This document shows positions 1-64,000 of a stretch of 64,000 nt of DNA, piece by piece. The stretch's first letter is position 1. Each line of letters opens with the position of its first letter. The DNA comes from Streptococcus uberis (GTDB taxonomy: Bacteria; Bacillota; Bacilli; Lactobacillales; Streptococcaceae), in the NCBI RefSeq assembly GCF_900475595.1, contig NZ_LS483397.1, positions 1,149,001 to 1,213,000 on the forward strand. Direction: 5' to 3'. The notes under the pieces are model-generated. The model was not told where the DNA came from. It did not search any database and saw only the letters and a list, made by a program, of their open reading frames with translations. A program made the position numbers and the translations under genes.

Positions 1-389
1 ATGGGATCCGAAATAGCCGACATGACAACAGGTACTTTTTTACTGCTAGTTGCTAATCCTTGGGCTGCTGGTGTAGCAATTCCAATGACGATATCATTGC
101 CTTTGTCTACCAGTTGGTGGCTCATGGTCTGTATTTTACTTTGGTCGCCTTCAGCATTCATTAGTGTGATTTGCAGTTTTTGATGAGAACTTGGATTTTT
201 TTGCAGTTCGTCTTCAATGCCTTTTTCAATTTGGTCAAGTGCCTCATGAGTTACCAATTGTAAGATACCGATTTTGACCACTGGTTTTTGTTTTAATGCT
301 AGTTGTTTATTGTCTTTCTCAAAAAAGAGGGATAAAAAAACCAGACTTGTGATCATAATGAGTGTTGCTATTAAACTTTTATTTTTCAT
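1..389 (-). CDS. trpX: ABC transporter substrate-binding protein, TrpX-like (3' end outside window)
   Basis: The first 129 codons of a gene that runs off the left edge. The ATG at 389 follows an AAGGAG site about 7 bases upstream. The protein opens with a short basic N-terminus and a hydrophobic segment (residues 4-18), then reads VVKIGILQLVTHEALDQIEKG. This is the start of the periplasmic-binding-like fold of the family PF04392 (ABC transporter substrate binding protein, YtrF/TrpX type). No lipobox Cys is seen, so it may be held by an uncleaved N-terminal anchor. Streptococcal members are encoded as trpXYZ and are thought to import tryptophan or a related compound. The two Trp codons in the upstream leader peptide support a tryptophan role here. 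The family call is firm; the substrate is inferred. Confidence 0.7.
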   Translation of the reverse strand, partial: MKNKSLIATLIMITSLVFLSLFFEKDNKQLALKQKPVVKIGILQLVTHEALDQIEKGIEDELQKNPSSHQKLQITLMNAEGDQSKIQTMSHQLVDKGNDIVIGIATPAAQGLATSSKKVPVVMSAISDP

Positions 390-420
390 TCATATCTCCT
401 TTCATTGTCCTGTTTATGCA

Positions 421-464
421 AAAAGAAAAAGCACCCAGTCAGAGAATCTACTAAGCGCTTTTTT
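421..464 (-). terminator. Rho-independent terminator inside the trpX leader (attenuator)
   Basis: Read leftward, A5-GCGC (455-463) pairs with GTGC-T5 (426-434), closing a loop of about 20 bases, and is followed by a second T-rich run at 421-424. It lies between the leader peptide and the trpX ATG. It can therefore stop transcription before the transporter gene and acts as the off state of an attenuator. Confidence 0.7.
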
Positions 465-477
465 ATCAGAGTATTAG

Positions 478-522
478 CGCATAGATACTTTTTAGAAGTG
501 CTCTAAAAGTCGTATCTATGCG
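478..522 (-). promoter_or_regulatory. Long leader hairpin competing with other leader segments
   Basis: An 11-base perfect arm (CGCATAGATAC at 478-488, its complement at 512-522) extends inward through TTTTTAGA/TCTAAAAG. The GCATAGATA sequence also occurs at the end of the leader peptide reading frame (542-549, TGGCATAGATAA read leftward). The 3' arm of the RNA could thus pair with either copy. This is the kind of mutually exclusive pairing expected of an attenuator; the switching logic is not resolved. Confidence 0.6.
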
Positions 523-539
523 AGTCCATAAACACAACT

Positions 540-584
540 TTATCTATGCCAGCTTTGCCAATTTGTCATCATAGTTGTGTTCAT
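540..584 (-). CDS. Leader peptide with Trp codons (trpX attenuator)
   Basis: A 14-codon frame, MNTTMMTNWQSWHR, begins at an ATG with an AAAGGAAG ribosome site 9 bases upstream and ends in TAA. It has two Trp codons at positions 9 and 12. It lies inside a foldable leader: AACACAACT (531-539) pairs with AGTTGTGTT (573-581), and AGTCCA (523-528) pairs with TGGACT (589-594), enclosing the peptide frame. A terminator follows at 421-464. The arrangement suggests ribosome-mediated attenuation sensing charged tRNA-Trp. No T-box core (GGTGGNACCGCG) is present. Confidence 0.7.
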   Translation of the reverse strand: MNTTMMTNWQSWHR

Positions 585-613
585 TTCTTGGACTTCCTTT
601 CGTTTTTTTATTC

Positions 614-641
614 ATTATAGCTTAATTTTTAGAAATTGCAA
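614..641 (-). promoter_or_regulatory. Promoter of the trpX leader transcript
   Basis: Leftward -10 TATAAT (614-619) and -35 TTGCAA (636-641) are separated by 16 bases. The expected start is about 25 bases upstream of the leader peptide ATG, so the whole attenuator is transcribed. Confidence 0.7.
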
Positions 642-719
642 GACTTTAGAGAAAATTTTTTCAAGTGGGACCTGCCTTTATGTTATAATGATAGGACGAA
701 ACGACAGAAAGGAGAAACC

Positions 720-2372
720 ATGTCTTTTGACGGCTTTTTCTTACATTATTTAACTGAGGAGCTTTCTGATAAACTTCTGAATGGACGAATTCAAAAAGTG
801 AACCAACCCTACGAGCGTGAATTAGTTCTAGGCGTCCGAAATCATCGCCAGAATTTTAAAGTCCTCATTTCAGCCCATCCTGTTTTTGGGCGCATTCAAT
901 TAACGGATAGCAATTTTCAAAACCCACAGGTGCCAAACACCTTTACCATGATTATGAGAAAATACCTTCAAGGTGCTGTCATTGAATCATTTAAGCAAAT
1001 AGATAATGACCGAATTATCGAGATTGGTGTCTCCAATAAGAATGAAATTGGTGATGACATCAAAACGACCTTAATCATTGAAATTATGGGTAAGCACAGC
1101 AATATCATCTTAGTAGATCGCAATCAAAATAAAATTATTGAGTCTATTAAGCATGTTGGCTTCTCACAAAATTCTTACAGAACTATTTTACCTGGCTCAA
1201 CATATATCGAGCCACCTAAGACAGGGGCAAAAAATCCTTTTACCATTGAGGATGAACCCCTTTTTGAAATCTTACAAACCCAGGACCTTTCTCCTAAAAA
1301 CCTTCAAAAACTTTTCCAAGGCTTAGGTCGTGATACAGCTAACCAACTGGCAGAGCGGTTGACAACAGATAAATTAAAGGTATTTAGACAGTTCTTCAAT
1401 CAGGAAGTCTCACCTCATCTCACTCAAAATGCTTTCTCAGCAGTTCCTTTTTCAGATAGTGGCCAATCCTTTGAACAGCTCTCTGAACTTTTAGATTATT
1501 ACTACTTAGAAAAAGCAGAGCGTGACCGAGTTAGTCAACAAGCCAGTGATTTAATACACCGTGTCCAAAATGAATTGGATAAAAACCGTCTCAAATTAAG
1601 GAAACAAGAAGCCGAATTGAAAGCTACTGAAAATGCTGAAGACTTTCGGCAAAAAGGAGAATTGCTGACCACCTATCTTTCCTTGGTTCCTAATAATAAA
1701 GAATCGGTTACCTTAGATAACTATTACACTGGTGAACCACTTACCATTTCTTTAGATTTAGCCCTTAGCCCTAATCAAAATGCCCAACGCTACTTTAAAA
1801 AATACCAAAAACTAAAAGAAGCTGTTAAACATTTATCTGGCCTAATTGAAGAAACTAAGCAAAGCATTCATTATTATGAAAGTGTTGAGTACAATCTCTC
1901 ACAGGCTAACCTTGATGAAATCGAAGATATTCGAGAAGAATTGGTTCAAGCTGGTTTTATGAAGCGTCGTGCAACAGACAAACGCCACAAACGTAAAAAA
2001 CCAGAGCAATACCTTGCTAGCGACGGCAAAACCATTATCTTAGTTGGACGAAACAATCTCCAAAATGAAGAGCTGACCTTCAAAATGGCTAAAAAAGGAG
2101 AACTCTGGTTCCATGCTAAAGATATTCCCGGTAGTCACGTCATCATCAAAGATAATTTAAATCCTAGTGATGAGGTTAAAACGGATGCCGCAGAGTTGGC
2201 AGCTTATTTTTCTAAAGGGCGCTACTCCAACCTCTTACAAGTGGACATGATTGAAGCCAAAAAATTGCATAAACCAAGTGGAGCAAAACCAGGTTTTGTA
2301 ACTTACACAGGCCAAAAGACACTACGGGTAACTCCGGAAAAAGAAAAAATTGACCAAATGAAAATCAATTAA
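720..2372 (+). CDS. rqcH: RqcH / NFACT-family protein (fibronectin-binding protein FbpA/PavA)
   Basis: 550 residues, the usual size of Rqc2/NFACT proteins (pneumococcal PavA, S. pyogenes Fbp54). The ATG at 720 follows AAAGGAG; the frame stays open further upstream but without a ribosome site. The N-terminal NFACT-N domain starts MSFDGFFLHYLTEEL. A helical, charged coiled-coil region covers roughly 280-430. The NFACT-R (DUF814) domain follows, with the signature LWFHAKDIPGSH near residues 461-475. In the family this protein binds stalled 60S/50S subunits carrying peptidyl-tRNA and recruits tRNA-Ala to add C-terminal Ala tails. Streptococcal members are also reported at the surface as fibronectin adhesins, although there is no signal peptide here. 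A terminator follows directly. Confidence 0.93.
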   Translation: MSFDGFFLHYLTEELSDKLLNGRIQKVNQPYERELVLGVRNHRQNFKVLISAHPVFGRIQLTDSNFQNPQVPNTFTMIMRKYLQGAVIESFKQIDNDRIIEIGVSNKNEIGDDIKTTLIIEIMGKHSNIILVDRNQNKIIESIKHVGFSQNSYRTILPGSTYIEPPKTGAKNPFTIEDEPLFEILQTQDLSPKNLQKLFQGLGRDTANQLAERLTTDKLKVFRQFFNQEVSPHLTQNAFSAVPFSDSGQSFEQLSELLDYYYLEKAERDRVSQQASDLIHRVQNELDKNRLKLRKQEAELKATENAEDFRQKGELLTTYLSLVPNNKESVTLDNYYTGEPLTISLDLALSPNQNAQRYFKKYQKLKEAVKHLSGLIEETKQSIHYYESVEYNLSQANLDEIEDIREELVQAGFMKRRATDKRHKRKKPEQYLASDGKTIILVGRNNLQNEELTFKMAKKGELWFHAKDIPGSHVIIKDNLNPSDEVKTDAAELAAYFSKGRYSNLLQVDMIEAKKLHKPSGAKPGFVTYTGQKTLRVTPEKEKIDQMKIN

Positions 2373-2373
2373 A

Positions 2374-2400
2374 GGCAGTGGAATCATTCCACCGCCTTTT
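2374..2400 (+). terminator. Terminator after rqcH
   Basis: GGC-a-GTGGAAT / ATTCCAC-c-GCC hairpin followed by TTTT, two bases after the rqcH stop. Confidence 0.85.
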
Positions 2401-2535
2401 AGTATTGATCATATATAGGACTATGATTATATCTCCTTTACATTGACTATAAACTGTCACAAAACCTTTGATTGAATAAAAAACACTCATCAAGTCTGTA
2501 TCAATCAGTCAAGAAAGGCTTTCCTAGACCTTTCG

Positions 2536-3255
2536 TTATTCTGAATCACTAATATCGTTTTTCAGTTGTTCCACATTAAAACTTGCCTCTTTAAAATTAG
2601 CATCCTGACTTGGAAAATCTTGAACCAAGGCATCAATGTGGCCAATTTCGACACTAGCCTGATCACAGACAAAATCCATAACATGTCCGCCGAAAGTTTT
2701 ATCATCCGAAATAAAATGCAAATGATAGCCTGCCACACTTACTCCATGAAAAAGTTCAGGAGTCCAAAATCCGACCAAAGTACCTGAAATATCTTCTTCT
2801 GTAAACTCAGGCTGTTGGTTAGAAATCTCTGCAAAGCGTTTGCCAATTGGCGATTTTGGAATCATGCGCACATGCATTTGCTTGAAATGACCTTTAATCT
2901 TAATGGATTGGAATAAATTTTTACTTGAAAAAAAGCTTTCCAACTGAGCTTTTAAAAGCTCGTGATCCATAGGTTCGTTTAAGTCAAATCGTTGATCTGC
3001 CCTATGATTGACAATGGCAGCATATGGAACAGTTTCATTACCCGAAAGTTCAATCACTTCTGCTTGCTGACCAGTACCAATAGCTTGATAAGCTTTTCCA
3101 TCACAAATAATTAATTCACCATCAATACCATCTAAGGTTCCAATTCCCAAATCACCATGTTCTAATAATTTTTCTAAAGGAAGGGTACCCTTGTAGAGAC
3201 CAGCCATTAAAGAAGCTAATGTATTATGTTGAAATAAAATACTGCTATTAGACAT
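2536..3255 (-). CDS. alsD: Alpha-acetolactate decarboxylase
   Basis: 239 residues, the normal family length. It decarboxylates alpha-acetolactate to acetoin in the cytoplasm. Family features include the LFQHNTLASLMAGLYKG opening, the DGELI segment near residue 44, and the metal-binding region with VAGYHLHFISDD (about 173-185) containing two of the Zn-ligand His residues. It starts 11 bases after the alsS stop with an AGAAGG ribosome site, so alsS-alsD form an operon. Together they divert pyruvate to neutral acetoin, useful when pyruvate accumulates or the medium is acidic. The 135-base spacer to rqcH holds only the rqcH terminator and no clear alsD terminator. Confidence 0.95.
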   Translation of the reverse strand: MSNSSILFQHNTLASLMAGLYKGTLPLEKLLEHGDLGIGTLDGIDGELIICDGKAYQAIGTGQQAEVIELSGNETVPYAAIVNHRADQRFDLNEPMDHELLKAQLESFFSSKNLFQSIKIKGHFKQMHVRMIPKSPIGKRFAEISNQQPEFTEEDISGTLVGFWTPELFHGVSVAGYHLHFISDDKTFGGHVMDFVCDQASVEIGHIDALVQDFPSQDANFKEASFNVEQLKNDISDSE

Positions 3256-3266
3256 TTTGCACCTTC

Positions 3267-4943
3267 TTAATAAAATTCGTCTGGTAAAATCGTCTCGCCA
3301 AGACGACCATTATCTTTGTAATCAATTGGGATATCAATTAATACTGGCCCGTTTGCTGATTCTTTGATGGCTTGTTCTAAAGTCTCTTTGAAACTTTCTT
3401 TGCTATCAACACGGTAACCTTTTGCTCCAAAAGCCTCTGCGTATTTAACAAAATCAACATCACCCAATTGAACGCCAGCTGAACGACCATACTTCATTTC
3501 TTCTTGGAATTCTACCATGTTGTAACGGCCATCATTCCAGATCATGTGAACAATTGGTAATTTCAAACGAACCGCTACTTCTAATTCTTGTGCAGAGAAG
3601 AGGAAGCCACCATCACCTGATACAGAAAGCACTGTTTTGTTAGGTCTCACTAAGGCTGCAGAAATAGCCCATGGTAAAGCAACACCTAATGTCTGCATAC
3701 CATTTGAGAAAAGCAAATGACGAGCTTCGTAGGATTTAAAATAACGGGCCATCCAAATATAGTGGCTACCGACATCAACTGTCACAGTCATATCATCTTT
3801 TGCTTGATCTTGAAGAATATCAATAACATCTAATGGATGCACAAGTCCTTCTTTTGATTGACGATCAAATTTAATATCACCATCTAAGTTTTTCTTCAAA
3901 TTTTGAAGGTATTCAACTGATCCTTGAGGTAGAGCATAGCCATTGACAGCTGGAAGCAATAAATCAATGGTATCAGCAATATTACCAATCAATTCTCTTT
4001 CTGGTTGGAAGTAAGTATCAATTTCAGCTTGTGCCACATCAATAACGATGACACGGGCTGAAATTTCAGCATTCCAGTTGCGTGCCTCATATTCAATTGG
4101 ATCATAACCAATCGCAATGACCAAATCAGATTTTTTCAATAACATATCGCCAGGTTGATTACGGAAAAGTCCGACACGACCAAAGAAGGTTTCTTCCTCT
4201 AACTCACGGGATACAATCCCAGCACCTTGGAAGGTTTCAACAACTGGTAATTTAACAGATTCTAATAATTTACGGATAGAGGCTGTTACTTTCTCATCAG
4301 AAGCACCATTTCCTAAAAGTAAAACAGGTAGAACAGCATTACGAATGGCCTGTGCTAGATAATTAATATCTTCCACAGAGGCAGAACCCAACTTGGGAGC
4401 AGTTAATGGTTTAATAGCTTTGACGCTGACAGGACTATCAGTCACATCCTGAGGAATGGAAATAAAACTTGCTCCAGGTTTGCCTGATTTGGCACGTCGG
4501 TAAGCATTTGCAATCGTTTCAGAAAGTGTATTAGCGTCTTGAACCTCAGCTGAGTACTTCGTAATAGGCTCTAACATAGCCACGTTATTCATGGATTGGT
4601 GAGAACGTTTCAATAAATCACTACGCTTAACTTGACCACCAATAGCCAGCACGGGATCTCCTTCAGCTGTTGCTGTAACAAGTCCAGTTGCAAGGTTTGA
4701 AATACCAGGTCCACTTGTCGCAATGACAACACCTGGCTTGCCTGTGATTCGACCAATTCCTTGTGCCATGAAAGTTGCGTTTTGTTCATGTCTAGAAACA
4801 ATCAATTGTGGTCCTTTATCCTCTAAAGTATCAAAGACACGGTCGATTTTAGCTCCAGGAATACCAAAAACATATTTGACATCATGGTTAATTAGACTAT
4901 CAACAACTAAGTCAGCCCCGTATAATTTTTCTGAATCTGTCAT
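3267..4943 (-). CDS. alsS: Acetolactate synthase, catabolic
   Basis: 558 residues with the three-domain layout of thiamine-diphosphate enzymes. The catalytic Glu is in RHEQNA (E53). The ThDP-binding GDG motif sits in [15 protein letters not shown] near residue 439 and is closed by [11 protein letters not shown]. Condenses two pyruvates to alpha-acetolactate. No regulatory subunit gene is next to it and alsD follows at once, so this is the catabolic, FAD-independent AlsS rather than IlvB. Start ATG 4943 has AAGGAG at 7 bases. Confidence 0.95.
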
Positions 4944-5050
4944 TTTTAACTCCTTATTTCACAATATGAAACTATTATAGCACTTCAAAAATCATAGTTC
5001 CTGAAATTGATTTGTGAATATTTTCATTTTTTCTGTAAATTTTCAGGAAG

Positions 5051-6292
5051 TTAAAAATCACTCTTTAAATCATCTAAGAGTACTTGCATGTTCATATCGT
5101 CTGGAACTAAGTTCAAATACGTTTTAGCGACTGATATTGCTTTATCTTTCATTCCAAATAGACGTAACATCCTAAGATAATCTTCAAGGAATTCTGGGTT
5201 GTCAGCCAAATCTTTTTCCAAGTCTCGATATAAGCTTAATGCTTGGTCATCTCTTTCTAATTCTTGATAGGCACGGGCGATATTCCATTTGGTTAAAAGA
5301 TTTTCAATATCATTTTCCTCTAAAGCAATCACATCATGATACCGCTCATTATCTAAATAAAGCGTCGAAAGTCGCATATGGACCTCTTCCAAATCAGTGG
5401 CCACTCCTTTTGCCTTAAGTAAATACGATTCAGAGGCCTCCGTATCATGATTTTCAAATGCCAATTGAGAAGCTAATAATAATAACTGACTATCAAACTC
5501 ATTTTTTCTTAAGGCCTGTTGCACCAGTCTCATAGCTTCCTCAGCTTTGTGTTCTGCATGAAGACTTTGAGCATAAACATATTCATAACCCAAATAATCC
5601 GGATTCATGGTTTCTAATTGTTTAAAATAGAGGTTGGCTTTCTGATACTCCTCTTGTTCAAAAAGCAAGGTAGCTAATTCGTAAACCGTATCATCATCAT
5701 ACTCAATGCTATTAGCTTTTTCTAAGAACTCGATGGCAGCCTCAAATTTTCCTAAAGCAGCATAAGCTCGACCAATCCGTTGGTAAGTTGAAACGCCTGT
5801 AATAGCTAAAATGTCACGATTATCCAAAGAGGCATATAGATCAATAGCTTCTTTAAAATGATTAAGGGACATCTCGGTCTCAGCAAGTCCAAAAATAATT
5901 AAAGGATCCTGACTGATTTTACGAGCTTCTAACAGTTTTTCTCTAGCAACATCTGTCAAACCTTCTAAATCATATAAGTCAGCCATGACCAAAAGTGCAT
6001 TGACATAATCATCACTTTCAGGTGAAATATGGTCTAAATATAAAAAGGCTTCTTCAATTTGATTATCATCAGCAGCAATTTGTGCTAAATTCAGATATAC
6101 TTCCGGATAGTCTTCCTTTAATGCCAAATAGATTTCTTTTGCCTGTGGGAAAAAACCAATTGACTCCAAATAGTCTCCTAAAGCCAATAAAGTCTGATCA
6201 TCATCCGTTTTCAAAGCTTTTTGAAAGTATTTATTGGCATGTTCCAAATCTTGTTGTTCTATTGAAGCAATCATTTTTTCACTATTTAACAC
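5051..6292 (-). CDS. Tetratricopeptide repeat protein
   Basis: 413 residues, mostly alpha-helical TPR-like pairs (for example ALGDYLESIGFFPQAKEIYLAL, AYAALGKFEAAIEFLEKANSIEYDDDTVYELATLLFEQEEYQKANLYFKQL). Strongly acidic, with no signal peptide or membrane segment, so cytoplasmic. Start is GTG 6292 with AAAGGAG 10 bases upstream. It overlaps the end of the membrane-protein gene upstream by 11 bases, so the two are translationally coupled. Conserved in streptococci; the partner and function are unknown. TPR surfaces usually bind proteins. Confidence 0.85.
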   Translation of the reverse strand: MLNSEKMIASIEQQDLEHANKYFQKALKTDDDQTLLALGDYLESIGFFPQAKEIYLALKEDYPEVYLNLAQIAADDNQIEEAFLYLDHISPESDDYVNALLVMADLYDLEGLTDVAREKLLEARKISQDPLIIFGLAETEMSLNHFKEAIDLYASLDNRDILAITGVSTYQRIGRAYAALGKFEAAIEFLEKANSIEYDDDTVYELATLLFEQEEYQKANLYFKQLETMNPDYLGYEYVYAQSLHAEHKAEEAMRLVQQALRKNEFDSQLLLLASQLAFENHDTEASESYLLKAKGVATDLEEVHMRLSTLYLDNERYHDVIALEENDIENLLTKWNIARAYQELERDDQALSLYRDLEKDLADNPEFLEDYLRMLRLFGMKDKAISVAKTYLNLVPDDMNMQVLLDDLKSDF

Positions 6293-7463
6293 GTTCTTTT
6301 TTCTCCTTTATGATAATTTTCTTATCAACATACAAATTACTTACCGATTTATACCATTCAAACAATTCTTTAACAATGACTTTGACTGAAGCATAGAAAG
6401 GAATAACGAGGAAGACTCCCCAAACACCAAACATAGCACCAGCTGTTAAGAGTAGGAACATAATGGTAATGGGATGAATACTTAATTTATTACCTAAGAC
6501 TAATGGTGTGACAAAACGCCCTTCAATGGTTTGCTCAATTGTAAAGATAATAAGGACTTTGATTAACATAATAGGACCTTGAACCATAGCCATAATAACA
6601 ACAGGAATCATAGCTAAGAAACTCCCTAAGTAAGGGACCATATTTAGAAATCCAGCTGCAATACTAAAAGTAATGGAATATTTAAGACCAACTATACTAA
6701 ACATGATGCCAAACATAAATCCAACAATAATAGCAACGGTCACTTGACCTTGGACATAGCCTGATAGTTGCTGGTTAATATCACCCAAAACACGTGAAAT
6801 TGGAATTCTTACTTTTGTTGGTAAGACATTAACAAGGCCATCTTTCATCATGCTACTATCTCTTAAGAAATAAAAGAGAATAAAGGGGGAAATAATGATT
6901 GAAACTGTAATGCGAGCAATGGCGCTAGCAAAATTACCAGCCCAATTAATGGCATTTTTTGAAAAACTTTCTGCATAATCCAATGCTTTTTGACTAATAT
7001 TAGTCAGCATATCTTGCAATTCTGCTTTATAGTTGACCAACCATTTGTTTTCGAGCAATTTGGTTGCTTCTTTGTCCATCGTTTCAACATATTTAGGAAG
7101 ATCTGATATAAATGTGGTCGTCTGATCACTGATCATAGGTATCAATCCTGAAAAAGCCCATATCAAAACACATATAATCAAACCAAAGACAATGACTATT
7201 GAAACAGAGCGATTTGGTCCTAATTTTTCAATAAAATCAACTAATGGTTTTGTTAAATAATACAGGATTGTCGAAATGACCAATGGTAGCATTAAAATGG
7301 TCAAAAAAGAACCAACTGCTGAAAACAGAAAAGAAATTTTTGTAAAGACAAAAATGGTTAGAAAAACCACTAACAAAATCATCAGACCGACAACAGCCTT
7401 ATTATTTAAAATCCACTTGTAAAACCAACTTTCCTTCAACTGATCGTTTGTATTTTTTTGCAT
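6282..7463 (-). CDS. AI-2E family transporter (PerM/YdiK/YtvI type membrane protein)
   Basis: 393 residues starting at ATG 7463 (GAGGAT about 9 bases upstream; a TTG six bases further out is less likely). It has the AI-2E/UPF0118 layout: two hydrophobic segments near the N-terminus (around 25-75), one near 95-120, a soluble helical middle (130-190), then four or five membrane helices. The second half carries the family-typical GFLNMVPYLGSFLAMIPVV and P-L-V-L-G-N-K-LSIHP stretches. The family includes putative AI-2 exporters and Na+/H+ antiporters, and the substrate cannot be told from sequence. Coupled to the TPR gene downstream. Confidence 0.85.
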   Translation of the reverse strand: MQKNTNDQLKESWFYKWILNNKAVVGLMILLVVFLTIFVFTKISFLFSAVGSFLTILMLPLVISTILYYLTKPLVDFIEKLGPNRSVSIVIVFGLIICVLIWAFSGLIPMISDQTTTFISDLPKYVETMDKEATKLLENKWLVNYKAELQDMLTNISQKALDYAESFSKNAINWAGNFASAIARITVSIIISPFILFYFLRDSSMMKDGLVNVLPTKVRIPISRVLGDINQQLSGYVQGQVTVAIIVGFMFGIMFSIVGLKYSITFSIAAGFLNMVPYLGSFLAMIPVVIMAMVQGPIMLIKVLIIFTIEQTIEGRFVTPLVLGNKLSIHPITIMFLLLTAGAMFGVWGVFLVIPFYASVKVIVKELFEWYKSVSNLYVDKKIIIKEKKERVK

Positions 7464-7500
7464 TAACAATTATCCTCACTTATCTATTCGAAATCTATTT

Positions 7501-7983
7501 CTATTTTTGATAAAATGTAACCTGTTTTTCGATTAATTCGTTAGCTTGGTTATAGTGAAACTTTGCTGAGAAAAATGGACGGTCTTCCAAAATCCATTTA
7601 AAGATTTCATAATCCCCTTCCCAAGTTGGTTTTTCTAAGACTTGTTCATAAGGAACCCACTCTAATGTCCCTTCTCGAGATTCTTCGTTGGAAATCAAGT
7701 CACCTGAAAAACCTGTTATTTTAAAAACATAGGTATACCAATCATGTCCTGGCGTAAACTCTGGAAAGGTAATAATGCCTCTAAAATCCATTTTTTCAAC
7801 GGTTAAATGTGTTTCTTCATAAATTTCACGAATGGCACATTCCTCAGGTGTCTCACCTTCTTCCAATTTACCACCTACTGAGATCCATTTGCCTTCGTGG
7901 ACGTCATTCTCTTTTTTATTGCGATGCAACAATAAAAGGGACTCTCCGTTATCAATGTAACAAATGGTTGCTAATTTTGTCAT
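7501..7983 (-). CDS. Nudix hydrolase (8-oxo-dGTP diphosphatase-like, MutX)
   Basis: 160 residues. A complete Nudix box at residues 38-60 reads GKLEEGETPEECAIREIYEE, with the RE..EE metal ligands intact. The family hydrolyses nucleoside diphosphates linked to another group. Streptococcal proteins of this length and with this MTKLATICYIDNG opening are annotated MutX, cleansing 8-oxo-dGTP. Divergent from the lactonase gene across a 67-base promoter region, with CCTTTTTTC/AGGGAGAA-type ribosome site just upstream of the ATG. Confidence 0.88.
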   Translation of the reverse strand: MTKLATICYIDNGESLLLLHRNKKENDVHEGKWISVGGKLEEGETPEECAIREIYEETHLTVEKMDFRGIITFPEFTPGHDWYTYVFKITGFSGDLISNEESREGTLEWVPYEQVLEKPTWEGDYEIFKWILEDRPFFSAKFHYNQANELIEKQVTFYQK

Positions 7984-8065
7984 ACTATTCTCCCTTTTTT
8001 CTTTGTATCTATTATACCAATCTAGGAAAAATATGCTATGATAAAATCACTTGGAGGACTTAAGC

Positions 8066-9073
8066 ATGAAAACAAAAGTATATTTCGGTACATATACACA
8101 TGGAAAATCGGAAGGTATCTATCAGGCAGAATTGGATGAAAACAGTGGTCAACTACATAATCTCCAATTGCTGGTCAAAACAAATAGTCCAACTTATCTT
8201 GGTATTTCAAAGGATCTTATCTATTCCGTTCATAAAGATGGTGAGCAAGGAGGCATTGCTGCACACCATAAATCCGGTCAATTAATCAATACTGTTTTAT
8301 TGGATGGGGCCCCACTTTGCCACTTATTCGTAGATGAAAAAAGATCCCTAGTTTATGGGGCCAATTACCACAAGGGACAAATCACTGTTTACAGAAAAAA
8401 AGATGATGGGGCTTTAACTCTAACAGATTTGGTACAACTTGAAGGCAGTGGGCCTCACCCAAACCAAAAAAGTGCCCATGCTCATTTTGTGGGGCTAACC
8501 CCTGATCAATATTTAGTGACATGTGATTTGGGAACTGATACAGTAACTAGCTATGATATTAGTGCAGAAGGAAAGCTTAAACCAATTGCAACCTATCATT
8601 CTCTGCCAGGAGCTGGCAGTCGTCACTTGGTTTTCCATCCCAAAGAAAAATTGGCTTATCTCCTGTGTGAATTGAATGCCCAAGTTGAAGTCCTTATATA
8701 CAATGGTTGCGGTCACTTCGAAAGACTTCAGACCATTTCAACACTTCCTGAAAACTTCCAGGGAGACAATGCAACAGCTGCCATTCGTATTTCATCAGAT
8801 GGCAAATTCCTATATACGAGCAATCGTGGGCATGATTCCATTGCTTCATTTAAAATTCGAAAAGATGGCCAACTCGAAAAATTGGAAATCGTTCCCTGTG
8901 GCGGACATATACCAAGAGATTTTAACATCAGTCCAAGCCAGGATTATCTGATCGTTGCCCATCAAGAATCTGACAATGCAAGTGTCTTCAAAAGAGATAA
9001 AGAAAATGGGCAATTAAGCCTATTATCAAATGATTTTTACCTTCCAGAATCAATTTGTGTTTTCTTCGACTAA
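8066..9073 (+). CDS. Lactonase family protein (6-phosphogluconolactonase/YkgB-like beta-propeller)
   Basis: 335 residues from the ATG at 8066, which has GGAGGA 8 bases upstream. The frame extends 15 bases upstream to a TTG without its own site. The sequence is built of repeated blades (e.g. KLAYLLCELNAQVEVL, KFLYTSNRGHDSIASF, QDYLIVAHQESDNASVF) of the PF10282 seven-bladed propeller. Members such as E. coli Pgl hydrolyse 6-phosphogluconolactone; others act on different lactones. No other pentose-phosphate gene is adjacent. No signal peptide, so cytoplasmic. Confidence 0.85.
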   Translation: MKTKVYFGTYTHGKSEGIYQAELDENSGQLHNLQLLVKTNSPTYLGISKDLIYSVHKDGEQGGIAAHHKSGQLINTVLLDGAPLCHLFVDEKRSLVYGANYHKGQITVYRKKDDGALTLTDLVQLEGSGPHPNQKSAHAHFVGLTPDQYLVTCDLGTDTVTSYDISAEGKLKPIATYHSLPGAGSRHLVFHPKEKLAYLLCELNAQVEVLIYNGCGHFERLQTISTLPENFQGDNATAAIRISSDGKFLYTSNRGHDSIASFKIRKDGQLEKLEIVPCGGHIPRDFNISPSQDYLIVAHQESDNASVFKRDKENGQLSLLSNDFYLPESICVFFD

Positions 9074-9133
9074 ATTGCTTGAATGGTAAGCTATTTTATG
9101 GTTTAATGAGGATAGAAAGAGAGAGGTAAAAAA

Positions 9134-9325
9134 ATGAACCCACAAGAATTATTCGACCAAGTTAAAGACCTTATTGCTAACAAAGATTTCGCTGGTGCCA
9201 AAGATTTTATTGAAGAACATAAAGGTGATTTAGGTAACTATTTTGAACAAGCTAAATCATTGATTGAAGGTTCTGAAGGTGTTGGTGGCATTATGGACAA
9301 AGTTAAAGGTTTGTTCGGAAAATAA
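9134..9325 (+). CDS. Small helical conserved protein, 63 residues, unknown function
   Basis: A strong GAGAGG ribosome site, a compact 63-codon frame and its own terminator indicate a real gene. The protein is acidic and built of two or three amphipathic helices (NPQELFDQVKDLIANKDF / GAKDFIEEHKGDLGNYFEQAKSLI / VGGIMDKVKGLFGK). It has no Cys and no membrane segment. Codon use is biased to streptococcal optimal codons (GGT, GCT, AAA, GAA), suggesting high expression. I do not recognise the family well enough to assign a function. Confidence 0.8.
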   Translation: MNPQELFDQVKDLIANKDFAGAKDFIEEHKGDLGNYFEQAKSLIEGSEGVGGIMDKVKGLFGK

Positions 9326-9341
9326 AACGTCATAATTATTA

Positions 9342-9373
9342 AAAAAGGCATCTTTTAAAAAAGATGCCTTTTT
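9342..9373 (+). terminator. Terminator after the 63-residue gene
   Basis: AAAAAGGCATCTTTT / AAGATGCCTTTTT, 13 base pairs with a short loop and a T run, 16 bases after the stop. Confidence 0.9.
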
Positions 9374-9394
9374 GATATGCTTAGTAATCATCTA

Positions 9395-9467
9395 TGCCGA
9401 TTGCAGGGATCGAACCTGTGACCTACGCGTTACGAGTGCGTTGCTCTACCAACTGAGCTAAATCGGC
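9395..9467 (-). tRNA. tRNA-Thr (anticodon CGT)
   Basis: A 73-base cloverleaf read leftward. The acceptor arm GCCGATT/AATCGGC is perfect with discriminator A. The D arm is GCTC/GAGC. The anticodon loop is CTCGTAA with anticodon CGT (codon ACG). The T loop is TTCGATC. The anticodon stem ACGCA/CGCGT has an A.C pair next to the loop and the T stem ends in an A.C pair; the other stems are intact. No CCA is encoded. It sits alone, downstream of the rmlB terminator, so it needs its own promoter. Confidence 0.95.
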
Positions 9468-9514
9468 AAATATCTAACAGAGATATTTTATCACTTTCAT
9501 CTTATTTGTCAATC

Positions 9515-9540
9515 TAAAAAAACTCCTGAAAATCAGGAGC
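9515..9540 (-). terminator. Terminator after rmlB
   Basis: Leftward AGCTCCTGA-TTT-TCAGGAGT followed by a run of seven T, five bases after the rmlB stop. Confidence 0.85.
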
Positions 9541-9545
9541 TTTCT

Positions 9546-10625
<1,080 letters not shown>

Positions 10626-10638
10626 CTAAATGATATAC

Positions 10639-11232
10639 TTATAAATCTTCTTTTTTAAGGGGTTTCACATCCTTCAAGAAAGGATGGTTTTTATCTGCTT
10701 CTGAAACTTCTGCTTCTTCCAAATTTTCCCATGAAATATTCAAACTTGGATCAGCATAATTAACAAAGGCATATTTAGGTTTTAATTCCAGTGCCCAATA
10801 ATCATTGACAAGGTAACTGTAGGCTACTTTATCAGAAAGAACTTGGAAGCCATTGGCAACACCGCGAGGAACAAAAATTCCTTTCGAAGCATCAATAACA
10901 GTTTGATAAACCTGACCAAAACTATCCCCTTCACGAAGATCAACCCAGGTGCCTAACACTTTTCCTTCATCAGCAACTGAGATGTATTTATCCCATGGTT
11001 CTGCGTGTAGGCCACGTAAAACATGTTTACGTGAAAAACTAACATTGTTTTGAAGTTTATCTTCAGCGAAAAATGACTCAGGAAATCCTAAAGGAATCAT
11101 TTTTTCTTTTTGAAAGTTCTCTTTAAACCAGCCACGATTATCACCATGTACAGGGATATCAAACTCAATTAGACCTGGAATAGCATCAATAGGATGAGCG
11201 GCTAATTCTTTACCAAAAAAAGTTTCTGACAT
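10639..11232 (-). CDS. rmlC: dTDP-4-dehydrorhamnose 3,5-epimerase
   Basis: 197 residues, cupin fold. HGDNRGWFKE and LRGLHAEPWDKYI (catalytic His in RGLH, near residue 76) are conserved RmlC motifs. GIFVPRGVANGFQVLSD follows. Epimerises dTDP-4-keto-6-deoxyglucose at C3 and C5. Its start codon overlaps the rmlA stop by one base, so the genes are coupled. Confidence 0.93.
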   Translation of the reverse strand: MSETFFGKELAAHPIDAIPGLIEFDIPVHGDNRGWFKENFQKEKMIPLGFPESFFAEDKLQNNVSFSRKHVLRGLHAEPWDKYISVADEGKVLGTWVDLREGDSFGQVYQTVIDASKGIFVPRGVANGFQVLSDKVAYSYLVNDYWALELKPKYAFVNYADPSLNISWENLEEAEVSEADKNHPFLKDVKPLKKEDL

Positions 11233-12101
11233 TAAGCTTCTCCAATCAATCGTAACAAGTATTGACCATATTCATTTTTCTTAAGGGGTTGAGCCAATTC
11301 TGAAACTTGTTCTTTAGTAATGTAACCCATACGGTATGCAATTTCTTCAAGGTTAGCTACTTGTGCATTTTGTAGACGTTGTACGGTTTCTATGTATTGT
11401 GCCGCTTCAAGAAGGCTTTCATGTGTACCTGTATCAAGCCATGCGAAACCACGACCCATTAATTCAACTGACAGATCGCCACGTTCCAAATAAGCTTTGT
11501 TAACATCGGTAATTTCAAGTTCGCCACGTTCTGATGGTTTAATGTTTTTAGCTATCTCAACAACATCATTATCATAGAAATACAAGCCAGTTACCGCAAA
11601 ATTGGATTTAGGCACTTTTGGTTTTTCTTCAATTGAAATGGCATTCATTTGCTCATCAAACTCAACAACGCCAAAGCGTTCTGGATCTTTTACTTGATAA
11701 CCAAAAACTGTTGCTCCTGTTTCTTTTGAAGCAGCTTTTTGAAGCATTTTCGTTAGGCCATTTCCATGATAGATATTATCACCTAAAATAAGTGCAACAT
11801 TATCATCACCAATAAAGTCTTCACCAATAATAAAGGCCTGTGCCAATCCATCTGGACTTGGTTGCTCAGCATATGATAAAGAGATTCCAAATTCACTACC
11901 ATCACCTAGTAAATCTTTAAAACGCGGAAGATCTTGAGGTGTTGAAATGATTAAAATATCCTTAATCCCTGCTAACATAAGTGTTGATAATGGGTAATAA
12001 ATCATTGGTTTGTCATAAATTGGCATCAACTGTTTTGAAGCTGCACGTGTTAGTGGATATAGACGAGTCCCTGATCCACCTGCTAGAATAATACCTTTCA
12101 T
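11232..12101 (-). CDS. rmlA: Glucose-1-phosphate thymidylyltransferase
   Basis: 289 residues, standard length. Nucleotidyltransferase motif [11 protein letters not shown] at 8-18, followed by [17 protein letters not shown] and the EKPK segment. Makes dTDP-glucose from glucose-1-phosphate and dTTP, the first committed step to dTDP-rhamnose. First gene of the rmlACB operon; ribosome site AGGAGA lies upstream of ATG 12101. Confidence 0.97.
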
Positions 12102-12157
12102 TGGTTATCTCCTATTCTTTGATATCTTTAACATTTTACCATTTTTTAGGTGTGATG

Positions 12158-13258
12158 TCACATATTTCCGTAGCTTATATAGTTTTGGATGGGGTAGTTT
12201 TCAAATGGCAAGCGTAATGGGTCCCCCAGTAGCATTGCGACTAGTTCTCTGGCGATGAGTGGTCCTACTGTTAAACCAGACGATCCAAGGCCACTGCTGG
12301 CATAGCAATTGCTCATTCCGGGAATTTGACCATAGAATGGCAAGAAATCACTGGTATAGGCTCTAGTTCCAACCCGATAGTCCTTTTCATCACTAGTTGC
12401 TAGTTTAGGAAGAAAGGCTCTTCCATCTTTTTCTAACCCTTCTAAAACCGATTGATCTGGGGTCAGATCGTAGCCAAGCTCATTTTCATGACTAGCCCCT
12501 ATAGACACACGGCCATCTGTAAAGGGAATAATATCAATTTCTCCCTCTGGCATTACCACTGGCAAGTGGTCACTTTCAAAACTTAAAAGACGAAAATCTA
12601 TGAGCTGCCCTTTTTGTGGCCTAATATCTACTTGATAGCCTAAGGGTTCAAGTATTTCTGGTAACCAAGCACCGGTTGCTAAAAGAACTTTGTCATAAAC
12701 CTGACCATCAACAAGATATTGCTTGCCTTGTCTTTGAATTGTGACTTTCTTTGTAATGACGGGATATTGTGATGCGGCTATTAATTGTTGGCATAATTTT
12801 TTACCATCAACTCTTGCTCCGCCTTCTGCGTAAATAGCCTTTTCACAGCCTTGCAAATGAGGAAAAAAAGCTTGAATCTCACTTTTGGTTAAAAGAGCCA
12901 GTTCACCAATCAAAGGAGATTGGCTTTTACGATTTTGTGCAAGCTGATAAAGTTGGTCTAGTTTACTTGGGTCTTTTTTTAATAAAAGAACACCATTACG
13001 TGCATAAAAATCGCAAGCAATTCCCATGCACTCTAAATCTTCTATTAGCTCTAGGTAAAAATCGGCCCCTTGACTGGCTAATGCATACCAAGCTTTGTTG
13101 CGTCTTTTGGAAAACCAGGGACAAATAATACCTGCTGCAGCTTTCGTAGCCTGTCCTTTACCATAATCAAAGATGGTCACATCTGACATCTGATGTTTTC
13201 TCAAATAGAAGGCTGCTGTTGCACCTACTATTCCTGCTCCAATGATTGCAATTTTCAC
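12158..13258 (-). CDS. FAD-dependent oxidoreductase (DadA/glycine oxidase-like)
   Basis: 366 residues. The N-terminal dinucleotide fold GAGIVGATAAFYLRK (7-21) and the C-terminal GTRAYTSDFLPFYG...SGLGSSGLTVGP segment are typical of the DAO family (PF01266). Members oxidise D-amino acids, glycine or sarcosine. The closest general type is ThiO/DadA; the substrate is unknown. No thiamine genes are adjacent. The start of the ZIP gene's stop is 10 bases upstream, so both likely share a transcript. Confidence 0.82.
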   Translation of the reverse strand: MKIAIIGAGIVGATAAFYLRKHQMSDVTIFDYGKGQATKAAAGIICPWFSKRRNKAWYALASQGADFYLELIEDLECMGIACDFYARNGVLLLKKDPSKLDQLYQLAQNRKSQSPLIGELALLTKSEIQAFFPHLQGCEKAIYAEGGARVDGKKLCQQLIAASQYPVITKKVTIQRQGKQYLVDGQVYDKVLLATGAWLPEILEPLGYQVDIRPQKGQLIDFRLLSFESDHLPVVMPEGEIDIIPFTDGRVSIGASHENELGYDLTPDQSVLEGLEKDGRAFLPKLATSDEKDYRVGTRAYTSDFLPFYGQIPGMSNCYASSGLGSSGLTVGPLIARELVAMLLGDPLRLPFENYPIQNYISYGNM

Positions 13259-13268
13259 TTCATTCTCC

Positions 13269-14090
13269 TTATCCTAATGCAACATCCATGACCATCATAA
13301 TAACAAAACCAAGCATCAATCCCATTGTGGCCAAGTCTGTATTACCGTTTGTTTGAGATTCAGGAATTAATTCTTCGACAACTACAAAAAGCATGGCTCC
13401 CGCTGCAAAAGACAAAGCATAAGGTAAAATGGGCAACATCATAATCACTAAGGCAGCGCCAATGACTGCACCAATAGGTTCAACAATGGCAGACATGGAC
13501 CCCCAATAAAAGGCTTTAAGGCGTGATTTCCCATCGGCTCTAATTGGAATAGAGAGTGCCGCTCCTTCTGGTATATTTTGTAAACCAATTCCAAGTGCGA
13601 GACTTAAAGCACCTATCAAAGCTGCTTGTGTCATATTCCCTTGTGATAGTGCACCAAAAGTGACACCAACAGCCAATCCTTCTGGTATATTATGAATAGT
13701 GATTGCTAAAAAAAGCAAGGCTGTTTTGGACAATTTTTTATCAGGTTGTATCCCTTCCATTTGTGATAACTCTTTATCCAAATGCAAGTGGGGGACAATA
13801 GCGTCGATGGCTCTCAAAAATAAAGCACCAAATGAAAAACCAACTGCTGCTGGTATCCAGGCTAGAGAACCATAATCCGCCTTAGCAAAGTCAATCGAAG
13901 GAGCCAATAAGGACCAAAATGATGCCGCTATCATGACTCCAGCGGCAAAGCCCATCATGGTATCTAGCAATTTTCGACTAATTCTTTTGAAAAAAAATAC
14001 GATAGCGGCTCCAAAAATTGTACAGACCCATGTAAAGAGACCTGCTAAAAAGGCTAAAAAGACTGGATTTTGCTGATGTAACCAGTTCAT
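13269..14090 (-). CDS. ZIP family metal transporter
   Basis: 273 residues, about eight membrane helices. The two ZIP metal-site helices are present: HNIPEGLAVGVTFGAL (near 133) and LGIGLQNIPEGAALSIPI (near 165). The cytoplasmic loop HLHLDKELSQMEG (100-115) carries His residues. Matches the GufA/ZupT-like branch that imports Zn2+ or other divalent metals. Lies in the leftward run between nif3-like and the FAD oxidoreductase. Confidence 0.9.
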   Translation of the reverse strand: MNWLHQQNPVFLAFLAGLFTWVCTIFGAAIVFFFKRISRKLLDTMMGFAAGVMIAASFWSLLAPSIDFAKADYGSLAWIPAAVGFSFGALFLRAIDAIVPHLHLDKELSQMEGIQPDKKLSKTALLFLAITIHNIPEGLAVGVTFGALSQGNMTQAALIGALSLALGIGLQNIPEGAALSIPIRADGKSRLKAFYWGSMSAIVEPIGAVIGAALVIMMLPILPYALSFAAGAMLFVVVEELIPESQTNGNTDLATMGLMLGFVIMMVMDVALG

Positions 14091-14102
14091 GAGAAACTCC
14101 TA

Positions 14103-14891
14103 CTATAGATGTGAAAATGGGTTGGTTGAAACTTGACTGGCAATAATGTCAATAGACCACTTGTCTTCATTCTTCCATTTTTCTAATAATTGACAGATGT
14201 TACTGATAAAAAGCGATTCAATATGATGACCAGGATCAATTGCCAAAAGGCCATCCGTTAGCATTTCTTGAGCAGTATGGTAATAGATATCTCCAGTCAC
14301 ATAGAGATCTGCACCTTTGGCAAGGGCATCTTTATAAAAATCATCGCCACTGCCACCACAAATAGCAACTCGTGATATGCTCGGATTTTGCTTATCATAA
14401 CGAATTAAACGAACAGCATCTAGAGAAAAAGTGTCTTTCACCTTCAATGCAAAATCTTCCATAGGCATTGGTTCGATATCTCCAACACGACCGATGCCTT
14501 GACCTTCCTGTGTTTCAGATAAATATTCTGTATTTTTGATGTCTAAAAGCTGACAGAACCAGTCATTTAAACCATTGTTAACAATATCAATGTTGGTATG
14601 ACTAACATAAACAGCAATATCATGCTTAACCAGATCCAATAAGATATCACGTTGTGGACTGGAGACCAAATCTTTAATACCTTTAAAAATAGGGGCGTGT
14701 TTGGTAATGATTAAATCTACGCCTTTTTCGATGGCTTCAGCCACGGTTTGTTCTCGAACATCTAAAGTGACCATGACCTTCTGAACATCCTGATCAAGAT
14801 GGCCAATTTGAAGTCCTACCACATCTCCAGACATTGATAATGCCTTAGGACAGTACGCTTCATAGCGTTCAATGACTTGACTAGCTTTCAT
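14103..14891 (-). CDS. Nif3-like dinuclear metal centre protein (YqfO family)
   Basis: 262 residues, the short form lacking the inserted PII-like domain of YqfO. Metal-site motifs include [11 protein letters not shown] (near 63), [15 protein letters not shown] (near 97) and the C-terminal [10 protein letters not shown]. Function in the cell is unclear; some members are described as GTP cyclohydrolase 1 type 2-like. Its start overlaps the end of trmK by 11 bases, a pairing seen across Firmicutes. Confidence 0.92.
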
Positions 14892-15567
14892 ATTGGATCA
14901 TCTCCTTTATTGTTTCTATTTTTTGGAGAATGGCTGAGCGGTCATCCTTGTTTTCAAGTGGAACACACGCTAGGGCTTGTTGCCATTTTTCAGACTCACG
15001 TTGCCACTTAGCCATAAAGTGGGGTGATTTTTCTTTTGCCAAGAAAGGACCAAAACGACATTCGGTCTCATTGAGTCGCATTTCCCCAGGTTCTACAACT
15101 ATTATTTCGTAAAATTTGTCGTTTTCATAGACTATTTTTTCAGCAACAATGCGAAGGTTATTCTCACATAACCATTGGCGTAACTCATCTTCACGGTTAT
15201 TGGGTTGTAAAACAAGTCGGTCAATCTTTTCTAATTTTGATTTGCCAGCTTCTAAAATGTTACTGATCAATCTGCCACCCATACCACAGATAGTAATGAC
15301 ATTGACCTGATCTGAAGCTTCCATAGCATCTAAGCCACTGGCTAAACGCGCCTCAATCTGATCAGCATAGTCTGTTTGCGCGATATTATGTTGGGCTGAT
15401 TCAAAGGGGCCCTTGACAACTTCACCGGCAATTGCTGCAGTGATTATTTGCTGTTCCAAGAGATAAAGGGGTAAATAGGCATGATCGCTTCCTACATCTA
15501 ATAATTTAGTCCCTTTTGGAATAAAGGCTGCTACTTCTTGTAAACGGTGTGATAAATTAATTTCCAT
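14881..15567 (-). CDS. trmK: tRNA (adenine(22)-N(1))-methyltransferase
   Basis: 228 residues. SAM-binding motif [16 protein letters not shown] at 19-34 and the [14 protein letters not shown] motif near 92 match TrmK (formerly DUF633/YqfN). Methylates N1 of A22 in tRNA. Coupled with the downstream nif3-like gene. Confidence 0.92.
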
Positions 15568-15620
15568 GTGTCATATCTTTCTAATGGTGTCTTGTTTTAT
15601 TATAACAAAATCAAGCCTAT

Positions 15621-15651
15621 AAAAAAAGAAAGCTTACGGTTTCAGCTTTCC
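15621..15651 (-). terminator. Terminator of the dnaD-nth transcript
   Basis: Leftward GAAAGCT ... AGCTTTC followed by seven T. The nth stop codon (15634-15636) lies inside the hairpin. Confidence 0.8.
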
Positions 15652-16290
15652 TTCTTTGTTTTTATAATAAAGACAATAACTTTGAAGTGGGCAAACCTCA
15701 CATTTAGGATTTTTAGCCAAACAATGGTAACGGCCGAAAAAAATCAAACGATGATGACTGATAACCCAATCCTTTTTAGGAATTTTTTGCATTAAGTCAG
15801 CTTCAATTTCTTTAACATCAGCATCTTGCGAGGAAATATTGAGTCGTTTAGCTACTCGAGAGACATGTGTATCTACTGCAATTCCAGGAATAGCATATAC
15901 TTCTCCAAGCACAACATTTGCCGTTTTTCTACCAACTCCTGGTAAGGTTTCCAATTCTTTGTGCGTTTTGGGCACTTGACCATTGTAATTGTCCACTAAA
16001 ATTTGAGCTGTTTTGATAATATTTCGAGCCTTGGTTTTGTAAAGACCAATACTTTTTAGGATTAATTCGACATCAGTAAGATTTGCACTCGCCAAATCCT
16101 CTAAATTAGGGTATTTTGCCCATAAAAATGGGGTAACTTTGTTAACAGCTTTATCTGTCGTTTGAGCTGACAAGATGACAGCAATTAATAACTGATAGGG
16201 TTTTTCCCATTCCAGTTCTCCTTTTGCTTCTGGGAACATGTCAGTAATAATAGCCATTATTTTTTTAAGCCTTACTTTTCCAATCTTCAT
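15634..16290 (-). CDS. nth: Endonuclease III (DNA glycosylase/AP lyase)
   Basis: 218 residues. Helix-hairpin-helix LETLPGVGRKTANVVLGEV (near 105-123) with the catalytic Lys in GRKTA, and the catalytic Asp in AVDTHVSRVAKRL. The Fe-S cluster Cys pattern C-X6-C-X2-C-X5-C is intact as CLAKNPKCEVCPLQSYC. Removes oxidised pyrimidines in base excision repair. Start overlaps the dnaD stop by one base, the conserved dnaD-nth pair. Confidence 0.96.
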   Translation of the reverse strand: MKIGKVRLKKIMAIITDMFPEAKGELEWEKPYQLLIAVILSAQTTDKAVNKVTPFLWAKYPNLEDLASANLTDVELILKSIGLYKTKARNIIKTAQILVDNYNGQVPKTHKELETLPGVGRKTANVVLGEVYAIPGIAVDTHVSRVAKRLNISSQDADVKEIEADLMQKIPKKDWVISHHRLIFFGRYHCLAKNPKCEVCPLQSYCLYYKNKEGKLKP

Positions 16291-16970
16291 TAGTCACTCC
16301 AAAGATTCATTGCTGAAAGAAAATCATCTGAAAGGGAAACTTGAGACGTATTAGCTTCTTCACGCGCCCTCTTTCTTTCTTCAACTTGATAAAGATTGGT
16401 AATGCCTTCTTTACGCCAATTTCTTAAAATGGCTTGAATGTATTTCCAGTTTGTTTTGCCATTAAAAACAGCTTCCTTTAAGGCTTCACGAATCAGGTCG
16501 ATATCAGTTTTATCCTCTTTAACAGTCTTTTCCAAGTCTTCCAATTCAAAAGGACTGAGAAAACGTCCAAGTTCTCTTTCAAATTCCGAAACAATCTGTT
16601 TGAACTGATTTCCTTGATCCTCATCATGAACTGGTTGCTCCTTAGATTGGGTCACCAACTGATCCAATTTTTCTAAAACTGGACTAGCATCAATAATGGT
16701 CTCTATTTCATCTCCCACTTTGATGGTTTTGATATCTAAAAGCTCCTGACTGGTTAGACTGGAAATGGAACGATTGACATCAGCTACTGATTTACCGAGT
16801 GCGGTAGCAATCTGACTTGGGGCTAGGTCATCTATTCGTGTTGTATTTTGCAAATAGAAAAACTGCCAAACCAGAAAATCGTCTGTATTTGTAAAAATAT
16901 CTTTAAAATGAAAAAGTAAGGCACTTGGATAAACCAAATTGCCTGACTTGTAGTTTTCAAAAAAGCTCAT
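16290..16970 (-). CDS. dnaD: DnaD-like replication initiation protein
   Basis: 226 residues. An N-terminal winged-helix domain (DLAPSQIATALGKSVADVNRSISSL, about 50-75) and a C-terminal DnaB_2/DnaD domain with the YxxxIL-type end NWKYIQAILRNWRKEGI (near 178-194). Acts with DnaB and DnaI in helicase loading at oriC and during restart. Operon with nth. Confidence 0.93.
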   Translation of the reverse strand: MSFFENYKSGNLVYPSALLFHFKDIFTNTDDFLVWQFFYLQNTTRIDDLAPSQIATALGKSVADVNRSISSLTSQELLDIKTIKVGDEIETIIDASPVLEKLDQLVTQSKEQPVHDEDQGNQFKQIVSEFERELGRFLSPFELEDLEKTVKEDKTDIDLIREALKEAVFNGKTNWKYIQAILRNWRKEGITNLYQVEERKRAREEANTSQVSLSDDFLSAMNLWSD

Positions 16971-17026
16971 AATACCTCTACTCTAAGATTTTACAAGGAA
17001 AATCTCTTCTTTTTTAGATGAAAGGC

Positions 17027-17545
17027 TTAGCCAGGGAAGTTCATTAGAACCTTATAATCAATATCACCAAGAGCTTGGCGACCATTTAAACCATCTAGTT
17101 CAATAAGGAAGGCACAACCAGCAACAACACCACCAAGCTTTTCAACCATTTCAATAGTGGCTTTGACCGTTCCTCCAGTTGCTAACAAGTCATCTACAAT
17201 CAAAACGCGTTGGCCTGGTTTAATGGCATCAGAATGCATTGTTAAGGTGTCTAAACCATATTCTTTCTCATAGTCTGCTGAGACAACTTCACGTGGCAAT
17301 TTACCTGGTTTACGAACTGGTGCAAAACCAATTCCTAATTCCACTGCAACAGGGCATCCAATGATAAATCCACGCGCTTCAGGTCCGACAATCATGTCAA
17401 TTTCTTTATCAGCAGCGTATTGACAGATTTCACGAATAGCATAGCTATAAGCTTTACCATCAGCCATTAATGGGGAAATGTCACGGAAGGTAATCCCTTC
17501 TTTGGGATAATTTTCAATTGATGCAATGTAATGTGTTAAATTCAT
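17027..17545 (-). CDS. apt: Adenine phosphoribosyltransferase
   Basis: 172 residues, standard length. PRPP-binding motif [16 protein letters not shown] (near 116-131) and [18 protein letters not shown] (54-71). Salvages adenine to AMP. Separate from recJ upstream by about 100 bases that hold no gene. Confidence 0.97.
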
Positions 17546-17649
17546 AATCTTTCTTGTTTCTTTCTAGCAAAAGTTGCTTAATAAAATACTCTTTATTATA
17601 TCACGAATAATAGCTTTCGTAAATTCTGAAAAAGCAGGGAAGCTCAATC

Positions 17650-19881
17650 TCAACTGTCTACTTCATTCTCCTTAGCTTTGCTATTTTCCTTGAGAAATTG
17701 ATAGATTTCTTGTGGTGTTCCTAAGGCCATTATTTCTTGAATTTTAACCAATTCTTTTAGATTTTGATAGATTTGACTGTTTGCTATTGCTTTTTTGCTT
17801 GCCCCTTTATTGACAGTCATAACTCCATCTATAATGGTAACAAATTCCAGTTCTTCAAATATTTGAATCATTTTGATTAGTAATATTTTATCAATTTTCA
17901 AATAGTTGCTCAGTTCAGTTAGTTTATAACGGACATCAAATTCTGGAAATTGGTAAATGGTTTTATAAAGTCTGGTAAATTGATCCTTTGTCCCATAACC
18001 ACTTAGGTAATAGGGCTTATCGATGAGATTTTTGAAATAGATAGCTGTGAATTCGCGATCCTTAAAAGCTTCAAATAGACGGTGCGTCTCCTCTGGTATA
18101 TAATCCAAAACAGCTTCTTTACTGTCATTACTGTCAAATACGGAATGCAGGTGATTTGGAATGTCATATTTCTTTGCCCTAATATCATATAATTGAATTC
18201 CCATCACACGCGCATCAATCAGCATTAATTGCAGACTAGTGCATCCATTCCAGACATTGACAGAAAGGGTAACTGCTAATTCTAGTCCTTGACTTTGTTG
18301 GAATTCTTGCAAGAGATGACCTTGGTTAAAGGCCAAAACATCTACCTCTGAGGAACCCTTTCTTATTCTAAATTTCAAGTGTTTATTATCAGCGCCCAGG
18401 GTCCTAGCTTGAATGACCTGAAAATCTTTCATCAGAAAAATAGGCTGAGGATGATCCATACCAAACGGTGCCAAAAAATTGAGGTTTTTAATGGTTTCAA
18501 GGCTTATCTCTTCTAACTGAAGTTCATGATCAATCTTGAGACTATTTTTAACAGTCCAATCTATTTCATTCTCAGTCACATAATGACAAAGGGCCTCAGA
18601 TAATAAGGGAATATTTTCAACGGGTAAGGTCATTCCGGCTGCACCTTCATGCCCACCGAAAGCTGTTAATAAGTCCTTACTATGGTTTAAAGCCTTAAAA
18701 ATATTAATAGCTTCAATACTGCGTGCCGAACCCTTGGCGAAACCATTCTCGATAGCTAAAACTAGGACTGTTTGACTCGTTTCCTCCATGATGCGGCCAG
18801 CAACAATCCCCAATACTCCAGGATGCCAACCTTCTTTAGCCAAGACTTGAACAGGTTTCTGAGTGTCCACCATGGCGATAGCTTCCTCAAAAATGGTTTG
18901 AACCAGAGCTTTCCGCTCTTCATTCTTACCATTAATCATCCTGGCTATGCCTTGCGCCTCTTCCTCATCAAAACCCGTTAACAGTTCAATAGCTGGATTT
19001 GGATCATCCAATCGTCCTAAAGCATTTAGTTGAGGGGCTAATTTAAAACCAACCACTTCTTCATCAAAATGGTCAAAGTCCACTTGTGATAAAGCCATTA
19101 ACTCTTGAAGGCCCACTCGCTCACTTGATTTCAAAACATGAAGCCCATTTTTGACTAAAATCCGATTTTCATCTGTCAAACTGACCATATCAGCAATGGT
19201 GCCAATGGCGACTAAATCCAATAATTCGGTAGGAACACCATCAAGCAAAGCCGTAGCTAATTTAAAAGCAACGCCACAACCCGCTAACTTTTTAAAAGGG
19301 TAATCTGCATTTGGATGCTCTGGGTGGATAATAGCAAAAGCTTCTGGTAGTTGATTAGGAAGACTATGGTGATCGGTCACAATCACATCAACCCCATTGG
19401 CTTGCGCATAAGAAATAGCCTCATGCCCAGAAACACCATTGTCAACTGTCAGAATCAAGGAAACCTTCTCTTGATTCATAAAATATTTATAAACACTCAG
19501 ATTAGGACCATAGCCATCAGTGAATCGATTTGGGAGATAGACTAAGACTTCTGCCCCTAACATTTCAAGGGTTTCTTTCATAATAGATGCTGATGTCATA
19601 CCATCAGCATCATAATCACCATAAATCAAAATCTGTTCATAGTTTTCAATAGCTTGACGAATCCTATTAACGGCTTTTTCCATGTCATTGAGCAGAAAAG
19701 GATCATGTAAATCAGCTAAATCCGCTCTTAAGAAATGGTCCATAGCTTCTTGACTACTAATACCTCTCTCAAAAAGAATTTGCGCAGACAGTTCAGTTAG
19801 TCCATTTTTTTTGGCAAGCTTAAAGAAGCCATCATCTGGCTTCTCTTGCTCTATTTTCCAATCATATTTGGCTTCTATCAT
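17650..19881 (-). CDS. recJ: Single-stranded-DNA-specific exonuclease
   Basis: 743 residues, the long Gram-positive form. The DHH phosphoesterase motifs are present: LIYGDYDADGMTSAS (near 84), VDNGVSGHEA, and VTDHHSLP (DHH near 169). DHHA1 follows with GGHEGAAGMTL (near 408). C-terminal OB fold and an extra Firmicute domain continue to the end. Degrades ssDNA 5'-3' in repair and recombination. Start codon overlaps the SDR stop by four bases (ATGA), so the two are coupled. Confidence 0.96.
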   Translation of the reverse strand: MIEAKYDWKIEQEKPDDGFFKLAKKNGLTELSAQILFERGISSQEAMDHFLRADLADLHDPFLLNDMEKAVNRIRQAIENYEQILIYGDYDADGMTSASIMKETLEMLGAEVLVYLPNRFTDGYGPNLSVYKYFMNQEKVSLILTVDNGVSGHEAISYAQANGVDVIVTDHHSLPNQLPEAFAIIHPEHPNADYPFKKLAGCGVAFKLATALLDGVPTELLDLVAIGTIADMVSLTDENRILVKNGLHVLKSSERVGLQELMALSQVDFDHFDEEVVGFKLAPQLNALGRLDDPNPAIELLTGFDEEEAQGIARMINGKNEERKALVQTIFEEAIAMVDTQKPVQVLAKEGWHPGVLGIVAGRIMEETSQTVLVLAIENGFAKGSARSIEAINIFKALNHSKDLLTAFGGHEGAAGMTLPVENIPLLSEALCHYVTENEIDWTVKNSLKIDHELQLEEISLETIKNLNFLAPFGMDHPQPIFLMKDFQVIQARTLGADNKHLKFRIRKGSSEVDVLAFNQGHLLQEFQQSQGLELAVTLSVNVWNGCTSLQLMLIDARVMGIQLYDIRAKKYDIPNHLHSVFDSNDSKEAVLDYIPEETHRLFEAFKDREFTAIYFKNLIDKPYYLSGYGTKDQFTRLYKTIYQFPEFDVRYKLTELSNYLKIDKILLIKMIQIFEELEFVTIIDGVMTVNKGASKKAIANSQIYQNLKELVKIQEIMALGTPQEIYQFLKENSKAKENEVDS

Positions 19882-20642
19882 TTATAATTGAATACCTTTC
19901 TTGCAAGAAAATCAGAAATATGCGGAAAGAGGGTGTAGCATTTGTGGGTCACAGCAAGCGTCAATGGGAGATTGATTTCCCGCTTATTTTTTCCAAAAGA
20001 AGCAACAATTTTTTTAGCAACTTGTTGGGGTGATAAGGTGAACTTTTCAACACTTTTCAGGTAGTTACCACTTGGATCCGCTTGATCAAAAAATTGGGTG
20101 GCAATAGGTCCAGGATTAACAGTTGTGACAAAGACATGGTGGTCGGCAAGTTCTAAACGTAAAGCATTTGAAAATCCAATCATGGCAAACTTAGTTGCCG
20201 AATAGATACTGGATTTGGTAGATGCTATTAATCCAGCCATTGAAACAATATTGATAATATGTCCCTGTTTTCGCCTTTCCATATCCTTGGCCACTAATCT
20301 AGCAAAATCAATGGAAGCCAAGGTATTAACCTTAAACATGTCTTCGATTTCAGATCTAGTAAATTCCTGATAAGTCTTAAAAGCCCCAAAGCCGGCATTG
20401 TTTATGAGAATATCAATGAACCCATAACGGTTTTGAATGTCCGCTAAGGTCTGTTGAATGGCTTGACCATCTGTGATATCCAAACCAATACATACTTTAT
20501 GGGGATGATTGACATACATTTCTTCCAGTTTATCTTGATCACGACCAAGTAATATTAAGAAATCTTCTTGGGGCAGTTGATTAATGATAGCTTGCGCTAA
20601 TCCTCCTGATGCCCCAGTTATTAATATTGTGCGTTGTGACAT
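19878..20642 (-). CDS. SDR family NAD(P)-dependent oxidoreductase
   Basis: 254 residues, classical short-chain dehydrogenase. Cofactor motif TGASGGLAQAI (9-19), NNAGFGA (near 86), catalytic Ser in NIVSMAG and YSATK near 153. Closest to the YqjQ/DltE-type group of Firmicutes; substrate unknown. The position between rnz and recJ is a conserved streptococcal order. Its start overlaps the rnz stop by one base. Confidence 0.9.
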   Translation of the reverse strand: MSQRTILITGASGGLAQAIINQLPQEDFLILLGRDQDKLEEMYVNHPHKVCIGLDITDGQAIQQTLADIQNRYGFIDILINNAGFGAFKTYQEFTRSEIEDMFKVNTLASIDFARLVAKDMERRKQGHIINIVSMAGLIASTKSSIYSATKFAMIGFSNALRLELADHHVFVTTVNPGPIATQFFDQADPSGNYLKSVEKFTLSPQQVAKKIVASFGKNKREINLPLTLAVTHKCYTLFPHISDFLARKVFNYK

Positions 20643-21571
20643 TATATTGTTACTTCCTCTAGATCTTTGACAATTTTAACATTTTCAAACAGGCTAGCCG
20701 CATCTTTTTCCATTTGACGACAATCACGACTCAAAAATCGTGCTGACACATGATTTAAGAGTAGACGTTTTACATTGGCATCTTTTGCAATTTGTGCTGC
20801 TTGCATATTTGTAGAATGACCATGATTTCTAGCAATTCGGTCATCACCTTTCCCATAGGTGGATTCATGAACTAAAACATCTGCATTTAACGCCAAGCGT
20901 TGGCTAGCAGGTGTTTTTCGAGTATCTCCAAGAATGGTAATGACCTTCCCTTTTTTAGGCTCAGAAATATAATCTTTTGCAAGTATCTGGCGACCATCAT
21001 CTAAAACAATGTCTTGCCCATTCTTAATTTTCCCAAATAGGGGACCGAAAGGAACTCCAGCTTTCTTTAAAGCCTCTGCGTCCAAGGTTCCCTCTAAATC
21101 TTTTTGGACGACTCGATAACCCATACAAAAAATGGTATGCGCTAGCTTTTCGGCATAGACAAGAAATTTATCCGTTTCCATGATTTTACCCATATCTTTG
21201 TCCGTAAATTCATGAAAATGGATTTTATATGGCAAACGTGTCCCAGAAATGGCTAAACTATTTTGGACAAAGGATTTAATACCCAAGGGGCCAAATATTT
21301 CAATATCTGTCTGCTCTTCACTGGCTTGAAAGGCACGACTTGAAAGAAAACCAGGCAAACCAAAGATATGATCCCCATGTAAATGGGTAATAAAAATTTT
21401 TTGAATTTTACGAGGTTTGATGCTTGTCTCTAAAATCTGTCTTTGTGTTCCTTCTCCGCAATCAAACATCCAGACTTCGTTAATTTCGTCTAATAGTTTC
21501 AAAACAAGGCTAGAGACATTGCGCTGTTTTGCTGGCTGTCCCGCACCTGTTCCTAAAAATTGTAATTCCAT
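20642..21571 (-). CDS. rnz: Ribonuclease Z
   Basis: 309 residues. Metallo-beta-lactamase motif [13 protein letters not shown] at 62-74 with the ligands intact, [17 protein letters not shown] at the start, and the NHVSARF box near 280. Matures tRNA 3' ends lacking an encoded CCA, which fits the CCA-less tRNA-Thr in this window. First gene of the coupled rnz-SDR-recJ set. Confidence 0.97.
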
Positions 21572-21589
21572 TGGTCTTATCTGTTCCTT

Positions 21590-22222
21590 CTAATTCACTT
21601 GATAGATGATACATTCTCTTTGGTGAAACTGATAATAGCTTTTTCCAGGGTAGTTTTTGGCAAGTTGTGATACTTCGTCAGCATTATATCCCTTTATAAG
21701 CGTTAAATTGTCTCCAACAAAGACACGGCTTAAGAGTACTTCAGGCAGATTAAGTTCTTTAAGATTATCATCATTAAAGGTCAATTCCTGCATTTTGATA
21801 GTGTTTTCTTCTTGGTAAATGACATAATGGGGAAAAATTTCTGCTAACTGAAAAAGGAGAGTTTCATTAGTTGTCGTCTCTTTTTCAGCAAAAACCCTAG
21901 CAATTTCCTGTCCTTTTTCATAGGAAAAACCATAGGATTCTCCAGCTAAATTCAAGCGAACAAAGGGTTTAAACTCCTTAAAGGAGGGTTGATCCTGATA
22001 AAGTTCTAAAGCCTGTGTTAGCTGAAAATAATAATCTGTAGCAGCTTTCGGTCCTTGTTTTTGATACATCTCTGCAAAATAAGCATTGATAACACTTGGT
22101 GGAGGCGTGATTACTTTTAATTTTTGATCATGTGTCAAACCTGTCAAAAGAACATTGAGGTATTGACTATCTAAGGTGGTAAAACCTCCATAGGTCTTTG
22201 CTAAATTGATGTAATCAATCAT
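21590..22222 (-). CDS. Conserved streptococcal protein of unknown function
   Basis: 210 residues, acidic and probably cytoplasmic, with no signal peptide or membrane helix. I recognise no domain. Visible features are an N-terminal helical part, a middle rich in aromatic residues (PFVRLNLAGESYGFSYEKGQEIARVFAEKE) and a beta-rich end (SYYQFHQRECIIYQVN). Start ATG overlaps the hflX stop by eight bases and the gene ends 18 bases before rnz. It is therefore embedded in the hflX-rnz-recJ operon, which suggests a link to RNA metabolism without showing one. Confidence 0.75.
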   Translation of the reverse strand: MIDYINLAKTYGGFTTLDSQYLNVLLTGLTHDQKLKVITPPPSVINAYFAEMYQKQGPKAATDYYFQLTQALELYQDQPSFKEFKPFVRLNLAGESYGFSYEKGQEIARVFAEKETTTNETLLFQLAEIFPHYVIYQEENTIKMQELTFNDDNLKELNLPEVLLSRVFVGDNLTLIKGYNADEVSQLAKNYPGKSYYQFHQRECIIYQVN

Positions 22223-23459
22223 ATAATTCTTCTAATCTCCATCTGTTTTTTGGGGCAATATAACCCGAAATCATTTCGTATTCCTCTTCAAAATCATAAG
22301 GCTCAAGCAAGGCAACTTTGTTTAAATCAAAGAGTTTGTAGGCTTTATCTTGATGCACATTAATACTAAATGGCTCTAAAATATCTCTGATTTGATCAAC
22401 AATGATACGCCGTAAAAGATTACGGCTTCCTTTTTCTTTAGCAGAAAGCCTTACGTTTGGAAAAGCTGTCGCTGTTAGATGATTGGTCTGATCCATTTTA
22501 TTGTAAATAGCTAATCGAGGAATGTCTAACATCTCTAAATCTTTTAAAATATCAAGAACCACTTTTTCGTGTTCAGAATGATTTGGATCACTCGCATCAA
22601 TAACATGTAAGAGTAAGTCAACGTGTCGACTCTCTTCTAATGTCGATTTAAAAGCTGCTACCAATTCTGTTGGTAAATCTTGAATAAAACCAACAGTATC
22701 CGTTAAAGTTGCCTGGAACTGGTTTTGTAAATAGATTTGTTTAGTAGTGGCATCAAGTGTTGCAAACAATTCATTAGCTTCATACTGCTTATCATCTGTT
22801 AGAACATTCATAATGGTTGATTTACCAGCATTAGTGTATCCAATTAAGCCAATTTTAAAGGTATCAGAAGCAATTCTTTTATCTCTAATGGTTTGACGGT
22901 TTTTTTCAACCAAGGCCAGCTGTCTTTCAATATCAGAAATTTGATGCCGAATAGACCGTCTATTTAATTCCAACTGACTTTCACCAGGTCCTCTACTCCC
23001 GATCCCGCCCGCTTGACGACTGAGCATGATCCCCTGTCCCACTAATCGTGGCAGCATGTATTTGAGTTGCGCTAGATGGACCTGTAATTTACCCTCATGA
23101 CTCCTAGCCCTCATGGCAAATATATCTAAAATTAACTGCATGCGGTCAATGACTTTCACTTCCAGTGCAGCTTCTAAATTAGAATTTTGCCGCGGTGTGA
23201 GACGATTATTGACAATAACAGTATCCACTTCCTCAGCTTCTACCATTGCTTTTAATTCTTCTAACTTTCCAGATCCAATAAAGGTTTTACTGTCATATTT
23301 TTCACGCTTTTGAGTATAGGAGCCGACAACTTCCGCACCAGCTGTTTTGGCTAAACTAGCTAATTCTTCCATAGACATGTCGACATTTTCTGTTTTTTGA
23401 AGAGCTACCCCTAACAGAATGACCCGTTCTTGTTTGACATTTGTTTCTGTCATTACCAT
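22215..23459 (-). CDS. hflX: GTPase HflX
   Basis: 414 residues from the ATG at 23459, placed 8 bases after GGAGG (the frame continues 15 bases upstream without a suitable site). The N-terminal HflX domain ends in the glycine-rich GGIGSRGPGESQLE. The G domain has Walker A GYTNAGKST (near 212), DTVGFIQDLP (G3) and NKMD (G4). Binds the 50S subunit and splits stalled 70S ribosomes under stress. Follows miaA with the usual short spacing. Confidence 0.95.
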   Translation of the reverse strand: MVMTETNVKQERVILLGVALQKTENVDMSMEELASLAKTAGAEVVGSYTQKREKYDSKTFIGSGKLEELKAMVEAEEVDTVIVNNRLTPRQNSNLEAALEVKVIDRMQLILDIFAMRARSHEGKLQVHLAQLKYMLPRLVGQGIMLSRQAGGIGSRGPGESQLELNRRSIRHQISDIERQLALVEKNRQTIRDKRIASDTFKIGLIGYTNAGKSTIMNVLTDDKQYEANELFATLDATTKQIYLQNQFQATLTDTVGFIQDLPTELVAAFKSTLEESRHVDLLLHVIDASDPNHSEHEKVVLDILKDLEMLDIPRLAIYNKMDQTNHLTATAFPNVRLSAKEKGSRNLLRRIIVDQIRDILEPFSINVHQDKAYKLFDLNKVALLEPYDFEEEYEMISGYIAPKNRWRLEELYD

Positions 23460-23525
23460 TGCTCTTTCCTCCAAATTCCGTAATCTCTATTATAACATAA
23501 TTTCTGAAGCTAATAGGAGGAAAAG

Positions 23526-24431
23526 CTAGTCATCTTGAGCCTTATTTTCCAGAAATATCTTGATATCATTTATGATTCTTATGGGATAGGATTCTTCACT
23601 AATAGGATAGAAGGTTACATCCATTCGGTTACGAAACCAAGTTAATTGTCTCTTAGCAAAGCGTCGCGTATTTTGTTTCAAGTTTTGACTAGCTTCTTCA
23701 AGAGAGATTTCTCCCTCAAAATAAGGAAAAAGTTCCTTATAACCAATCCCACGACTAGCCTGGACCTGAGGATAATGTTCATAGAGCCACTTTGCTTCTT
23801 CAATGAGACCCATTTCTAGCATTTGGTCTACCCGTTGATTAATACGTTCATAAATGTAAGAACGGTCATCATTTAATCCAATGAGCATGAATTCGTAAGG
23901 AAATTCCTGATTCTGCAGATCTTTACCAAAACGGTCTAACTCTATGGCTCGTATAGCTCGCCTTCTTGTCCATTCCTTTAGGGAAATGTTTTTTTCAGCC
24001 ATTAAATCAAGTAATGCCTCATCAGATAATGATTCAAGCTCTTGACGATAAGCTAATAGAGCGCTTTGATCCAGGTTTCCACCTAAATGATAGCCCTCTA
24101 ATAGACTTTGGATATAAAGACCTGTGCCACCTACAATGATTGGAATTTTCCCTCTTGAAAGGATGTCTTTAATAGCCTCTAGAGCATCCTGAACAAAATC
24201 AAAAGCCGAATAGTTTTGGGTTACATCTCTGATATCAATAAGATGGTGTACCGCACTTTCTTGTTCTTCTTGGCTAGCCTTTGCAGTACCAATGTCTAAA
24301 TGGCGGTAGACCTGCTGACTATCTCCAGAAATAATCTCTCCATTAAAGGCTTGAGCCACTTGGATCCCCAAAGCTGTTTTACCAACTGCAGTGGGTCCGA
24401 CAATTACAATAATTTTTTCTTTTTTTGTCAT
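23526..24431 (-). CDS. miaA: tRNA dimethylallyltransferase
   Basis: 301 residues from ATG 24431 (GAAAG about 9 bases upstream). A longer in-frame start adds 24 basic residues not typical of the family. P-loop [11 protein letters not shown] (near 10-20), SGDSQQVYR, and the VGGTGLYIQ motif. Transfers a dimethylallyl group to A37 of tRNAs reading UNN codons. Operon with hflX. Confidence 0.95.
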
Positions 24432-24563
24432 TTCAAACTTTCTGATGAAAAAGCCTGCTAAAAACATCTTTTTCTTGATATTTAACCTTTTTTTCGTTAC
24501 CATATATTATAACATAAGACTTGGCCTAATTTTTAGGGCTAAAGTTAGAAACGGAGAAAGATT

Positions 24564-24740
24564 ATGTCAAAAAATTATTCATTTATTAAAGGGTTAGCAA
24601 CAGGAGTTGTGGCTACCGCTGCAACAGTCGCTGGTGCTGTCTTTGCGGTTAAAAAAACCATCATCGACCCTGAAGAAGAAAAAATGGCTTTTGTTGAAGA
24701 AAATCGCAAAAAAGCTGCACGTCGTCGTGTTGCTCGTTAA
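24564..24740 (+). CDS. DUF3042 family small protein
   Basis: 58 residues, starting at an ATG with GGAGA upstream and ending before a strong terminator. The order is a short N-terminus, one hydrophobic segment (about 8-29, LATGVVATAATVAGAVFAV), then a charged tail rich in Lys/Arg (EEENRKKAARRRVAR-like). This is the pattern of the DUF3042 single-pass proteins found across Lactobacillales. Transcribed divergently from miaA. Function unknown. Confidence 0.85.
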   Translation: MSKNYSFIKGLATGVVATAATVAGAVFAVKKTIIDPEEEKMAFVEENRKKAARRRVAR

Positions 24741-24752
24741 TCATTGTTTTAC

Positions 24753-24786
24753 AAAAGAAGTAAGCCTATTGGCTTACTTCTTTTTT
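24753..24786. terminator. Bidirectional terminator between DUF3042 gene and TDT transporter gene
   Basis: AAAAGAAGTAAGCC-TATT-GGCTTACTTCTTTTTT works in both directions. The stop codon of the leftward transporter gene lies in the loop. Confidence 0.88.
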
Positions 24787-25677
24787 GCATAAATAAATGA
24801 GATAGGTCACTAGGACATAGGCAACTAATCCAGTTGCAATCAGAACTTCTATCGTCACTAGCAAACCGAGCATCTTTTCCAATCGGCAATAATGAACCGC
24901 CATTCTTAAGGAGGTTGCACTAATGACAAAGGGGAATGTGAAGGCTGAAAATCCTGGATTGAAAGGACGATTGAGTAGTTTGGGGAGCTGAACCAAAACA
25001 AAAAAATAGACAGCTTGGGAAATGACCATCAATAAGATGACAAGTAAGGGATTTGGAGTAGCGAAAGTCACCAAATACCCAGCTAATAAGAGAGATAATG
25101 GGGCACAAAAGGTCGAAATGTTTGGGAGATTTGCTTCGGGTAGGCCTATGTGATAGGTCTTTTTGTAAATGACTGGAAAAATAAGAAAGGTTGCTGAAAG
25201 ACAAAGCCAAAAAACGCATTGTCCAAGAAAGTAGGCACCAGAGGTAGGGGCTGTTAAGGCCGTCATGGCTATGCCGACAAACAAGACCGTCCAGGATGGA
25301 AAGACATTATCCCAAGAAAAAGCAAGAACAAAACGGAGGATGTAATAAGTCATCAAGACCAAATCCCCAATGCATCCAAACCACCAAAGGACTTGGCCAG
25401 GGCCTTTCAAATGATAGTGAACCAATTGGCTAGCTAAGAGCATAGTCACCATGAAAAAGGTGGGGAATACAGAAGCGACTAAAGGTGACTTTAATTGTTT
25501 CATCGCTATTTCTTTATTCCTTACAATTCCATAAATTAGTAAGCCATATAAGCATAGTGCAATTGCCATCAGTGGTAATTTGACATGATTATTATAATTC
25601 GAAAGGAGATTTGCTAAAGCGACTAGCCCTAGGATTAATCCTGATAAAACTAATGGTGGTTTCTGAAAATGATACAT
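24766..25677 (-). CDS. TDT family transporter (TehA/Mae1-like)
   Basis: 303 residues, ten predicted membrane helices, very low charge. Sequence such as LSGLILGLVALANL, GPGQVLWWFGCIGDLVLMTYYILRF and NPGFSAFTFPFVISATSLRM matches the tellurite-resistance/dicarboxylate transporter (TDT) fold; the last carries the F-T-F-P motif of SLAC1/TehA channels. Substrate could be a dicarboxylate or small anion. It starts 10 bases after the CDF gene stop, so the two are likely cotranscribed. Confidence 0.85.
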   Translation of the reverse strand: MYHFQKPPLVLSGLILGLVALANLLSNYNNHVKLPLMAIALCLYGLLIYGIVRNKEIAMKQLKSPLVASVFPTFFMVTMLLASQLVHYHLKGPGQVLWWFGCIGDLVLMTYYILRFVLAFSWDNVFPSWTVLFVGIAMTALTAPTSGAYFLGQCVFWLCLSATFLIFPVIYKKTYHIGLPEANLPNISTFCAPLSLLLAGYLVTFATPNPLLVILLMVISQAVYFFVLVQLPKLLNRPFNPGFSAFTFPFVISATSLRMAVHYCRLEKMLGLLVTIEVLIATGLVAYVLVTYLIYLCKKEVSQ

Positions 25678-25687
25678 ATAGACCTTC

Positions 25688-26491
25688 TTACTTTGAAATG
25701 CTTAAAATCTTGAAAGCCCCTTTGAGGACAATGGCAAAAACAATGGTACCAATAAGAAGATCTGGTATTGGGGAATGGAGCAAATGCACGAGAACAGTAC
25801 TTACAATTAATCCAAGATTTATAACAATGTCATTGGAGGTGAAGATTTTGCTTGCTTTCATATGGACTTCTTCTTGATTGGTTTTTGCTAAAAAAAGATA
25901 GGAAACAAGGTTAGCTGCTAAAGCTAAAATGGCAACAAAAAGCATGCCATAACTGTTTGGTACATAATCATGGTTAATAACTCGGAAAATCACTTGGCTA
26001 AAACCAATGGTTGCAAGAAACATTTGCAAATAGCCTGCTAAGGAGGCAACTCTTTTTTTATTTTTGAATGGTTTTCCAATGGATAACAAGGCTAATAAAT
26101 AGACAAAACTATCTGCCAACATATCCAATCCATCTGCCGACAAGCCAACTGATTTAAAGAGATAACCTGATAACACTTCAATGATAAAAAATGTCAGATT
26201 AATAAGAAGGACTTGTCCTAAAATAACCCCTTGGATTTCTTGATTGCCTGATGAAAAACTATCTTCATTTATCTCTTTGTCACTCACCAAGTGTGCATCG
26301 AGGTTTAAGGTATCAATGGCAGAAAATAATGCCTGAGAATCTTCCTCATGAATTATCTTAGCTTGCCTTTTGTCAAAATCCACTGTCATGAGATCAACCT
26401 TTTTGAAATCTGATAAAGCCATTCTTACGAGTTGTTCCTCACTTGGGCAATCCATTTTGTTTATTTGAAAAATTGATTCTATTTTCGCCAC
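25688..26491 (-). CDS. Cation transporter with N-terminal heavy-metal-associated-like domain fused to a CDF domain
   Basis: 267 residues from GTG 26491. Residues 1-75 form a ferredoxin-like HMA-type domain (IFQINKMDCPSEEQLVRMAL...VDLMTVDFDKRQAKIIHEE). In it the metal loop CxxC is reduced to a single Cys (MDCPSEE). Residues 90-267 are a cation-diffusion-facilitator membrane domain with six helices and the metal-site motif SADGLDMLADSFVYLLAL. The usual cytoplasmic C-terminal CDF domain is missing. Probably exports a divalent metal; specificity unknown. The promoter carries an inverted repeat at its start point. Confidence 0.82.
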   Translation of the reverse strand: MAKIESIFQINKMDCPSEEQLVRMALSDFKKVDLMTVDFDKRQAKIIHEEDSQALFSAIDTLNLDAHLVSDKEINEDSFSSGNQEIQGVILGQVLLINLTFFIIEVLSGYLFKSVGLSADGLDMLADSFVYLLALLSIGKPFKNKKRVASLAGYLQMFLATIGFSQVIFRVINHDYVPNSYGMLFVAILALAANLVSYLFLAKTNQEEVHMKASKIFTSNDIVINLGLIVSTVLVHLLHSPIPDLLIGTIVFAIVLKGAFKILSISK

Positions 26492-26510
26492 ACAACCACT
26501 TCTTTCTTAG

Positions 26511-26529
26511 TATTGTAGACAATATTATA
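26511..26529 (-). promoter_or_regulatory. Extended -10 promoter and operator-like palindrome of the CDF transporter gene
   Basis: Leftward TGCTATAAT (the -10 at 26524-26529 with a TGN extension) is followed directly by the perfect inverted repeat TATTGT-nn-ACAATA (26511-26524), which covers the expected start point. A repressor bound there would block transcription. No good -35 is seen. Confidence 0.5.
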
Positions 26530-26546
26530 GCATATTTGAAAACAAA

Positions 26547-26576
26547 AAAAATCTAGATATAAAATCTAGATTTCTA
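26547..26576 (-). terminator. Terminator after trhO
   Basis: Leftward AAATCTAGAT-TTTAT-ATCTAGATTT followed by a run of T, immediately after the trhO stop. Confidence 0.85.
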
Positions 26577-27563
26577 TTAAACAGTTTCTACTTGTGGAAG
26601 TGTTTCACCTATGGCTTCAAGTCTAGCTGCCCATTCTTGACGGCTCAAACCATTTTCTGAGACATAACGATTTCTCTCATGGGCACGGCATTCTGGTGAG
26701 CATCCACGCACATATTTAGCTTCATTTTCTTCAGAAGCAAAGATTTGTTTATTACAGAATGGATTAGCACAATTGACATATCGTTCACATGGCCTACCAT
26801 CAAAGTGGTCTTTAGCGATGACTGTTGGATCAACGTGGTTAATTGGTACTGAAATTCTTTCATCAAAAACGTACATAGCGCCATCCCAAAGTTCGCCTTG
26901 CACTTCAGGATCTTTACCGTATGTTGCAATACCACCATGAAGTTGACCAACATCTTTAAAGCCTTCACGAACCATCCAACCAGAGAATTTTTCACAACGA
27001 ACACCACCAGTACAGTAAACAACAACACGTTTTTCCATGAACTTGTCTTTGTTATCACGTACCCATTGTGGTAACTCTCTAAAGTTACGAATATCTGGGC
27101 GAACAGCTCCTCTGAAATGACCTAAATCATATTCATAGTCATTACGGGTATCCAGGACAATAGTGTCTTCATCCAAGAGCGCTTCTTTGAATTCTTTAGG
27201 ATTAAGGTATTGACCTGTAACTTCTAAAGGATTAATATCTTCATCAAATTGATTATCCTCTAGACCTAGGTGAACAATTTCTTTTTTGTAGCGAACAAAC
27301 ATTTTCTTGAAAGCTTGTTCTTCTTCTTCATCCATTTTAAACCAAAGGTCTGAGAAACGTTCATCACTATGAACCCAATCCATATATTTTTGAGTTGTTT
27401 CATAGTCACCTGAAACTGTTCCGTTAATCCCCTCATCAGCAATAATAATACGACCTTTTAGTCCTATTGATTTACAAAACTCTAAATGTTTTGCTGCGTA
27501 TGCTTGGGCATCTTCGATGGGAACATATTTATAATAGAGTAAGACTCTGATTTTTTCTGACAT
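26577..27563 (-). CDS. trhO: tRNA uridine(34) hydroxylase (rhodanese family, YceA/YbfQ)
   Basis: 328 residues from ATG 27563 (AGGAGA upstream). The open frame reaches 27692, but the extra 43 residues look like non-coding promoter sequence. The order is an N-terminal acylphosphatase-like domain (residues 5-100), a rhodanese domain with active-site loop [12 protein letters not shown] (near 175-186), and a C-terminal Cys-rich part ([17 protein letters not shown]...[10 protein letters not shown]). Family members form 5-hydroxyuridine at tRNA position 34. Confidence 0.93.
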
Positions 27564-27763
27564 ACTATCTCCTATACTAACAAAAGTTTTACATTCTATT
27601 ATAACCGTATCTGCTTTCGAGAAGCAAAATATTAGCTTGACCACTTTTTCACAAAATCCAAAATAATTGACGTCTTCTCCAATTTGTGACAAAATGACAT
27701 TAAGAAAGGGATTTCATTTCGAGAATGACTTCCAAATACCTTTCATTTTAAAAGGAGAAACTC

Positions 27764-28069
27764 ATGACCTACGAACTTTGTTTAGAATATGGAACTTATC
27801 CCTTAACCGTCAAAGACCCTTTTTTAGGACAAGATCAAGAATTGCCTGACGTTTTTCAAAAAGATCAAAAACTCGTAGACATGCTGGATCTTATCAATGA
27901 TTTATTTCATGAATTGTTCCTAACCATTGAGTGTCAGTTCCACTATATTGGGCATGAATTTCCAGAAAAAAGAGCGAAGATTGCCAGTCTCTATCAGGAA
28001 ATTGTTGAATACTTGAAAGAACATTTCTCTGATCAAGACATCATTTTCCATTCACTCTTAATACACTAA
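27764..28069 (+). CDS. Conserved protein of unknown function, 101 residues
   Basis: Begins at an ATG preceded by AAAGGAG and ends before a terminator, so it is a real transcription unit. Acidic, no membrane helix. The second half is helical with many aromatic and acidic residues (LVDMLDLINDLFHELFLTIECQFHYIGHEFPEKRAKIASLYQEIVEYLKEHF). I do not recognise it. It is divergent from trhO and convergent with malP, with no informative partner. Confidence 0.75.
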   Translation: MTYELCLEYGTYPLTVKDPFLGQDQELPDVFQKDQKLVDMLDLINDLFHELFLTIECQFHYIGHEFPEKRAKIASLYQEIVEYLKEHFSDQDIIFHSLLIH

Positions 28070-28084
28070 GGATGACATATAGAC

Positions 28085-28115
28085 AAAAAAATCAGGAATT
28101 ATTCCTGATTTTTTC
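28085..28115. terminator. Bidirectional terminator between the 101-residue gene and malP
   Basis: AAAAAATCAGGAAT/ATTCCTGATTTTTT hairpin with A and T runs on both sides, ending at the malP stop. Confidence 0.88.
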
Positions 28116-30380
28116 TTAGTTTGAATGCCAAATATCTTGATTGTATTGTTCAATTGTACGATCAGAAGAGAAGAATCCAGCATTGGCAATGTTATGAACA
28201 ACTTTTGTCATCCATAAGTCTTGGTCCTCATAATCTGCCAGCATTTTTTCTTTCACGTCAATGTATTCAGCAAGGTCAATGAGAGTCATAAACCAATCTT
28301 TGTTGATTAATTCTTTGTAAAGACGTTCTAAACGTTGAACATTGCCGACTTCTAACATTTCTGGGCTAATAATAAAATTAACTGCTGCTTTAATTTCTGG
28401 ATGTATATCATAATAGTGTTTAGACACATAACCACCATCTGCATAGAGATTAATGATGGTATCTGAATCTTTACCAAAGGTATAAATGTTATCCATTCCT
28501 GCTAATTCAGCAATTTCAACATTGGCACCATCCATTGTTCCCAATGTTAAAGCACCATTGAGCATGAATTTCATGTTACCTGTTCCAGATGCTTCTTTAG
28601 AAGCCAATGAGATTTGTTCTGAAATATCACTTGCAGGAATTAAGTGTTCTGCAACGGTTACATTATAATTTTCAACAAGATGAACATTTAAGTAAGGGCT
28701 CACTTCAGGATCGTTATTAATGAGCTCTGACAAGCATAGAATTAAATGGATAATATCTTGAGCAATGATGTAAGCTGGTGCTGCTTTTCCACCAAAAATA
28801 ACAGTGATTTTACGTTTAGGTAAGTTACCCTTTTTGATTTCTAAATATTTATGAATGACATAAAGAGCATTCATTTGTTGACGTTTGTATTCATGGAAAC
28901 GTTTAATTTGAGTATCAATGATTGAGTTTTCATCCAACTCAATACCTTTATTATCTTTTAAATAACGTTTTAGGGCTAGTTTGTTTTGGTGTTTAATCTC
29001 AGCCAATTTAGCATGTACTTGACGATCATCTGCAAAAGCTAATAATTTTTCAAGCTTGGTGGCATCCGTTAAATAGTCATCACCAATCAATTCTTTAATA
29101 TAATCTGCTAAATCTTGGTTTGCAAATTCTAACCAACGACGGAAGGTAATGCCGTTCGTTTTATTATTAAATTTTTCAGGATATAATTGATAGAATGCTT
29201 TTAATTCACTGTTTTTAAGGATTTCTGTGTGAAGTGCAGCTACCCCGTTAACACTTGTTGCAAAATGAATATCCATATGTGCCATGTGAACACGTCCAGC
29301 TTCATCAATAATCTGAAGTTCCGGTTCACTAATTTCAGAAGCAATGAAATCATTTAATTTTTCAATAATTGTGACAAGGTGTGGAACAACTTCATTCAAG
29401 TAATCTAAAGGCCATTTTTCAAGAGCTTCTGCCAAAATGGTATGGTTTGTGTAACCAACCATATTTTTAACTATAGATACTGCTTTTTCAAATTCAAATC
29501 CATGTTTTTCAGTCAGTAGACGAATCAACTCTGGGATAACCATTGAAGGATGTGTGTCATTAATTTGAACGTAAGCGTATTCTGCTAAATCTTCAAGATT
29601 TGATCCACGTTCTATTGCTTCATCAATAATCAATTGAGCAGCATTTGAAACCATAAAGTATTGTTGGTAAATACGTAACAATTCCCCATTACGGTCAGAA
29701 TCATCTGGATATAAGAAAAGTGTTAAATTCTTTTGAATTTCTGTTTTATCAAAGGAAATACCATCTTTAATTAAATGGTAATCAACAGATTCAATATCAA
29801 AGAGATTTAAATAATTTTTAGTATCACGTTTATACCCTAAGACATCTATACGATCTAAACGTGATGTCAAAGTAAAGTTTTTAAACGGCACTTGATAAGA
29901 AATTTCAGTTGGTACCAACCAAGATTGATCCTCAATCCAATAGTTTGGTTCTGCTTCTTGTTGGTTATCTTTAAAGACTTGTTTGAAAAGGCCACAATGA
30001 TAATTTAAACCAACACCTTCACCATTAATCCCTAAACTTGAAATAGAATCAATGAAACATGATGCTAAACGTCCAAGCCCTCCATTTCCCAAGGATGGTT
30101 CTAATTCAACATCTTCCACTTCAGCAATGGATTTTCCAGCTTGAGCTAATTCCTCTTTGATTTCTTTATAAATCCCTAAGTTGATGAGATTATTTGACAG
30201 CAATTTACCAATCAAGAACTCAGCTGAAATATAGTAAACTTTGCGTTTTGCTGTATTTTTTGATTTTTCACTAGCTGCATTTTTGACAAAGTTAAGTAAT
30301 GACAGATAAATTTCTTCATTGCTTGCTTCTGCTAATGGTTTTCCAAGTCTTTTCTCAGTAAAAGTTGTAAATGTTGTCAT
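28116..30380 (-). CDS. malP: Maltodextrin / glycogen phosphorylase
   Basis: 754 residues from ATG 30380 (GAGGAT upstream); the frame runs 18 codons further without a good site. The pyridoxal-phosphate site [29 protein letters not shown] (near 590-620, with the Lys in GNMKF) is intact. Cleaves maltodextrins with phosphate to glucose-1-phosphate. Follows malQ by 22 bases in one operon. This is the shorter bacterial MalP form. Confidence 0.96.
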
Positions 30381-30402
30381 GTTATCCTCTTTTCCTATTT
30401 TG

Positions 30403-31911
30403 TTAATGTAACTCTTTCTGATTAACACGGCCATACAATTCCGTTAGATAAACTAAATAGTCTTTATGGGCTGGAGTTAAGTCATTTTCAAGCATACGCC
30501 ATTGCCAATTGCCTCCAACTGTATTTGGCATATTCATGCGAGAGTCAGCGTCTTTATCAAGCAAATCTTGCATACATAAAATAGCTATATCTCCTACGGA
30601 TGCAAAAATGGTTCGAAGCATAGCTTCTGTAATAGACTCCTCATGAGATCTATTGAGGTATGCATCCACGAATTGAGCTTGTTTAACCGTAAGGTTTTCA
30701 TACCAACCGTTAACTACTTCATTATCATGAGTTCCTGTGTAAACGACACTATTTGTTTCATAATTATGTGGTAAATCAAAGCTTTGACTCGTTTCATCAT
30801 ATAAACCAAACTCAAGTATTTTCATTCCTGGGAAACCAGTCGAAGCAAGAAGACGCTCTGCTTTCTCATCAATATAACCTAAGTTTTCAGCAATAATAGG
30901 CAGTTCTCCTAATTCTTTACGAACGGTTTCAAATAGTTCGAAGCCAGGAGCTGATTGCCAACGGCCATTTCTTGCAGTTGTATCTCCCCCAGGAATTTCC
31001 CAGAAATCAGAAAATCCTTTAAAATGGTCAATCCGAACTTTATCATATAGTTTACAAGATTCTTGAATGCGATAAACCCACCATGCAAAATCTGTTTTTT
31101 CGTGATTTTCCCAATTGTAAATAGGATTGCCCCAAAGTTGGCCATCTTCACTGAAACCATCCGCTGGAACGCCAGCAATATAAAGTGGTTTTTTATGACT
31201 GTCTACTTTAAATAATTCTGGCATGGTCCAAACTTCTACACTATCAGCCGAAACATAGATAGGCATATCTCCAATAATGTCAATACCATTTTTATTGGCA
31301 TAAGCTTTTAAGGCAGACCACTGTTCAAAAAAGAAATATTGACAAACTTTATGATAATTTATCTGATCACTCAATCTTTCACGATAAGTTTCCAAAGCTT
31401 TTTCATCTCTTTTAATAATGGATTCATCATCCCACTCTTGTAGTGCTTTGTTACCAAAATGTTCTTTAATGGCCATAAACTCTGCAAAATCTTTAACCCA
31501 GCTTGCTCTTTCTTCAAATTGAGCTAATGCCTTAAGACCCTCTGGTTTTTTCAAAAAGGTTGATACAGCTTTTTCCAAGATTGGGCGACGTTCTTTAAAA
31601 ATTAAGGCATAATCGACACTTTCGGGATTATTGCCAAATGAAATCCCTTGGTAATCACTTTTTTCTAAGTAACCATTTTGTTCAAGTTCTTCGAAATCAA
31701 TAAAATGGGTATTTCCAGCTATTGCTGAAAAAGATTGATAAGGTGAATCTCCAAAACTTGTGGTTGTTAGAGGTAGTATTTGCCAATAAGTTTGTTTGCT
31801 TTCTTTCAGAAAGTCGACGAAATCATATGCAGACTTACCAAATGTACCAATACCAAATTGACCAGGTAAGGAGCTGATATGCATTAAAATTCCACTTGCA
31901 CGATTGTTCAT
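30403..31911 (-). CDS. malQ: 4-alpha-glucanotransferase (amylomaltase)
   Basis: 502 residues, GH77. Catalytic Asp in [10 protein letters not shown] (near 298), acid/base Glu in [10 protein letters not shown] (near 343) and the stabilising Asp in YTGTHDNEV (near 396) are present, with the 250s loop [20 protein letters not shown]. Disproportionates maltodextrins, feeding chains to MalP. First gene of malQ-malP, expressed from a MalR-type operator/promoter. Confidence 0.97.
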
Positions 31912-31943
31912 ATGTTTCTCCTCAGTAATGTGACTATGATGAA

Positions 31944-31972
31944 ATTATAACGCAACCGTTTGCGTAAGTCAA
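31944..31972 (-). promoter_or_regulatory. malQP promoter with MalR-type operator
   Basis: Leftward -35 TTGACT (31967-31972) and -10 TATAAT (31944-31949) with a 17-base spacer. The spacer contains the LacI-family palindrome CGCAACCGTTTGCG (31951-31964, central CG). The same half-sites occur in the malX promoter, so one repressor, MalR, probably controls both. Confidence 0.85.
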
Positions 31973-31976
31973 CATT

Positions 31977-32009
31977 AAAAAGTGACATTCCTGAAAAATG
32001 TCACTTTTT
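31977..32009. terminator. Terminator after malR
   Basis: AAAAAGTGACATT/AATGTCACTTTTT; the malR stop codon lies inside the stem. The T run serves leftward transcription. Confidence 0.8.
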
Positions 32010-33020
32010 GATGTTTCGTATGCTTTCCCTGACTTTTAAGGTAAAGGGGACAAAAATCTTTTGACTTAGGGTTTGTTCCTTAGTGTTAATAATTTCCATT
32101 AATTGTTTAAAACTGGTCTTACCTAAGTTTTCTACATTAATGTCAAATGTTGTTAAATAGGGATGAACTAATTTACAATAAGTTGAATTATTAAAGGTAA
32201 TAATTGAAATATCATCAGGAACTTTTAAGCCATAATAAGACAATAATTGAATCATTCTGACTGACAAAACGTCTCCAATTACGATTAAAGCTGTCGTTTT
32301 TTTCTTAGAAATTGTTTGCATCAATTCTTCAACATTTATTGGATCAGATCTGTCAAAAAGAAGCATTTGATGAGATTCTAAGCCTAATTTGATGCACCCT
32401 TTTAAATAGCCAATATAGCGTTCTGATGCGACCTCTGACTGTAAATCATCTGTTATAAAGAGAATGTTGCTGTGGCCTTTTTCGTAAAGATAATTGACAG
32501 CTGTTTTTGCCATGAGTTGATTATCATTATCAATGTAAGTAATTTTATTTTCATCACCTTCTGGAGCTCCGACAATGACAAATGGGATTTTGTTAGCCAT
32601 CAAATACTTTCTAACAGGATCATTTTGTTCCGAATACAAAATGATAAAACCATCCACTCTCTTTTGCAGATGCATTAATTTTACTTGCTCTTCTAACGCA
32701 TCAACAGTCATACCAGTTGCAATTGAAACCGTAAAATGGTGAGACTTTGCTTCATTAGTTATGGTTGTTAAAATTTGCATAAAGAAGGGTTCGCTCAAAC
32801 GATCAGTAACCGTAATTGGAGGGAATACAAGTCCAATATTATGAGTCAATCCACTTGCTAGCATTTGTGCAGCGACGTTTGGTACATAGCCTAAATCATG
32901 CATGGCTTTGCGAACCTTTTCTTTGGTTTTTTCCGAAATTGAATGATTGTCTTTTAATACTCTACTAACGGTTGAAGGATTTACTCCAGCTTTTTGAGCA
33001 ACATCTTTAATTGTTACCAT
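32001..33020 (-). CDS. malR: Maltose operon repressor, LacI/GalR family
   Basis: 339 residues. N-terminal LacI helix-turn-helix (TIKDVAQKAGVNPSTVSRVLKDNHSISEKTKEKVRKAM, 3-40) and hinge VPNVAAQMLASG. A periplasmic-binding-type effector domain follows. Lies between the operons it should control, and both carry matching palindromes. In pneumococcus MalR is relieved by maltose. Confidence 0.93.
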   Translation of the reverse strand: MVTIKDVAQKAGVNPSTVSRVLKDNHSISEKTKEKVRKAMHDLGYVPNVAAQMLASGLTHNIGLVFPPITVTDRLSEPFFMQILTTITNEAKSHHFTVSIATGMTVDALEEQVKLMHLQKRVDGFIILYSEQNDPVRKYLMANKIPFVIVGAPEGDENKITYIDNDNQLMAKTAVNYLYEKGHSNILFITDDLQSEVASERYIGYLKGCIKLGLESHQMLLFDRSDPINVEELMQTISKKKTTALIVIGDVLSVRMIQLLSYYGLKVPDDISIITFNNSTYCKLVHPYLTTFDINVENLGKTSFKQLMEIINTKEQTLSQKIFVPFTLKVRESIRNIKK

Positions 33021-33153
33021 TTCGTTTTTCCTTTTATCGAATTGTTTTCATGAAATACTTATTTTTTCCATTATACCCTTATCTTTTAAAAAAGCAAGAT
33101 TTGACAAGAAGACTTCAGGAAAGATAAAAAATCAAAAAAATGATAAAAAACTA

Positions 33154-33182
33154 TTGACTTTTTCTGCAAACGGTTGCATAAT
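33154..33182 (+). promoter_or_regulatory. malX promoter with MalR-type operator (also resembles a cre site)
   Basis: -35 TTGACT (33154-33159) and -10 CATAAT (33177-33182), spacer 17. The spacer holds TGCAAACGGTTGCA (33165-33178), a LacI-type palindrome matching the malQ operator. It also fits most of the CcpA cre pattern WTGNAANCGNWNNCW, so glucose repression may act here too. Confidence 0.82.
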
Positions 33183-33216
33183 ATAATTATAAAATATTTC
33201 TTAGGAGGAAATGGCT

Positions 33217-34467
33217 ATGAAATCATGGCAAAAAATTATCGTTAGCGGAGCAAGTTTAACACTTGCAAGTACACTTTTAGTGGGCTGTGCTTCTGACTCA
33301 AAAGGAAAAACAGAATCAGCATCATCAGATTCAAAAACAATTAAATTGTGGGTTCCAACTGGGGCTAAAAAATCTTATGCAGATACTGTTGCTAAATTTG
33401 AGAAAGATTCTGGTTATAAAGTAAAAGTTATTGAATCAGAAGATCCAAAAGCTCAAGAAAAAATCAAAAAAGATGCTACTACTGCTGCTGACGTATTTTC
33501 ACTTCCTCACGACCAACTTGGTCAATTAGTAGAATCTGGAACTATTCAAGAAGTACCAGAACAATACACTAAAGATATTGTTGCAACTGCGACTGATCAA
33601 GCAATTGTAGGTGCTCAATATAAAGGCAAAACTTATGCTTTCCCATTTGGAATTGAATCACAAGTTCTTTTCTATAATAAAGAAAAATTAAGCGCTGAAG
33701 ATATCACATCTTATGATGCAATTACAAGCAAAGCAACATTTGGTGGTACCTTCAAACAAGCTAATGCTTACGTAACTGGTCCTTTATTCATGTCTGTTGG
33801 CAACACATTGTTTGGTGAAAACGGTGAAGATACTAAAGGAACTAACTGGGGTAACGAAAAAGGTGCAGCAGTACTTAAATGGATTGCTGATCAAAAGAAC
33901 AACAAAGGATTTGTTAGCTTAGATGCTAATAACGTTATGTCTAAATTCGGTGACGGTTCTGTAGCCTCATTTGAATCAGGTCCTTGGGATTACGAAGCTG
34001 CACAAAAAGCTATCGGTAAAGACAAACTTGGTGTTGCTGTTTATCCAAAAGTGACTATCGGTGGTGAAGAAGTTCAACAAAAAGCATTCCTTGGTGTTAA
34101 ATTATACGCTGTTAACCAAGCACCTGCTAAAGGTGATACTAAACGTATTGCAGCAAGCTATAAACTTGCTTCTTACTTAACAAGTGCTGAAAGCCAAGAA
34201 AATCAATTTAAAACACGTCATATCGTACCTGCTAACAAAGAGATTCAATCATCAGAAGAAGTTCAGTCAAATGAACTTGCCAAAACAGTTATTACAATGG
34301 GATCTTCAAAAGATTACACAGTTGTAATGCCTAAATTAAGCCAAATGGCAACATTCTGGACTGAAAGTGCAGCTATTTTAAGTGATACTTTCAATGGTAA
34401 AATTCAAGAAGCTGATTACCTAACTAAATTACAACAATTTGATAAAGATATCGCTTCTACAAAATAA
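33217..34467 (+). CDS. malX: Maltose/maltodextrin-binding lipoprotein
   Basis: 416 residues from ATG 33217, which has AGGAGG at 8 bases; an ATG six bases earlier is too close to that site. Lipoprotein signal MKSWQKIIVSG...LLVGC with lipobox Cys at 24, then a Ser/Lys-rich linker and an ABC solute-binding type 1 domain (TIKLWVPTGAKKSYADTVAKFEKDSGYKVKV; SFESGPWDYEAAQKAIG). Captures maltodextrins outside the membrane for MalC-MalD. No malK is nearby; streptococci commonly share the ATPase MsmK. Confidence 0.95.
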   Translation: MKSWQKIIVSGASLTLASTLLVGCASDSKGKTESASSDSKTIKLWVPTGAKKSYADTVAKFEKDSGYKVKVIESEDPKAQEKIKKDATTAADVFSLPHDQLGQLVESGTIQEVPEQYTKDIVATATDQAIVGAQYKGKTYAFPFGIESQVLFYNKEKLSAEDITSYDAITSKATFGGTFKQANAYVTGPLFMSVGNTLFGENGEDTKGTNWGNEKGAAVLKWIADQKNNKGFVSLDANNVMSKFGDGSVASFESGPWDYEAAQKAIGKDKLGVAVYPKVTIGGEEVQQKAFLGVKLYAVNQAPAKGDTKRIAASYKLASYLTSAESQENQFKTRHIVPANKEIQSSEEVQSNELAKTVITMGSSKDYTVVMPKLSQMATFWTESAAILSDTFNGKIQEADYLTKLQQFDKDIASTK

Positions 34468-34491
34468 TAGTTCACTATTATCAGATCATAA

Positions 34492-34650
34492 ACAAGACTG
34501 AGTGAGGAACTACTCAATATAGGTTGTCTACTCATCCTAAGGAGTGGGACCGTACTCCGTAATGATTATCTGGGGTTTGGTTCCACTCCTACTTGTTTTA
34601 TCTGTTTAAGTAGCATAGTGCTACTTAAATCTTTAAGCTTTTAAAGATTT
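34492..34650 (+). promoter_or_regulatory. Structured malX-malC intercistronic RNA (three hairpins)
   Basis: The 267-base spacer has no gene. It holds GGAGTGGGACC (34541-34551) pairing with GGTTCCACTCC (34579-34589), 11 pairs with one G.T, followed by TTGTTTT, like a weak terminator. Next come a perfect 11-bp hairpin (34605-34629, TTTAAGTAGCA/TGCTACTTAAA) and a perfect 10-bp hairpin (34627-34650, AAATCTTTAA/TTAAAGATTT) sharing three bases. The ACTTAAAT strand could also pair with ATTTAAGT at 34648. Likely reduces malCD relative to malX by partial termination or RNA processing. Confidence 0.65.
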
Positions 34651-34734
34651 AAGTAACATTTATCTACTGAGTGACCCTTTGCAACTATTTATTTTGAGAT
34701 AATTGAACACTAAGTCCTAGAAAAGGAGATTTTT

Positions 34735-36096
34735 ATGAATCACACTAACTTGAAAAAACAAGTATCTGTGAGTGAAGCCCTAAAAAATGGAGGCTGGGAT
34801 ATTAAACTTTCAGCTATCATCATGGGGTTTGCAAATTTAGTGAATAAGCAATTCATTAAAGGAACACTTTTCCTCATCAGTGAAATCGCATTTCTGATTG
34901 CTTTTGTGACCCAAATTATACCTGCCATTAAAGGTTTAATAACCTTAGGTACCCAAACACAAGGAATGGTAACTAAAGTTATCGATGGTATAAAAATGCA
35001 AGTTGCTGTAGATGGGGATAATTCGATGTTAATGCTCATCTTCGGTTTAGCCTCACTTATTTTTTGCCTTGTTTTTGCCTATATTTACTGGTGTAACCTT
35101 AAAAGCGCAAGCCATCTTTTTGAACTAAAAAATAAAGGTGAAAAGATTCCTAGTTTTAAAGATGATTTTAAAACCCTGGCAAATGGTCGTTTCCACATGA
35201 CCTTGATGGCTGTACCATTGATTGGTGTTTTATTATTTACCATTCTTCCCTTAATCTATATGATTTGTTTAGCATTCACCAATTTTGACCATAACCATTT
35301 ACCTCCTAAATCACTTTTTGATTGGGTTGGCTTCACCAACTTTGGTAACATTTTTTCTGGTCGAATGGCTGACACCTTTTTCCCAGTCTTTTCTTGGACA
35401 TTGATTTGGGCCGTTTTTGCTACCATTACAAACTTCTTCTTTGGTATTATTTTGGCTTTATTGATTAATACCAAAGGTTTGAAATTTAAAAAGATGTGGC
35501 GAACCATTTTCGTCATTACTATCGCAGTTCCTCAGTTTATCTCCCTTTTAATTATGAGAAACCTGCTTAATGACGAGGGTCCCGTGAATGCATTATTGCA
35601 TAAGCTTGGCCTTATTCACCATTCTTTACCATTTTTATCTGATCCTATTTGGGCTAAATTTTCAATCATCTTTGTTAATATGTGGATAGGTATTCCATTT
35701 ACCATGTTAATTGCAACAGGTATTATTATGAACCTACCAAGTGAACAAATTGAAGCAGCTGAAATTGACGGGGCAAGTAAGTTCCAAGTCTTTAAATCAA
35801 TTACCTTCCCGCAGATATTACTCATTATGACGCCAAATTTGATTCAACAATTTATTGGTAATATTAATAATTTCAACGTCATTTATTTGCTTACTGGTGG
35901 TGGTCCTACAAACTCTCAATACTATCAAGCGGGAACAACTGACTTATTAGTTACTTGGCTATACAAATTAACCGTTACTGCTGCGGACTATAACCTCGCT
36001 TCTGTCGTTGGTATCTTAATTTTTGCAGTTTCTGCCATCTTTAGTCTTTTAGCCTATACTAGAACGGCATCATACAAGGAAGGAGCTGTTAAATAA
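34735..36096 (+). CDS. malC: Maltodextrin ABC transporter permease MalC (MalF-type)
   Basis: 453 residues with AAAAGGAG before the ATG. Two extra N-terminal membrane helices and a large loop precede the permease core, as in MalF. The EAA loop EQIEAAEIDGASKFQVFKSITFPQI (near 340-365) docks the ATPase. Pairs with MalD. Its TAA overlaps the ATG of malD (TAATG). Confidence 0.95.
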   Translation: MNHTNLKKQVSVSEALKNGGWDIKLSAIIMGFANLVNKQFIKGTLFLISEIAFLIAFVTQIIPAIKGLITLGTQTQGMVTKVIDGIKMQVAVDGDNSMLMLIFGLASLIFCLVFAYIYWCNLKSASHLFELKNKGEKIPSFKDDFKTLANGRFHMTLMAVPLIGVLLFTILPLIYMICLAFTNFDHNHLPPKSLFDWVGFTNFGNIFSGRMADTFFPVFSWTLIWAVFATITNFFFGIILALLINTKGLKFKKMWRTIFVITIAVPQFISLLIMRNLLNDEGPVNALLHKLGLIHHSLPFLSDPIWAKFSIIFVNMWIGIPFTMLIATGIIMNLPSEQIEAAEIDGASKFQVFKSITFPQILLIMTPNLIQQFIGNINNFNVIYLLTGGGPTNSQYYQAGTTDLLVTWLYKLTVTAADYNLASVVGILIFAVSAIFSLLAYTRTASYKEGAVK

Positions 36097-36932
36097 TGAA
36101 AAATAAAAGACGTTTCCAATTAGGCTTGGTTTATGCCATTCTGATTGTCCTATCACTTTTTTGGCTCTTTCCAATTGCTTGGGTTGTTCTAACCAGTTTT
36201 CGTGGTGAAGGTACAGCCTATGTTGGTTATTTTTTACCAAAAACATTCACTTTAGATAACTATATCAAACTCTTTACCAATGAAACCTTCCCATTTGGAA
36301 GATGGTTTATCAATACCTTCATGGTAGCAACTTGGACTTGTATCATTTCAACTTTTATCACAGTTGCTATGGCTTATTCTCTCAGTCGAATCAAGTTTAA
36401 ACACCGTAATGGCTTTTTGAAGCTGGCTTTGGTACTCAATATGTTCCCAGGCTTTATGAGCATGATTGCTGTTTATTATATTCTTAAAGCCTTAGGCTTA
36501 ACCCAAACCCTTACGGCTTTGGTCTTGGTTTACTCAGCTGGTGCTGCCCTTGGTTTCTACATTGCAAAAGGTTTCTTTGATACAATCCCATATTCGCTCG
36601 ATGAATCTGCCATGATTGATGGAGCGACTCGTATGGATATCTTTTTCAAGATTACGCTACCGCTATCAAAACCAATTATTGTTTATACTGCTTTGTTAGC
36701 CTTTATGGGACCTTGGATTGATTTCATCTTCGCGCAAGTTATCCTTGGCGACGCAACTAGCAAATACACTGTTGCTATTGGACTATTTTCAATGCTTCAA
36801 CCAGATACCATTAACAACTGGTTCATGGCCTTCACTGCTGGCTCTGTCCTAATTGCTATTCCAATTACCCTACTCTTTATCTTCATGCAAAAATATTATG
36901 TTGAAGGTATCACTGGGGGTTCTGTTAAATAA
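36096..36932 (+). CDS. malD: Maltodextrin ABC transporter permease MalD (MalG-type)
   Basis: 278 residues, six membrane helices. EAA motif YSLDESAMIDGATRMDIFFKITLPLSKP near 165-192. Ends YYVEGITGGSVK, the conserved MalG tail that reaches MalK. Translationally coupled to malC. Confidence 0.96.
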   Translation: MKNKRRFQLGLVYAILIVLSLFWLFPIAWVVLTSFRGEGTAYVGYFLPKTFTLDNYIKLFTNETFPFGRWFINTFMVATWTCIISTFITVAMAYSLSRIKFKHRNGFLKLALVLNMFPGFMSMIAVYYILKALGLTQTLTALVLVYSAGAALGFYIAKGFFDTIPYSLDESAMIDGATRMDIFFKITLPLSKPIIVYTALLAFMGPWIDFIFAQVILGDATSKYTVAIGLFSMLQPDTINNWFMAFTAGSVLIAIPITLLFIFMQKYYVEGITGGSVK

Positions 36933-36938
36933 GAAAGA

Positions 36939-36960
36939 GAGGTTTCTTAAACCTCCTTTT
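36939..36960 (+). terminator. Terminator after malD
   Basis: GAGGTTT-ctt-AAACCTC followed by TTTTTC, six bases after the stop. Confidence 0.8.
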
Positions 36961-36974
36961 TCTTATCTCAATTC

Positions 36975-37007
36975 AAAAAACTTTCTCTTATGAGAAAGTT
37001 TTTTTAC
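36975..37007. terminator. Bidirectional terminator between mal and dlt operons
   Basis: AAAAAACTTTCTC-TTAT-GAGAAAGTTTTTTT; serves both the rightward mal and leftward dlt transcripts. Confidence 0.8.
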
Positions 37008-37047
37008 TTAGGTTTTAATGAAAAATCATTATCTGATGGATTGAAAC

Positions 37048-38313
37048 TTACTTCAATTGATTATTGACGAGACTATCTCTTTTTGCCCAGTCTTGAGAAT
37101 AAAAGTATGGATCAAGATGATAATCTAAGACTTGATTTTTTCTTGCCATAAATGAATGCAATTGTTTGTCTAAGGCCAACCAACCATTCCAACCAAGATG
37201 GATAGTATCTTCCATGAAATAAGGATCACCACCCTTAGTTGAAAAATCAGCAATCTGTTCAAATCCTTGGGACATGAGTTGAAATTTAATTTTGTGAACT
37301 GCGGCTTGGTATTTTTCCTGATTCAAGCCAGTATATTTAGCCCATTCCTGATTGACTGGTGGAATAACAAATAAGACATCTGTTTTCTGTTTTGCAAATT
37401 CTGATAAAATCAATTGAAAATCATTATATTCTGGAGAACTTGTGTAAACAAAGTTTTTTTGGAAGAGTTTATACTTATTAACCTTTTTACCAATCCGTTT
37501 GGTGTAGAAACTATTTTTAATCTTAAATGGATTATTTGAAGTTGCTGCTTCTCCACGTTTTATTGCTAATTTCTCTAACTTATCATACGAGAATGTCTTG
37601 GGTAAACCAGCGACTCTTGGTTTGATACGTTTTTGATAATTATCAGACGTCACTAGGAAACTAAATAACGATTCTTCTCTTAAAGCTATTTGATATTGGC
37701 ATTTTAATAAGAAGCAATCCAAGGAACTTAATGGCTTACCTTGACTAACCTTTCTTAAGAGATTTGCTTTGGCGATACCGGGATTCAATTCTAGCATTCT
37801 TTTAGCAGCAAATGATGCACTTGAATCACCATTAGATTTTAAGAGAAATTGAAAAATTTGCGTCTTTGATAGATACATTTGAACTGCTGCAGAATTGGAT
37901 CCTTGTGGTGTAAACCATTGCGGAGAAATCACAAAAACAGCTTTCCCACCCTTTAAATCCTTTGATATCTGTTGCATACCATAGTAATGTGTTAGAGATT
38001 GCGATCCCCTATTTCCAATTAAAAATGGTCGATAAGAACGGTGATAGCGTTCCGCAATAACAGAAGGATGCATACTGTCCATACGACTCCATTCACTTGA
38101 ACCAAAAAAGGGTACAAAGTGATGTTTGGAATCACCTAATGCTTGATGTTTAATCACGCCATTTTTAAAGGAAGCATCCGAAATGGCCACAGCACTATTT
38201 TTTTCTTGTTTAAGATTTGGTGATAATGACGTTGGAAAGCTAAATATGGTAACGAGAACTAACAATAAGGCCAAAACCACCGGACCAACTATTGTCAATA
38301 GTTTTCTAAGCAT
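37048..38313 (-). CDS. dltD: D-alanyl-lipoteichoic acid biosynthesis protein DltD
   Basis: 421 residues with one N-terminal membrane anchor (about 5-27), then an extracellular SGNH-like domain. Visible family segments are [17 protein letters not shown] (catalytic Ser block, near 70), [11 protein letters not shown] and the C-terminal [14 protein letters not shown] carrying the Asp/His pair (near 370). Works outside the membrane in moving D-Ala onto teichoic acid. Start overlaps the end of dltC by eight bases. Confidence 0.95.
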
Positions 38314-38545
38314 TTTGAAGTTCCTTCACACCTTCAACAATTTTATTGACCGTATTCCAATCTTCTCGACCAAATTCTGAAATCGGAACCTTTATCTCAA
38401 ATAGGTTTTCCAATTCAACAATTAACTCAACCGTACCTAAGCTATCTAAAACACCGGCATCAAAAAGGTCCTCATCTTTGATGTCAGAAACATCTTCCAT
38501 AAACAAGCGATCAAATGCATCAATAATTTTTTCTTCAACAGTCAT
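38306..38545 (-). CDS. dltC: D-alanine carrier protein
   Basis: 79 residues. Phosphopantetheine attachment Ser35 in [14 protein letters not shown]. DltA loads D-Ala on it and the DltB complex accepts it. AAGGAG ribosome site precedes the ATG, 15 bases after dltB stops. Confidence 0.97.
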
Positions 38546-38560
38546 AATAAACTCCTTATA

Positions 38561-39823
38561 TTAAAAATGAATGGGGTGGAACCAAAACTGGTCTAAAAAT
38601 CCAGAAAACAGTAACAATGATACCATAACAATATGGAAGGTAACCATTATAGACAAATAGTGATAAGCTTTACTTGTAAATCTAGGTGGTAAACCTTTTT
38701 CTTTTCGTTTGCGGTTAATGGTTTTCTTCTTCCTGATCCAAGCATCCGTTAAGATTAAACCAAGTCCATGAAAAATGCCATAAGCAATATAATACCAGGT
38801 GATACCATGCCAAAATCCCATAATAGTCATATTAACAAGGTAGGCAACTCCAGAAGTGACATTCCTATTTTTGAAAACCTTGTGTTTAATGAGAAAATGA
38901 ACTAAACGCATGAAGACATAATCTCTAAACCAAAAAGACAAGGTCATGTGCCATCTGTTCCAGAACTCTTTTAAATTTGGTGACAGAAATGGTAAATGAA
39001 AATTCTTAGGAGTTTTAATACCCATTAATTGTGAGATAGCTATTGCAAACATTGAATAGCCAGCAAAGTCAAAGAAAAGATTCAAGCCATATAAGTACAT
39101 GACATATATGACAAAATGATTAAAATAGCCTCCTGTTGCCAAAGCTTGAGATTCAGCAAGAGGTAATAATACCGTTCCTAAAAAATACGAAATAATAAAT
39201 TTGTAGAGAAAACCTAGCATTATTTGCATTACTGAACTATTAATCATCTCTAAATATTCTTCTCGTTCAGGAAGTGTCCTATAGTTTTCTTGAAATCTTC
39301 TAAACCTATCGATAGGACCACTTGAAAAAGTAGGTAAAAAGATTAGGAAGCGCAAGTATTCCCATAAAGAGAACTCTTTAAGAATGCCATCACGCATTTC
39401 CATGATCATTCCAACACTTTTAAAGGTTAAGTAGGAAATACCTAAAAAACTAAAGAGCGAATGATGATGAGGTCCCTGACCTAATAGAGGATTAACTTTA
39501 ACGAAAAAGAGCGGAAGCAAAATCAGAACAACTGTACCTATAAAAATACCAATATGATTATAGCGAGTCCGATACCACTTATAAAAGAAAACAGTTAGTG
39601 TTTGCCAGACAAGGTATAGCACAAAAGCTTTTAATTGTGATGTATGGCCTTGACCAAACATTGCCAGAATGAAGAAAATCGTTACGACACTCTCATAAAT
39701 CTGAAATCGTTTTTTGAAAAATAGACCGATAATGATGGGTAATAAAGCAATAAGGATATAGATAAAATAAATGGGATTTGAATACGGATCTAGATATGGA
39801 ATTTGATTGAAAAATCCCATCAT
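38561..39823 (-). CDS. dltB: D-alanyl transferase DltB (MBOAT family)
   Basis: 420 residues, multi-spanning. MBOAT signature with the catalytic His in [20 protein letters not shown] (near 335). [12 protein letters not shown] and [16 protein letters not shown] are family segments. Transfers D-Ala across the membrane from DltC. Start overlaps the dltA stop by four bases. Confidence 0.97.
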
Positions 39824-41358
39824 TTTTGATTTACCTCATTGATTAAAGCTTTGATATCAGTTTTCCCATTTGGTGTTAGTGGTAAAGTATCTCGATAGAT
39901 AAATTTTGATGGCATCATATAAGACATCATTTTATCTTTCAAAGATTCTTTTATGGCTTTTGTCAAATCCAGATCACGATTAAATTGCTTTCTCACATCA
40001 TTTTTCAAGACAACATAGGCTAATAAATTTTGAACCTTGTGTTCAGTATTATAACGTGGAACTGCTACCGCTGACTCAATAAAAGGTGATTGCATTAATT
40101 GTTGTGAAACATCTTCCAACTCAATACGGTAACCTCCATATTTAATTTGAAAATCAAGACGCCCCCCATATTGTAAGATGTTACTTTCTGAGAAATATCC
40201 CAAATCACCTGTGTGATAAGCTGGCATGCCCTTATAGGTAAAGAAGGCTTCTTTTGTTTTCTCTGGGTTATTTAAATAGCCCTTTGAGACAGCCGGACCT
40301 GCAACAATAATTTCGCCTGCCTCTCCAAGTGGAACAGGTTGCAAGTTTTCATCAAGGATTAGAGTTGGTGAATCAGGTTTAGGATAACCAATTGGTAAAC
40401 GTGCTCCTTTTGCAACCATTTCTTTGGTAATTTGAATGGCTGAAAGTGCAACAGTCGCTTCAGTTGGACCGTAGGCATTAACAATAATTGCATTGGGAAA
40501 ACGTTCCATTAACTTTCTTGCCGTCGAGACTGTCAACTCCTCACCATCAAAATAAAAATGTGTTAAATGTGGCATTTTATCATGGCAGAAGTCATCACTT
40601 AACATAGCCAAATCAGCAAATGAAGGCGTCGATGTCCAAATTCCAACAGGCAACTGTATGATTGTCTTAAACAACTGTTTAAAATCTGAAACCAATTCTT
40701 TAGGTAATGCATATAATGTTCCACCCAAAGCTAAGGTAGGGGCCCAATACATCACTGATAGGTCAAATGAATAGGGTGGTTGAGCAAGCATTTGAGGGCG
40801 CTCTGGGATTGCAAATTCTTTGTCTTCTATCATCCAATTGGTAAAACTTAACAAATTATCATGTGAAATTTGAACCCCTTTAGGCTTACCCGTAGTACCA
40901 GAAGTAAAAATAATATAGTAATTATCGTCACCTTTAACAGGACTAGACATCGTAAATGATTTTTGCGCAACCTTTGCCATCTGAATATCCTCAAGACTGA
41001 TTACTTGTTTACTTTCAACAGTAACTGGAAGTTCTTCGATGGTGATAATAGCACTTGGTTGTCCTATTTCAATGATGTCTAAAATGCGATTCTGAGCAGA
41101 GTGAACGTCAACCGGAATATAAGCATGACCGGTTTTCGTTAAAGCAACAAAAGTTGCTAACATGTCATAGGTTTGAGCTCCAAAAACCATAACTGGGGAT
41201 TTGGCTTCTAAATGTAAGTCGCTAAGGAAAGCCGCGATGCTATCTGAATCTCTCTTTAAATCACCATATGTGTAAGACTCTCCCATACATTTGTATACAG
41301 GAAAATCCTTTTGTACTTTTGCTAACTCTTCAATACGTTCAACCATATCTTTTATCAT
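39820..41358 (-). CDS. dltA: D-alanine--D-alanyl carrier protein ligase
   Basis: 512 residues. Adenylation-domain core [15 protein letters not shown] (near 149-163), [13 protein letters not shown] and YHTGDLG; the catalytic Lys is in [11 protein letters not shown] near the C-terminus. Activates D-Ala as the adenylate and loads it on DltC. Gives teichoic acids positive charge, protecting from cationic peptides. Confidence 0.97.
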
Positions 41359-41370
41359 CTGTATGTCTCC

Positions 41371-41505
41371 TTAAAATTCATTATAAATAAATGCACTTTG
41401 ACCATGTCCCAAATAATCAAAGATATAAATTAATAACATAAAAATCAGATAAAATAGAATTGTTTTACCAATAAATATACCTATTGATTGCCACTTTTTA
41501 TTCAT
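41371..41505 (-). CDS. dltX: Teichoic acid D-Ala incorporation-associated protein DltX
   Basis: 44 residues with AAAGGAT upstream. One membrane helix (about 10-31, TILFYLIFMLLIYIF) and the conserved end GQSAFIYNEF characteristic of DltX, shown in related operons to be needed for D-alanylation and to take part in D-Ala transfer. First gene of dltXABCD, 12 bases before dltA. Confidence 0.95.
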   Translation of the reverse strand: MNKKWQSIGIFIGKTILFYLIFMLLIYIFDYLGHGQSAFIYNEF

Positions 41506-41549
41506 TGTCTATCCTTTGTCTTGTATTAGCTCTGTAAGGCACTAGAAAG

Positions 41550-41578
41550 ATTTTACCCTAATTCACATCATTGAGCAA
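41550..41578 (-). promoter_or_regulatory. dlt operon promoter
   Basis: Leftward -35 TTGCTC (41573-41578) and -10 TAAAAT (41550-41555) with a 17-base spacer, about 40 bases before dltX. The upstream 41580-41715 stretch is very AT-rich and shows no gene. Confidence 0.6.
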
Positions 41579-41715
41579 GAAAATTTCACAATTATGAGAT
41601 AAAATTTTAATTATTTTAAAATTTAATTTTCTGTTTCCTTAATGTTATTAGATGTCAACTACTATATTTAGGTATTAACTGTAATAGTTGTAACTTAAAC
41701 TTTTCTTAATTTTTC

Positions 41716-41750
41716 ATTAAAAAAAGCATGGACATCAATCCATACTTTTT
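41716..41750 (-). terminator. Terminator of uvrB
   Basis: Leftward AAAGTATGGA-ttgatg-TCCATGCTTTTTTT; the uvrB TGA (41735-41737) lies in the loop region. Confidence 0.8.
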
Positions 41751-43726
41751 AATTCTAAAACCATATCTCTAATTTGAGCTGCCAATTCAAAATCAAGGAG
41801 CTCAGCTGCTTCATGCATTTGTTTTTGCAATTTCTTGATAGCTTCTTGCCTTTCTGATTTTGTCATAACAGAATAATCAAGACTTTCTTCTTCAACTTCT
41901 GTGTTTGTGCCTTTTGTGATTGAAATCAGGTCTCTAATTTCTTTTTTGATTGTTTGTGGAACAATACCATGTTCTTCGTTATAAGCCATTTGAATTTGGC
42001 GACGACGCGCTGTTTCATCAATGGCTTTTTGCATAGACTCTGTCATTTTGTCAGCATACATGATAACACGACCCTGTGAATTTCTTGCTGCCCGCCCTAT
42101 GGTTTGAATTAAACCACGCTCGTTTCGAAGGAAACCTTCTTTGTCCGCATCTAGGATAGCAACAAGACTTACCTCAGGAACATCGATTCCTTCGCGCAGC
42201 AGATTTATCCCAATCAAAACGTCAAAAACGCCTAATCGAAGATCACGAATAATTTCAGTCCTCTCCAAAGTTTTGATGTCGCTATGCATGTACTTCACTT
42301 TGACACCCATTTCTTTGAGGTAATCTGTTAAATCTTCTGCCATTTTTTTAGTCAATGTGGTGATAAAAGTCCTTTCACCACGTTCTGTTCTTAAATTGAT
42401 TTCACCCAACAAATCATCCATTTGCCCCATAGTCGGACGAACTTCCACAATAGGGTCTAATAGCCCTGTTGGTCGGATAATTTGTTCCACAATTGTATCG
42501 GTTTGTTCCAACTCATAATCACCAGGAGTTGCAGATACGTAAACAATTTGATGAACGTGACTTTCAAACTCCTCTCGTCTTAAAGGTCTGTTATCCAAGG
42601 CGGAAGGAAGTCTAAAGCCATAATCAACAAGCATTTTTTTACGAGCTTGGTCCCCATTATACATTCCCTTAATCTGTCCCATCGTCATGTGACTCTCATC
42701 AATCATAATTAAGAAATCTTCAGGGAAAAAGTCTAATAGCGTATAAGGAGGTTCTCCTTCCGAACGGCCATCCATATGTCTTGAATAGTTTTCGACACCG
42801 TTGGTATAGCCCATTTCACGGAGCATTTCAATATCATATTCTGTTCTTTGTTTTAAACGTTGCGCTTCTAAGAGCTTACCTTCTGACTCAAAAACTTTAA
42901 GCTGACTAGCTAGCTCAGCTTGAATTTTAGCAATTGAGGCTTCCATGTGTTCATCATTGGTCACAAAGTGAGTAGCTGGGAAAAGGACTAAATGCTCTGC
43001 TTCTCCCAAAATTTTCCCTGTTAAGGATTCAATTTCCCGAATACGATCAATTTCATCCCCAAAAAACTCTATACGAAAGGCATGTTCATCACGGGATGCT
43101 GGGAAAACTTCAACAACATCTCCACGAACACGAAATCGTCCTCTTTGGAAGTCAAAATCGTTACGTTCAAATTGAATATCAACCAGTTGATTCAAGAGTT
43201 GGTCTCGAGAGATTTCTTGACCTGGTCGAAGACTGACTGCAGAATCAGCGTACTCTTTGGGCGAACCCAAACCATAAATACAAGATACCGAGGCAACAAC
43301 GATAACATCGTTTCTTTCTAATAAAGAAGAGGTTGCGGAATGACGTAATTTATCAATTTCATCATTAACAGACGAATCTTTTTCGATATAAGTATCACTA
43401 GAAGGTACATATGCCTCCGGTTGATAATAATCATAATAGGATACAAAATATTCCACTGTATTTTCAGGGAAAAATTCCTTAAATTCTCCATACAATTGCC
43501 CTGCCAAGGTTTTATTGTGAGCAATGACTAATGTAGGCTTATTGACTTTACTAATAACTTGACTCATGGTATAGGTTTTACCAGTACCAGTAGCTCCTAG
43601 TAATATCTGTGCTTTTTCACCACCTTCAATGTTATCGACTAACTGCTCAATTGCTTGAGGTTGATCACCGGAAGGCTGGTATTTGGATACTAATTTAAAA
43701 GTGTTCTCATCTCGTCTATCTATCAT
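41735..43726 (-). CDS. uvrB: Excinuclease ABC subunit B
   Basis: 663 residues. Walker [11 protein letters not shown] (42-51), the beta-hairpin block [22 protein letters not shown] (near 91), [14 protein letters not shown], helicase motif [11 protein letters not shown], and the C-terminal UVR motif (about 625-660) for UvrC/UvrA contact. Damage verification in nucleotide excision repair. Confidence 0.98.
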
Positions 43727-43804
43727 TTCAATACCTAAAACTCTTTCTTAAACCTATTTTAACACAGGAAGCTTCATTTCTGTAAATGAAAGATTTTAGA
43801 GTCA

Positions 43805-43821
43805 TGTTATATTTTCTAACA
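43805..43821 (+). promoter_or_regulatory. GlnR-type operator upstream of glnPQ
   Basis: TGTTATATTTTCTAACA fits the GlnR/TnrA consensus TGTNA-N7-TNACA exactly, inside a 21-base palindrome (43803-43823). It ends 16 bases before the -35 of the glnP promoter. Confidence 0.85.
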
Positions 43822-43837
43822 TGAAAAAATAAAAAGT

Positions 43838-43866
43838 TTGCTAATGTCAGACTTTTCTGATATAAT
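43838..43866 (+). promoter_or_regulatory. glnPQ promoter
   Basis: -35 TTGCTA (43838-43843), 17-base spacer, perfect -10 TATAAT (43861-43866), just downstream of the GlnR box. Confidence 0.85.
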
Positions 43867-43894
43867 GAAGCATATTTTTTCAAAGGAGAAAAAA

Positions 43895-46069
43895 ATGAAA
43901 AAGATACTAAAGGTTTCCTTGCTTGCAATGCTTGCTCCTCTTTTTTTTATGGGAAGTATTGTAAGTGCTGAAACAATTACCATTGTTTCAGATACCGCTT
44001 ATGCCCCGTTTGAATACAAAGATTCTGATCAGGTCTATAAAGGCATTGATGTAGATATTATTAATGAAGTTGCTAAACGCCAAAATTGGGATTTCAAGAT
44101 GACCTTTCCAGGTTTTGATGCTGCTGTTAATGCTGTTCAATCTGGCCAAGCAAATGCCTTAATGGCAGGTACAACCATTACCGAAGATCGTCAAAAAGTA
44201 TTTCATTTTTCAGATCCTTACTATGACACAAAAATCGTTATTGCAACCCAAAAAGCAAAACCAATTAAAAGTTATAAGGCTTTAAAAGGAAAAACTGTTG
44301 GTGTTAAAAATGGTACAGCTGCCCAATCTTTTTTAGATAAGCATAAAGAAAAATATGGTTACAGTGTTAAAACTTTTGATACTGGCGACCTCATGTATAA
44401 TAGTTTATCTTCTGGTTCTATTGATGCCGTAATGGATGATGAACCTGTTATTCAATTTGCTATTAAACAAAATCAGGATGTCGCTATTAACATGGAAGGC
44501 GAAGCCATTGGTAGTTTTGGCTTTGCGGTTAAAAAAGGCAGTGGTTATGATGCTTTAGTTGATGATTTTAATAAAGCATTGAAAGAGATGAAAGCTGACG
44601 GTACATACCAAGATATCATGGCAAAATGGCTTGGCAACGACGTCAAAGCTGATAGTCTCGCATCTACTGGTGATGCTTCCAAAAAGGCAACACCTGTTAA
44701 AGAAAAATATAAAATTGTTGCAGACTCTTCTTTTGCCCCATTTGAATTCCAAAATGACAAAGGTGAATATGTTGGTATTGATATGGAATTGATTAAAGCC
44801 ATCGCAAAGCAACAAGGTTTTACCATTGAAATTGCAAACCCAGGCTTTGACGCTGCATTAAATGCCGTTCAGTCTGGTCAAGCAGATGCTGCTATTGCAG
44901 GTATGTCTATCACCGATCAACGTAAAGAAATTTTTGATTTCTCAGACTCTTATTACACTTCTAAAATTTTACTAGGTGTTAAGTCTGGATCTAAAATTTC
45001 ATCTTATAAAGATCTAAAAGGGAAAACAGTAGGTGCCAAAAAAGGGACTGCTTCCTATGATTTCCTTGACAATAACAAAGATAAATACAACTACAGTCTA
45101 AAAGCATTTGATGAAGCATCATCAATGTATGATAGCTTAAATTCTGGATCCATTGCTGCTTTAATGGATGACGAAGCGATTTTAAAATACGCTATTCAAC
45201 AAGGACGCCAATTTGAAACACCTATCAAAGGTGAGCCTTCTGGAGAATATGGCTTCGCTGTTAAAAAAGGATCAAATCCAGAACTTATTGAGATGTTTAA
45301 CAACGGCTTAGCAGCTTTAAAAAAATCAGGTGAATACAAAAAGATTCTCAACCACTATTTAGCATCTGATAAAGCTGAAAAAGAAGTTAAGAAAGCTGAT
45401 GAGTCAAATATTGCTGGATTAATTTCGAACAACTACAAACAATTATTATCTGGTTTAGGTACTACCTTGAGCCTTACCTTAATTTCATTTGCAATTGCTA
45501 TGATTATTGGTATTATTTTCGGTATGATGGCTGTTTCTCCAAGTAAAGGTATGCGTATAGCTTCTTCCATTTTCGTAGATGTTGTTCGTGGTATCCCATT
45601 GATGATTGTTGCAGCCTTCATTTTCTGGGGCGTACCAAATCTGATTGAGAGCATGACTGGACACCAATCACCTATTAATGATTTCTTAGCAGCTACAATT
45701 GCCTTATCATTAAATGGTGGTGCCTACATTGCTGAGATTGTGCGAGGGGGGATTGAAGCTATTCCTGCCGGACAAATGGAAGCTAGTCGAAGCCTAGGTA
45801 TCCCTTACCGTGTTACCATGAAAAAAATCATTTTACCTCAAGCAGTTAAAGTTATGTTACCGAACTTTATTAACCAATTCGTCATTTCTTTAAAAGATAC
45901 TACTATCGTTTCAGCAATTGGTCTTGTTGAACTGTTCCAAACTGGTAAAATTATCATTGCTCGTAACTATCAGTCTTTCCGCATGTATGCGATTTTAGCA
46001 ATTATCTATCTTATCATGATTACACTCTTAACAAGACTAGCAAAACGTTTAGAAAAGAGGCTTAACTAA
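43895..46069 (+). CDS. glnP: Glutamine ABC transporter, fused substrate-binding/permease protein GlnP
   Basis: 724 residues from ATG 43895 (AAAGGAG at 6-7 bases); the longer frame upstream overlaps the promoter. Signal/anchor peptide at 1-26, then two tandem type 3 solute-binding domains (about 27-255 and 270-505). Both open [11 protein letters not shown] / [11 protein letters not shown] and carry [14 protein letters not shown] five-helix permease domain with EAA loop [25 protein letters not shown] (near 630-655) follows. This double-domain GlnP imports Gln, Glu and Asn in lactic acid bacteria. Ends overlapping glnQ by one base. Confidence 0.96.
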
Positions 46070-46809
46070 TGGCAGAATTAAAAATTGATGTTCAAGATTT
46101 ACACAAATCCTTCGGTAAAAATGAAGTATTGAAGGGTATTGATGCCAAGTTTTATGAAGGAGACGTTGTTTGTATTATTGGTCCTTCAGGTTCTGGTAAA
46201 TCAACCTTTCTACGTACTCTAAACTTACTTGAAAGCATCACAAGTGGTAAAGTCGTTGTTGATGGATTTGAATTATCTGATCCTCATACAAACATCGATA
46301 AAGCTCGTGAGAACATTGGCATGGTTTTCCAACATTTCAATCTTTTTCCACATATGACTGTTATAGAAAATATCATGTTTGGCCCTGTGGAATTAGGCAA
46401 AGAATCTAAAGAAACTGCCAAAAAACATGCCTTGGAACTATTAGAAAAAGTTGGCCTTTCTGATAAAGCAGAAGCCTATCCTGCCAGCCTATCTGGTGGA
46501 CAAAAACAAAGGGTTGCTATTGCACGTAGTCTAGCTATGAACCCAGACATCATGTTGTTTGATGAACCAACATCTGCTCTTGACCCTGAAATGGTTGGGG
46601 ATGTTTTAAATGTAATGCGTGATTTGGCTAAGCAAGGAATGACCATGTTAATTGTCACTCATGAAATGGGATTTGCAAGGCAAGTTGCCAATCGTGTTAT
46701 CTTTACAGATGGGGGACAATTCTTAGAGGATGGCACTCCTGAAGAAATATTTGATCATCCAAAACACCCACGTCTCATTGAATTTTTAGATAAAGTATTA
46801 AATGTCTAA
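46069..46809 (+). CDS. glnQ: Glutamine ABC transporter ATP-binding protein
   Basis: 246 residues. Walker [10 protein letters not shown] (38-46), signature LSGGQKQR (near 142), Walker [13 protein letters not shown] and switch His in VTHEMGF. Energises GlnP. Cotranscribed with glnP and followed by a terminator. Confidence 0.96.
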
Positions 46810-46825
46810 AGCATAAAGTGATGTC

Positions 46826-46854
46826 AAAAGCCCTGTATTTTTACAGGGCTTTTT
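46826..46854 (+). terminator. Terminator after glnQ
   Basis: AAAAGCCCTGTA-tttt-TACAGGGCTTTTT; may also receive leftward transcription from the protease gene, whose stop is 44 bases away. Confidence 0.88.
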
Positions 46855-46897
46855 CTTATTTCTTTGGGATGTTTTGAATAATTATCCAATAGGCATA

Positions 46898-49800
46898 TTA
46901 ATCTCTCTTTTTAAAGTATGACCATAGGACTTGTAATATGCCACCAAATAACATGGCAATCCCTAAAAATGTCATTGTCTTTTGTGAATCAACTGTTTTA
47001 GGAAGACTTGTTTTTTGGCTTATTGACTGCGGATGAAGAGTTCCATCCTTAAGCGTGATTGAAGCGGGAACTTTTGGAAACTTATTTTTCTCACTTCTTT
47101 CAGACTTACTTTCATCCATAATGTCTTTCTCTTTTTCAACCATTAATTGGTCATTTTGTTTTTGGCCATCAATTGATGGTGTCGATAGTAGAGTTTGTTG
47201 ACTAAGATTTTCTTGCTTTTCGTGTCTAATATCACCTGTATTATATTCTTTTCTATCACTCTTACTCTCTTCAAGTGAATGCATTTGATCTGAATGACTG
47301 TTCAATAATTGTGACAGGCTAATAACACTAAAATTACCTGAGAAATCTTCTCTGACAAAGAAGAAATGATCAGTTTTATCAAGATTGATAGTAATCTTCT
47401 CTCCACTGAGTTCATCTTCAACTTGGTTTGGGATCACAAAATGTCCCATATCATCTTTTTCAAAAGTGGTGAAATTAATATCATCTGTTCCATATTTATA
47501 GTAAAGTCGATCACGATAAGTATCATGAGATAAATAGTCTCTTGATTCTGTTAGCTCAATCCGTCTTTCGGCTAGCATCAAGATTGCACTTTGTGGCAGT
47601 TTTGACGGGGTTAAATCAACTAGAATATCAAAATCAATAAACTGTTCTTTGGCCCCTTCAGCAAGTGGCGTATAAGTTACACGATATCGATATAATCCCT
47701 CTGTAACCGGATTTCCAGAAGCATCTTTACCTTCCCAAACGGTATTTTCAAGCATGCTTTCTTTGATATCATTTGTATTCACATCTTTTTTAGCAAAAGC
47801 TTTTATAGGACTCTCCCAAATCGGATGTTGCAAATCATCACTTGGAAATACCTGTGCTTTGATGTCTCTGACATTTCTTAAGAAAACACCTCTAAATCCC
47901 ACTTTATCCATATTATCATCGCCATTAGGTGAAAGTGCTAGATAAGGTTTGCCTTCGACAAATCGGAATCGACGAACCGTATTATCTCCTTCTTTATTAT
48001 AGGAACCGAGGTAATCAGTCGTGCTAAATTCAGAAGCCATCTCTGGTGAAAAGCCATCTATTTTACTTCCTTCAACCAGTGACCAAGGCGTAAATGTTGT
48101 TATAAGACCAGTCATATATTGTTCTTTAATTTGTTGGATACTATCCACTTCAAAGTCATAAGGGTCTTGGCCTTCTTTGGGGCTGTAGTAAAACGTACCA
48201 TCTAAATTTCGATAAATTGGACTATCAAGAGCCTCTAAATCTGCAAATTTTCCTTTGAAAGCGATAAAGGGAATAGATAAGTCTTTTTGAGCACCTTCCT
48301 TAGACTGAAATACTACAAAACCATCTAGAAAATAACCGTTAGGCATTTGAGCTTTAAGCTGTTGATCAAAGTTAGAAATATCAACCTTGATAACCACTTC
48401 TTGCTTTTGCTTCGGAGCTAGTTTTACTTGGAGGGGTCTCGTTTGATATAGCTCTTGTGGACGCAAGAGAATACGCCCCTTTCCAACTTTGTCAGTAAGC
48501 ACCCTTGCAAAGTAAGTAAAGTTTTTTTCCTGATTGCTTAAATTATGTAAGGTTACTCTTAATTCGAACTGATTATTGACATCACCTAATTGAATTTTTG
48601 AAAGACCATCCGCAGCTGTTACATAAACATCTGTTTCAAGGGCCTTTTTGGCATCCAGTGCCCCTGCTCCTTGAACCCTAGGAGAATAGTAACTGTGATC
48701 TAACTCTGAATAAATTGGACTGGCAGTAGACATTAATAAGTTCTTAACTAACTGTAACTGTTCCTTAGCACTTAAGTGAGGGTATTCTTTCTGAATGTGT
48801 TTACGGACTAAATGAATAATTCCCATAGCATGTGGACTTGCAGCACTAGTTCCTGACATCTTTGAGTAGTCGTTTCCTGGAGTAGGTGAATAAATTTCAT
48901 AGCCAGGTGCAGCAAAATCAGGTTTCATATTGCCATCAACTGATAAGCCCCAGCTTGAAAAGTTTGTCATTTGTCTGCCACCAGGCACCTCAACTAATTG
49001 CTTCTCTTTTTTTAATCTAAACTGTGGACTTGTCATCGTTTTTAACCAATCTGCATCCTCTTTACTGATAAAGCCCATAGGTAAAGGACCATTATAAGCT
49101 AAAGGAATGAGCGGTTTTTTAACTTGATTATTGTGGACAAGTACACCAGCTGCTCCCAAAGCCTCAACTTTTTCAGCAACTTCTTTGGAATTGGTGACAA
49201 AGTCATAATTCAAGACTAAAACCTTATTTTTCAGTCTTTCTGCATTCTCTTCCGTTTCTAATCCCTTTTCTAAGAAAATGAGCTCATAGTCCTTATTTTC
49301 TGCAAATGGACTAGCCATTTCAAGCGCCAAGGCTTTTGATGTGCTACCGTCAGTAACCGATAGTACTCTGCTCCAATAGTGCGGTGCAACATATGCTGCT
49401 ACTGTAAAAACCTCCTCCGTAGTTGCTGGAGTTCCAATGACACCTGTATCAGGATTTTTCGCAAGAGGCTTCGTCTGGCTGCCGCCCATGGCATAATCAT
49501 TTCCTGCAGCAACAACAATAGCGACGCCTTTATCTGCTGCTAATGCTAAGGCTTTTTTGAAATCATCATTAAGTTCATGGCTAGCTTTTCCAACTTGTCC
49601 AAAACTCATATTAATAGCTGTTGCTCCTAAAGCAATAGCATCTTTAACAGCCATGGCATAATGCTTTTCTCTTTCACCTTCTACACTTGGTTGCCCTACT
49701 TTTAAAAATAATAATTGAGCATTGGGAACAATGCCTTGCATTTGCTCCTTATTTTCTTTCTGTGTTAGGCCTGAAGCAGTTGCAATCCCTGCGACGTGGG

Positions 49801-50329
49801 TTCCATGGTAGGTATTTCTGTCAATAGACTCTTCCCCTTGTGTGTAATCATGGTAAAATGGGAGCTTATCATTTATCCACTGTCCTCGTTCAATACCTAA
49901 TAATTGTTTCTTACTGTCAATGCTGGTTTGATCTGTGTACATTTTGTCAGCATCCTCTGGAAGCTGTAGCATGGAATGATTGGTTTCAATTCCTGAATCA
50001 ATGACAGCTAAGACATCTCCTTCCCCTGTGCCAACTTTTTCCCAAAGAGCCTGGATATGAGATGGATCGACCTTTTCAATCATAGGTTGTAAGCTTTTTG
50101 GGGCAGTCTCATCCTTTTGATTGGTCTCTTGATTTGAGTTTGAGAGGTCTTCTGAACTTATGATAGTATGAGGCGTAGATGTTTCTGTCATCTTACTAAG
50201 CAAATCCGACTGCTTTTCATTTTGCAATTGATCTGCTGAGACTGTTGAAACTGTTGTCGTTAATACACTTGTTGCTAATAATGAGATTTTTAATATATGT
50301 TTTTTTCTCGAGTTAATGTTATTTTTCAC
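46898..50329 (-). CDS. Cell-wall-anchored subtilisin-like serine protease (lactocepin/C5a-peptidase type)
   Basis: 1143 residues from GTG 50329, seven bases after GGAGG; the frame runs 16 codons further but through the promoter. Signal peptide 1-32, S8 catalytic domain with Asp111 (AVIDSGIE), His175 (YHGTHVAG), oxyanion Asn277 (VAAGNDYA) and Ser495 (MSGTSAASPH). A PA domain is inserted (about 340-450). Fn3-like domains follow to about 1000, then a charged spacer and a sorting signal LPKTVD (1109-1114), hydrophobic helix and KKRD tail. The fifth residue of the sorting motif is Val, not Gly. Probably a surface virulence or nutrition protease. I recall S. uberis SUB1154 as similar (not checked). 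Confidence 0.93.
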   Translation of the reverse strand: MKNNINSRKKHILKISLLATSVLTTTVSTVSADQLQNEKQSDLLSKMTETSTPHTIISSEDLSNSNQETNQKDETAPKSLQPMIEKVDPSHIQALWEKVGTGEGDVLAVIDSGIETNHSMLQLPEDADKMYTDQTSIDSKKQLLGIERGQWINDKLPFYHDYTQGEESIDRNTYHGTHVAGIATASGLTQKENKEQMQGIVPNAQLLFLKVGQPSVEGEREKHYAMAVKDAIALGATAINMSFGQVGKASHELNDDFKKALALAADKGVAIVVAAGNDYAMGGSQTKPLAKNPDTGVIGTPATTEEVFTVAAYVAPHYWSRVLSVTDGSTSKALALEMASPFAENKDYELIFLEKGLETEENAERLKNKVLVLNYDFVTNSKEVAEKVEALGAAGVLVHNNQVKKPLIPLAYNGPLPMGFISKEDADWLKTMTSPQFRLKKEKQLVEVPGGRQMTNFSSWGLSVDGNMKPDFAAPGYEIYSPTPGNDYSKMSGTSAASPHAMGIIHLVRKHIQKEYPHLSAKEQLQLVKNLLMSTASPIYSELDHSYYSPRVQGAGALDAKKALETDVYVTAADGLSKIQLGDVNNQFELRVTLHNLSNQEKNFTYFARVLTDKVGKGRILLRPQELYQTRPLQVKLAPKQKQEVVIKVDISNFDQQLKAQMPNGYFLDGFVVFQSKEGAQKDLSIPFIAFKGKFADLEALDSPIYRNLDGTFYYSPKEGQDPYDFEVDSIQQIKEQYMTGLITTFTPWSLVEGSKIDGFSPEMASEFSTTDYLGSYNKEGDNTVRRFRFVEGKPYLALSPNGDDNMDKVGFRGVFLRNVRDIKAQVFPSDDLQHPIWESPIKAFAKKDVNTNDIKESMLENTVWEGKDASGNPVTEGLYRYRVTYTPLAEGAKEQFIDFDILVDLTPSKLPQSAILMLAERRIELTESRDYLSHDTYRDRLYYKYGTDDINFTTFEKDDMGHFVIPNQVEDELSGEKITINLDKTDHFFFVREDFSGNFSVISLSQLLNSHSDQMHSLEESKSDRKEYNTGDIRHEKQENLSQQTLLSTPSIDGQKQNDQLMVEKEKDIMDESKSERSEKNKFPKVPASITLKDGTLHPQSISQKTSLPKTVDSQKTMTFLGIAMLFGGILQVLWSYFKKRD

Positions 50330-50359
50330 AATAAGTCCTCCATTACATGTCTGTTCATT

Positions 50360-50388
50360 ATCATACAATATTATCATTTAATTAGCAA
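50360..50388 (-). promoter_or_regulatory. Promoter of the wall protease gene
   Basis: Leftward -35 TTGCTA (50383-50388), 17-base spacer, -10 TATGAT (50360-50365). The expected start lies about 24 bases before the GTG codon. The rest of 50389-50570, between the divergent genes, is AT-rich and shows no gene. Confidence 0.7.
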
Positions 50389-50575
50389 TATATTTATTTA
50401 TCATTAGTTTTATATGATAGTTATTTCTGATAAAAATCCTTTTATCCCATTAATTTCAAGTTTTTTAATTATCTCAATTTCTCATCATCATTTCATGATA
50501 TGGTATCAATTGAGTTCCATACGACTTTCTATTTCTTATTAATGATATCTGATTTCTAGAAGTTTTCCTCTAGTC

Positions 50576-50623
50576 TTGACAGCTTTTAAGGTTATTGACA
50601 GATACTTTTTACTGTGTTTGAAT
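50576..50623 (+). promoter_or_regulatory. Candidate pnuC promoter with direct TTGACA repeat
   Basis: TTGACA occurs at 50576-50581 and 50595-50600. The second is 17 bases from TTGAAT (50618-50623), a 4/6 match to a -10. Initiation would fall at or within a base or two of the ATG at 50630. Confidence 0.45.
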
Positions 50624-50629
50624 ACTAGT

Positions 50630-51328
50630 ATGATTAATTACAATTACTTTTCAAGGTGTGAATGGTGCTTGTGGCTGATTTCACTTCTAACAATTGTCAC
50701 TACTCACTTCTTGTTTGGTGAGTCAAATCTCCTAACCCTTACGGCATCCTTAATTGGAGCTACTTCTCTCATTTTTTCAGCAAAAGGTAATCCAATTGGG
50801 CAAGGGCTGATGATTATATTTTCAGTCATTTATGCATATTTGTCGCTTATCAATCATTATTATGGCGAAGTGATAACCTATTTTTTTCTGACCTTACCTT
50901 TAGCCATTATTTCCTTATTGACTTGGCTTAATCACCCTTTTCGTGGTAGAAAATCACAAGTTTTAATTAGTCGCTTAAGCATTAAAGATATTTATTCTGT
51001 GAGTTTTTTGACTTTTTTGGTTACCATTTGCTTCTACTTTATTCTTGGAACACTACACACTTCTTTTTTATTAATGTCCACACTTTCCATAACGACTTCT
51101 TTTTTAGCAACACTTTTAACCTATAAACGAAGTCCTTATTTTGCATTAGTCTTTTCACTCAATGATTTAGTCTTAATGTCGCTTTGGATGTTTGAAGCAG
51201 ATAAGGACCCCAGCCATTATTCTATTGTTATTTGTTTTCTTATTTTCTTAGTGAATGATGTTTATACATTTGTGAACTGGATAAAACTTCAAAAGCAACA
51301 AGAAAATCTCTTACAAAATGAATTGTAA
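50630..51328 (+). CDS. pnuC: Nicotinamide riboside/mononucleotide transporter PnuC
   Basis: 232 residues from ATG 50630. A TTG at 50576 would extend it by 18 residues, but neither has a clear ribosome site. Seven hydrophobic segments; family features include GATSLIFSAKGNPIGQGLMIIFSVIYAYLSLINHYYGEVITYF and the C-terminal LNDLVLMSLWM and FLVNDVYTFVNWIKLQ. Facilitates uptake of nicotinamide riboside for NAD synthesis. Divergent from the protease gene. Confidence 0.88.
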   Translation: MINYNYFSRCEWCLWLISLLTIVTTHFLFGESNLLTLTASLIGATSLIFSAKGNPIGQGLMIIFSVIYAYLSLINHYYGEVITYFFLTLPLAIISLLTWLNHPFRGRKSQVLISRLSIKDIYSVSFLTFLVTICFYFILGTLHTSFLLMSTLSITTSFLATLLTYKRSPYFALVFSLNDLVLMSLWMFEADKDPSHYSIVICFLIFLVNDVYTFVNWIKLQKQQENLLQNEL

Positions 51329-51385
51329 TTATGGCTAGCTCTGTCGATGTTTACATGAGAAAAAAGCTTGTTAAGTATACAAAAA

Positions 51386-51412
51386 AGGCTAGGACTTCGC
51401 ATCCTAGCCTTT
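51386..51412. terminator. Bidirectional terminator between pnuC and the 52-residue gene
   Basis: AAGGCTAGGA-cttcgca-TCCTAGCCTTTT. The stop codon of the leftward small gene (51404-51406) is in the stem. Confidence 0.85.
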
Positions 51413-51562
51413 TGATTTTTCCAATTTTTCACGTTCAAGTCGTAAACGACGATTGGGATTTAATTGATTGAACAATTCTTCTAATTTTTGTGCATTCCAA
51501 ACATCTGCTGCAGAAACAAAGTTTCCATCTTTATCCTTGAAGGATATTGGTTTATCACCCAT
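51404..51562 (-). CDS. Small conserved streptococcal protein, 52 residues
   Basis: ATG 51562 is preceded by GGAGG at 6 bases. The protein is charged and soluble: FKDKDGNFVSAADVWNAQKLEEL, then LNPNRRLRLEREKLEKSKG. A predicted beta turn is followed by one long helix. Small proteins of this type sit next to obgE in streptococci, as I recall. Function unknown. The strong ribosome site and terminator support it being real. Confidence 0.75.
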   Translation of the reverse strand: MGDKPISFKDKDGNFVSAADVWNAQKLEELFNQLNPNRRLRLEREKLEKSKG

Positions 51563-51630
51563 AAAAAACCTCCACAAAAAGATAATACTATTAACGATTT
51601 GATCGTTTTCTTATAAATCGCAAAATAGGG

Positions 51631-51930
51631 AAAGCCGCCTTAGCAATAGGTGCCGAAGTACCATTACTAAGGTGCAAGTTACGAAGTGAGACTGAAAAAT
51701 CGACCTTATTTTTCAGTGAGCTAGTAAGGTGCTTAGGCTTATCGCATTATAGCGAAAGCCGTCTTAGCAATAGGTGCTTTAGCACCATTACTAAGGTGCA
51801 AGTTACGAAGTAAGACTGAAAAATCGACCTTATTTTTCAGTCGAGCTAGTAAGGTGCTTAGGCTTATCGCATTATAGCGAAAGCCGTCTTAGCAATAGGT
51901 GCCGAAGTACCATTGCTAAGTAGCAAGTTA
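51631..51930. repeat. Tandem 124/125-bp repeat, 2.4 copies, at the 3' end of obgE
   Basis: Copies begin at 51631, 51755 and 51880 (AAAGCCGYCTTAGCAATAGG). Copy 1 and copy 2 are 124 and 125 bases and differ at about ten positions. The third is cut after 50 bases by the obgE stop codon. Each unit can fold into CTTAGCAATAGGTGC/GCACCATTACTAAG and ACTGAAAAAT/ATTTTTCAGT hairpins. In the first hairpin the tip changes from GGTGC-CGAA-GTACC to GGTGC-TTTA-GCACC with pairing kept. The 365-base gap between the small gene and obgE has no other feature. Confidence 0.85.
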
Positions 51931-53244
51931 GTCGACGAACTCAAATTCAAAATTGCCAATTCGAACTAAATCTCCATCTTTAGCCCCACGCTCACGCAAG
52001 GCTTCGTCGACACCCATGCCACGTAATTGTCGTGCAAATTTCATTATGGACTCGTCTCTTTCCATATTTGTCATGACAAAAAGACGTTCCAGTTTTTCAC
52101 CTGAAAGAACCCAAGAGGCATCGTCATCTCGTGTAATCTCAAAGGCTTTCTCTTCTTCTGAGAATCCATAATAAACTTCATCTTCGACTTGATAATCAGA
52201 TTCATCATAAAGTAAGAATTCATCCGTTGAAGCAAGAAGATTGGCTGTTGCATCTAACAAACTATCCAATCCTTGTTTAGCCAAAGTAGATACTGGAAAA
52301 ATTTGTGGCATGTCATCAAATTCATCATATTCGGCTGCTAATTTTTCCTTAAATGCCACTAAATGCTCTTCAGCTTCTGGCATATCCATTTTATTGGCGA
52401 CAATGATTTGCGGACGTTCTAATAAACGAAGGTTGTAAGTTTCCAATTCATTATTGATTGACACATAATCCTCATAGGGGTCACGACCTTCAGAAGCTGA
52501 CATATCAATAACATGTAAGATAACGCGTGTTCTTTCGATGTGTCGTAAAAATTGAGTACCAAGACCTACACCTTGACTAGCACCCTCAATTAAACCTGGA
52601 AGATCTGCCATTGCAAAACTATCACCAGATTTTGTACGCACCATTCCTAAGTTTGGAACAATGGTTGTAAAATGATAGGCTCCAATCTTTGGTTTAGCTG
52701 CTGAAACAACGCTTAATAAGGTTGATTTCCCTACTGAAGGAAAACCTACAAGACCAACATCAGCTAGAATTTTCAATTCCAATTCTAATTCACGTTCTTC
52801 TCCTGGTTCACCATTTTCTGCAATTTCAGGGGCTGGATTACGTGGTGTTGCAAAACGAATATTTCCACGGCCACCTCGACCACCTTTTGCAATGACGTAC
52901 TCTTGACCATTTTCTACCAAATCTGTAATGACTTTTCCAGTTTCAGCATCTTTAACGGTCGTCCCTTGTGGAACAAGAACAATCAGATCCTCTGAACCAC
53001 GACCATGCATGCCTTTGGTCATTCCTTTTTCACCGGCTTTAGCTCTAAATTTGCGGTTGTAACGGAAATCCATTAAGGTTCTTAATCCTTCATCTACTTT
53101 AAAGATGACTGATCCACCTTTACCACCATCGCCACCCCATGGGCCGCCATTTGGAACATATTTTTCACGTCTAAAAGCAACCATACCATCGCCACCACGA
53201 CCAGCCTGAACGCTAATCTTGGCAGTATCTAAAAACATACTCAT
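51928..53244 (-). CDS. obgE: GTPase ObgE/CgtA
   Basis: 438 residues. Glycine-rich Obg fold at 1-158 ([28 protein letters not shown]). G domain with Walker [10 protein letters not shown] (near 165-173), [10 protein letters not shown] and NKMD. C-terminal OCT domain (about 360-438). Ribosome assembly and stringent-response GTPase. Its TAA is the first part of the repeat unit downstream, so the repeat abuts or supplies the stop codon. Confidence 0.97.
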
Positions 53245-53273
53245 ATTAATTTCTCAATCTTTCACTTACTTTA

Positions 53274-53297
53274 AAAAAACGCCTTTCAGCGTTTTTT
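53274..53297 (-). terminator. Terminator after the DUF4044 gene
   Basis: Leftward AAAAAACGC-tgaaag-GCGTTTTTTT; overlaps the stop codon of the small gene. Confidence 0.75.
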
Positions 53298-53424
53298 ACA
53301 TTAAAACTGACAAAGCACCTGCAATAAGGCCACCTACAGTAACAAGGACCATCAAGATAACAACGAACATCGTTATTTTTTCAAAGCCAGTTTTTTTACG
53401 GGGTCCATTTTCTCCAAAAGCCAC
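53296..53424 (-). CDS. DUF4044 family small membrane protein
   Basis: 42 residues from GTG 53424 (GAGG 10 bases upstream). The opening VAFGENGPRKKTGFEKITMF followed by one membrane helix (about 19-42) is the DUF4044 pattern of streptococcal single-pass proteins. Lies 50 bases before obgE. Function unknown. Confidence 0.85.
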   Translation of the reverse strand: MAFGENGPRKKTGFEKITMFVVILMVLVTVGGLIAGALSVLM

Positions 53425-53597
53425 TCTTTAATACCTCTACTATAGAATTTTCTTTCTCTATATATTAACACGAAAAATGGCAATAAGCAAATATCAAGTC
53501 AATTGCCAATAAGCCCTATTTAAAAGGGATTATCTTGAGCTTTCGTTAGAATTATGCTACATTAGACTTACTAATTTATGAAATAGAGGTTCTTATC

Positions 53598-54839
53598 ATG
53601 GTATTACCAGATTTCCAAAAAAATCTTGAAAAATATGCGGATTTACTTATCCGTAAAGGTGTCAATGTTCAAAAAGGTCATACTCTTATTATTGCAATTG
53701 CTGTTGAACATTATGCTTTTGCAAAAATGCTAACTGAAAAAGCTTATCAAGCTGGAGCTGCTGAGGTTGTTGTTGATTATTTAGATGACCGTATTGCTAA
53801 AGAACGCCTCTTGCATGCTGACTATGAACGCTTAGTGACTGTCCCAGATTATGTTGTTGAAAAATCCAATTACTTCTTAGATAAAAATGCCAGTCGCTTA
53901 TTTGTACGTTCCTCAAATCCAAATGCCTTTGCTGGAGTGGATCCAGAAAGACTCTCTTCCTCAACAAAAGCTACTGCCATTGCTTTAGAAAAACAACGTG
54001 CTGCTTCGCAAGCCAATAAATTTTCGTGGAATTTAGTTGCAGCAGCTAGTCCAGAATGGGCAGCCATGGTTTTTCCTGACCTAGAAACTGAGGAAGAACA
54101 AGTCGATGCTCTTTGGGATGCTATTTTCAAAATGAATCGTATCTATGAAGAAGACCCAATTAAAGCATGGGATGAGCATCAAGAACGTCTTGAATCAAAA
54201 GCTGCAATCCTTAACAAATATCAATTTGATGCCCTCCATTATAGAGCACCAGGGACTGATCTCACACTAGGAATGCCAAAAAATCACCTTTGGGAAGCTG
54301 CCGGAAGTGTTAATGCGCAAGGTGAAACCTTTATTGCAAACATGCCTACAGAAGAGGTCTTTTCAGCACCTGATTATCGCAGAGCTGATGGATATGTTTC
54401 ATCAACCAAACCATTAAGCTATGCCGGAGTTGTCATTGAAGGTATGAAATTCACCTTTAAAGATGGGAAAATTACAGAAGTAACAGCTGAAAAAGGTGAA
54501 GAAACCATTAAACGTCTGGTAGAGGAAAATGATGGAGCTCGGTCTTTAGGAGAAGTTGCATTAGTTCCGCATAAAACACCAATCTCACTTTCAGGTTTAA
54601 CCTTCTTTAACACACTGTTTGATGAAAATGCCTCTAACCACTTGGCCATTGGACAAGCTTATGCATTTAGTTTAGAAGGTGGTACTGAAATGAGTCAAGA
54701 AGAGCTCAAAGCTGCTGGCTTAAATCGTTCCACAGCTCACGTTGATTTCATGATTGGATCAGATCAAATGGACATTGATGGGATTACCGCTGACGGTCAA
54801 GTTGTTCCTATTTTCCGTGGTGGTGAATGGGCAATTTAA
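53598..54839 (+). CDS. pepS: Aminopeptidase PepS (M29 family)
   Basis: 413 residues, full M29 length. Family features include VQKGHTLIIAIAVEHYAFAKML, the NMPTEEVFSAPDYRRADG metal-site block (Glu near 255) and the C-terminal HVDFMIGSDQMDIDGI. A cytoplasmic metallo-aminopeptidase that trims peptides. Followed by its own terminator. Confidence 0.95.
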   Translation: MVLPDFQKNLEKYADLLIRKGVNVQKGHTLIIAIAVEHYAFAKMLTEKAYQAGAAEVVVDYLDDRIAKERLLHADYERLVTVPDYVVEKSNYFLDKNASRLFVRSSNPNAFAGVDPERLSSSTKATAIALEKQRAASQANKFSWNLVAAASPEWAAMVFPDLETEEEQVDALWDAIFKMNRIYEEDPIKAWDEHQERLESKAAILNKYQFDALHYRAPGTDLTLGMPKNHLWEAAGSVNAQGETFIANMPTEEVFSAPDYRRADGYVSSTKPLSYAGVVIEGMKFTFKDGKITEVTAEKGEETIKRLVEENDGARSLGEVALVPHKTPISLSGLTFFNTLFDENASNHLAIGQAYAFSLEGGTEMSQEELKAAGLNRSTAHVDFMIGSDQMDIDGITADGQVVPIFRGGEWAI

Positions 54840-54844
54840 ATGAT

Positions 54845-54868
54845 TGAGCCAGTGAAAACTGGCTTTTT
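54845..54868 (+). terminator. Terminator after pepS
   Basis: AGCCAGT-gaaa-ACTGGCTTTTTT, five bases after the stop. Confidence 0.88.
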
Positions 54869-54885
54869 TATATGAGGATAGAAAT

Positions 54886-55803
54886 ATGTTTTACCAAATC
54901 TCAGAGAAATTTAAAACGACAACTTTTGAAGACTGCAAATCTCAAAAACTGCCTTTTATTGCTATTGTTAAACCGGAAGAATGGCCTTCGCTTCAGCAAG
55001 ACTTAAAAATGGGGATTGACATCGAGTTTGATTTTCAAAAAGCACGTTCAACAAAAGCAGAGGTTAATCTTGATTCTTTAACTGGTACTTTTAACATCCC
55101 CAACCGAGATGACATCTTAAATACAGCCATTGATTTTTCATTTGCACTTGATGAGCGTGGTATTGTTTTCATTGATAGTCATGATCATGTAGAACAAATG
55201 GCTAAGAAAATACAAAAAAGTAAAAAGTGGAAACAACCAAGTATGGAACGATTTCTCTATGACTTTTTAGAAAATCTCATCAAAGGTGATTCAGAACTCT
55301 TAGAATCCTATGATAAAATTTTGGACAATATGGAAGAAAGCATTTTAGAGGGGAAGAGTTCTTATCGGGAGCAAGAACTCAATGATTTACGACGAAAATT
55401 AACAAAACTGAATGTGCATTACAGTCAGTTAATTGATTTAGCACAAGAATTTTCAGAAAATGAAAATAATTTCTTTAGTGACGAACACTTACGCTTCTTC
55501 CATCTTTTCTCATCACGCGTTACACGGCTTCAATCAACAGTCCTAACTTTAAGAGAAAACATTCTTCAAATCAGAGAATTAGCCAAATCACAATTGGAAA
55601 TGCGTCAGAATAAAAATATGGCTGTTTTAACCACAGTAACAACCTGTTGCATGCCCTTAACCATTTTAGTAGGCTGGTATGGGATGAATTTCAAACATAT
55701 GCCGGAATTGGAAAACCCCATGGGCTACCCCTTAGTTATTGCTTTTGCGATTACGATTTTTATCTCGGCTATCCTTTATTCAAAATTCAAAAAATGGCTT
55801 TAA
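54886..55803 (+). CDS. CorA family magnesium transporter
   Basis: 305 residues with GAGGAT upstream of the ATG. Long cytoplasmic helical domain, two C-terminal membrane helices (about 247-268 and 280-300) and the CorA signature YGMNF between them. The loop after GMN is acidic (MPELENP). Homopentameric Mg2+ (or Co2+/Ni2+) channel. Confidence 0.93.
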   Translation: MFYQISEKFKTTTFEDCKSQKLPFIAIVKPEEWPSLQQDLKMGIDIEFDFQKARSTKAEVNLDSLTGTFNIPNRDDILNTAIDFSFALDERGIVFIDSHDHVEQMAKKIQKSKKWKQPSMERFLYDFLENLIKGDSELLESYDKILDNMEESILEGKSSYREQELNDLRRKLTKLNVHYSQLIDLAQEFSENENNFFSDEHLRFFHLFSSRVTRLQSTVLTLRENILQIRELAKSQLEMRQNKNMAVLTTVTTCCMPLTILVGWYGMNFKHMPELENPMGYPLVIAFAITIFISAILYSKFKKWL

Positions 55804-55804
55804 A

Positions 55805-55835
55805 AAACCGCTACCTTTTTTGGTAACGGTTTTTT
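55805..55835. terminator. Bidirectional terminator between corA and rsuA
   Basis: AAACCGcTACC-ttttt-GGTAaCGGTTTTTT. Confidence 0.82.
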
Positions 55836-55841
55836 ATATTT

Positions 55842-56561
55842 CTATTTTAGGGCTAGTATGGCTTTCATTTCTGTTTCATTGAGGCGTCTAAAGGCGCCCA
55901 AAGCTAAGCTATCATCCAATTGGATAGGACCCATTGAAATCCTTTGTAAGTCAGTGACTTCCTTGCCACAGGCTAAAACCATTCGTTTTATCTGGTGAAA
56001 CTTTCCTTCTCTGATGGTAATTCTAACTTTGCAGCAAGTCCTTTCAGCATCAACTTCTTCTATCTGTAATTGAGCTGGTAAACACTGATGGTCTGATAAG
56101 GTTATGCCTTTGGCAAAAGCCTCAACATCCTGTTCTGTCATAATCCCATCAACTCTGGCCATATAAACTTTATCAACATGTTTCTTTGGAGAAAGTAGAC
56201 GATGAGCCAACTCCCCATCATTGGTTAAAAGGAGTAAACCATGTGTATCCTTATCAAGTCTTCCAACAGGAAAAACGGATTTACGTCTTGCGGTATCATC
56301 TAGTAAATCGAGAACGGTTTGATGAACCTTGTCTTCTGTCGCTGAGACAACTCCTTGCGGTTTATTCAATAAATAATAGAGGAATTCCTCATAAACAAGG
56401 ACTTGGCCTCCAAATGAAACCTGATCCTGATTAGGTTTGATCTGTAACTTGGCTTGACTTTCTGGTTTACCATTAACAAAAACTTCTTTCTTTTTAAGAA
56501 TAGACTTAACTTGAGTCCGACTGCCAATTCCGGCTTCTACTAAAAACTTATCCAGTCTCAC
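55842..56561 (-). CDS. rsuA: 16S rRNA pseudouridine(516) synthase
   Basis: 239 residues. N-terminal S4 domain (MRLDKFLVEAGIGSRTQVKSILKKKEVFVNG) and the catalytic GRLDKDTHGLLLLTNDG motif with its Asp near residue 104. Acts on 16S rRNA U516 in the family; some streptococcal paralogs have other targets. Confidence 0.9.
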   Translation of the reverse strand: MRLDKFLVEAGIGSRTQVKSILKKKEVFVNGKPESQAKLQIKPNQDQVSFGGQVLVYEEFLYYLLNKPQGVVSATEDKVHQTVLDLLDDTARRKSVFPVGRLDKDTHGLLLLTNDGELAHRLLSPKKHVDKVYMARVDGIMTEQDVEAFAKGITLSDHQCLPAQLQIEEVDAERTCCKVRITIREGKFHQIKRMVLACGKEVTDLQRISMGPIQLDDSLALGAFRRLNETEMKAILALK

Positions 56562-56570
56562 TCTTTCCTC

Positions 56571-56924
56571 CTATTGAGCATATGTATCATAAAGCCATTT
56601 AAGCATGGCTTTTATTTCTTCTTGGGGTAAGCTTTCTTCGTAAGTCAGTTTAATCCCCCGTTTACTGAATCTTAAATTTGCATAAATCGTACTAAAATGA
56701 TCTACCGCTTCAGGGCCAATGTAAAGATTCATATGATTGCTATAATCTTGGAAATGAATCAGATAGGTCTTGTCCCAGTAAGAAGGCATGGACCATGCCA
56801 TTCCTTCAATCACTGAGTCCGGCAATTGACTGACAATTAAGTTTCTTAAGCTTTCTAATTGTTGCTGATGACTTTCTGGTCTTGCAGCAATATAAGCTGT
56901 CACAGCATCTTTATTTTCTTTCAT
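56571..56924 (-). CDS. DUF1801 / iron chaperone YdhG-like protein
   Basis: 117 residues from the ATG at 56924; the frame opens 12 bases earlier at TTG. Typical family flow: TAYIAARPESHQQQLESLRNLIVSQLP, EGMAWSMPSYW, and IHFQDYSNHMNLYIGPEAVDHF, ending KWLYDTYAQ. Related proteins are annotated as frataxin-like iron chaperones (YdhG). Starts ten bases before rsuA and probably shares its transcript. Confidence 0.8.
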   Translation of the reverse strand: MKENKDAVTAYIAARPESHQQQLESLRNLIVSQLPDSVIEGMAWSMPSYWDKTYLIHFQDYSNHMNLYIGPEAVDHFSTIYANLRFSKRGIKLTYEESLPQEEIKAMLKWLYDTYAQ

Positions 56925-57025
56925 GTGTAAATCCAATCACTTTTTTTCTAGTATAACATATTCACAGTTCCTAAAAGACTGAAAAGGTATTATGTCATAT
57001 AATAGATAAAAAAGGAGGAAAATCA

Positions 57026-57388
57026 ATGACTATTTTTTCTAAGATTTTTGATACTGAGGAAAAGCATTCCGCCTCTCAAATGGGTTCAGGGGGATTAAGC
57101 GTTTTATCAACGCCATCATTAGTAGCTTTCATGGAAAATGCTGCTTACCATTTGGGTGAAACCCTTTTGCAAGATCCAAAGCAATCGACCGTTGGCAGTC
57201 ATATTTCCATTCAACACTTAAAAGCCAGTAAAATTGGTGATCCAGTTACAATCAACATAACTGACCTAAAGGTAAATGGAAGACGATTTGACTTTCGCAT
57301 AGAAGCCTTTGTCAAGGATACTTTTGTTGCTGAAGCAAGTCATACTCGAATTGCTATTGATTGCGAAAAATTCCTCAAAAATCTATAA
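57026..57388 (+). CDS. Hotdog-fold thioesterase (FlK-like)
   Basis: 120 residues after AGGAGG. The SGGLSVLSTPSLVAFMENAA (about 22-41), VGSHISIQHLKASKIGDPV and final TRIAID match the FlK-like thioesterase family (PF22636). The Thr/Glu/His positions used by fluoroacetyl-CoA thioesterase are present in TP.., MENA and QHLK. Substrate in streptococci is unknown. Confidence 0.85.
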   Translation: MTIFSKIFDTEEKHSASQMGSGGLSVLSTPSLVAFMENAAYHLGETLLQDPKQSTVGSHISIQHLKASKIGDPVTINITDLKVNGRRFDFRIEAFVKDTFVAEASHTRIAIDCEKFLKNL

Positions 57389-57416
57389 AAAGTCCTTAGA
57401 TTGTCTAAGGACTTTT
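57387..57416 (+). terminator. Terminator after the thioesterase gene
   Basis: AAAAGTCCTTAG-attgt-CTAAGGACTTTT. Confidence 0.85.
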
Positions 57417-57465
57417 ACGATATTATAGGTGACTTATTCACTATTTCTTAAGCGTGAGCCTTCAA

Positions 57466-58689
57466 TTAATTTGCCAGATTGCTATAGATAGATGATTTTA
57501 AATTTTTAATAGATAGCATGGCAATAAATGAGATGATGTATAGCGATGCTAGGAAAATCATAACCATTGGAACGCCAGAAGCATCTAAAATTTTACCGAT
57601 GATTACTGACGAGAATCCACCGATAGCTCGTCCCACATTAAGAATGACATTGTTAGCCGTTGAACGAATGTGGTGTGGATAAAGTCTTGTAATCATTGCC
57701 CCGTAACCTGCAAACATTCCGTTGACGAAGAAACCTACAATTGCCCCACCGATAATCATTGTCGGCATTGAGTTGGCAAACTGGAAGAGGTAGACACAAA
57801 TGGAAGAGGCTAGTAAGAATACTGTATACACTAGTCTTGGTCCAAATTTATCTAAAATTTGTCCAAAGGTGAGCATCCCTAGACACATTCCTAGAATGGT
57901 TGATACCATCCAAAGTGAGGAATCTTTTACGGAAATATTGAGGCTTGTTTGAATGATAGTTGGTAACCAGTTCATCATACCAAAGTATCCTGCAATTTGT
58001 ACTGTTGTCATCACCATCAAAGCTAAAGTTTGCGCTGTTAAAGTTGGGCTCTTAAAGAGTTGGTTGATTTTGACAGGTTGGCTTGTTTCTTCTGACTCAT
58101 TTCCTCCCTTGTCCCAAATCTTGTCATCGTCGATTGAAAGCTTCATCCAAAGCACTAATAAGATTGGGGCTAAACCAAATAAGAAGAGTCCTCTCCATCC
58201 CAAGGCTGGTGCTAACCACCCTGCTAGTAATGCTGAGGTGATTGATCCTACCTGCCCTGCAATTCCGTTAAGGGATGAAATACGTCCCATTTTTTCAGGC
58301 GGAACAATCCCTGCCATGATGGCAATGGCAACACCATACTCACCACCGACACCAATACCAGCGATAAAACGCATGATGTAGAGGTATTCGATACTTTTAG
58401 TGAAGTAAATCAAACCTGTTGCAATAGAGAAAACTAAGATTGTCCACTTAAAGACTTTAAATTTATGATGTCTATCTGCTAATAAGCCAAATAGTAAACC
58501 ACCTACTAACATTCCTAGGTTGGTAATGGTCGCAATCCAACCACCTTGAGCTCCTGTTATACCCAATTCTGTGATGATGGATGACATGGAAAAGGCTAGG
58601 AACATGACATTTAAGTCATCCGTTCCAGAGGCTACGATAGCGGCAGCTAGGGCACGCGCATTGTTTTTGTCTAAAGACAATTTTGACAT
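57466..58689 (-). CDS. MFS transporter, aromatic-acid:H+ symporter-like; candidate pyrimidine-precursor transporter
   Basis: 407 residues, twelve membrane helices. The DxxNVMFLAF first helix, GLLADRHHKFKVF (loop 2-3, MFS signature), and IAGIGVGGEYGVAIAIMAGIVPPEKMGRISSLNG (helix 4-5) place it in the AAHS/sugar-phosphate-like branch for organic acids. The leader carries a PyrR-type attenuator. That suggests the substrate is a pyrimidine-pathway compound such as orotate, itself an aromatic acid. The family call is firm; the substrate is inference from regulation. Ribosome site AAAAGGAG precedes ATG 58689. Confidence 0.85.
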   Translation of the reverse strand: MSKLSLDKNNARALAAAIVASGTDDLNVMFLAFSMSSIITELGITGAQGGWIATITNLGMLVGGLLFGLLADRHHKFKVFKWTILVFSIATGLIYFTKSIEYLYIMRFIAGIGVGGEYGVAIAIMAGIVPPEKMGRISSLNGIAGQVGSITSALLAGWLAPALGWRGLFLFGLAPILLVLWMKLSIDDDKIWDKGGNESEETSQPVKINQLFKSPTLTAQTLALMVMTTVQIAGYFGMMNWLPTIIQTSLNISVKDSSLWMVSTILGMCLGMLTFGQILDKFGPRLVYTVFLLASSICVYLFQFANSMPTMIIGGAIVGFFVNGMFAGYGAMITRLYPHHIRSTANNVILNVGRAIGGFSSVIIGKILDASGVPMVMIFLASLYIISFIAMLSIKNLKSSIYSNLAN

Positions 58690-58751
58690 AAATTTCTCCT
58701 TTTAATAGTAGCTCACTGTCTACCTTAATTAATTGAATACCCTTTAAAGTC

Positions 58752-58783
58752 AAAAAAAGACTCAAGCGCATGGCGTGAGTCTT
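58752..58783 (-). terminator. Attenuator terminator in the MFS transporter leader
   Basis: Leftward AAGACTCACGC-catgc-GCTTGAGTCTT followed by seven T, about 60 bases before the MFS ATG. The 5' arm contains CTCACG, which can pair with CGTGAG of the PyrR-binding loop upstream. Confidence 0.85.
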
Positions 58784-58795
58784 AAAGGCTACAGA

Positions 58796-58822
58796 AAATA
58801 AGAGGATAGCAACTATTCTCTT
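58796..58822 (-). promoter_or_regulatory. Middle hairpin of the PyrR-type leader
   Basis: Leftward AAGAGAATAG-ttg-CTATCCTCTT, ten positions with one mismatch, between the PyrR-binding loop and the terminator. Confidence 0.6.
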
Positions 58823-58834
58823 CTTTGTGACTTT

Positions 58835-58852
58835 CATGCCTCACGGGACATG
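58835..58852 (-). promoter_or_regulatory. PyrR-binding loop (pyrimidine-responsive attenuator)
   Basis: Leftward CATG-TCCCGTGAGG-CATG. The ten-base loop fits the PyrR RNA-binding pattern UCCNGNGAGG and sits on a closing CATG/CATG stem. The part from 58853 to 58950 is AT-rich and should hold the promoter; -10 like TATACT is seen near 58877-58882. The rest of the 384-base gap to 59074 belongs to the DUF1846 promoter. Confidence 0.8.
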
Positions 58853-59016
58853 GTTTAAAGCAGTATTTAATTGTAATCAGTATAATTGAAAAAATGAGAA
58901 TTGTCAATACTATTTTCTTTTTTAATGATTTTTTTTGGAAATGTCTTGTTTTTTACGGAGTTCATTCGGAATTTAATAAGCAGTTTTGATTTTTCAAAAG
59001 AAATCATACAGATTTT

Positions 59017-59055
59017 GGAAAAAGCTTTCCCTAAAAGCAGCATCTTTGATATAAT
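59017..59055 (+). promoter_or_regulatory. DUF1846 gene promoter with palindrome in the -35 region
   Basis: A TATAAT -10 near 59050-59055 has no good -35. In its place is the inverted repeat GGAAA-aagc-TTTCC (59017-59030). An activator or repressor site is possible. Confidence 0.4.
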
Positions 59056-59073
59056 GCTAAACAGAGGTGATTT

Positions 59074-60561
59074 ATGATGAAAAAAATGGCTTTTGATTCG
59101 AATAAGTATTTACAACTACAACGCGACCATATTTTAGAGCGCATTCATCAATTTGATGGCAAACTTTATATGGAATTCGGCGGCAAAATGTTAGAAGATT
59201 ACCACGCTGCTCGTGTTTTACCAGGTTATGAGCCTGATAACAAAATTAAACTGTTAAAAGAGTTGAAAGATCAAGTTGAAATTGTCATTACGATTAATGC
59301 CAATAACATTGAACATTCTAAAGCTAGAGGTGATTTGGGTATTTCTTATGACCAAGAAGTCTTTCGCTTGATTGATACCTTCCATTCACTTGATATTTTT
59401 GTAGGCTCAGTGGTTATTACTCAGTACAATAACCAAGCTGCTGCTGATGCCTTTCGTAAACAATTGGAAAAGAATGGGATTACATCTTACCTGCACTATC
59501 CTATAAAAGGTTATCCTACTGATATCAATCACATCATTTCTCCAGAAGGAATGGGAAAAAATGATTATATTAAAACCAGTCGAAACCTTGTTGTTGTGAC
59601 TGCACCAGGACCTGGTTCAGGTAAATTAGCAACATGTATGTCTCAAATGTACCATGATCAAATCAATGGGATTACATCTGGCTATGCCAAATTTGAGACT
59701 TTCCCTGTCTGGAATCTCCCCTTACATCATCCTGTCAATCTCGCCTATGAAGCTGCAACCGCAGATTTAGATGATGTTAACATGATTGATCCTTTCCACT
59801 TGGAAACCTATGGAAAAACAGCTGTCAATTATAACCGTGACATTGAAGTATTCCCAGTTTTAAATCGAACTTTTGAACGGATTTTATCAAAATCTCCATA
59901 TGCTTCTCCAACTGATATGGGGGTTAATATGGTTGGTTTTTCCATTATTGATGATGACTTAGCAATTGAAGCTTCAAAACAAGAAATCATTCGTCGTTAC
60001 TATCAAACCCTTGTCGATTTTAAAGCAGAACGTGTGCCAGAATCAGCCATTAAGAAAATTGAACTCTTAATGAATGATATTGGTGTTAGTCCTGAAGATC
60101 GCAAAGTAACAGTTCTTGCACGCCAAAAAGCGGAACAAACCGGCGCTCCCGCTCTTGCTTTGGAACTTCCAAATGGAGAAATGGTAACAGGAAAAACCTC
60201 TGACTTATTTGGGCCAACAGCTGCTGTTGTCATTAACGCCATTAAGAAATTAGCTCATATCAGTAAAGAAACCCATTTGATTGAGCCCGAATATGTCAAA
60301 CCCATCCAAGGATTAAAAGTCAACCACCTAGGTAGCCAAAATCCTCGCCTTCACTCTAATGAAATTCTGATTGCTTTAGCAATCACAGCTATGAATAACG
60401 ACCAAGCCCATTTAGCGATGAAGGAACTTGGAAATCTAAAAGGTAGCGAGGCCCACTCAACAGTAACCTTAACCGAGGAAGACAGAAATGTTCTTAGAAA
60501 ATTAGGCGTAAATGTCACCTTCGATCCCGTCTATCAGCATGATAAATTATATCGCAAATAA
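59074..60561 (+). CDS. DUF1846 domain-containing protein
   Basis: 495 residues, start ATGATG with AGAGGTGA upstream. Full DUF1846 (PF08903) architecture. The N-terminal part has [29 protein letters not shown]-loop-like [17 protein letters not shown] (near 188-204) follows, and the C-terminal region ends YQHDKLYRK. Structures of relatives show a nucleotide-binding-like core, and the function is unknown. Single gene with its own terminator. Confidence 0.9.
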
Positions 60562-60597
60562 AAAAGAGCAGAGATCCTTAAATCTCTGCTTTTTTAG
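60561..60597. terminator. Bidirectional terminator between DUF1846 gene and fetB
   Basis: AAAAAAGAGCAGAGAT-ccttaa-ATCTCTGCTTTTTT. Confidence 0.88.
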
Positions 60598-61373
60598 CTT
60601 TGTTGTGAAGGAAACACCACTTGCTTTTTAGCATTAAAGAAGCCTCTGTAAGCCAAATATGATGCAATAAAGGAAGCGATGGAGGTTGTTGAAAGTAACA
60701 TAAAGGTTACCATCATTTGATATTTTACGGCTTGAATCGGAGAAGTACCCGCTAGAATTAATCCCGTCATCATCCCTGGTAAGGAGACAATCCCTAACGT
60801 TTTAGCAGAATCAATTGTTGGAACCATACCTGTTTTAATCACGTCTCGAATAATATCAATAGAGGCTGGTAATATATCAGCTCCCAAGGCCAACTTTGTT
60901 TCAACTTCTTCTTGTTTGTCACGAAAAGAAGCTAAGAGTTGCTTATAACAGAGTCCAATGGCCACCATGGAATTACTGATAATCATACCACCAACAGGGA
61001 TCATTTGATTGGGAACAAATGCTAAAATCCCTGAAAAAATTAAAACTGATAAGGTAATACTTGCTCCTAAGAAAATAGCAATAAAAGAAATCTTAAAACC
61101 ATTTTTGACACCTTTACCACGTTTTGAAGCATTATAAGCAGCATTAACAATCATAAATAATAATAGCAGGCCTGTAAAAAGCGGATTCTTATATCCAAAA
61201 ATATAGTCGAGGACGAATCCGACAACCAATAATTGCAGCACAGCTCTGATAGCACTTATCAAAATCTCTTTTTCCAGCTTTAGCTTTTGCCAGTAGGAAA
61301 AAAAGAGGGTAATAAAAACTAGAGATGACGCTAACACTAATGATGTTACTGATATCTGTTCTGCTCCGCTCAT
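60594..61373 (-). CDS. fetB: ABC transporter permease FetB-like (iron export)
   Basis: 259 residues, about seven membrane helices, PF03649 family. Typical segments: RAVLQLLVVGFVLDYIFG, PVGGMIISNSMVAIGLCY and SLPGMMTGLILAGTSPIQAVKYQMMVTFMLL. E. coli FetAB exports iron and guards against oxidative stress. Start overlaps fetA by four bases (ATGA). Confidence 0.88.
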   Translation of the reverse strand: MSGAEQISVTSLVLASSLVFITLFFSYWQKLKLEKEILISAIRAVLQLLVVGFVLDYIFGYKNPLFTGLLLLFMIVNAAYNASKRGKGVKNGFKISFIAIFLGASITLSVLIFSGILAFVPNQMIPVGGMIISNSMVAIGLCYKQLLASFRDKQEEVETKLALGADILPASIDIIRDVIKTGMVPTIDSAKTLGIVSLPGMMTGLILAGTSPIQAVKYQMMVTFMLLSTTSIASFIASYLAYRGFFNAKKQVVFPSQQS

Positions 61374-62026
61374 TTTAATACCTCCAATGATTCTAATTGT
61401 CCTGCTACTATTGTCATCAATCGATTGGCATATTTTTGACTTTGTTCCATATCATGTGTTACCCACATAATGGTCACACCCTTTTGATGACAGTCTTGAA
61501 TAACAGTTTCAACAATTTCCTTATTCTTTTGGTCCAATGCTGAAGTCACTTCGTCTAATAATAAGATTTGAGGTTCAAAAAGTAATTGTCGAATAAGAGC
61601 AATACGCTGCTTTTCACCACCTGATAATTTTTTGACATCTTGTTTCAAGTAAGCCTTGTCCATTTGGAACAAATCAAATAAGACATTGACACGTTCTTTA
61701 TCGACAGCTAACTGACGGATACTGTAGGGAAAAGCTATGTTATCCTCAACAGTCTCACCAAATAAATGTGGGGTTTGGAAAACATAGGAAACTTTTTGAC
61801 GCAGTGAAATTGGGTCTAGCTTTTCCAGGGAATCACCCTTAAAGAAAATATCCCCTTTGCTAGGACTGATTAAACTATTTGCCAACTTTAATAGTGTACT
61901 CTTTCCTCCACCTGATGGACCAACGATTGACATAAAATCACCCTTTTCTAAGTCAAAAGATAGATTCTTGATAATATCTTTGTCATCAGAGCTATACCAA
62001 ACATTGTTAAAAGTCATTAATGACAT
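61370..62026 (-). CDS. fetA: ABC transporter ATP-binding protein FetA-like
   Basis: 218 residues from ATG 62026 with GAGGG 9 bases upstream. Walker A GPSGGGKST (36-44), signature LSGGEKQR (near 134), Walker B ILLLDEVTSALD, switch His in VTHDMEQ. Coupled to fetB. The upstream direct repeat suggests metal or peroxide control. Confidence 0.9.
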   Translation of the reverse strand: MSLMTFNNVWYSSDDKDIIKNLSFDLEKGDFMSIVGPSGGGKSTLLKLANSLISPSKGDIFFKGDSLEKLDPISLRQKVSYVFQTPHLFGETVEDNIAFPYSIRQLAVDKERVNVLFDLFQMDKAYLKQDVKKLSGGEKQRIALIRQLLFEPQILLLDEVTSALDQKNKEIVETVIQDCHQKGVTIMWVTHDMEQSQKYANRLMTIVAGQLESLEVLK

Positions 62027-62050
62027 AATGCATTCCCTCATTTCCTATAC

Positions 62051-62078
62051 TCATTCTTATTTATAATCATTCTTATTA
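62051..62078 (-). promoter_or_regulatory. Candidate metal/peroxide-responsive operator of fetAB
   Basis: TTATAATCATTCTTA (62061-62075) matches the PerR box TTATAATNATTATAA at 12 of 14 defined positions. The motif TCATTCTTATT occurs twice as a direct repeat (62051-62061 and 62068-62078). It lies 25-50 bases before fetA. Confidence 0.45.
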
Positions 62079-62121
62079 ACTAGTTTACCATGAAATGAAG
62101 AAAATGTCAGCTTTGTGCACT

Positions 62122-62147
62122 TAAAAAAGCAGTTCAATGAACTGCTT
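62122..62147 (-). terminator. Terminator after the PaaI-like thioesterase gene
   Basis: Leftward AGCAGTTCA-TTGAACTGCT followed by TTTTT. Confidence 0.82.
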
Positions 62148-62155
62148 CTGCTAAT

Positions 62156-62554
62156 TTAAGACTTATTTTCACTTTTTTTAGTGTTAAACATGGTTAAGGT
62201 CGCCTTGGTTAATAAGGTACCTTTTTCATTTTTGACAGTTGCTTCGACAACCTGGGTTGATCTTCCGTTGTGAAGAAGAATTCCTTCTACAAACAGTTTG
62301 TCGCCAAGGAAGCCTGGTTTTAAATAATTGATTGTCGCTTGAGAAGTGACAGACTCAACACCTGTTGATCTTGCAATCAAACCACCCATTTGGTCACAAA
62401 GGGTAAAAAGGTAGCCACCATGAGTAATGTCATAATAGTTCAAACTAAAACTGGTAACCTCTGTACTTAAAATGACATGACCGAACTCTAGTTGTTCAAT
62501 ATTGAAATTTTCAAAGACACGAATTTCATTTAAATTCACTTTTGTTTTATCCAT
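62156..62554 (-). CDS. PaaI family thioesterase
   Basis: 132 residues, hotdog fold. THGGYLFTLCDQMGGLIARS (about 42-61) matches the HGG.l..l.D PaaI/YbgC-like active-site helix. Hydrolyses an acyl-CoA; substrate unknown. Monocistronic with its own terminator. The 222-base spacer upstream (62555-62776) contains no gene, only the terminator of the acetyltransferase gene. Confidence 0.85.
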   Translation of the reverse strand: MDKTKVNLNEIRVFENFNIEQLEFGHVILSTEVTSFSLNYYDITHGGYLFTLCDQMGGLIARSTGVESVTSQATINYLKPGFLGDKLFVEGILLHNGRSTQVVEATVKNEKGTLLTKATLTMFNTKKSENKS

Positions 62555-62731
62555 TGCTTAACCTCTTATCTTGGTATTTACTTGATTATTATACTATAAA
62601 AATGCCCATTTGTTGGCAGAAATGCCCTGAATCTCTCATTTAGTGGTAGCGTGAAATATTGAGTAAGAGTGGATTTTATGACACAAAACTGTTTTGCAAC
62701 ATCTGATAAGTTGGTTTTCGCATCTGCTTAC

Positions 62732-62774
62732 GAAAAAACACCCAGATTGAAACCATAAATCTGGATGCCTTTTT
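62732..62774 (-). terminator. Terminator after the GNAT gene
   Basis: Leftward GGCATCCAGATT ... AATCTGGGTG followed by TTTTTT. Confidence 0.8.
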
Positions 62775-62776
62775 CT

Positions 62777-63220
62777 TTAATCATTGACACTTAGTTCTTT
62801 GATAAAACGTTTTTGTAGTTTTTGCCCATCATAGCCTAATTTTTGATAAAAAGCATGCGCATCTTCACGATGAAGGGCTGAATTCAAGCGAATAAAGGGA
62901 TAAGCATGATCTCTGGCCCATGCTTCCAAAAAAGTCATCAGCTGCTTACCAATGCCTTGCCCCTGAGCATCTTCAAGAACTGCCAAACCCAAAACATTTA
63001 AGCCAGTGGGACTATAAAAGCAATCATAATCTTCTACCTCTACATAACCCAATAGTGCTTGAGTTGACGGGTCAAGATAGACAAAACTATGATGTTTAGG
63101 GTCCTGGCACAATTTCCCAATCTGTTGACGGACCAGATCTAAGTCTGCATCATAGCCTAAAGCATCTCGACAGAGGGCTTTAATGGCTGGAGCATCAGTT
63201 ATTTGAACTTCTCTAATCAT
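62777..63220 (-). CDS. GNAT family N-acetyltransferase
   Basis: 147 residues. Acetyl-CoA loop LGLAVLEDAQGQGIGKQLM (motif A, Q-x-x-G-x-G, near 73-91), and the C-terminal HREDAHAFYQKLGY. Substrate unknown. It starts 21 bases after the deoxyribosyltransferase-like gene and is probably cotranscribed with it. Confidence 0.9.
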   Translation of the reverse strand: MIREVQITDAPAIKALCRDALGYDADLDLVRQQIGKLCQDPKHHSFVYLDPSTQALLGYVEVEDYDCFYSPTGLNVLGLAVLEDAQGQGIGKQLMTFLEAWARDHAYPFIRLNSALHREDAHAFYQKLGYDGQKLQKRFIKELSVND

Positions 63221-63240
63221 CTTGATGTCCCTTCAAAGTC

Positions 63241-63714
63241 CTAAAGAAATTCAGTAATGGCTTGAAGTAAATCTTGGCTACTGCTAACGATTTTTCCATT
63301 TAATTTAATCAAACCAACTGTGTAAAGATTAACATAGCCAAATTGTGATTCTGCTACTGTTTTCAAGGCATTCAATTTATCTTGATTATCAGCTCCTAAT
63401 TGACGTGAATCGGAGTACAAGCCAAGAATCGGGATTCCAGCTTGGTATGCCACACCAATTTCAGAAGCAACACCTGGATCAATGACCTGACCATCTAAGA
63501 CTGCAATCAGTAAATCACTATCTAAAACAGCTTGGGTATCCAATTGCGCAATCATTTTAGAATCAGCATAAGCGTTTTTATCATTAATATCACCTTGTTC
63601 TTGAGGTAAAAACACCTCAACATCCGGATAGGTTTGACGGATCTTTTCTACTAAGACTTGATTAAATGTAACTTCCATCTCAGTAAACAAAGGACTAGCG
63701 AAATAGATTTTCAT
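63241..63714 (-). CDS. Nucleoside 2-deoxyribosyltransferase family protein
   Basis: 157 residues from ATG 63714 (AAGGAG upstream); the longer frame includes the promoter and terminator zone. MKIYFASPLFTEME at the start, the DLLIAVLDGQVIDPGVASEIGVAYQAG active-site region (Asp and Glu, near 80-106). Transfers deoxyribose between bases or hydrolyses the bond; some streptococcal proteins act in nucleotide salvage. A -10 TATAAT (63743-63748) lies about 30 bases upstream. Confidence 0.88.
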   Translation of the reverse strand: MKIYFASPLFTEMEVTFNQVLVEKIRQTYPDVEVFLPQEQGDINDKNAYADSKMIAQLDTQAVLDSDLLIAVLDGQVIDPGVASEIGVAYQAGIPILGLYSDSRQLGADNQDKLNALKTVAESQFGYVNLYTVGLIKLNGKIVSSSQDLLQAITEFL

Positions 63715-63773
63715 GGTATTCTCCTTTATGTAAACTAAAACCATTATACCACGGAGACGTTCAAGCCAAAAAG

Positions 63774-63798
63774 AAAAACTGCCCCGAAAGACAGTCTT
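63774..63798 (-). terminator. Terminator between the Nudix gene and the deoxyribosyltransferase gene
   Basis: Leftward AAGACTGTC-tttcg-GGGCAGTTTTT; imperfect stem with G.T pairs. Confidence 0.6.
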
Positions 63799-63807
63799 TA
63801 TCATTTG

Positions 63808-64000
63808 TTATTTCAATTGATCTTTCCATTCCCCATTTTCCTGGAAGAAAAAATGCTCACTAACATCATCTCGTAAGAAAACTTCTAGCATGATATCCAT
63901 GGATGAGGCTAACTTCAAATGTTTCAGCTCTTCTAAGTCCACCCAATACACTTCGCCTTCATCTGAGGACTGTAATTGCCCTGAAAATTTATTGGTTTTG
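63808..64000 (-). CDS. Nudix hydrolase, C-terminal part (5' end outside window)
   Basis: The last 64 codons of a gene entering from the right edge. The visible sequence (FSGQLQSSDEGEVYWVDLEELKHLKLA, then DIMLEVFLRDD) is the end of a Nudix/8-oxo-dGTPase fold, where S.EG.V.WV.L.EL follows the Nudix box. The box itself is outside the window, so catalysis cannot be judged. Confidence 0.75.
   Translation of the reverse strand, partial: KTNKFSGQLQSSDEGEVYWVDLEELKHLKLASSMDIMLEVFLRDDVSEHFFFQENGEWKDQLK

Follow-up and report, generated by a model that had tools for sequence, protein, structure and literature searches.

The available text of PMC6296669 describes three PyrR leaders in Streptococcus pneumoniae, of which two precede pyr operons and the third a uracil transporter; the pyr operons respond to uracil, and mutants of one leader were studied. 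The leader analyzed here precedes a gene of the major facilitator superfamily (MFS) and lies in the window, the whole stretch of 64,000 nucleotides of Streptococcus uberis DNA that was examined. As in the pyr leaders described for S. pneumoniae (RF00515), a PyrR hairpin, an antiterminator and a terminator are found in one leader. In contrast to those leaders, the gene downstream is neither a pyr biosynthesis gene nor a uracil permease gene of the NCS2 family, and the terminator is followed by another hairpin. Attenuation by PyrR is known, in S. pneumoniae as well; what would be new, judged from the literature searched, is the MFS gene as a target and the second hairpin close to the Shine-Dalgarno sequence.

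PyrR reportedly represses translation in Mycobacterium smegmatis, going by the title of a 2007 study by Fields and Switzer. An operator of the mycobacterial type is a PyrR-type loop next to the ribosome-binding site, and such a loop is present in the second hairpin of the S. uberis leader and conserved in relatives. The action proposed here would likewise be on translation, but in another phylum, combined with attenuation in one leader, and directed at a transporter, pyrD or pyrB.

Two described orotate transporters can be compared with the MFS protein. OroP of Lactococcus lactis is an orotate transporter (TC 2.A.7.21.4) encoded by a gene of 0.9 kb, according to the available text of PMC12802215. 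The protein studied here shares with OroP the proposed substrate and the occurrence in lactic acid bacteria, but it belongs to the MFS (PF07690), the two being set apart by family listing. The number TC 2.A.7.21.4 falls in the DMT superfamily. In E. coli and Salmonella orotate is taken up by the C4-dicarboxylate transporter DctA, as stated in the available part of PMC13328217. DctA thus resembles the present transporter in its proposed substrate. Its protein family is a different one, and DctA is not known to be under PyrR control. A PyrR-controlled MFS orotate importer or PyrR hairpins proximal to the Shine-Dalgarno sequence in Lactobacillales were not found in the literature searched, which consisted of partial texts and did not include the main reviews, so that an earlier mention is possible; in the available main text of PMC3766115, a survey of RF00515 regulons, neither orotate nor MFS appears.

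The features of the locus, all on the minus strand, are the following:
58879..58907, minus strand: sigma-70 promoter TTGACA-17-TATACT, matching 11 of 12 consensus positions.
58831..58860, minus strand: hairpin 1, PyrR-type binding hairpin (anti-antiterminator), based on RF00515 (44.2 bits), the fold and pair counts over attenuator hairpins.
58769..58779, minus strand: CTCACGCCATG, antiterminator 3' arm, from the fold without the terminator 3' arm (-20.7 kcal/mol).
58752..58783, minus strand: intrinsic terminator AAGACTCACGCCATGCGCTTGAGTC-TTTTTTT with a run of seven T, from the sequence; the isolated hairpin has -11.8 kcal/mol.
58702..58732, minus strand: hairpin 2, proposed second PyrR site, based on covariation, enrichment and model R1 (57.1 bits).
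58696..58701, minus strand: Shine-Dalgarno sequence AAGGAG, directly 3' of hairpin 2, from the sequence.
57466..58689, minus strand: MFS transporter gene, 407 aa, candidate orotate importer, based on PF07690 (E 1.8e-50), NCBIfam and the context in relatives.

This arrangement suggests that the candidate orotate importer is likely shut down by PyrR at two successive steps when pyrimidines are plentiful. In the first step, attenuation, PyrR with UMP would hold hairpin 1 closed, no antiterminator would form and the terminator at 58752-58783 would stop transcription; without PyrR-UMP the antiterminator would form and transcription would continue. In the second step PyrR on hairpin 2 would block the access of ribosomes to the Shine-Dalgarno sequence next to it. 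The imported orotate would enter UMP synthesis via PyrE and PyrF.

The initial annotation had described a PyrR-type loop on a CATG/CATG stem before the MFS gene, with a CGTGAG/CTCACG pairing that gives mutually exclusive structures, and both the fold and the family search agree with it. From the promoter the leader runs through hairpin 1 and the terminator to the start codon at 58689, with 18 nt between the promoter end and hairpin 1. The hairpin CATG-TCCCGTGAGG-CATG at 58835-58852 (minus strand) is nested in the longer CUUU...AAAG hairpin at 58831-58860, so that hairpin 1 consists of a lower stem (CUUU/AAAG), an A-rich 5' bulge, an upper stem and the hexaloop CCGUGA. The arm CTCACGCCATG pairs with the CATG...CGTGAG segment of hairpin 1 and overlaps the terminator 5' arm. 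Folded in full, the attenuator forms the hairpin and the terminator (-29.2 kcal/mol, z -2.33, with 4 of 200 shuffles equally good), whereas with the terminator 3' arm left off the antiterminator fold is obtained, with CGTGAG/CTCACG and CATG/CATG pairing, at -20.7 kcal/mol. The leader has, therefore, mutually exclusive antiterminator and terminator folds. A pattern scan for terminators reported none in the MFS leader, probably because mismatches close to the tip give a loop that exceeds the length allowed by the scan. Pairing of hairpin 1 with the terminator arm scored only z -1.1 against shuffled arms in the window, and over relatives 23 of the 29 scored rows were below z -1, some rows being spurious and not attenuators; this scoring was crude, with five more rows lacking a terminator and a wrong terminator chosen in one locus (L013, z +1.3).

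The Rfam PyrR model RF00515 matched the whole MFS leader over its full length with 44.2 bits (E 6.6e-5 in a stretch of 481 bases, 6.3e-5 in the genome of 1,975,601 bases). This score is under the gathering cut-off of 54, which explains why a default Rfam scan missed the leader. At E<0.01 the model found three places in the genome, located before pyrR-pyrP (77.2 bits), pyrF-pyrE (48.8 bits) and the MFS gene, which is the third-best match; weaker places had E values from 0.02 to 1. Both the RF00515 alignment and the pair counts place in hairpin 1 the hexaloop CNGNGA and the 5' bulge of a PyrR hairpin. The motif TCCNGNGAGG alone is at chance level, with one match against 0.80 expected in the window and at least one match in 58 of 100 shuffles. 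Other Rfam matches near the leader (TUG1_2, rli60, MIR166 and others) were far under their cut-offs and were taken as chance. The pneumococcal sRNA SpF44 (RF02437) aligned weakly at 58749-58854 on the minus strand (21.9 bits, cut-off 70); its consensus has the loop UCCcGUGAgG, and SpF44 itself may be a PyrR leader.

Conservation was analyzed at 78 loci with relatives of the transporter, obtained from a scan of named genomes and including 25 from Streptococcus. The expectation that the PyrR loop would recur upstream of orthologs was borne out for paired variants and not for the exact loop: only 7 of the 78 relatives had TCCNGNGAGG in the 500 nt upstream, a test that is too strict since the loop-closing pairs vary, and variants such as TTCCGTGAGA or TCCTGTGAGA, which are paired, are found upstream in most streptococci. 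Two models were constructed, R1 trained on hairpin 2 only and R2 trained on attenuator hairpins (hairpin 1) only. R1 was run on all 78 loci and R2 on a part of them. Both hairpins were found at 22 of the 25 Streptococcus loci, whose sequences are all in the R1 training set and, for 21 of the 22, in that of R2. The presence of the R2 hairpin at these loci, together with its compensating changes across Streptococcus, upholds the initial proposal of PyrR-type attenuation of the MFS gene. The three loci without the hairpin pair are more distant copies from S. danieliae (two) and Streptococcus sp. 121, which lay outside the R2 set and in which a pattern search for the attenuator hairpin found none. 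At the seven loci divergent from pyrF, R2 places an attenuator-type hairpin solely on the pyrF side, indicating that hairpin 2 there precedes the transporter without an attenuator hairpin.

Hairpin 2, located beside the Shine-Dalgarno sequence, was overlooked in the initial annotation. Together with the Shine-Dalgarno sequence it reads UUAAU-UAA-GGUAGA-CAGUGA-GCUACU-AUUAA-AAGGAG, with a lower stem UUAAU/AUUAA, a 3-nt bulge UAA, 6-nt arms GGUAGA/GCUACU, closed by an A-G that is not a standard pair, and the hexaloop CAGUGA. This is the layout of a PyrR hairpin, namely a hexaloop CNGNGA, an A-rich 5' bulge and two stems. Its last base lies directly before AAGGAG, and over the relatives the lower stem either reaches just to the Shine-Dalgarno sequence or extends into it. 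Counted as a loop C.G.GA on at least 4 pairs within 90 nt of the start, such hairpins were present at 44 of the 78 relatives, against a mean of 0.57 in dinucleotide shuffles (maximum 5 in 200). Other reading frames of the same loci had one in 7 of 486 cases, three of which were pyrF.

The 44 aligned sequences, picked for the loop and at least 4 pairs, a choice that favours the upper stem and not the lower, had 95.8% of cells paired and 102 two-sided changes, compared with 29 in shuffles, and slid versions of the alignment were 30-56% paired. Two-sided changes (UA to AU or CG) were also observed in the lower stem. Among five measures, one was not outstanding: the number of pairs with a two-sided change was 8, against 6.5 in shuffles, and was reached by 47 of 500. 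R1 found hairpin 2 before 60 of the 78 transporter genes, 17 of which were untrained and had mostly the five-base loop CGAGA; the remaining 18 loci were without it. By the position of pyrF, the matches fell on 21 of the 33 loci with an upstream same-strand pyrF, on all 7 with a divergent pyrF and on 32 of the 38 with neither arrangement.

Hairpin 2 recurred mostly beside pyrimidine genes when R1 was applied to whole genomes without being told of them. In the genome of the window the MFS leader, with 57.1 bits, was the sole match up to E 5. Among 147 Streptococcus genomes R1 gave 19 matches, 18 of them beside an MFS start, and 18 of the 19 MFS-bearing genomes had a match, the exception being G111. 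The 217 Lactobacillales genomes contained 64 sites in 59 genomes, 50 of which were at an MFS start (49 by script, and one in G280 a single base outside its limit). Nine of the 14 non-MFS sites were examined: untrained hairpins lay directly before pyrD in five cases (L112, L114, L115, L119 and L120) and before pyrB in one (L113), another was at a broken MFS copy, and two lay inside reading frames (L116, E 0.033, and L118, E 0.26) and were probably chance matches. The other five (G210, G263, G270, G298 and G306) lie about 2.8 kb from pyrC, as do four of the five pyrD cases.

The distribution of PyrR was then compared with that of hairpin 2. The genome of the window encodes PyrR (L001; NF003548, 307.7 bits), and a match was found in 45 of 49 genomes checked. 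Hairpin 2 was present in 39 of these 45 and in none of the four genomes without a PyrR match (L053, L055, L057 and L085, the first two being MAGs). PyrR matches were thus lacking in 0 of 39 hairpin 2-bearing genomes against 4 of 10 others (p 0.001); of the ten, six have PyrR.

An alternative accepts PyrR control of the attenuator and orotate import by the transporter but regards hairpin 2 as a separate RNA element that resembles a PyrR loop by chance and serves, for instance, mRNA stability or another RNA-binding protein. The two hairpin classes are indeed similar in layout and not in detail: the lower stems differ (CUUU/AAAG in hairpin 1, UUAAU/AUUAA in hairpin 2), and R2 recovered weakly 2 of 47 hairpin 2 sites at E up to 10, one at pyrD (L114, E 0.51) and one at an MFS gene (L020, E 9). 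With so low a recovery, the link of hairpin 2 with PyrR rests on the loop, the bulge and stem layout and the genes. Its stability, which is marginal, is also unremarkable for its composition (z 0.16 in the window, -0.8 to +0.8 in four other loci), and with z near 0 thermodynamic stability was discarded as support by itself; a hairpin that is weak alone is, however, what is expected if PyrR must hold it. Against a separate element stand the features common to both hairpins, the hexaloop CNGNGA, the A-rich 5' bulge (mostly 3 nt) and the 6-nt upper arms, as well as the untrained targets pyrD and pyrB, the absence of hairpin 2 from the four loci of genomes without a PyrR match, and the eight control loops, which were found in 0 or 1 of the 78 upstream regions. 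We consider a separate element unlikely, and the best reading of hairpin 2 is a putative PyrR operator through which translation would be controlled in addition to attenuation.

On this reading of hairpin 2 it seems fairly likely that a further class of PyrR operator exists in the Lactobacillales. It would be a short hairpin bordering the Shine-Dalgarno sequence, would act on translation and would occur at a widespread MFS family that imports orotate as well as, in some genera, at pyrD and pyrB. In streptococci it would come after a classical attenuator, and the same message would be checked twice by one protein. If true, this would extend translational control by PyrR from mycobacteria to Firmicutes, with attenuation on one message.

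Two other PyrR-type arrangements were noticed. In the pyrF leader of Jeotgalibaca caeni (L066:2378-2416, minus strand) a PyrR hairpin lies directly before the ribosome-binding site, and this pyrF may also be under translational control. The 19th R1 match in Streptococcus belongs to a genome without an MFS match (G130, L106:1320-1990), in a gap between two genes, putatively argG and argH. This gap contains a tandem series of four PyrR-type hairpins, at about 1423, 1483, 1515 and 1545, and a terminator-like stem comes after the fourth; arginine synthesis, which has carbamoyl phosphate in common with the pyrimidine pathway, may be under the control of pyrimidines at this site.

The product of the MFS gene passed the Pfam gathering test for MFS_1 (172.3 bits, cut-off 33.4) and is 96% identical, in the best segment, to its counterpart in S. 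bovimastitidis. Its placement in an organic or aromatic acid branch holds as an approximate label only, since TIGR00895 (aromatic acid:H+ symporter) was the best NCBIfam match but its curated cut-off was not reached (224.8 vs 418.55 bits), and the protein is not a member of these symporters by that measure. Orotate import, initially a guess from the family, now has evidence from gene context and from presence and absence patterns. Clustering of neighbouring reading frames showed pyrF/pyrE adjoining the MFS gene at 40 of the 78 loci, as pyrF-pyrE-MFS on the same strand in 33 and with divergent pyrF in 7, the other 38 having neither; representatives of these neighbours were confirmed by family search as orotidine-5'-phosphate decarboxylase and orotate phosphoribosyltransferase.

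The presence of PyrC and PyrR was determined in 49 genomes, from 50 of the 78 loci and without completeness figures, with a single dihydroorotase type (TIGR00857) in the search. PyrC was over the cut-off in 35 of the 49. Among the rest, G159 (S. danieliae), G166, G177, G183, G189, G191 and G192 yielded no PyrC over the cut-off and no dihydroorotate dehydrogenase of full length, and the same holds, with reservations, for G171 (a fragment), G175 (a MAG) and G190 (PyrC at 272.9 bits, just under the cut-off). Genomes with this double absence include those of Facklamia hominis (L032), F. languida (L056), Atopobacter phocae (L067), Atopococcus tabaci (L068) and Lacticigenium naphthae (L069). Where both enzymes are missing, orotate would have to come from outside for PyrE, and we predict that some bacteria such as Facklamia, Atopobacter and Lacticigenium live on imported orotate or on other salvage. 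The genome of the window has PyrC, so this host need not depend on orotate import.

A wider count covered 217 Lactobacillales genomes that were at least 90% complete, with transporter matches accepted up to E 1e-60. The transporter was found in 84, PyrC in 190 and PyrE in 205 of these genomes. Among the 27 PyrC-less genomes, seven of which were assigned by absence from the 190 PyrC positives, the transporter was present in 13 of the 15 with PyrE, two lacking it, and in 0 of the 12 without PyrE; it was present in 71 of the 190 with both PyrC and PyrE. Fisher tests compared the 13 of 15 with the 190 (p 2.3e-4) and with the 12 (p 6e-6); these values are too small because relatedness was ignored. 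These patterns, together with the pyrE and pyrF neighbours, make import of orotate by the MFS gene product well supported by inference.

It is rather doubtful that the transporter carries instead one or more other pyrimidine-related compounds, for example dihydroorotate, a nucleoside or a nucleobase. Many organic acids are substrates of AAHS-like transporters, and some genomes (L037 and L022) have no PyrC over the cut-off and keep a full-length dihydroorotate dehydrogenase, so that dihydroorotate would serve as well; moreover, a relative of 48% identity lies beside nucleoside phosphorylase and deoB genes. On the other hand, import of a nucleoside or of uracil would require neither PyrE nor PyrF, whereas the MFS gene is linked to pyrE and pyrF, none of the 12 PyrE-less genomes has the transporter, and it is kept where PyrC and full-length dihydroorotate dehydrogenase were both not found. 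That the protein is an overflow valve which exports orotate, or an acid related to it, is very improbable: pyrimidine regulation alone says nothing on direction, but the transporter is kept in genomes seemingly unable to make orotate, and being repressed by PyrR when UMP is high makes sense for an importer and not for a valve. A chance resemblance of the MFS leader to a PyrR attenuator, in line with the 0.8 expected matches of the ten-base motif in the window and the RF00515 score under the gathering cut-off, is scarcely credible given the full-length RF00515 match (E 6.3e-5 in the genome) and the attenuator hairpin with compensating changes at 22 of 25 Streptococcus loci.

Orotate import under PyrR control would assign a probable substrate and a probable regulator to a transporter family that is represented in 84 of the 217 Lactobacillales genomes, relatives below 50% identity possibly differing in function. 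Hairpin 2 was present at the gene in 40 of the 50 Lactobacillales genomes whose MFS protein is at least 50% identical and in 9 of the 34 below 50%, and this much lower frequency suggests that the wider MFS family may be mixed. The 48% relative, on an Enterococcus gallinarum plasmid (L110:2929-6120), lies between a PucR-type regulator and the nucleoside phosphorylase and deoB genes, a context from which the wider family may include nucleoside carriers.

Orotate is said to occur in milk, according to the available text of PMC12802215, and in experimental Streptococcus uberis mastitis it fell to 0.03 of its starting level (Thomas et al., as given in the available text of PMC11598933). This drop is consistent with use of orotate by such bacteria, although it may have other causes. 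At the other end of the window, a match to the trpB RNA motif (RF04312) was observed at 419-522 on the minus strand, with 67.6 bits.
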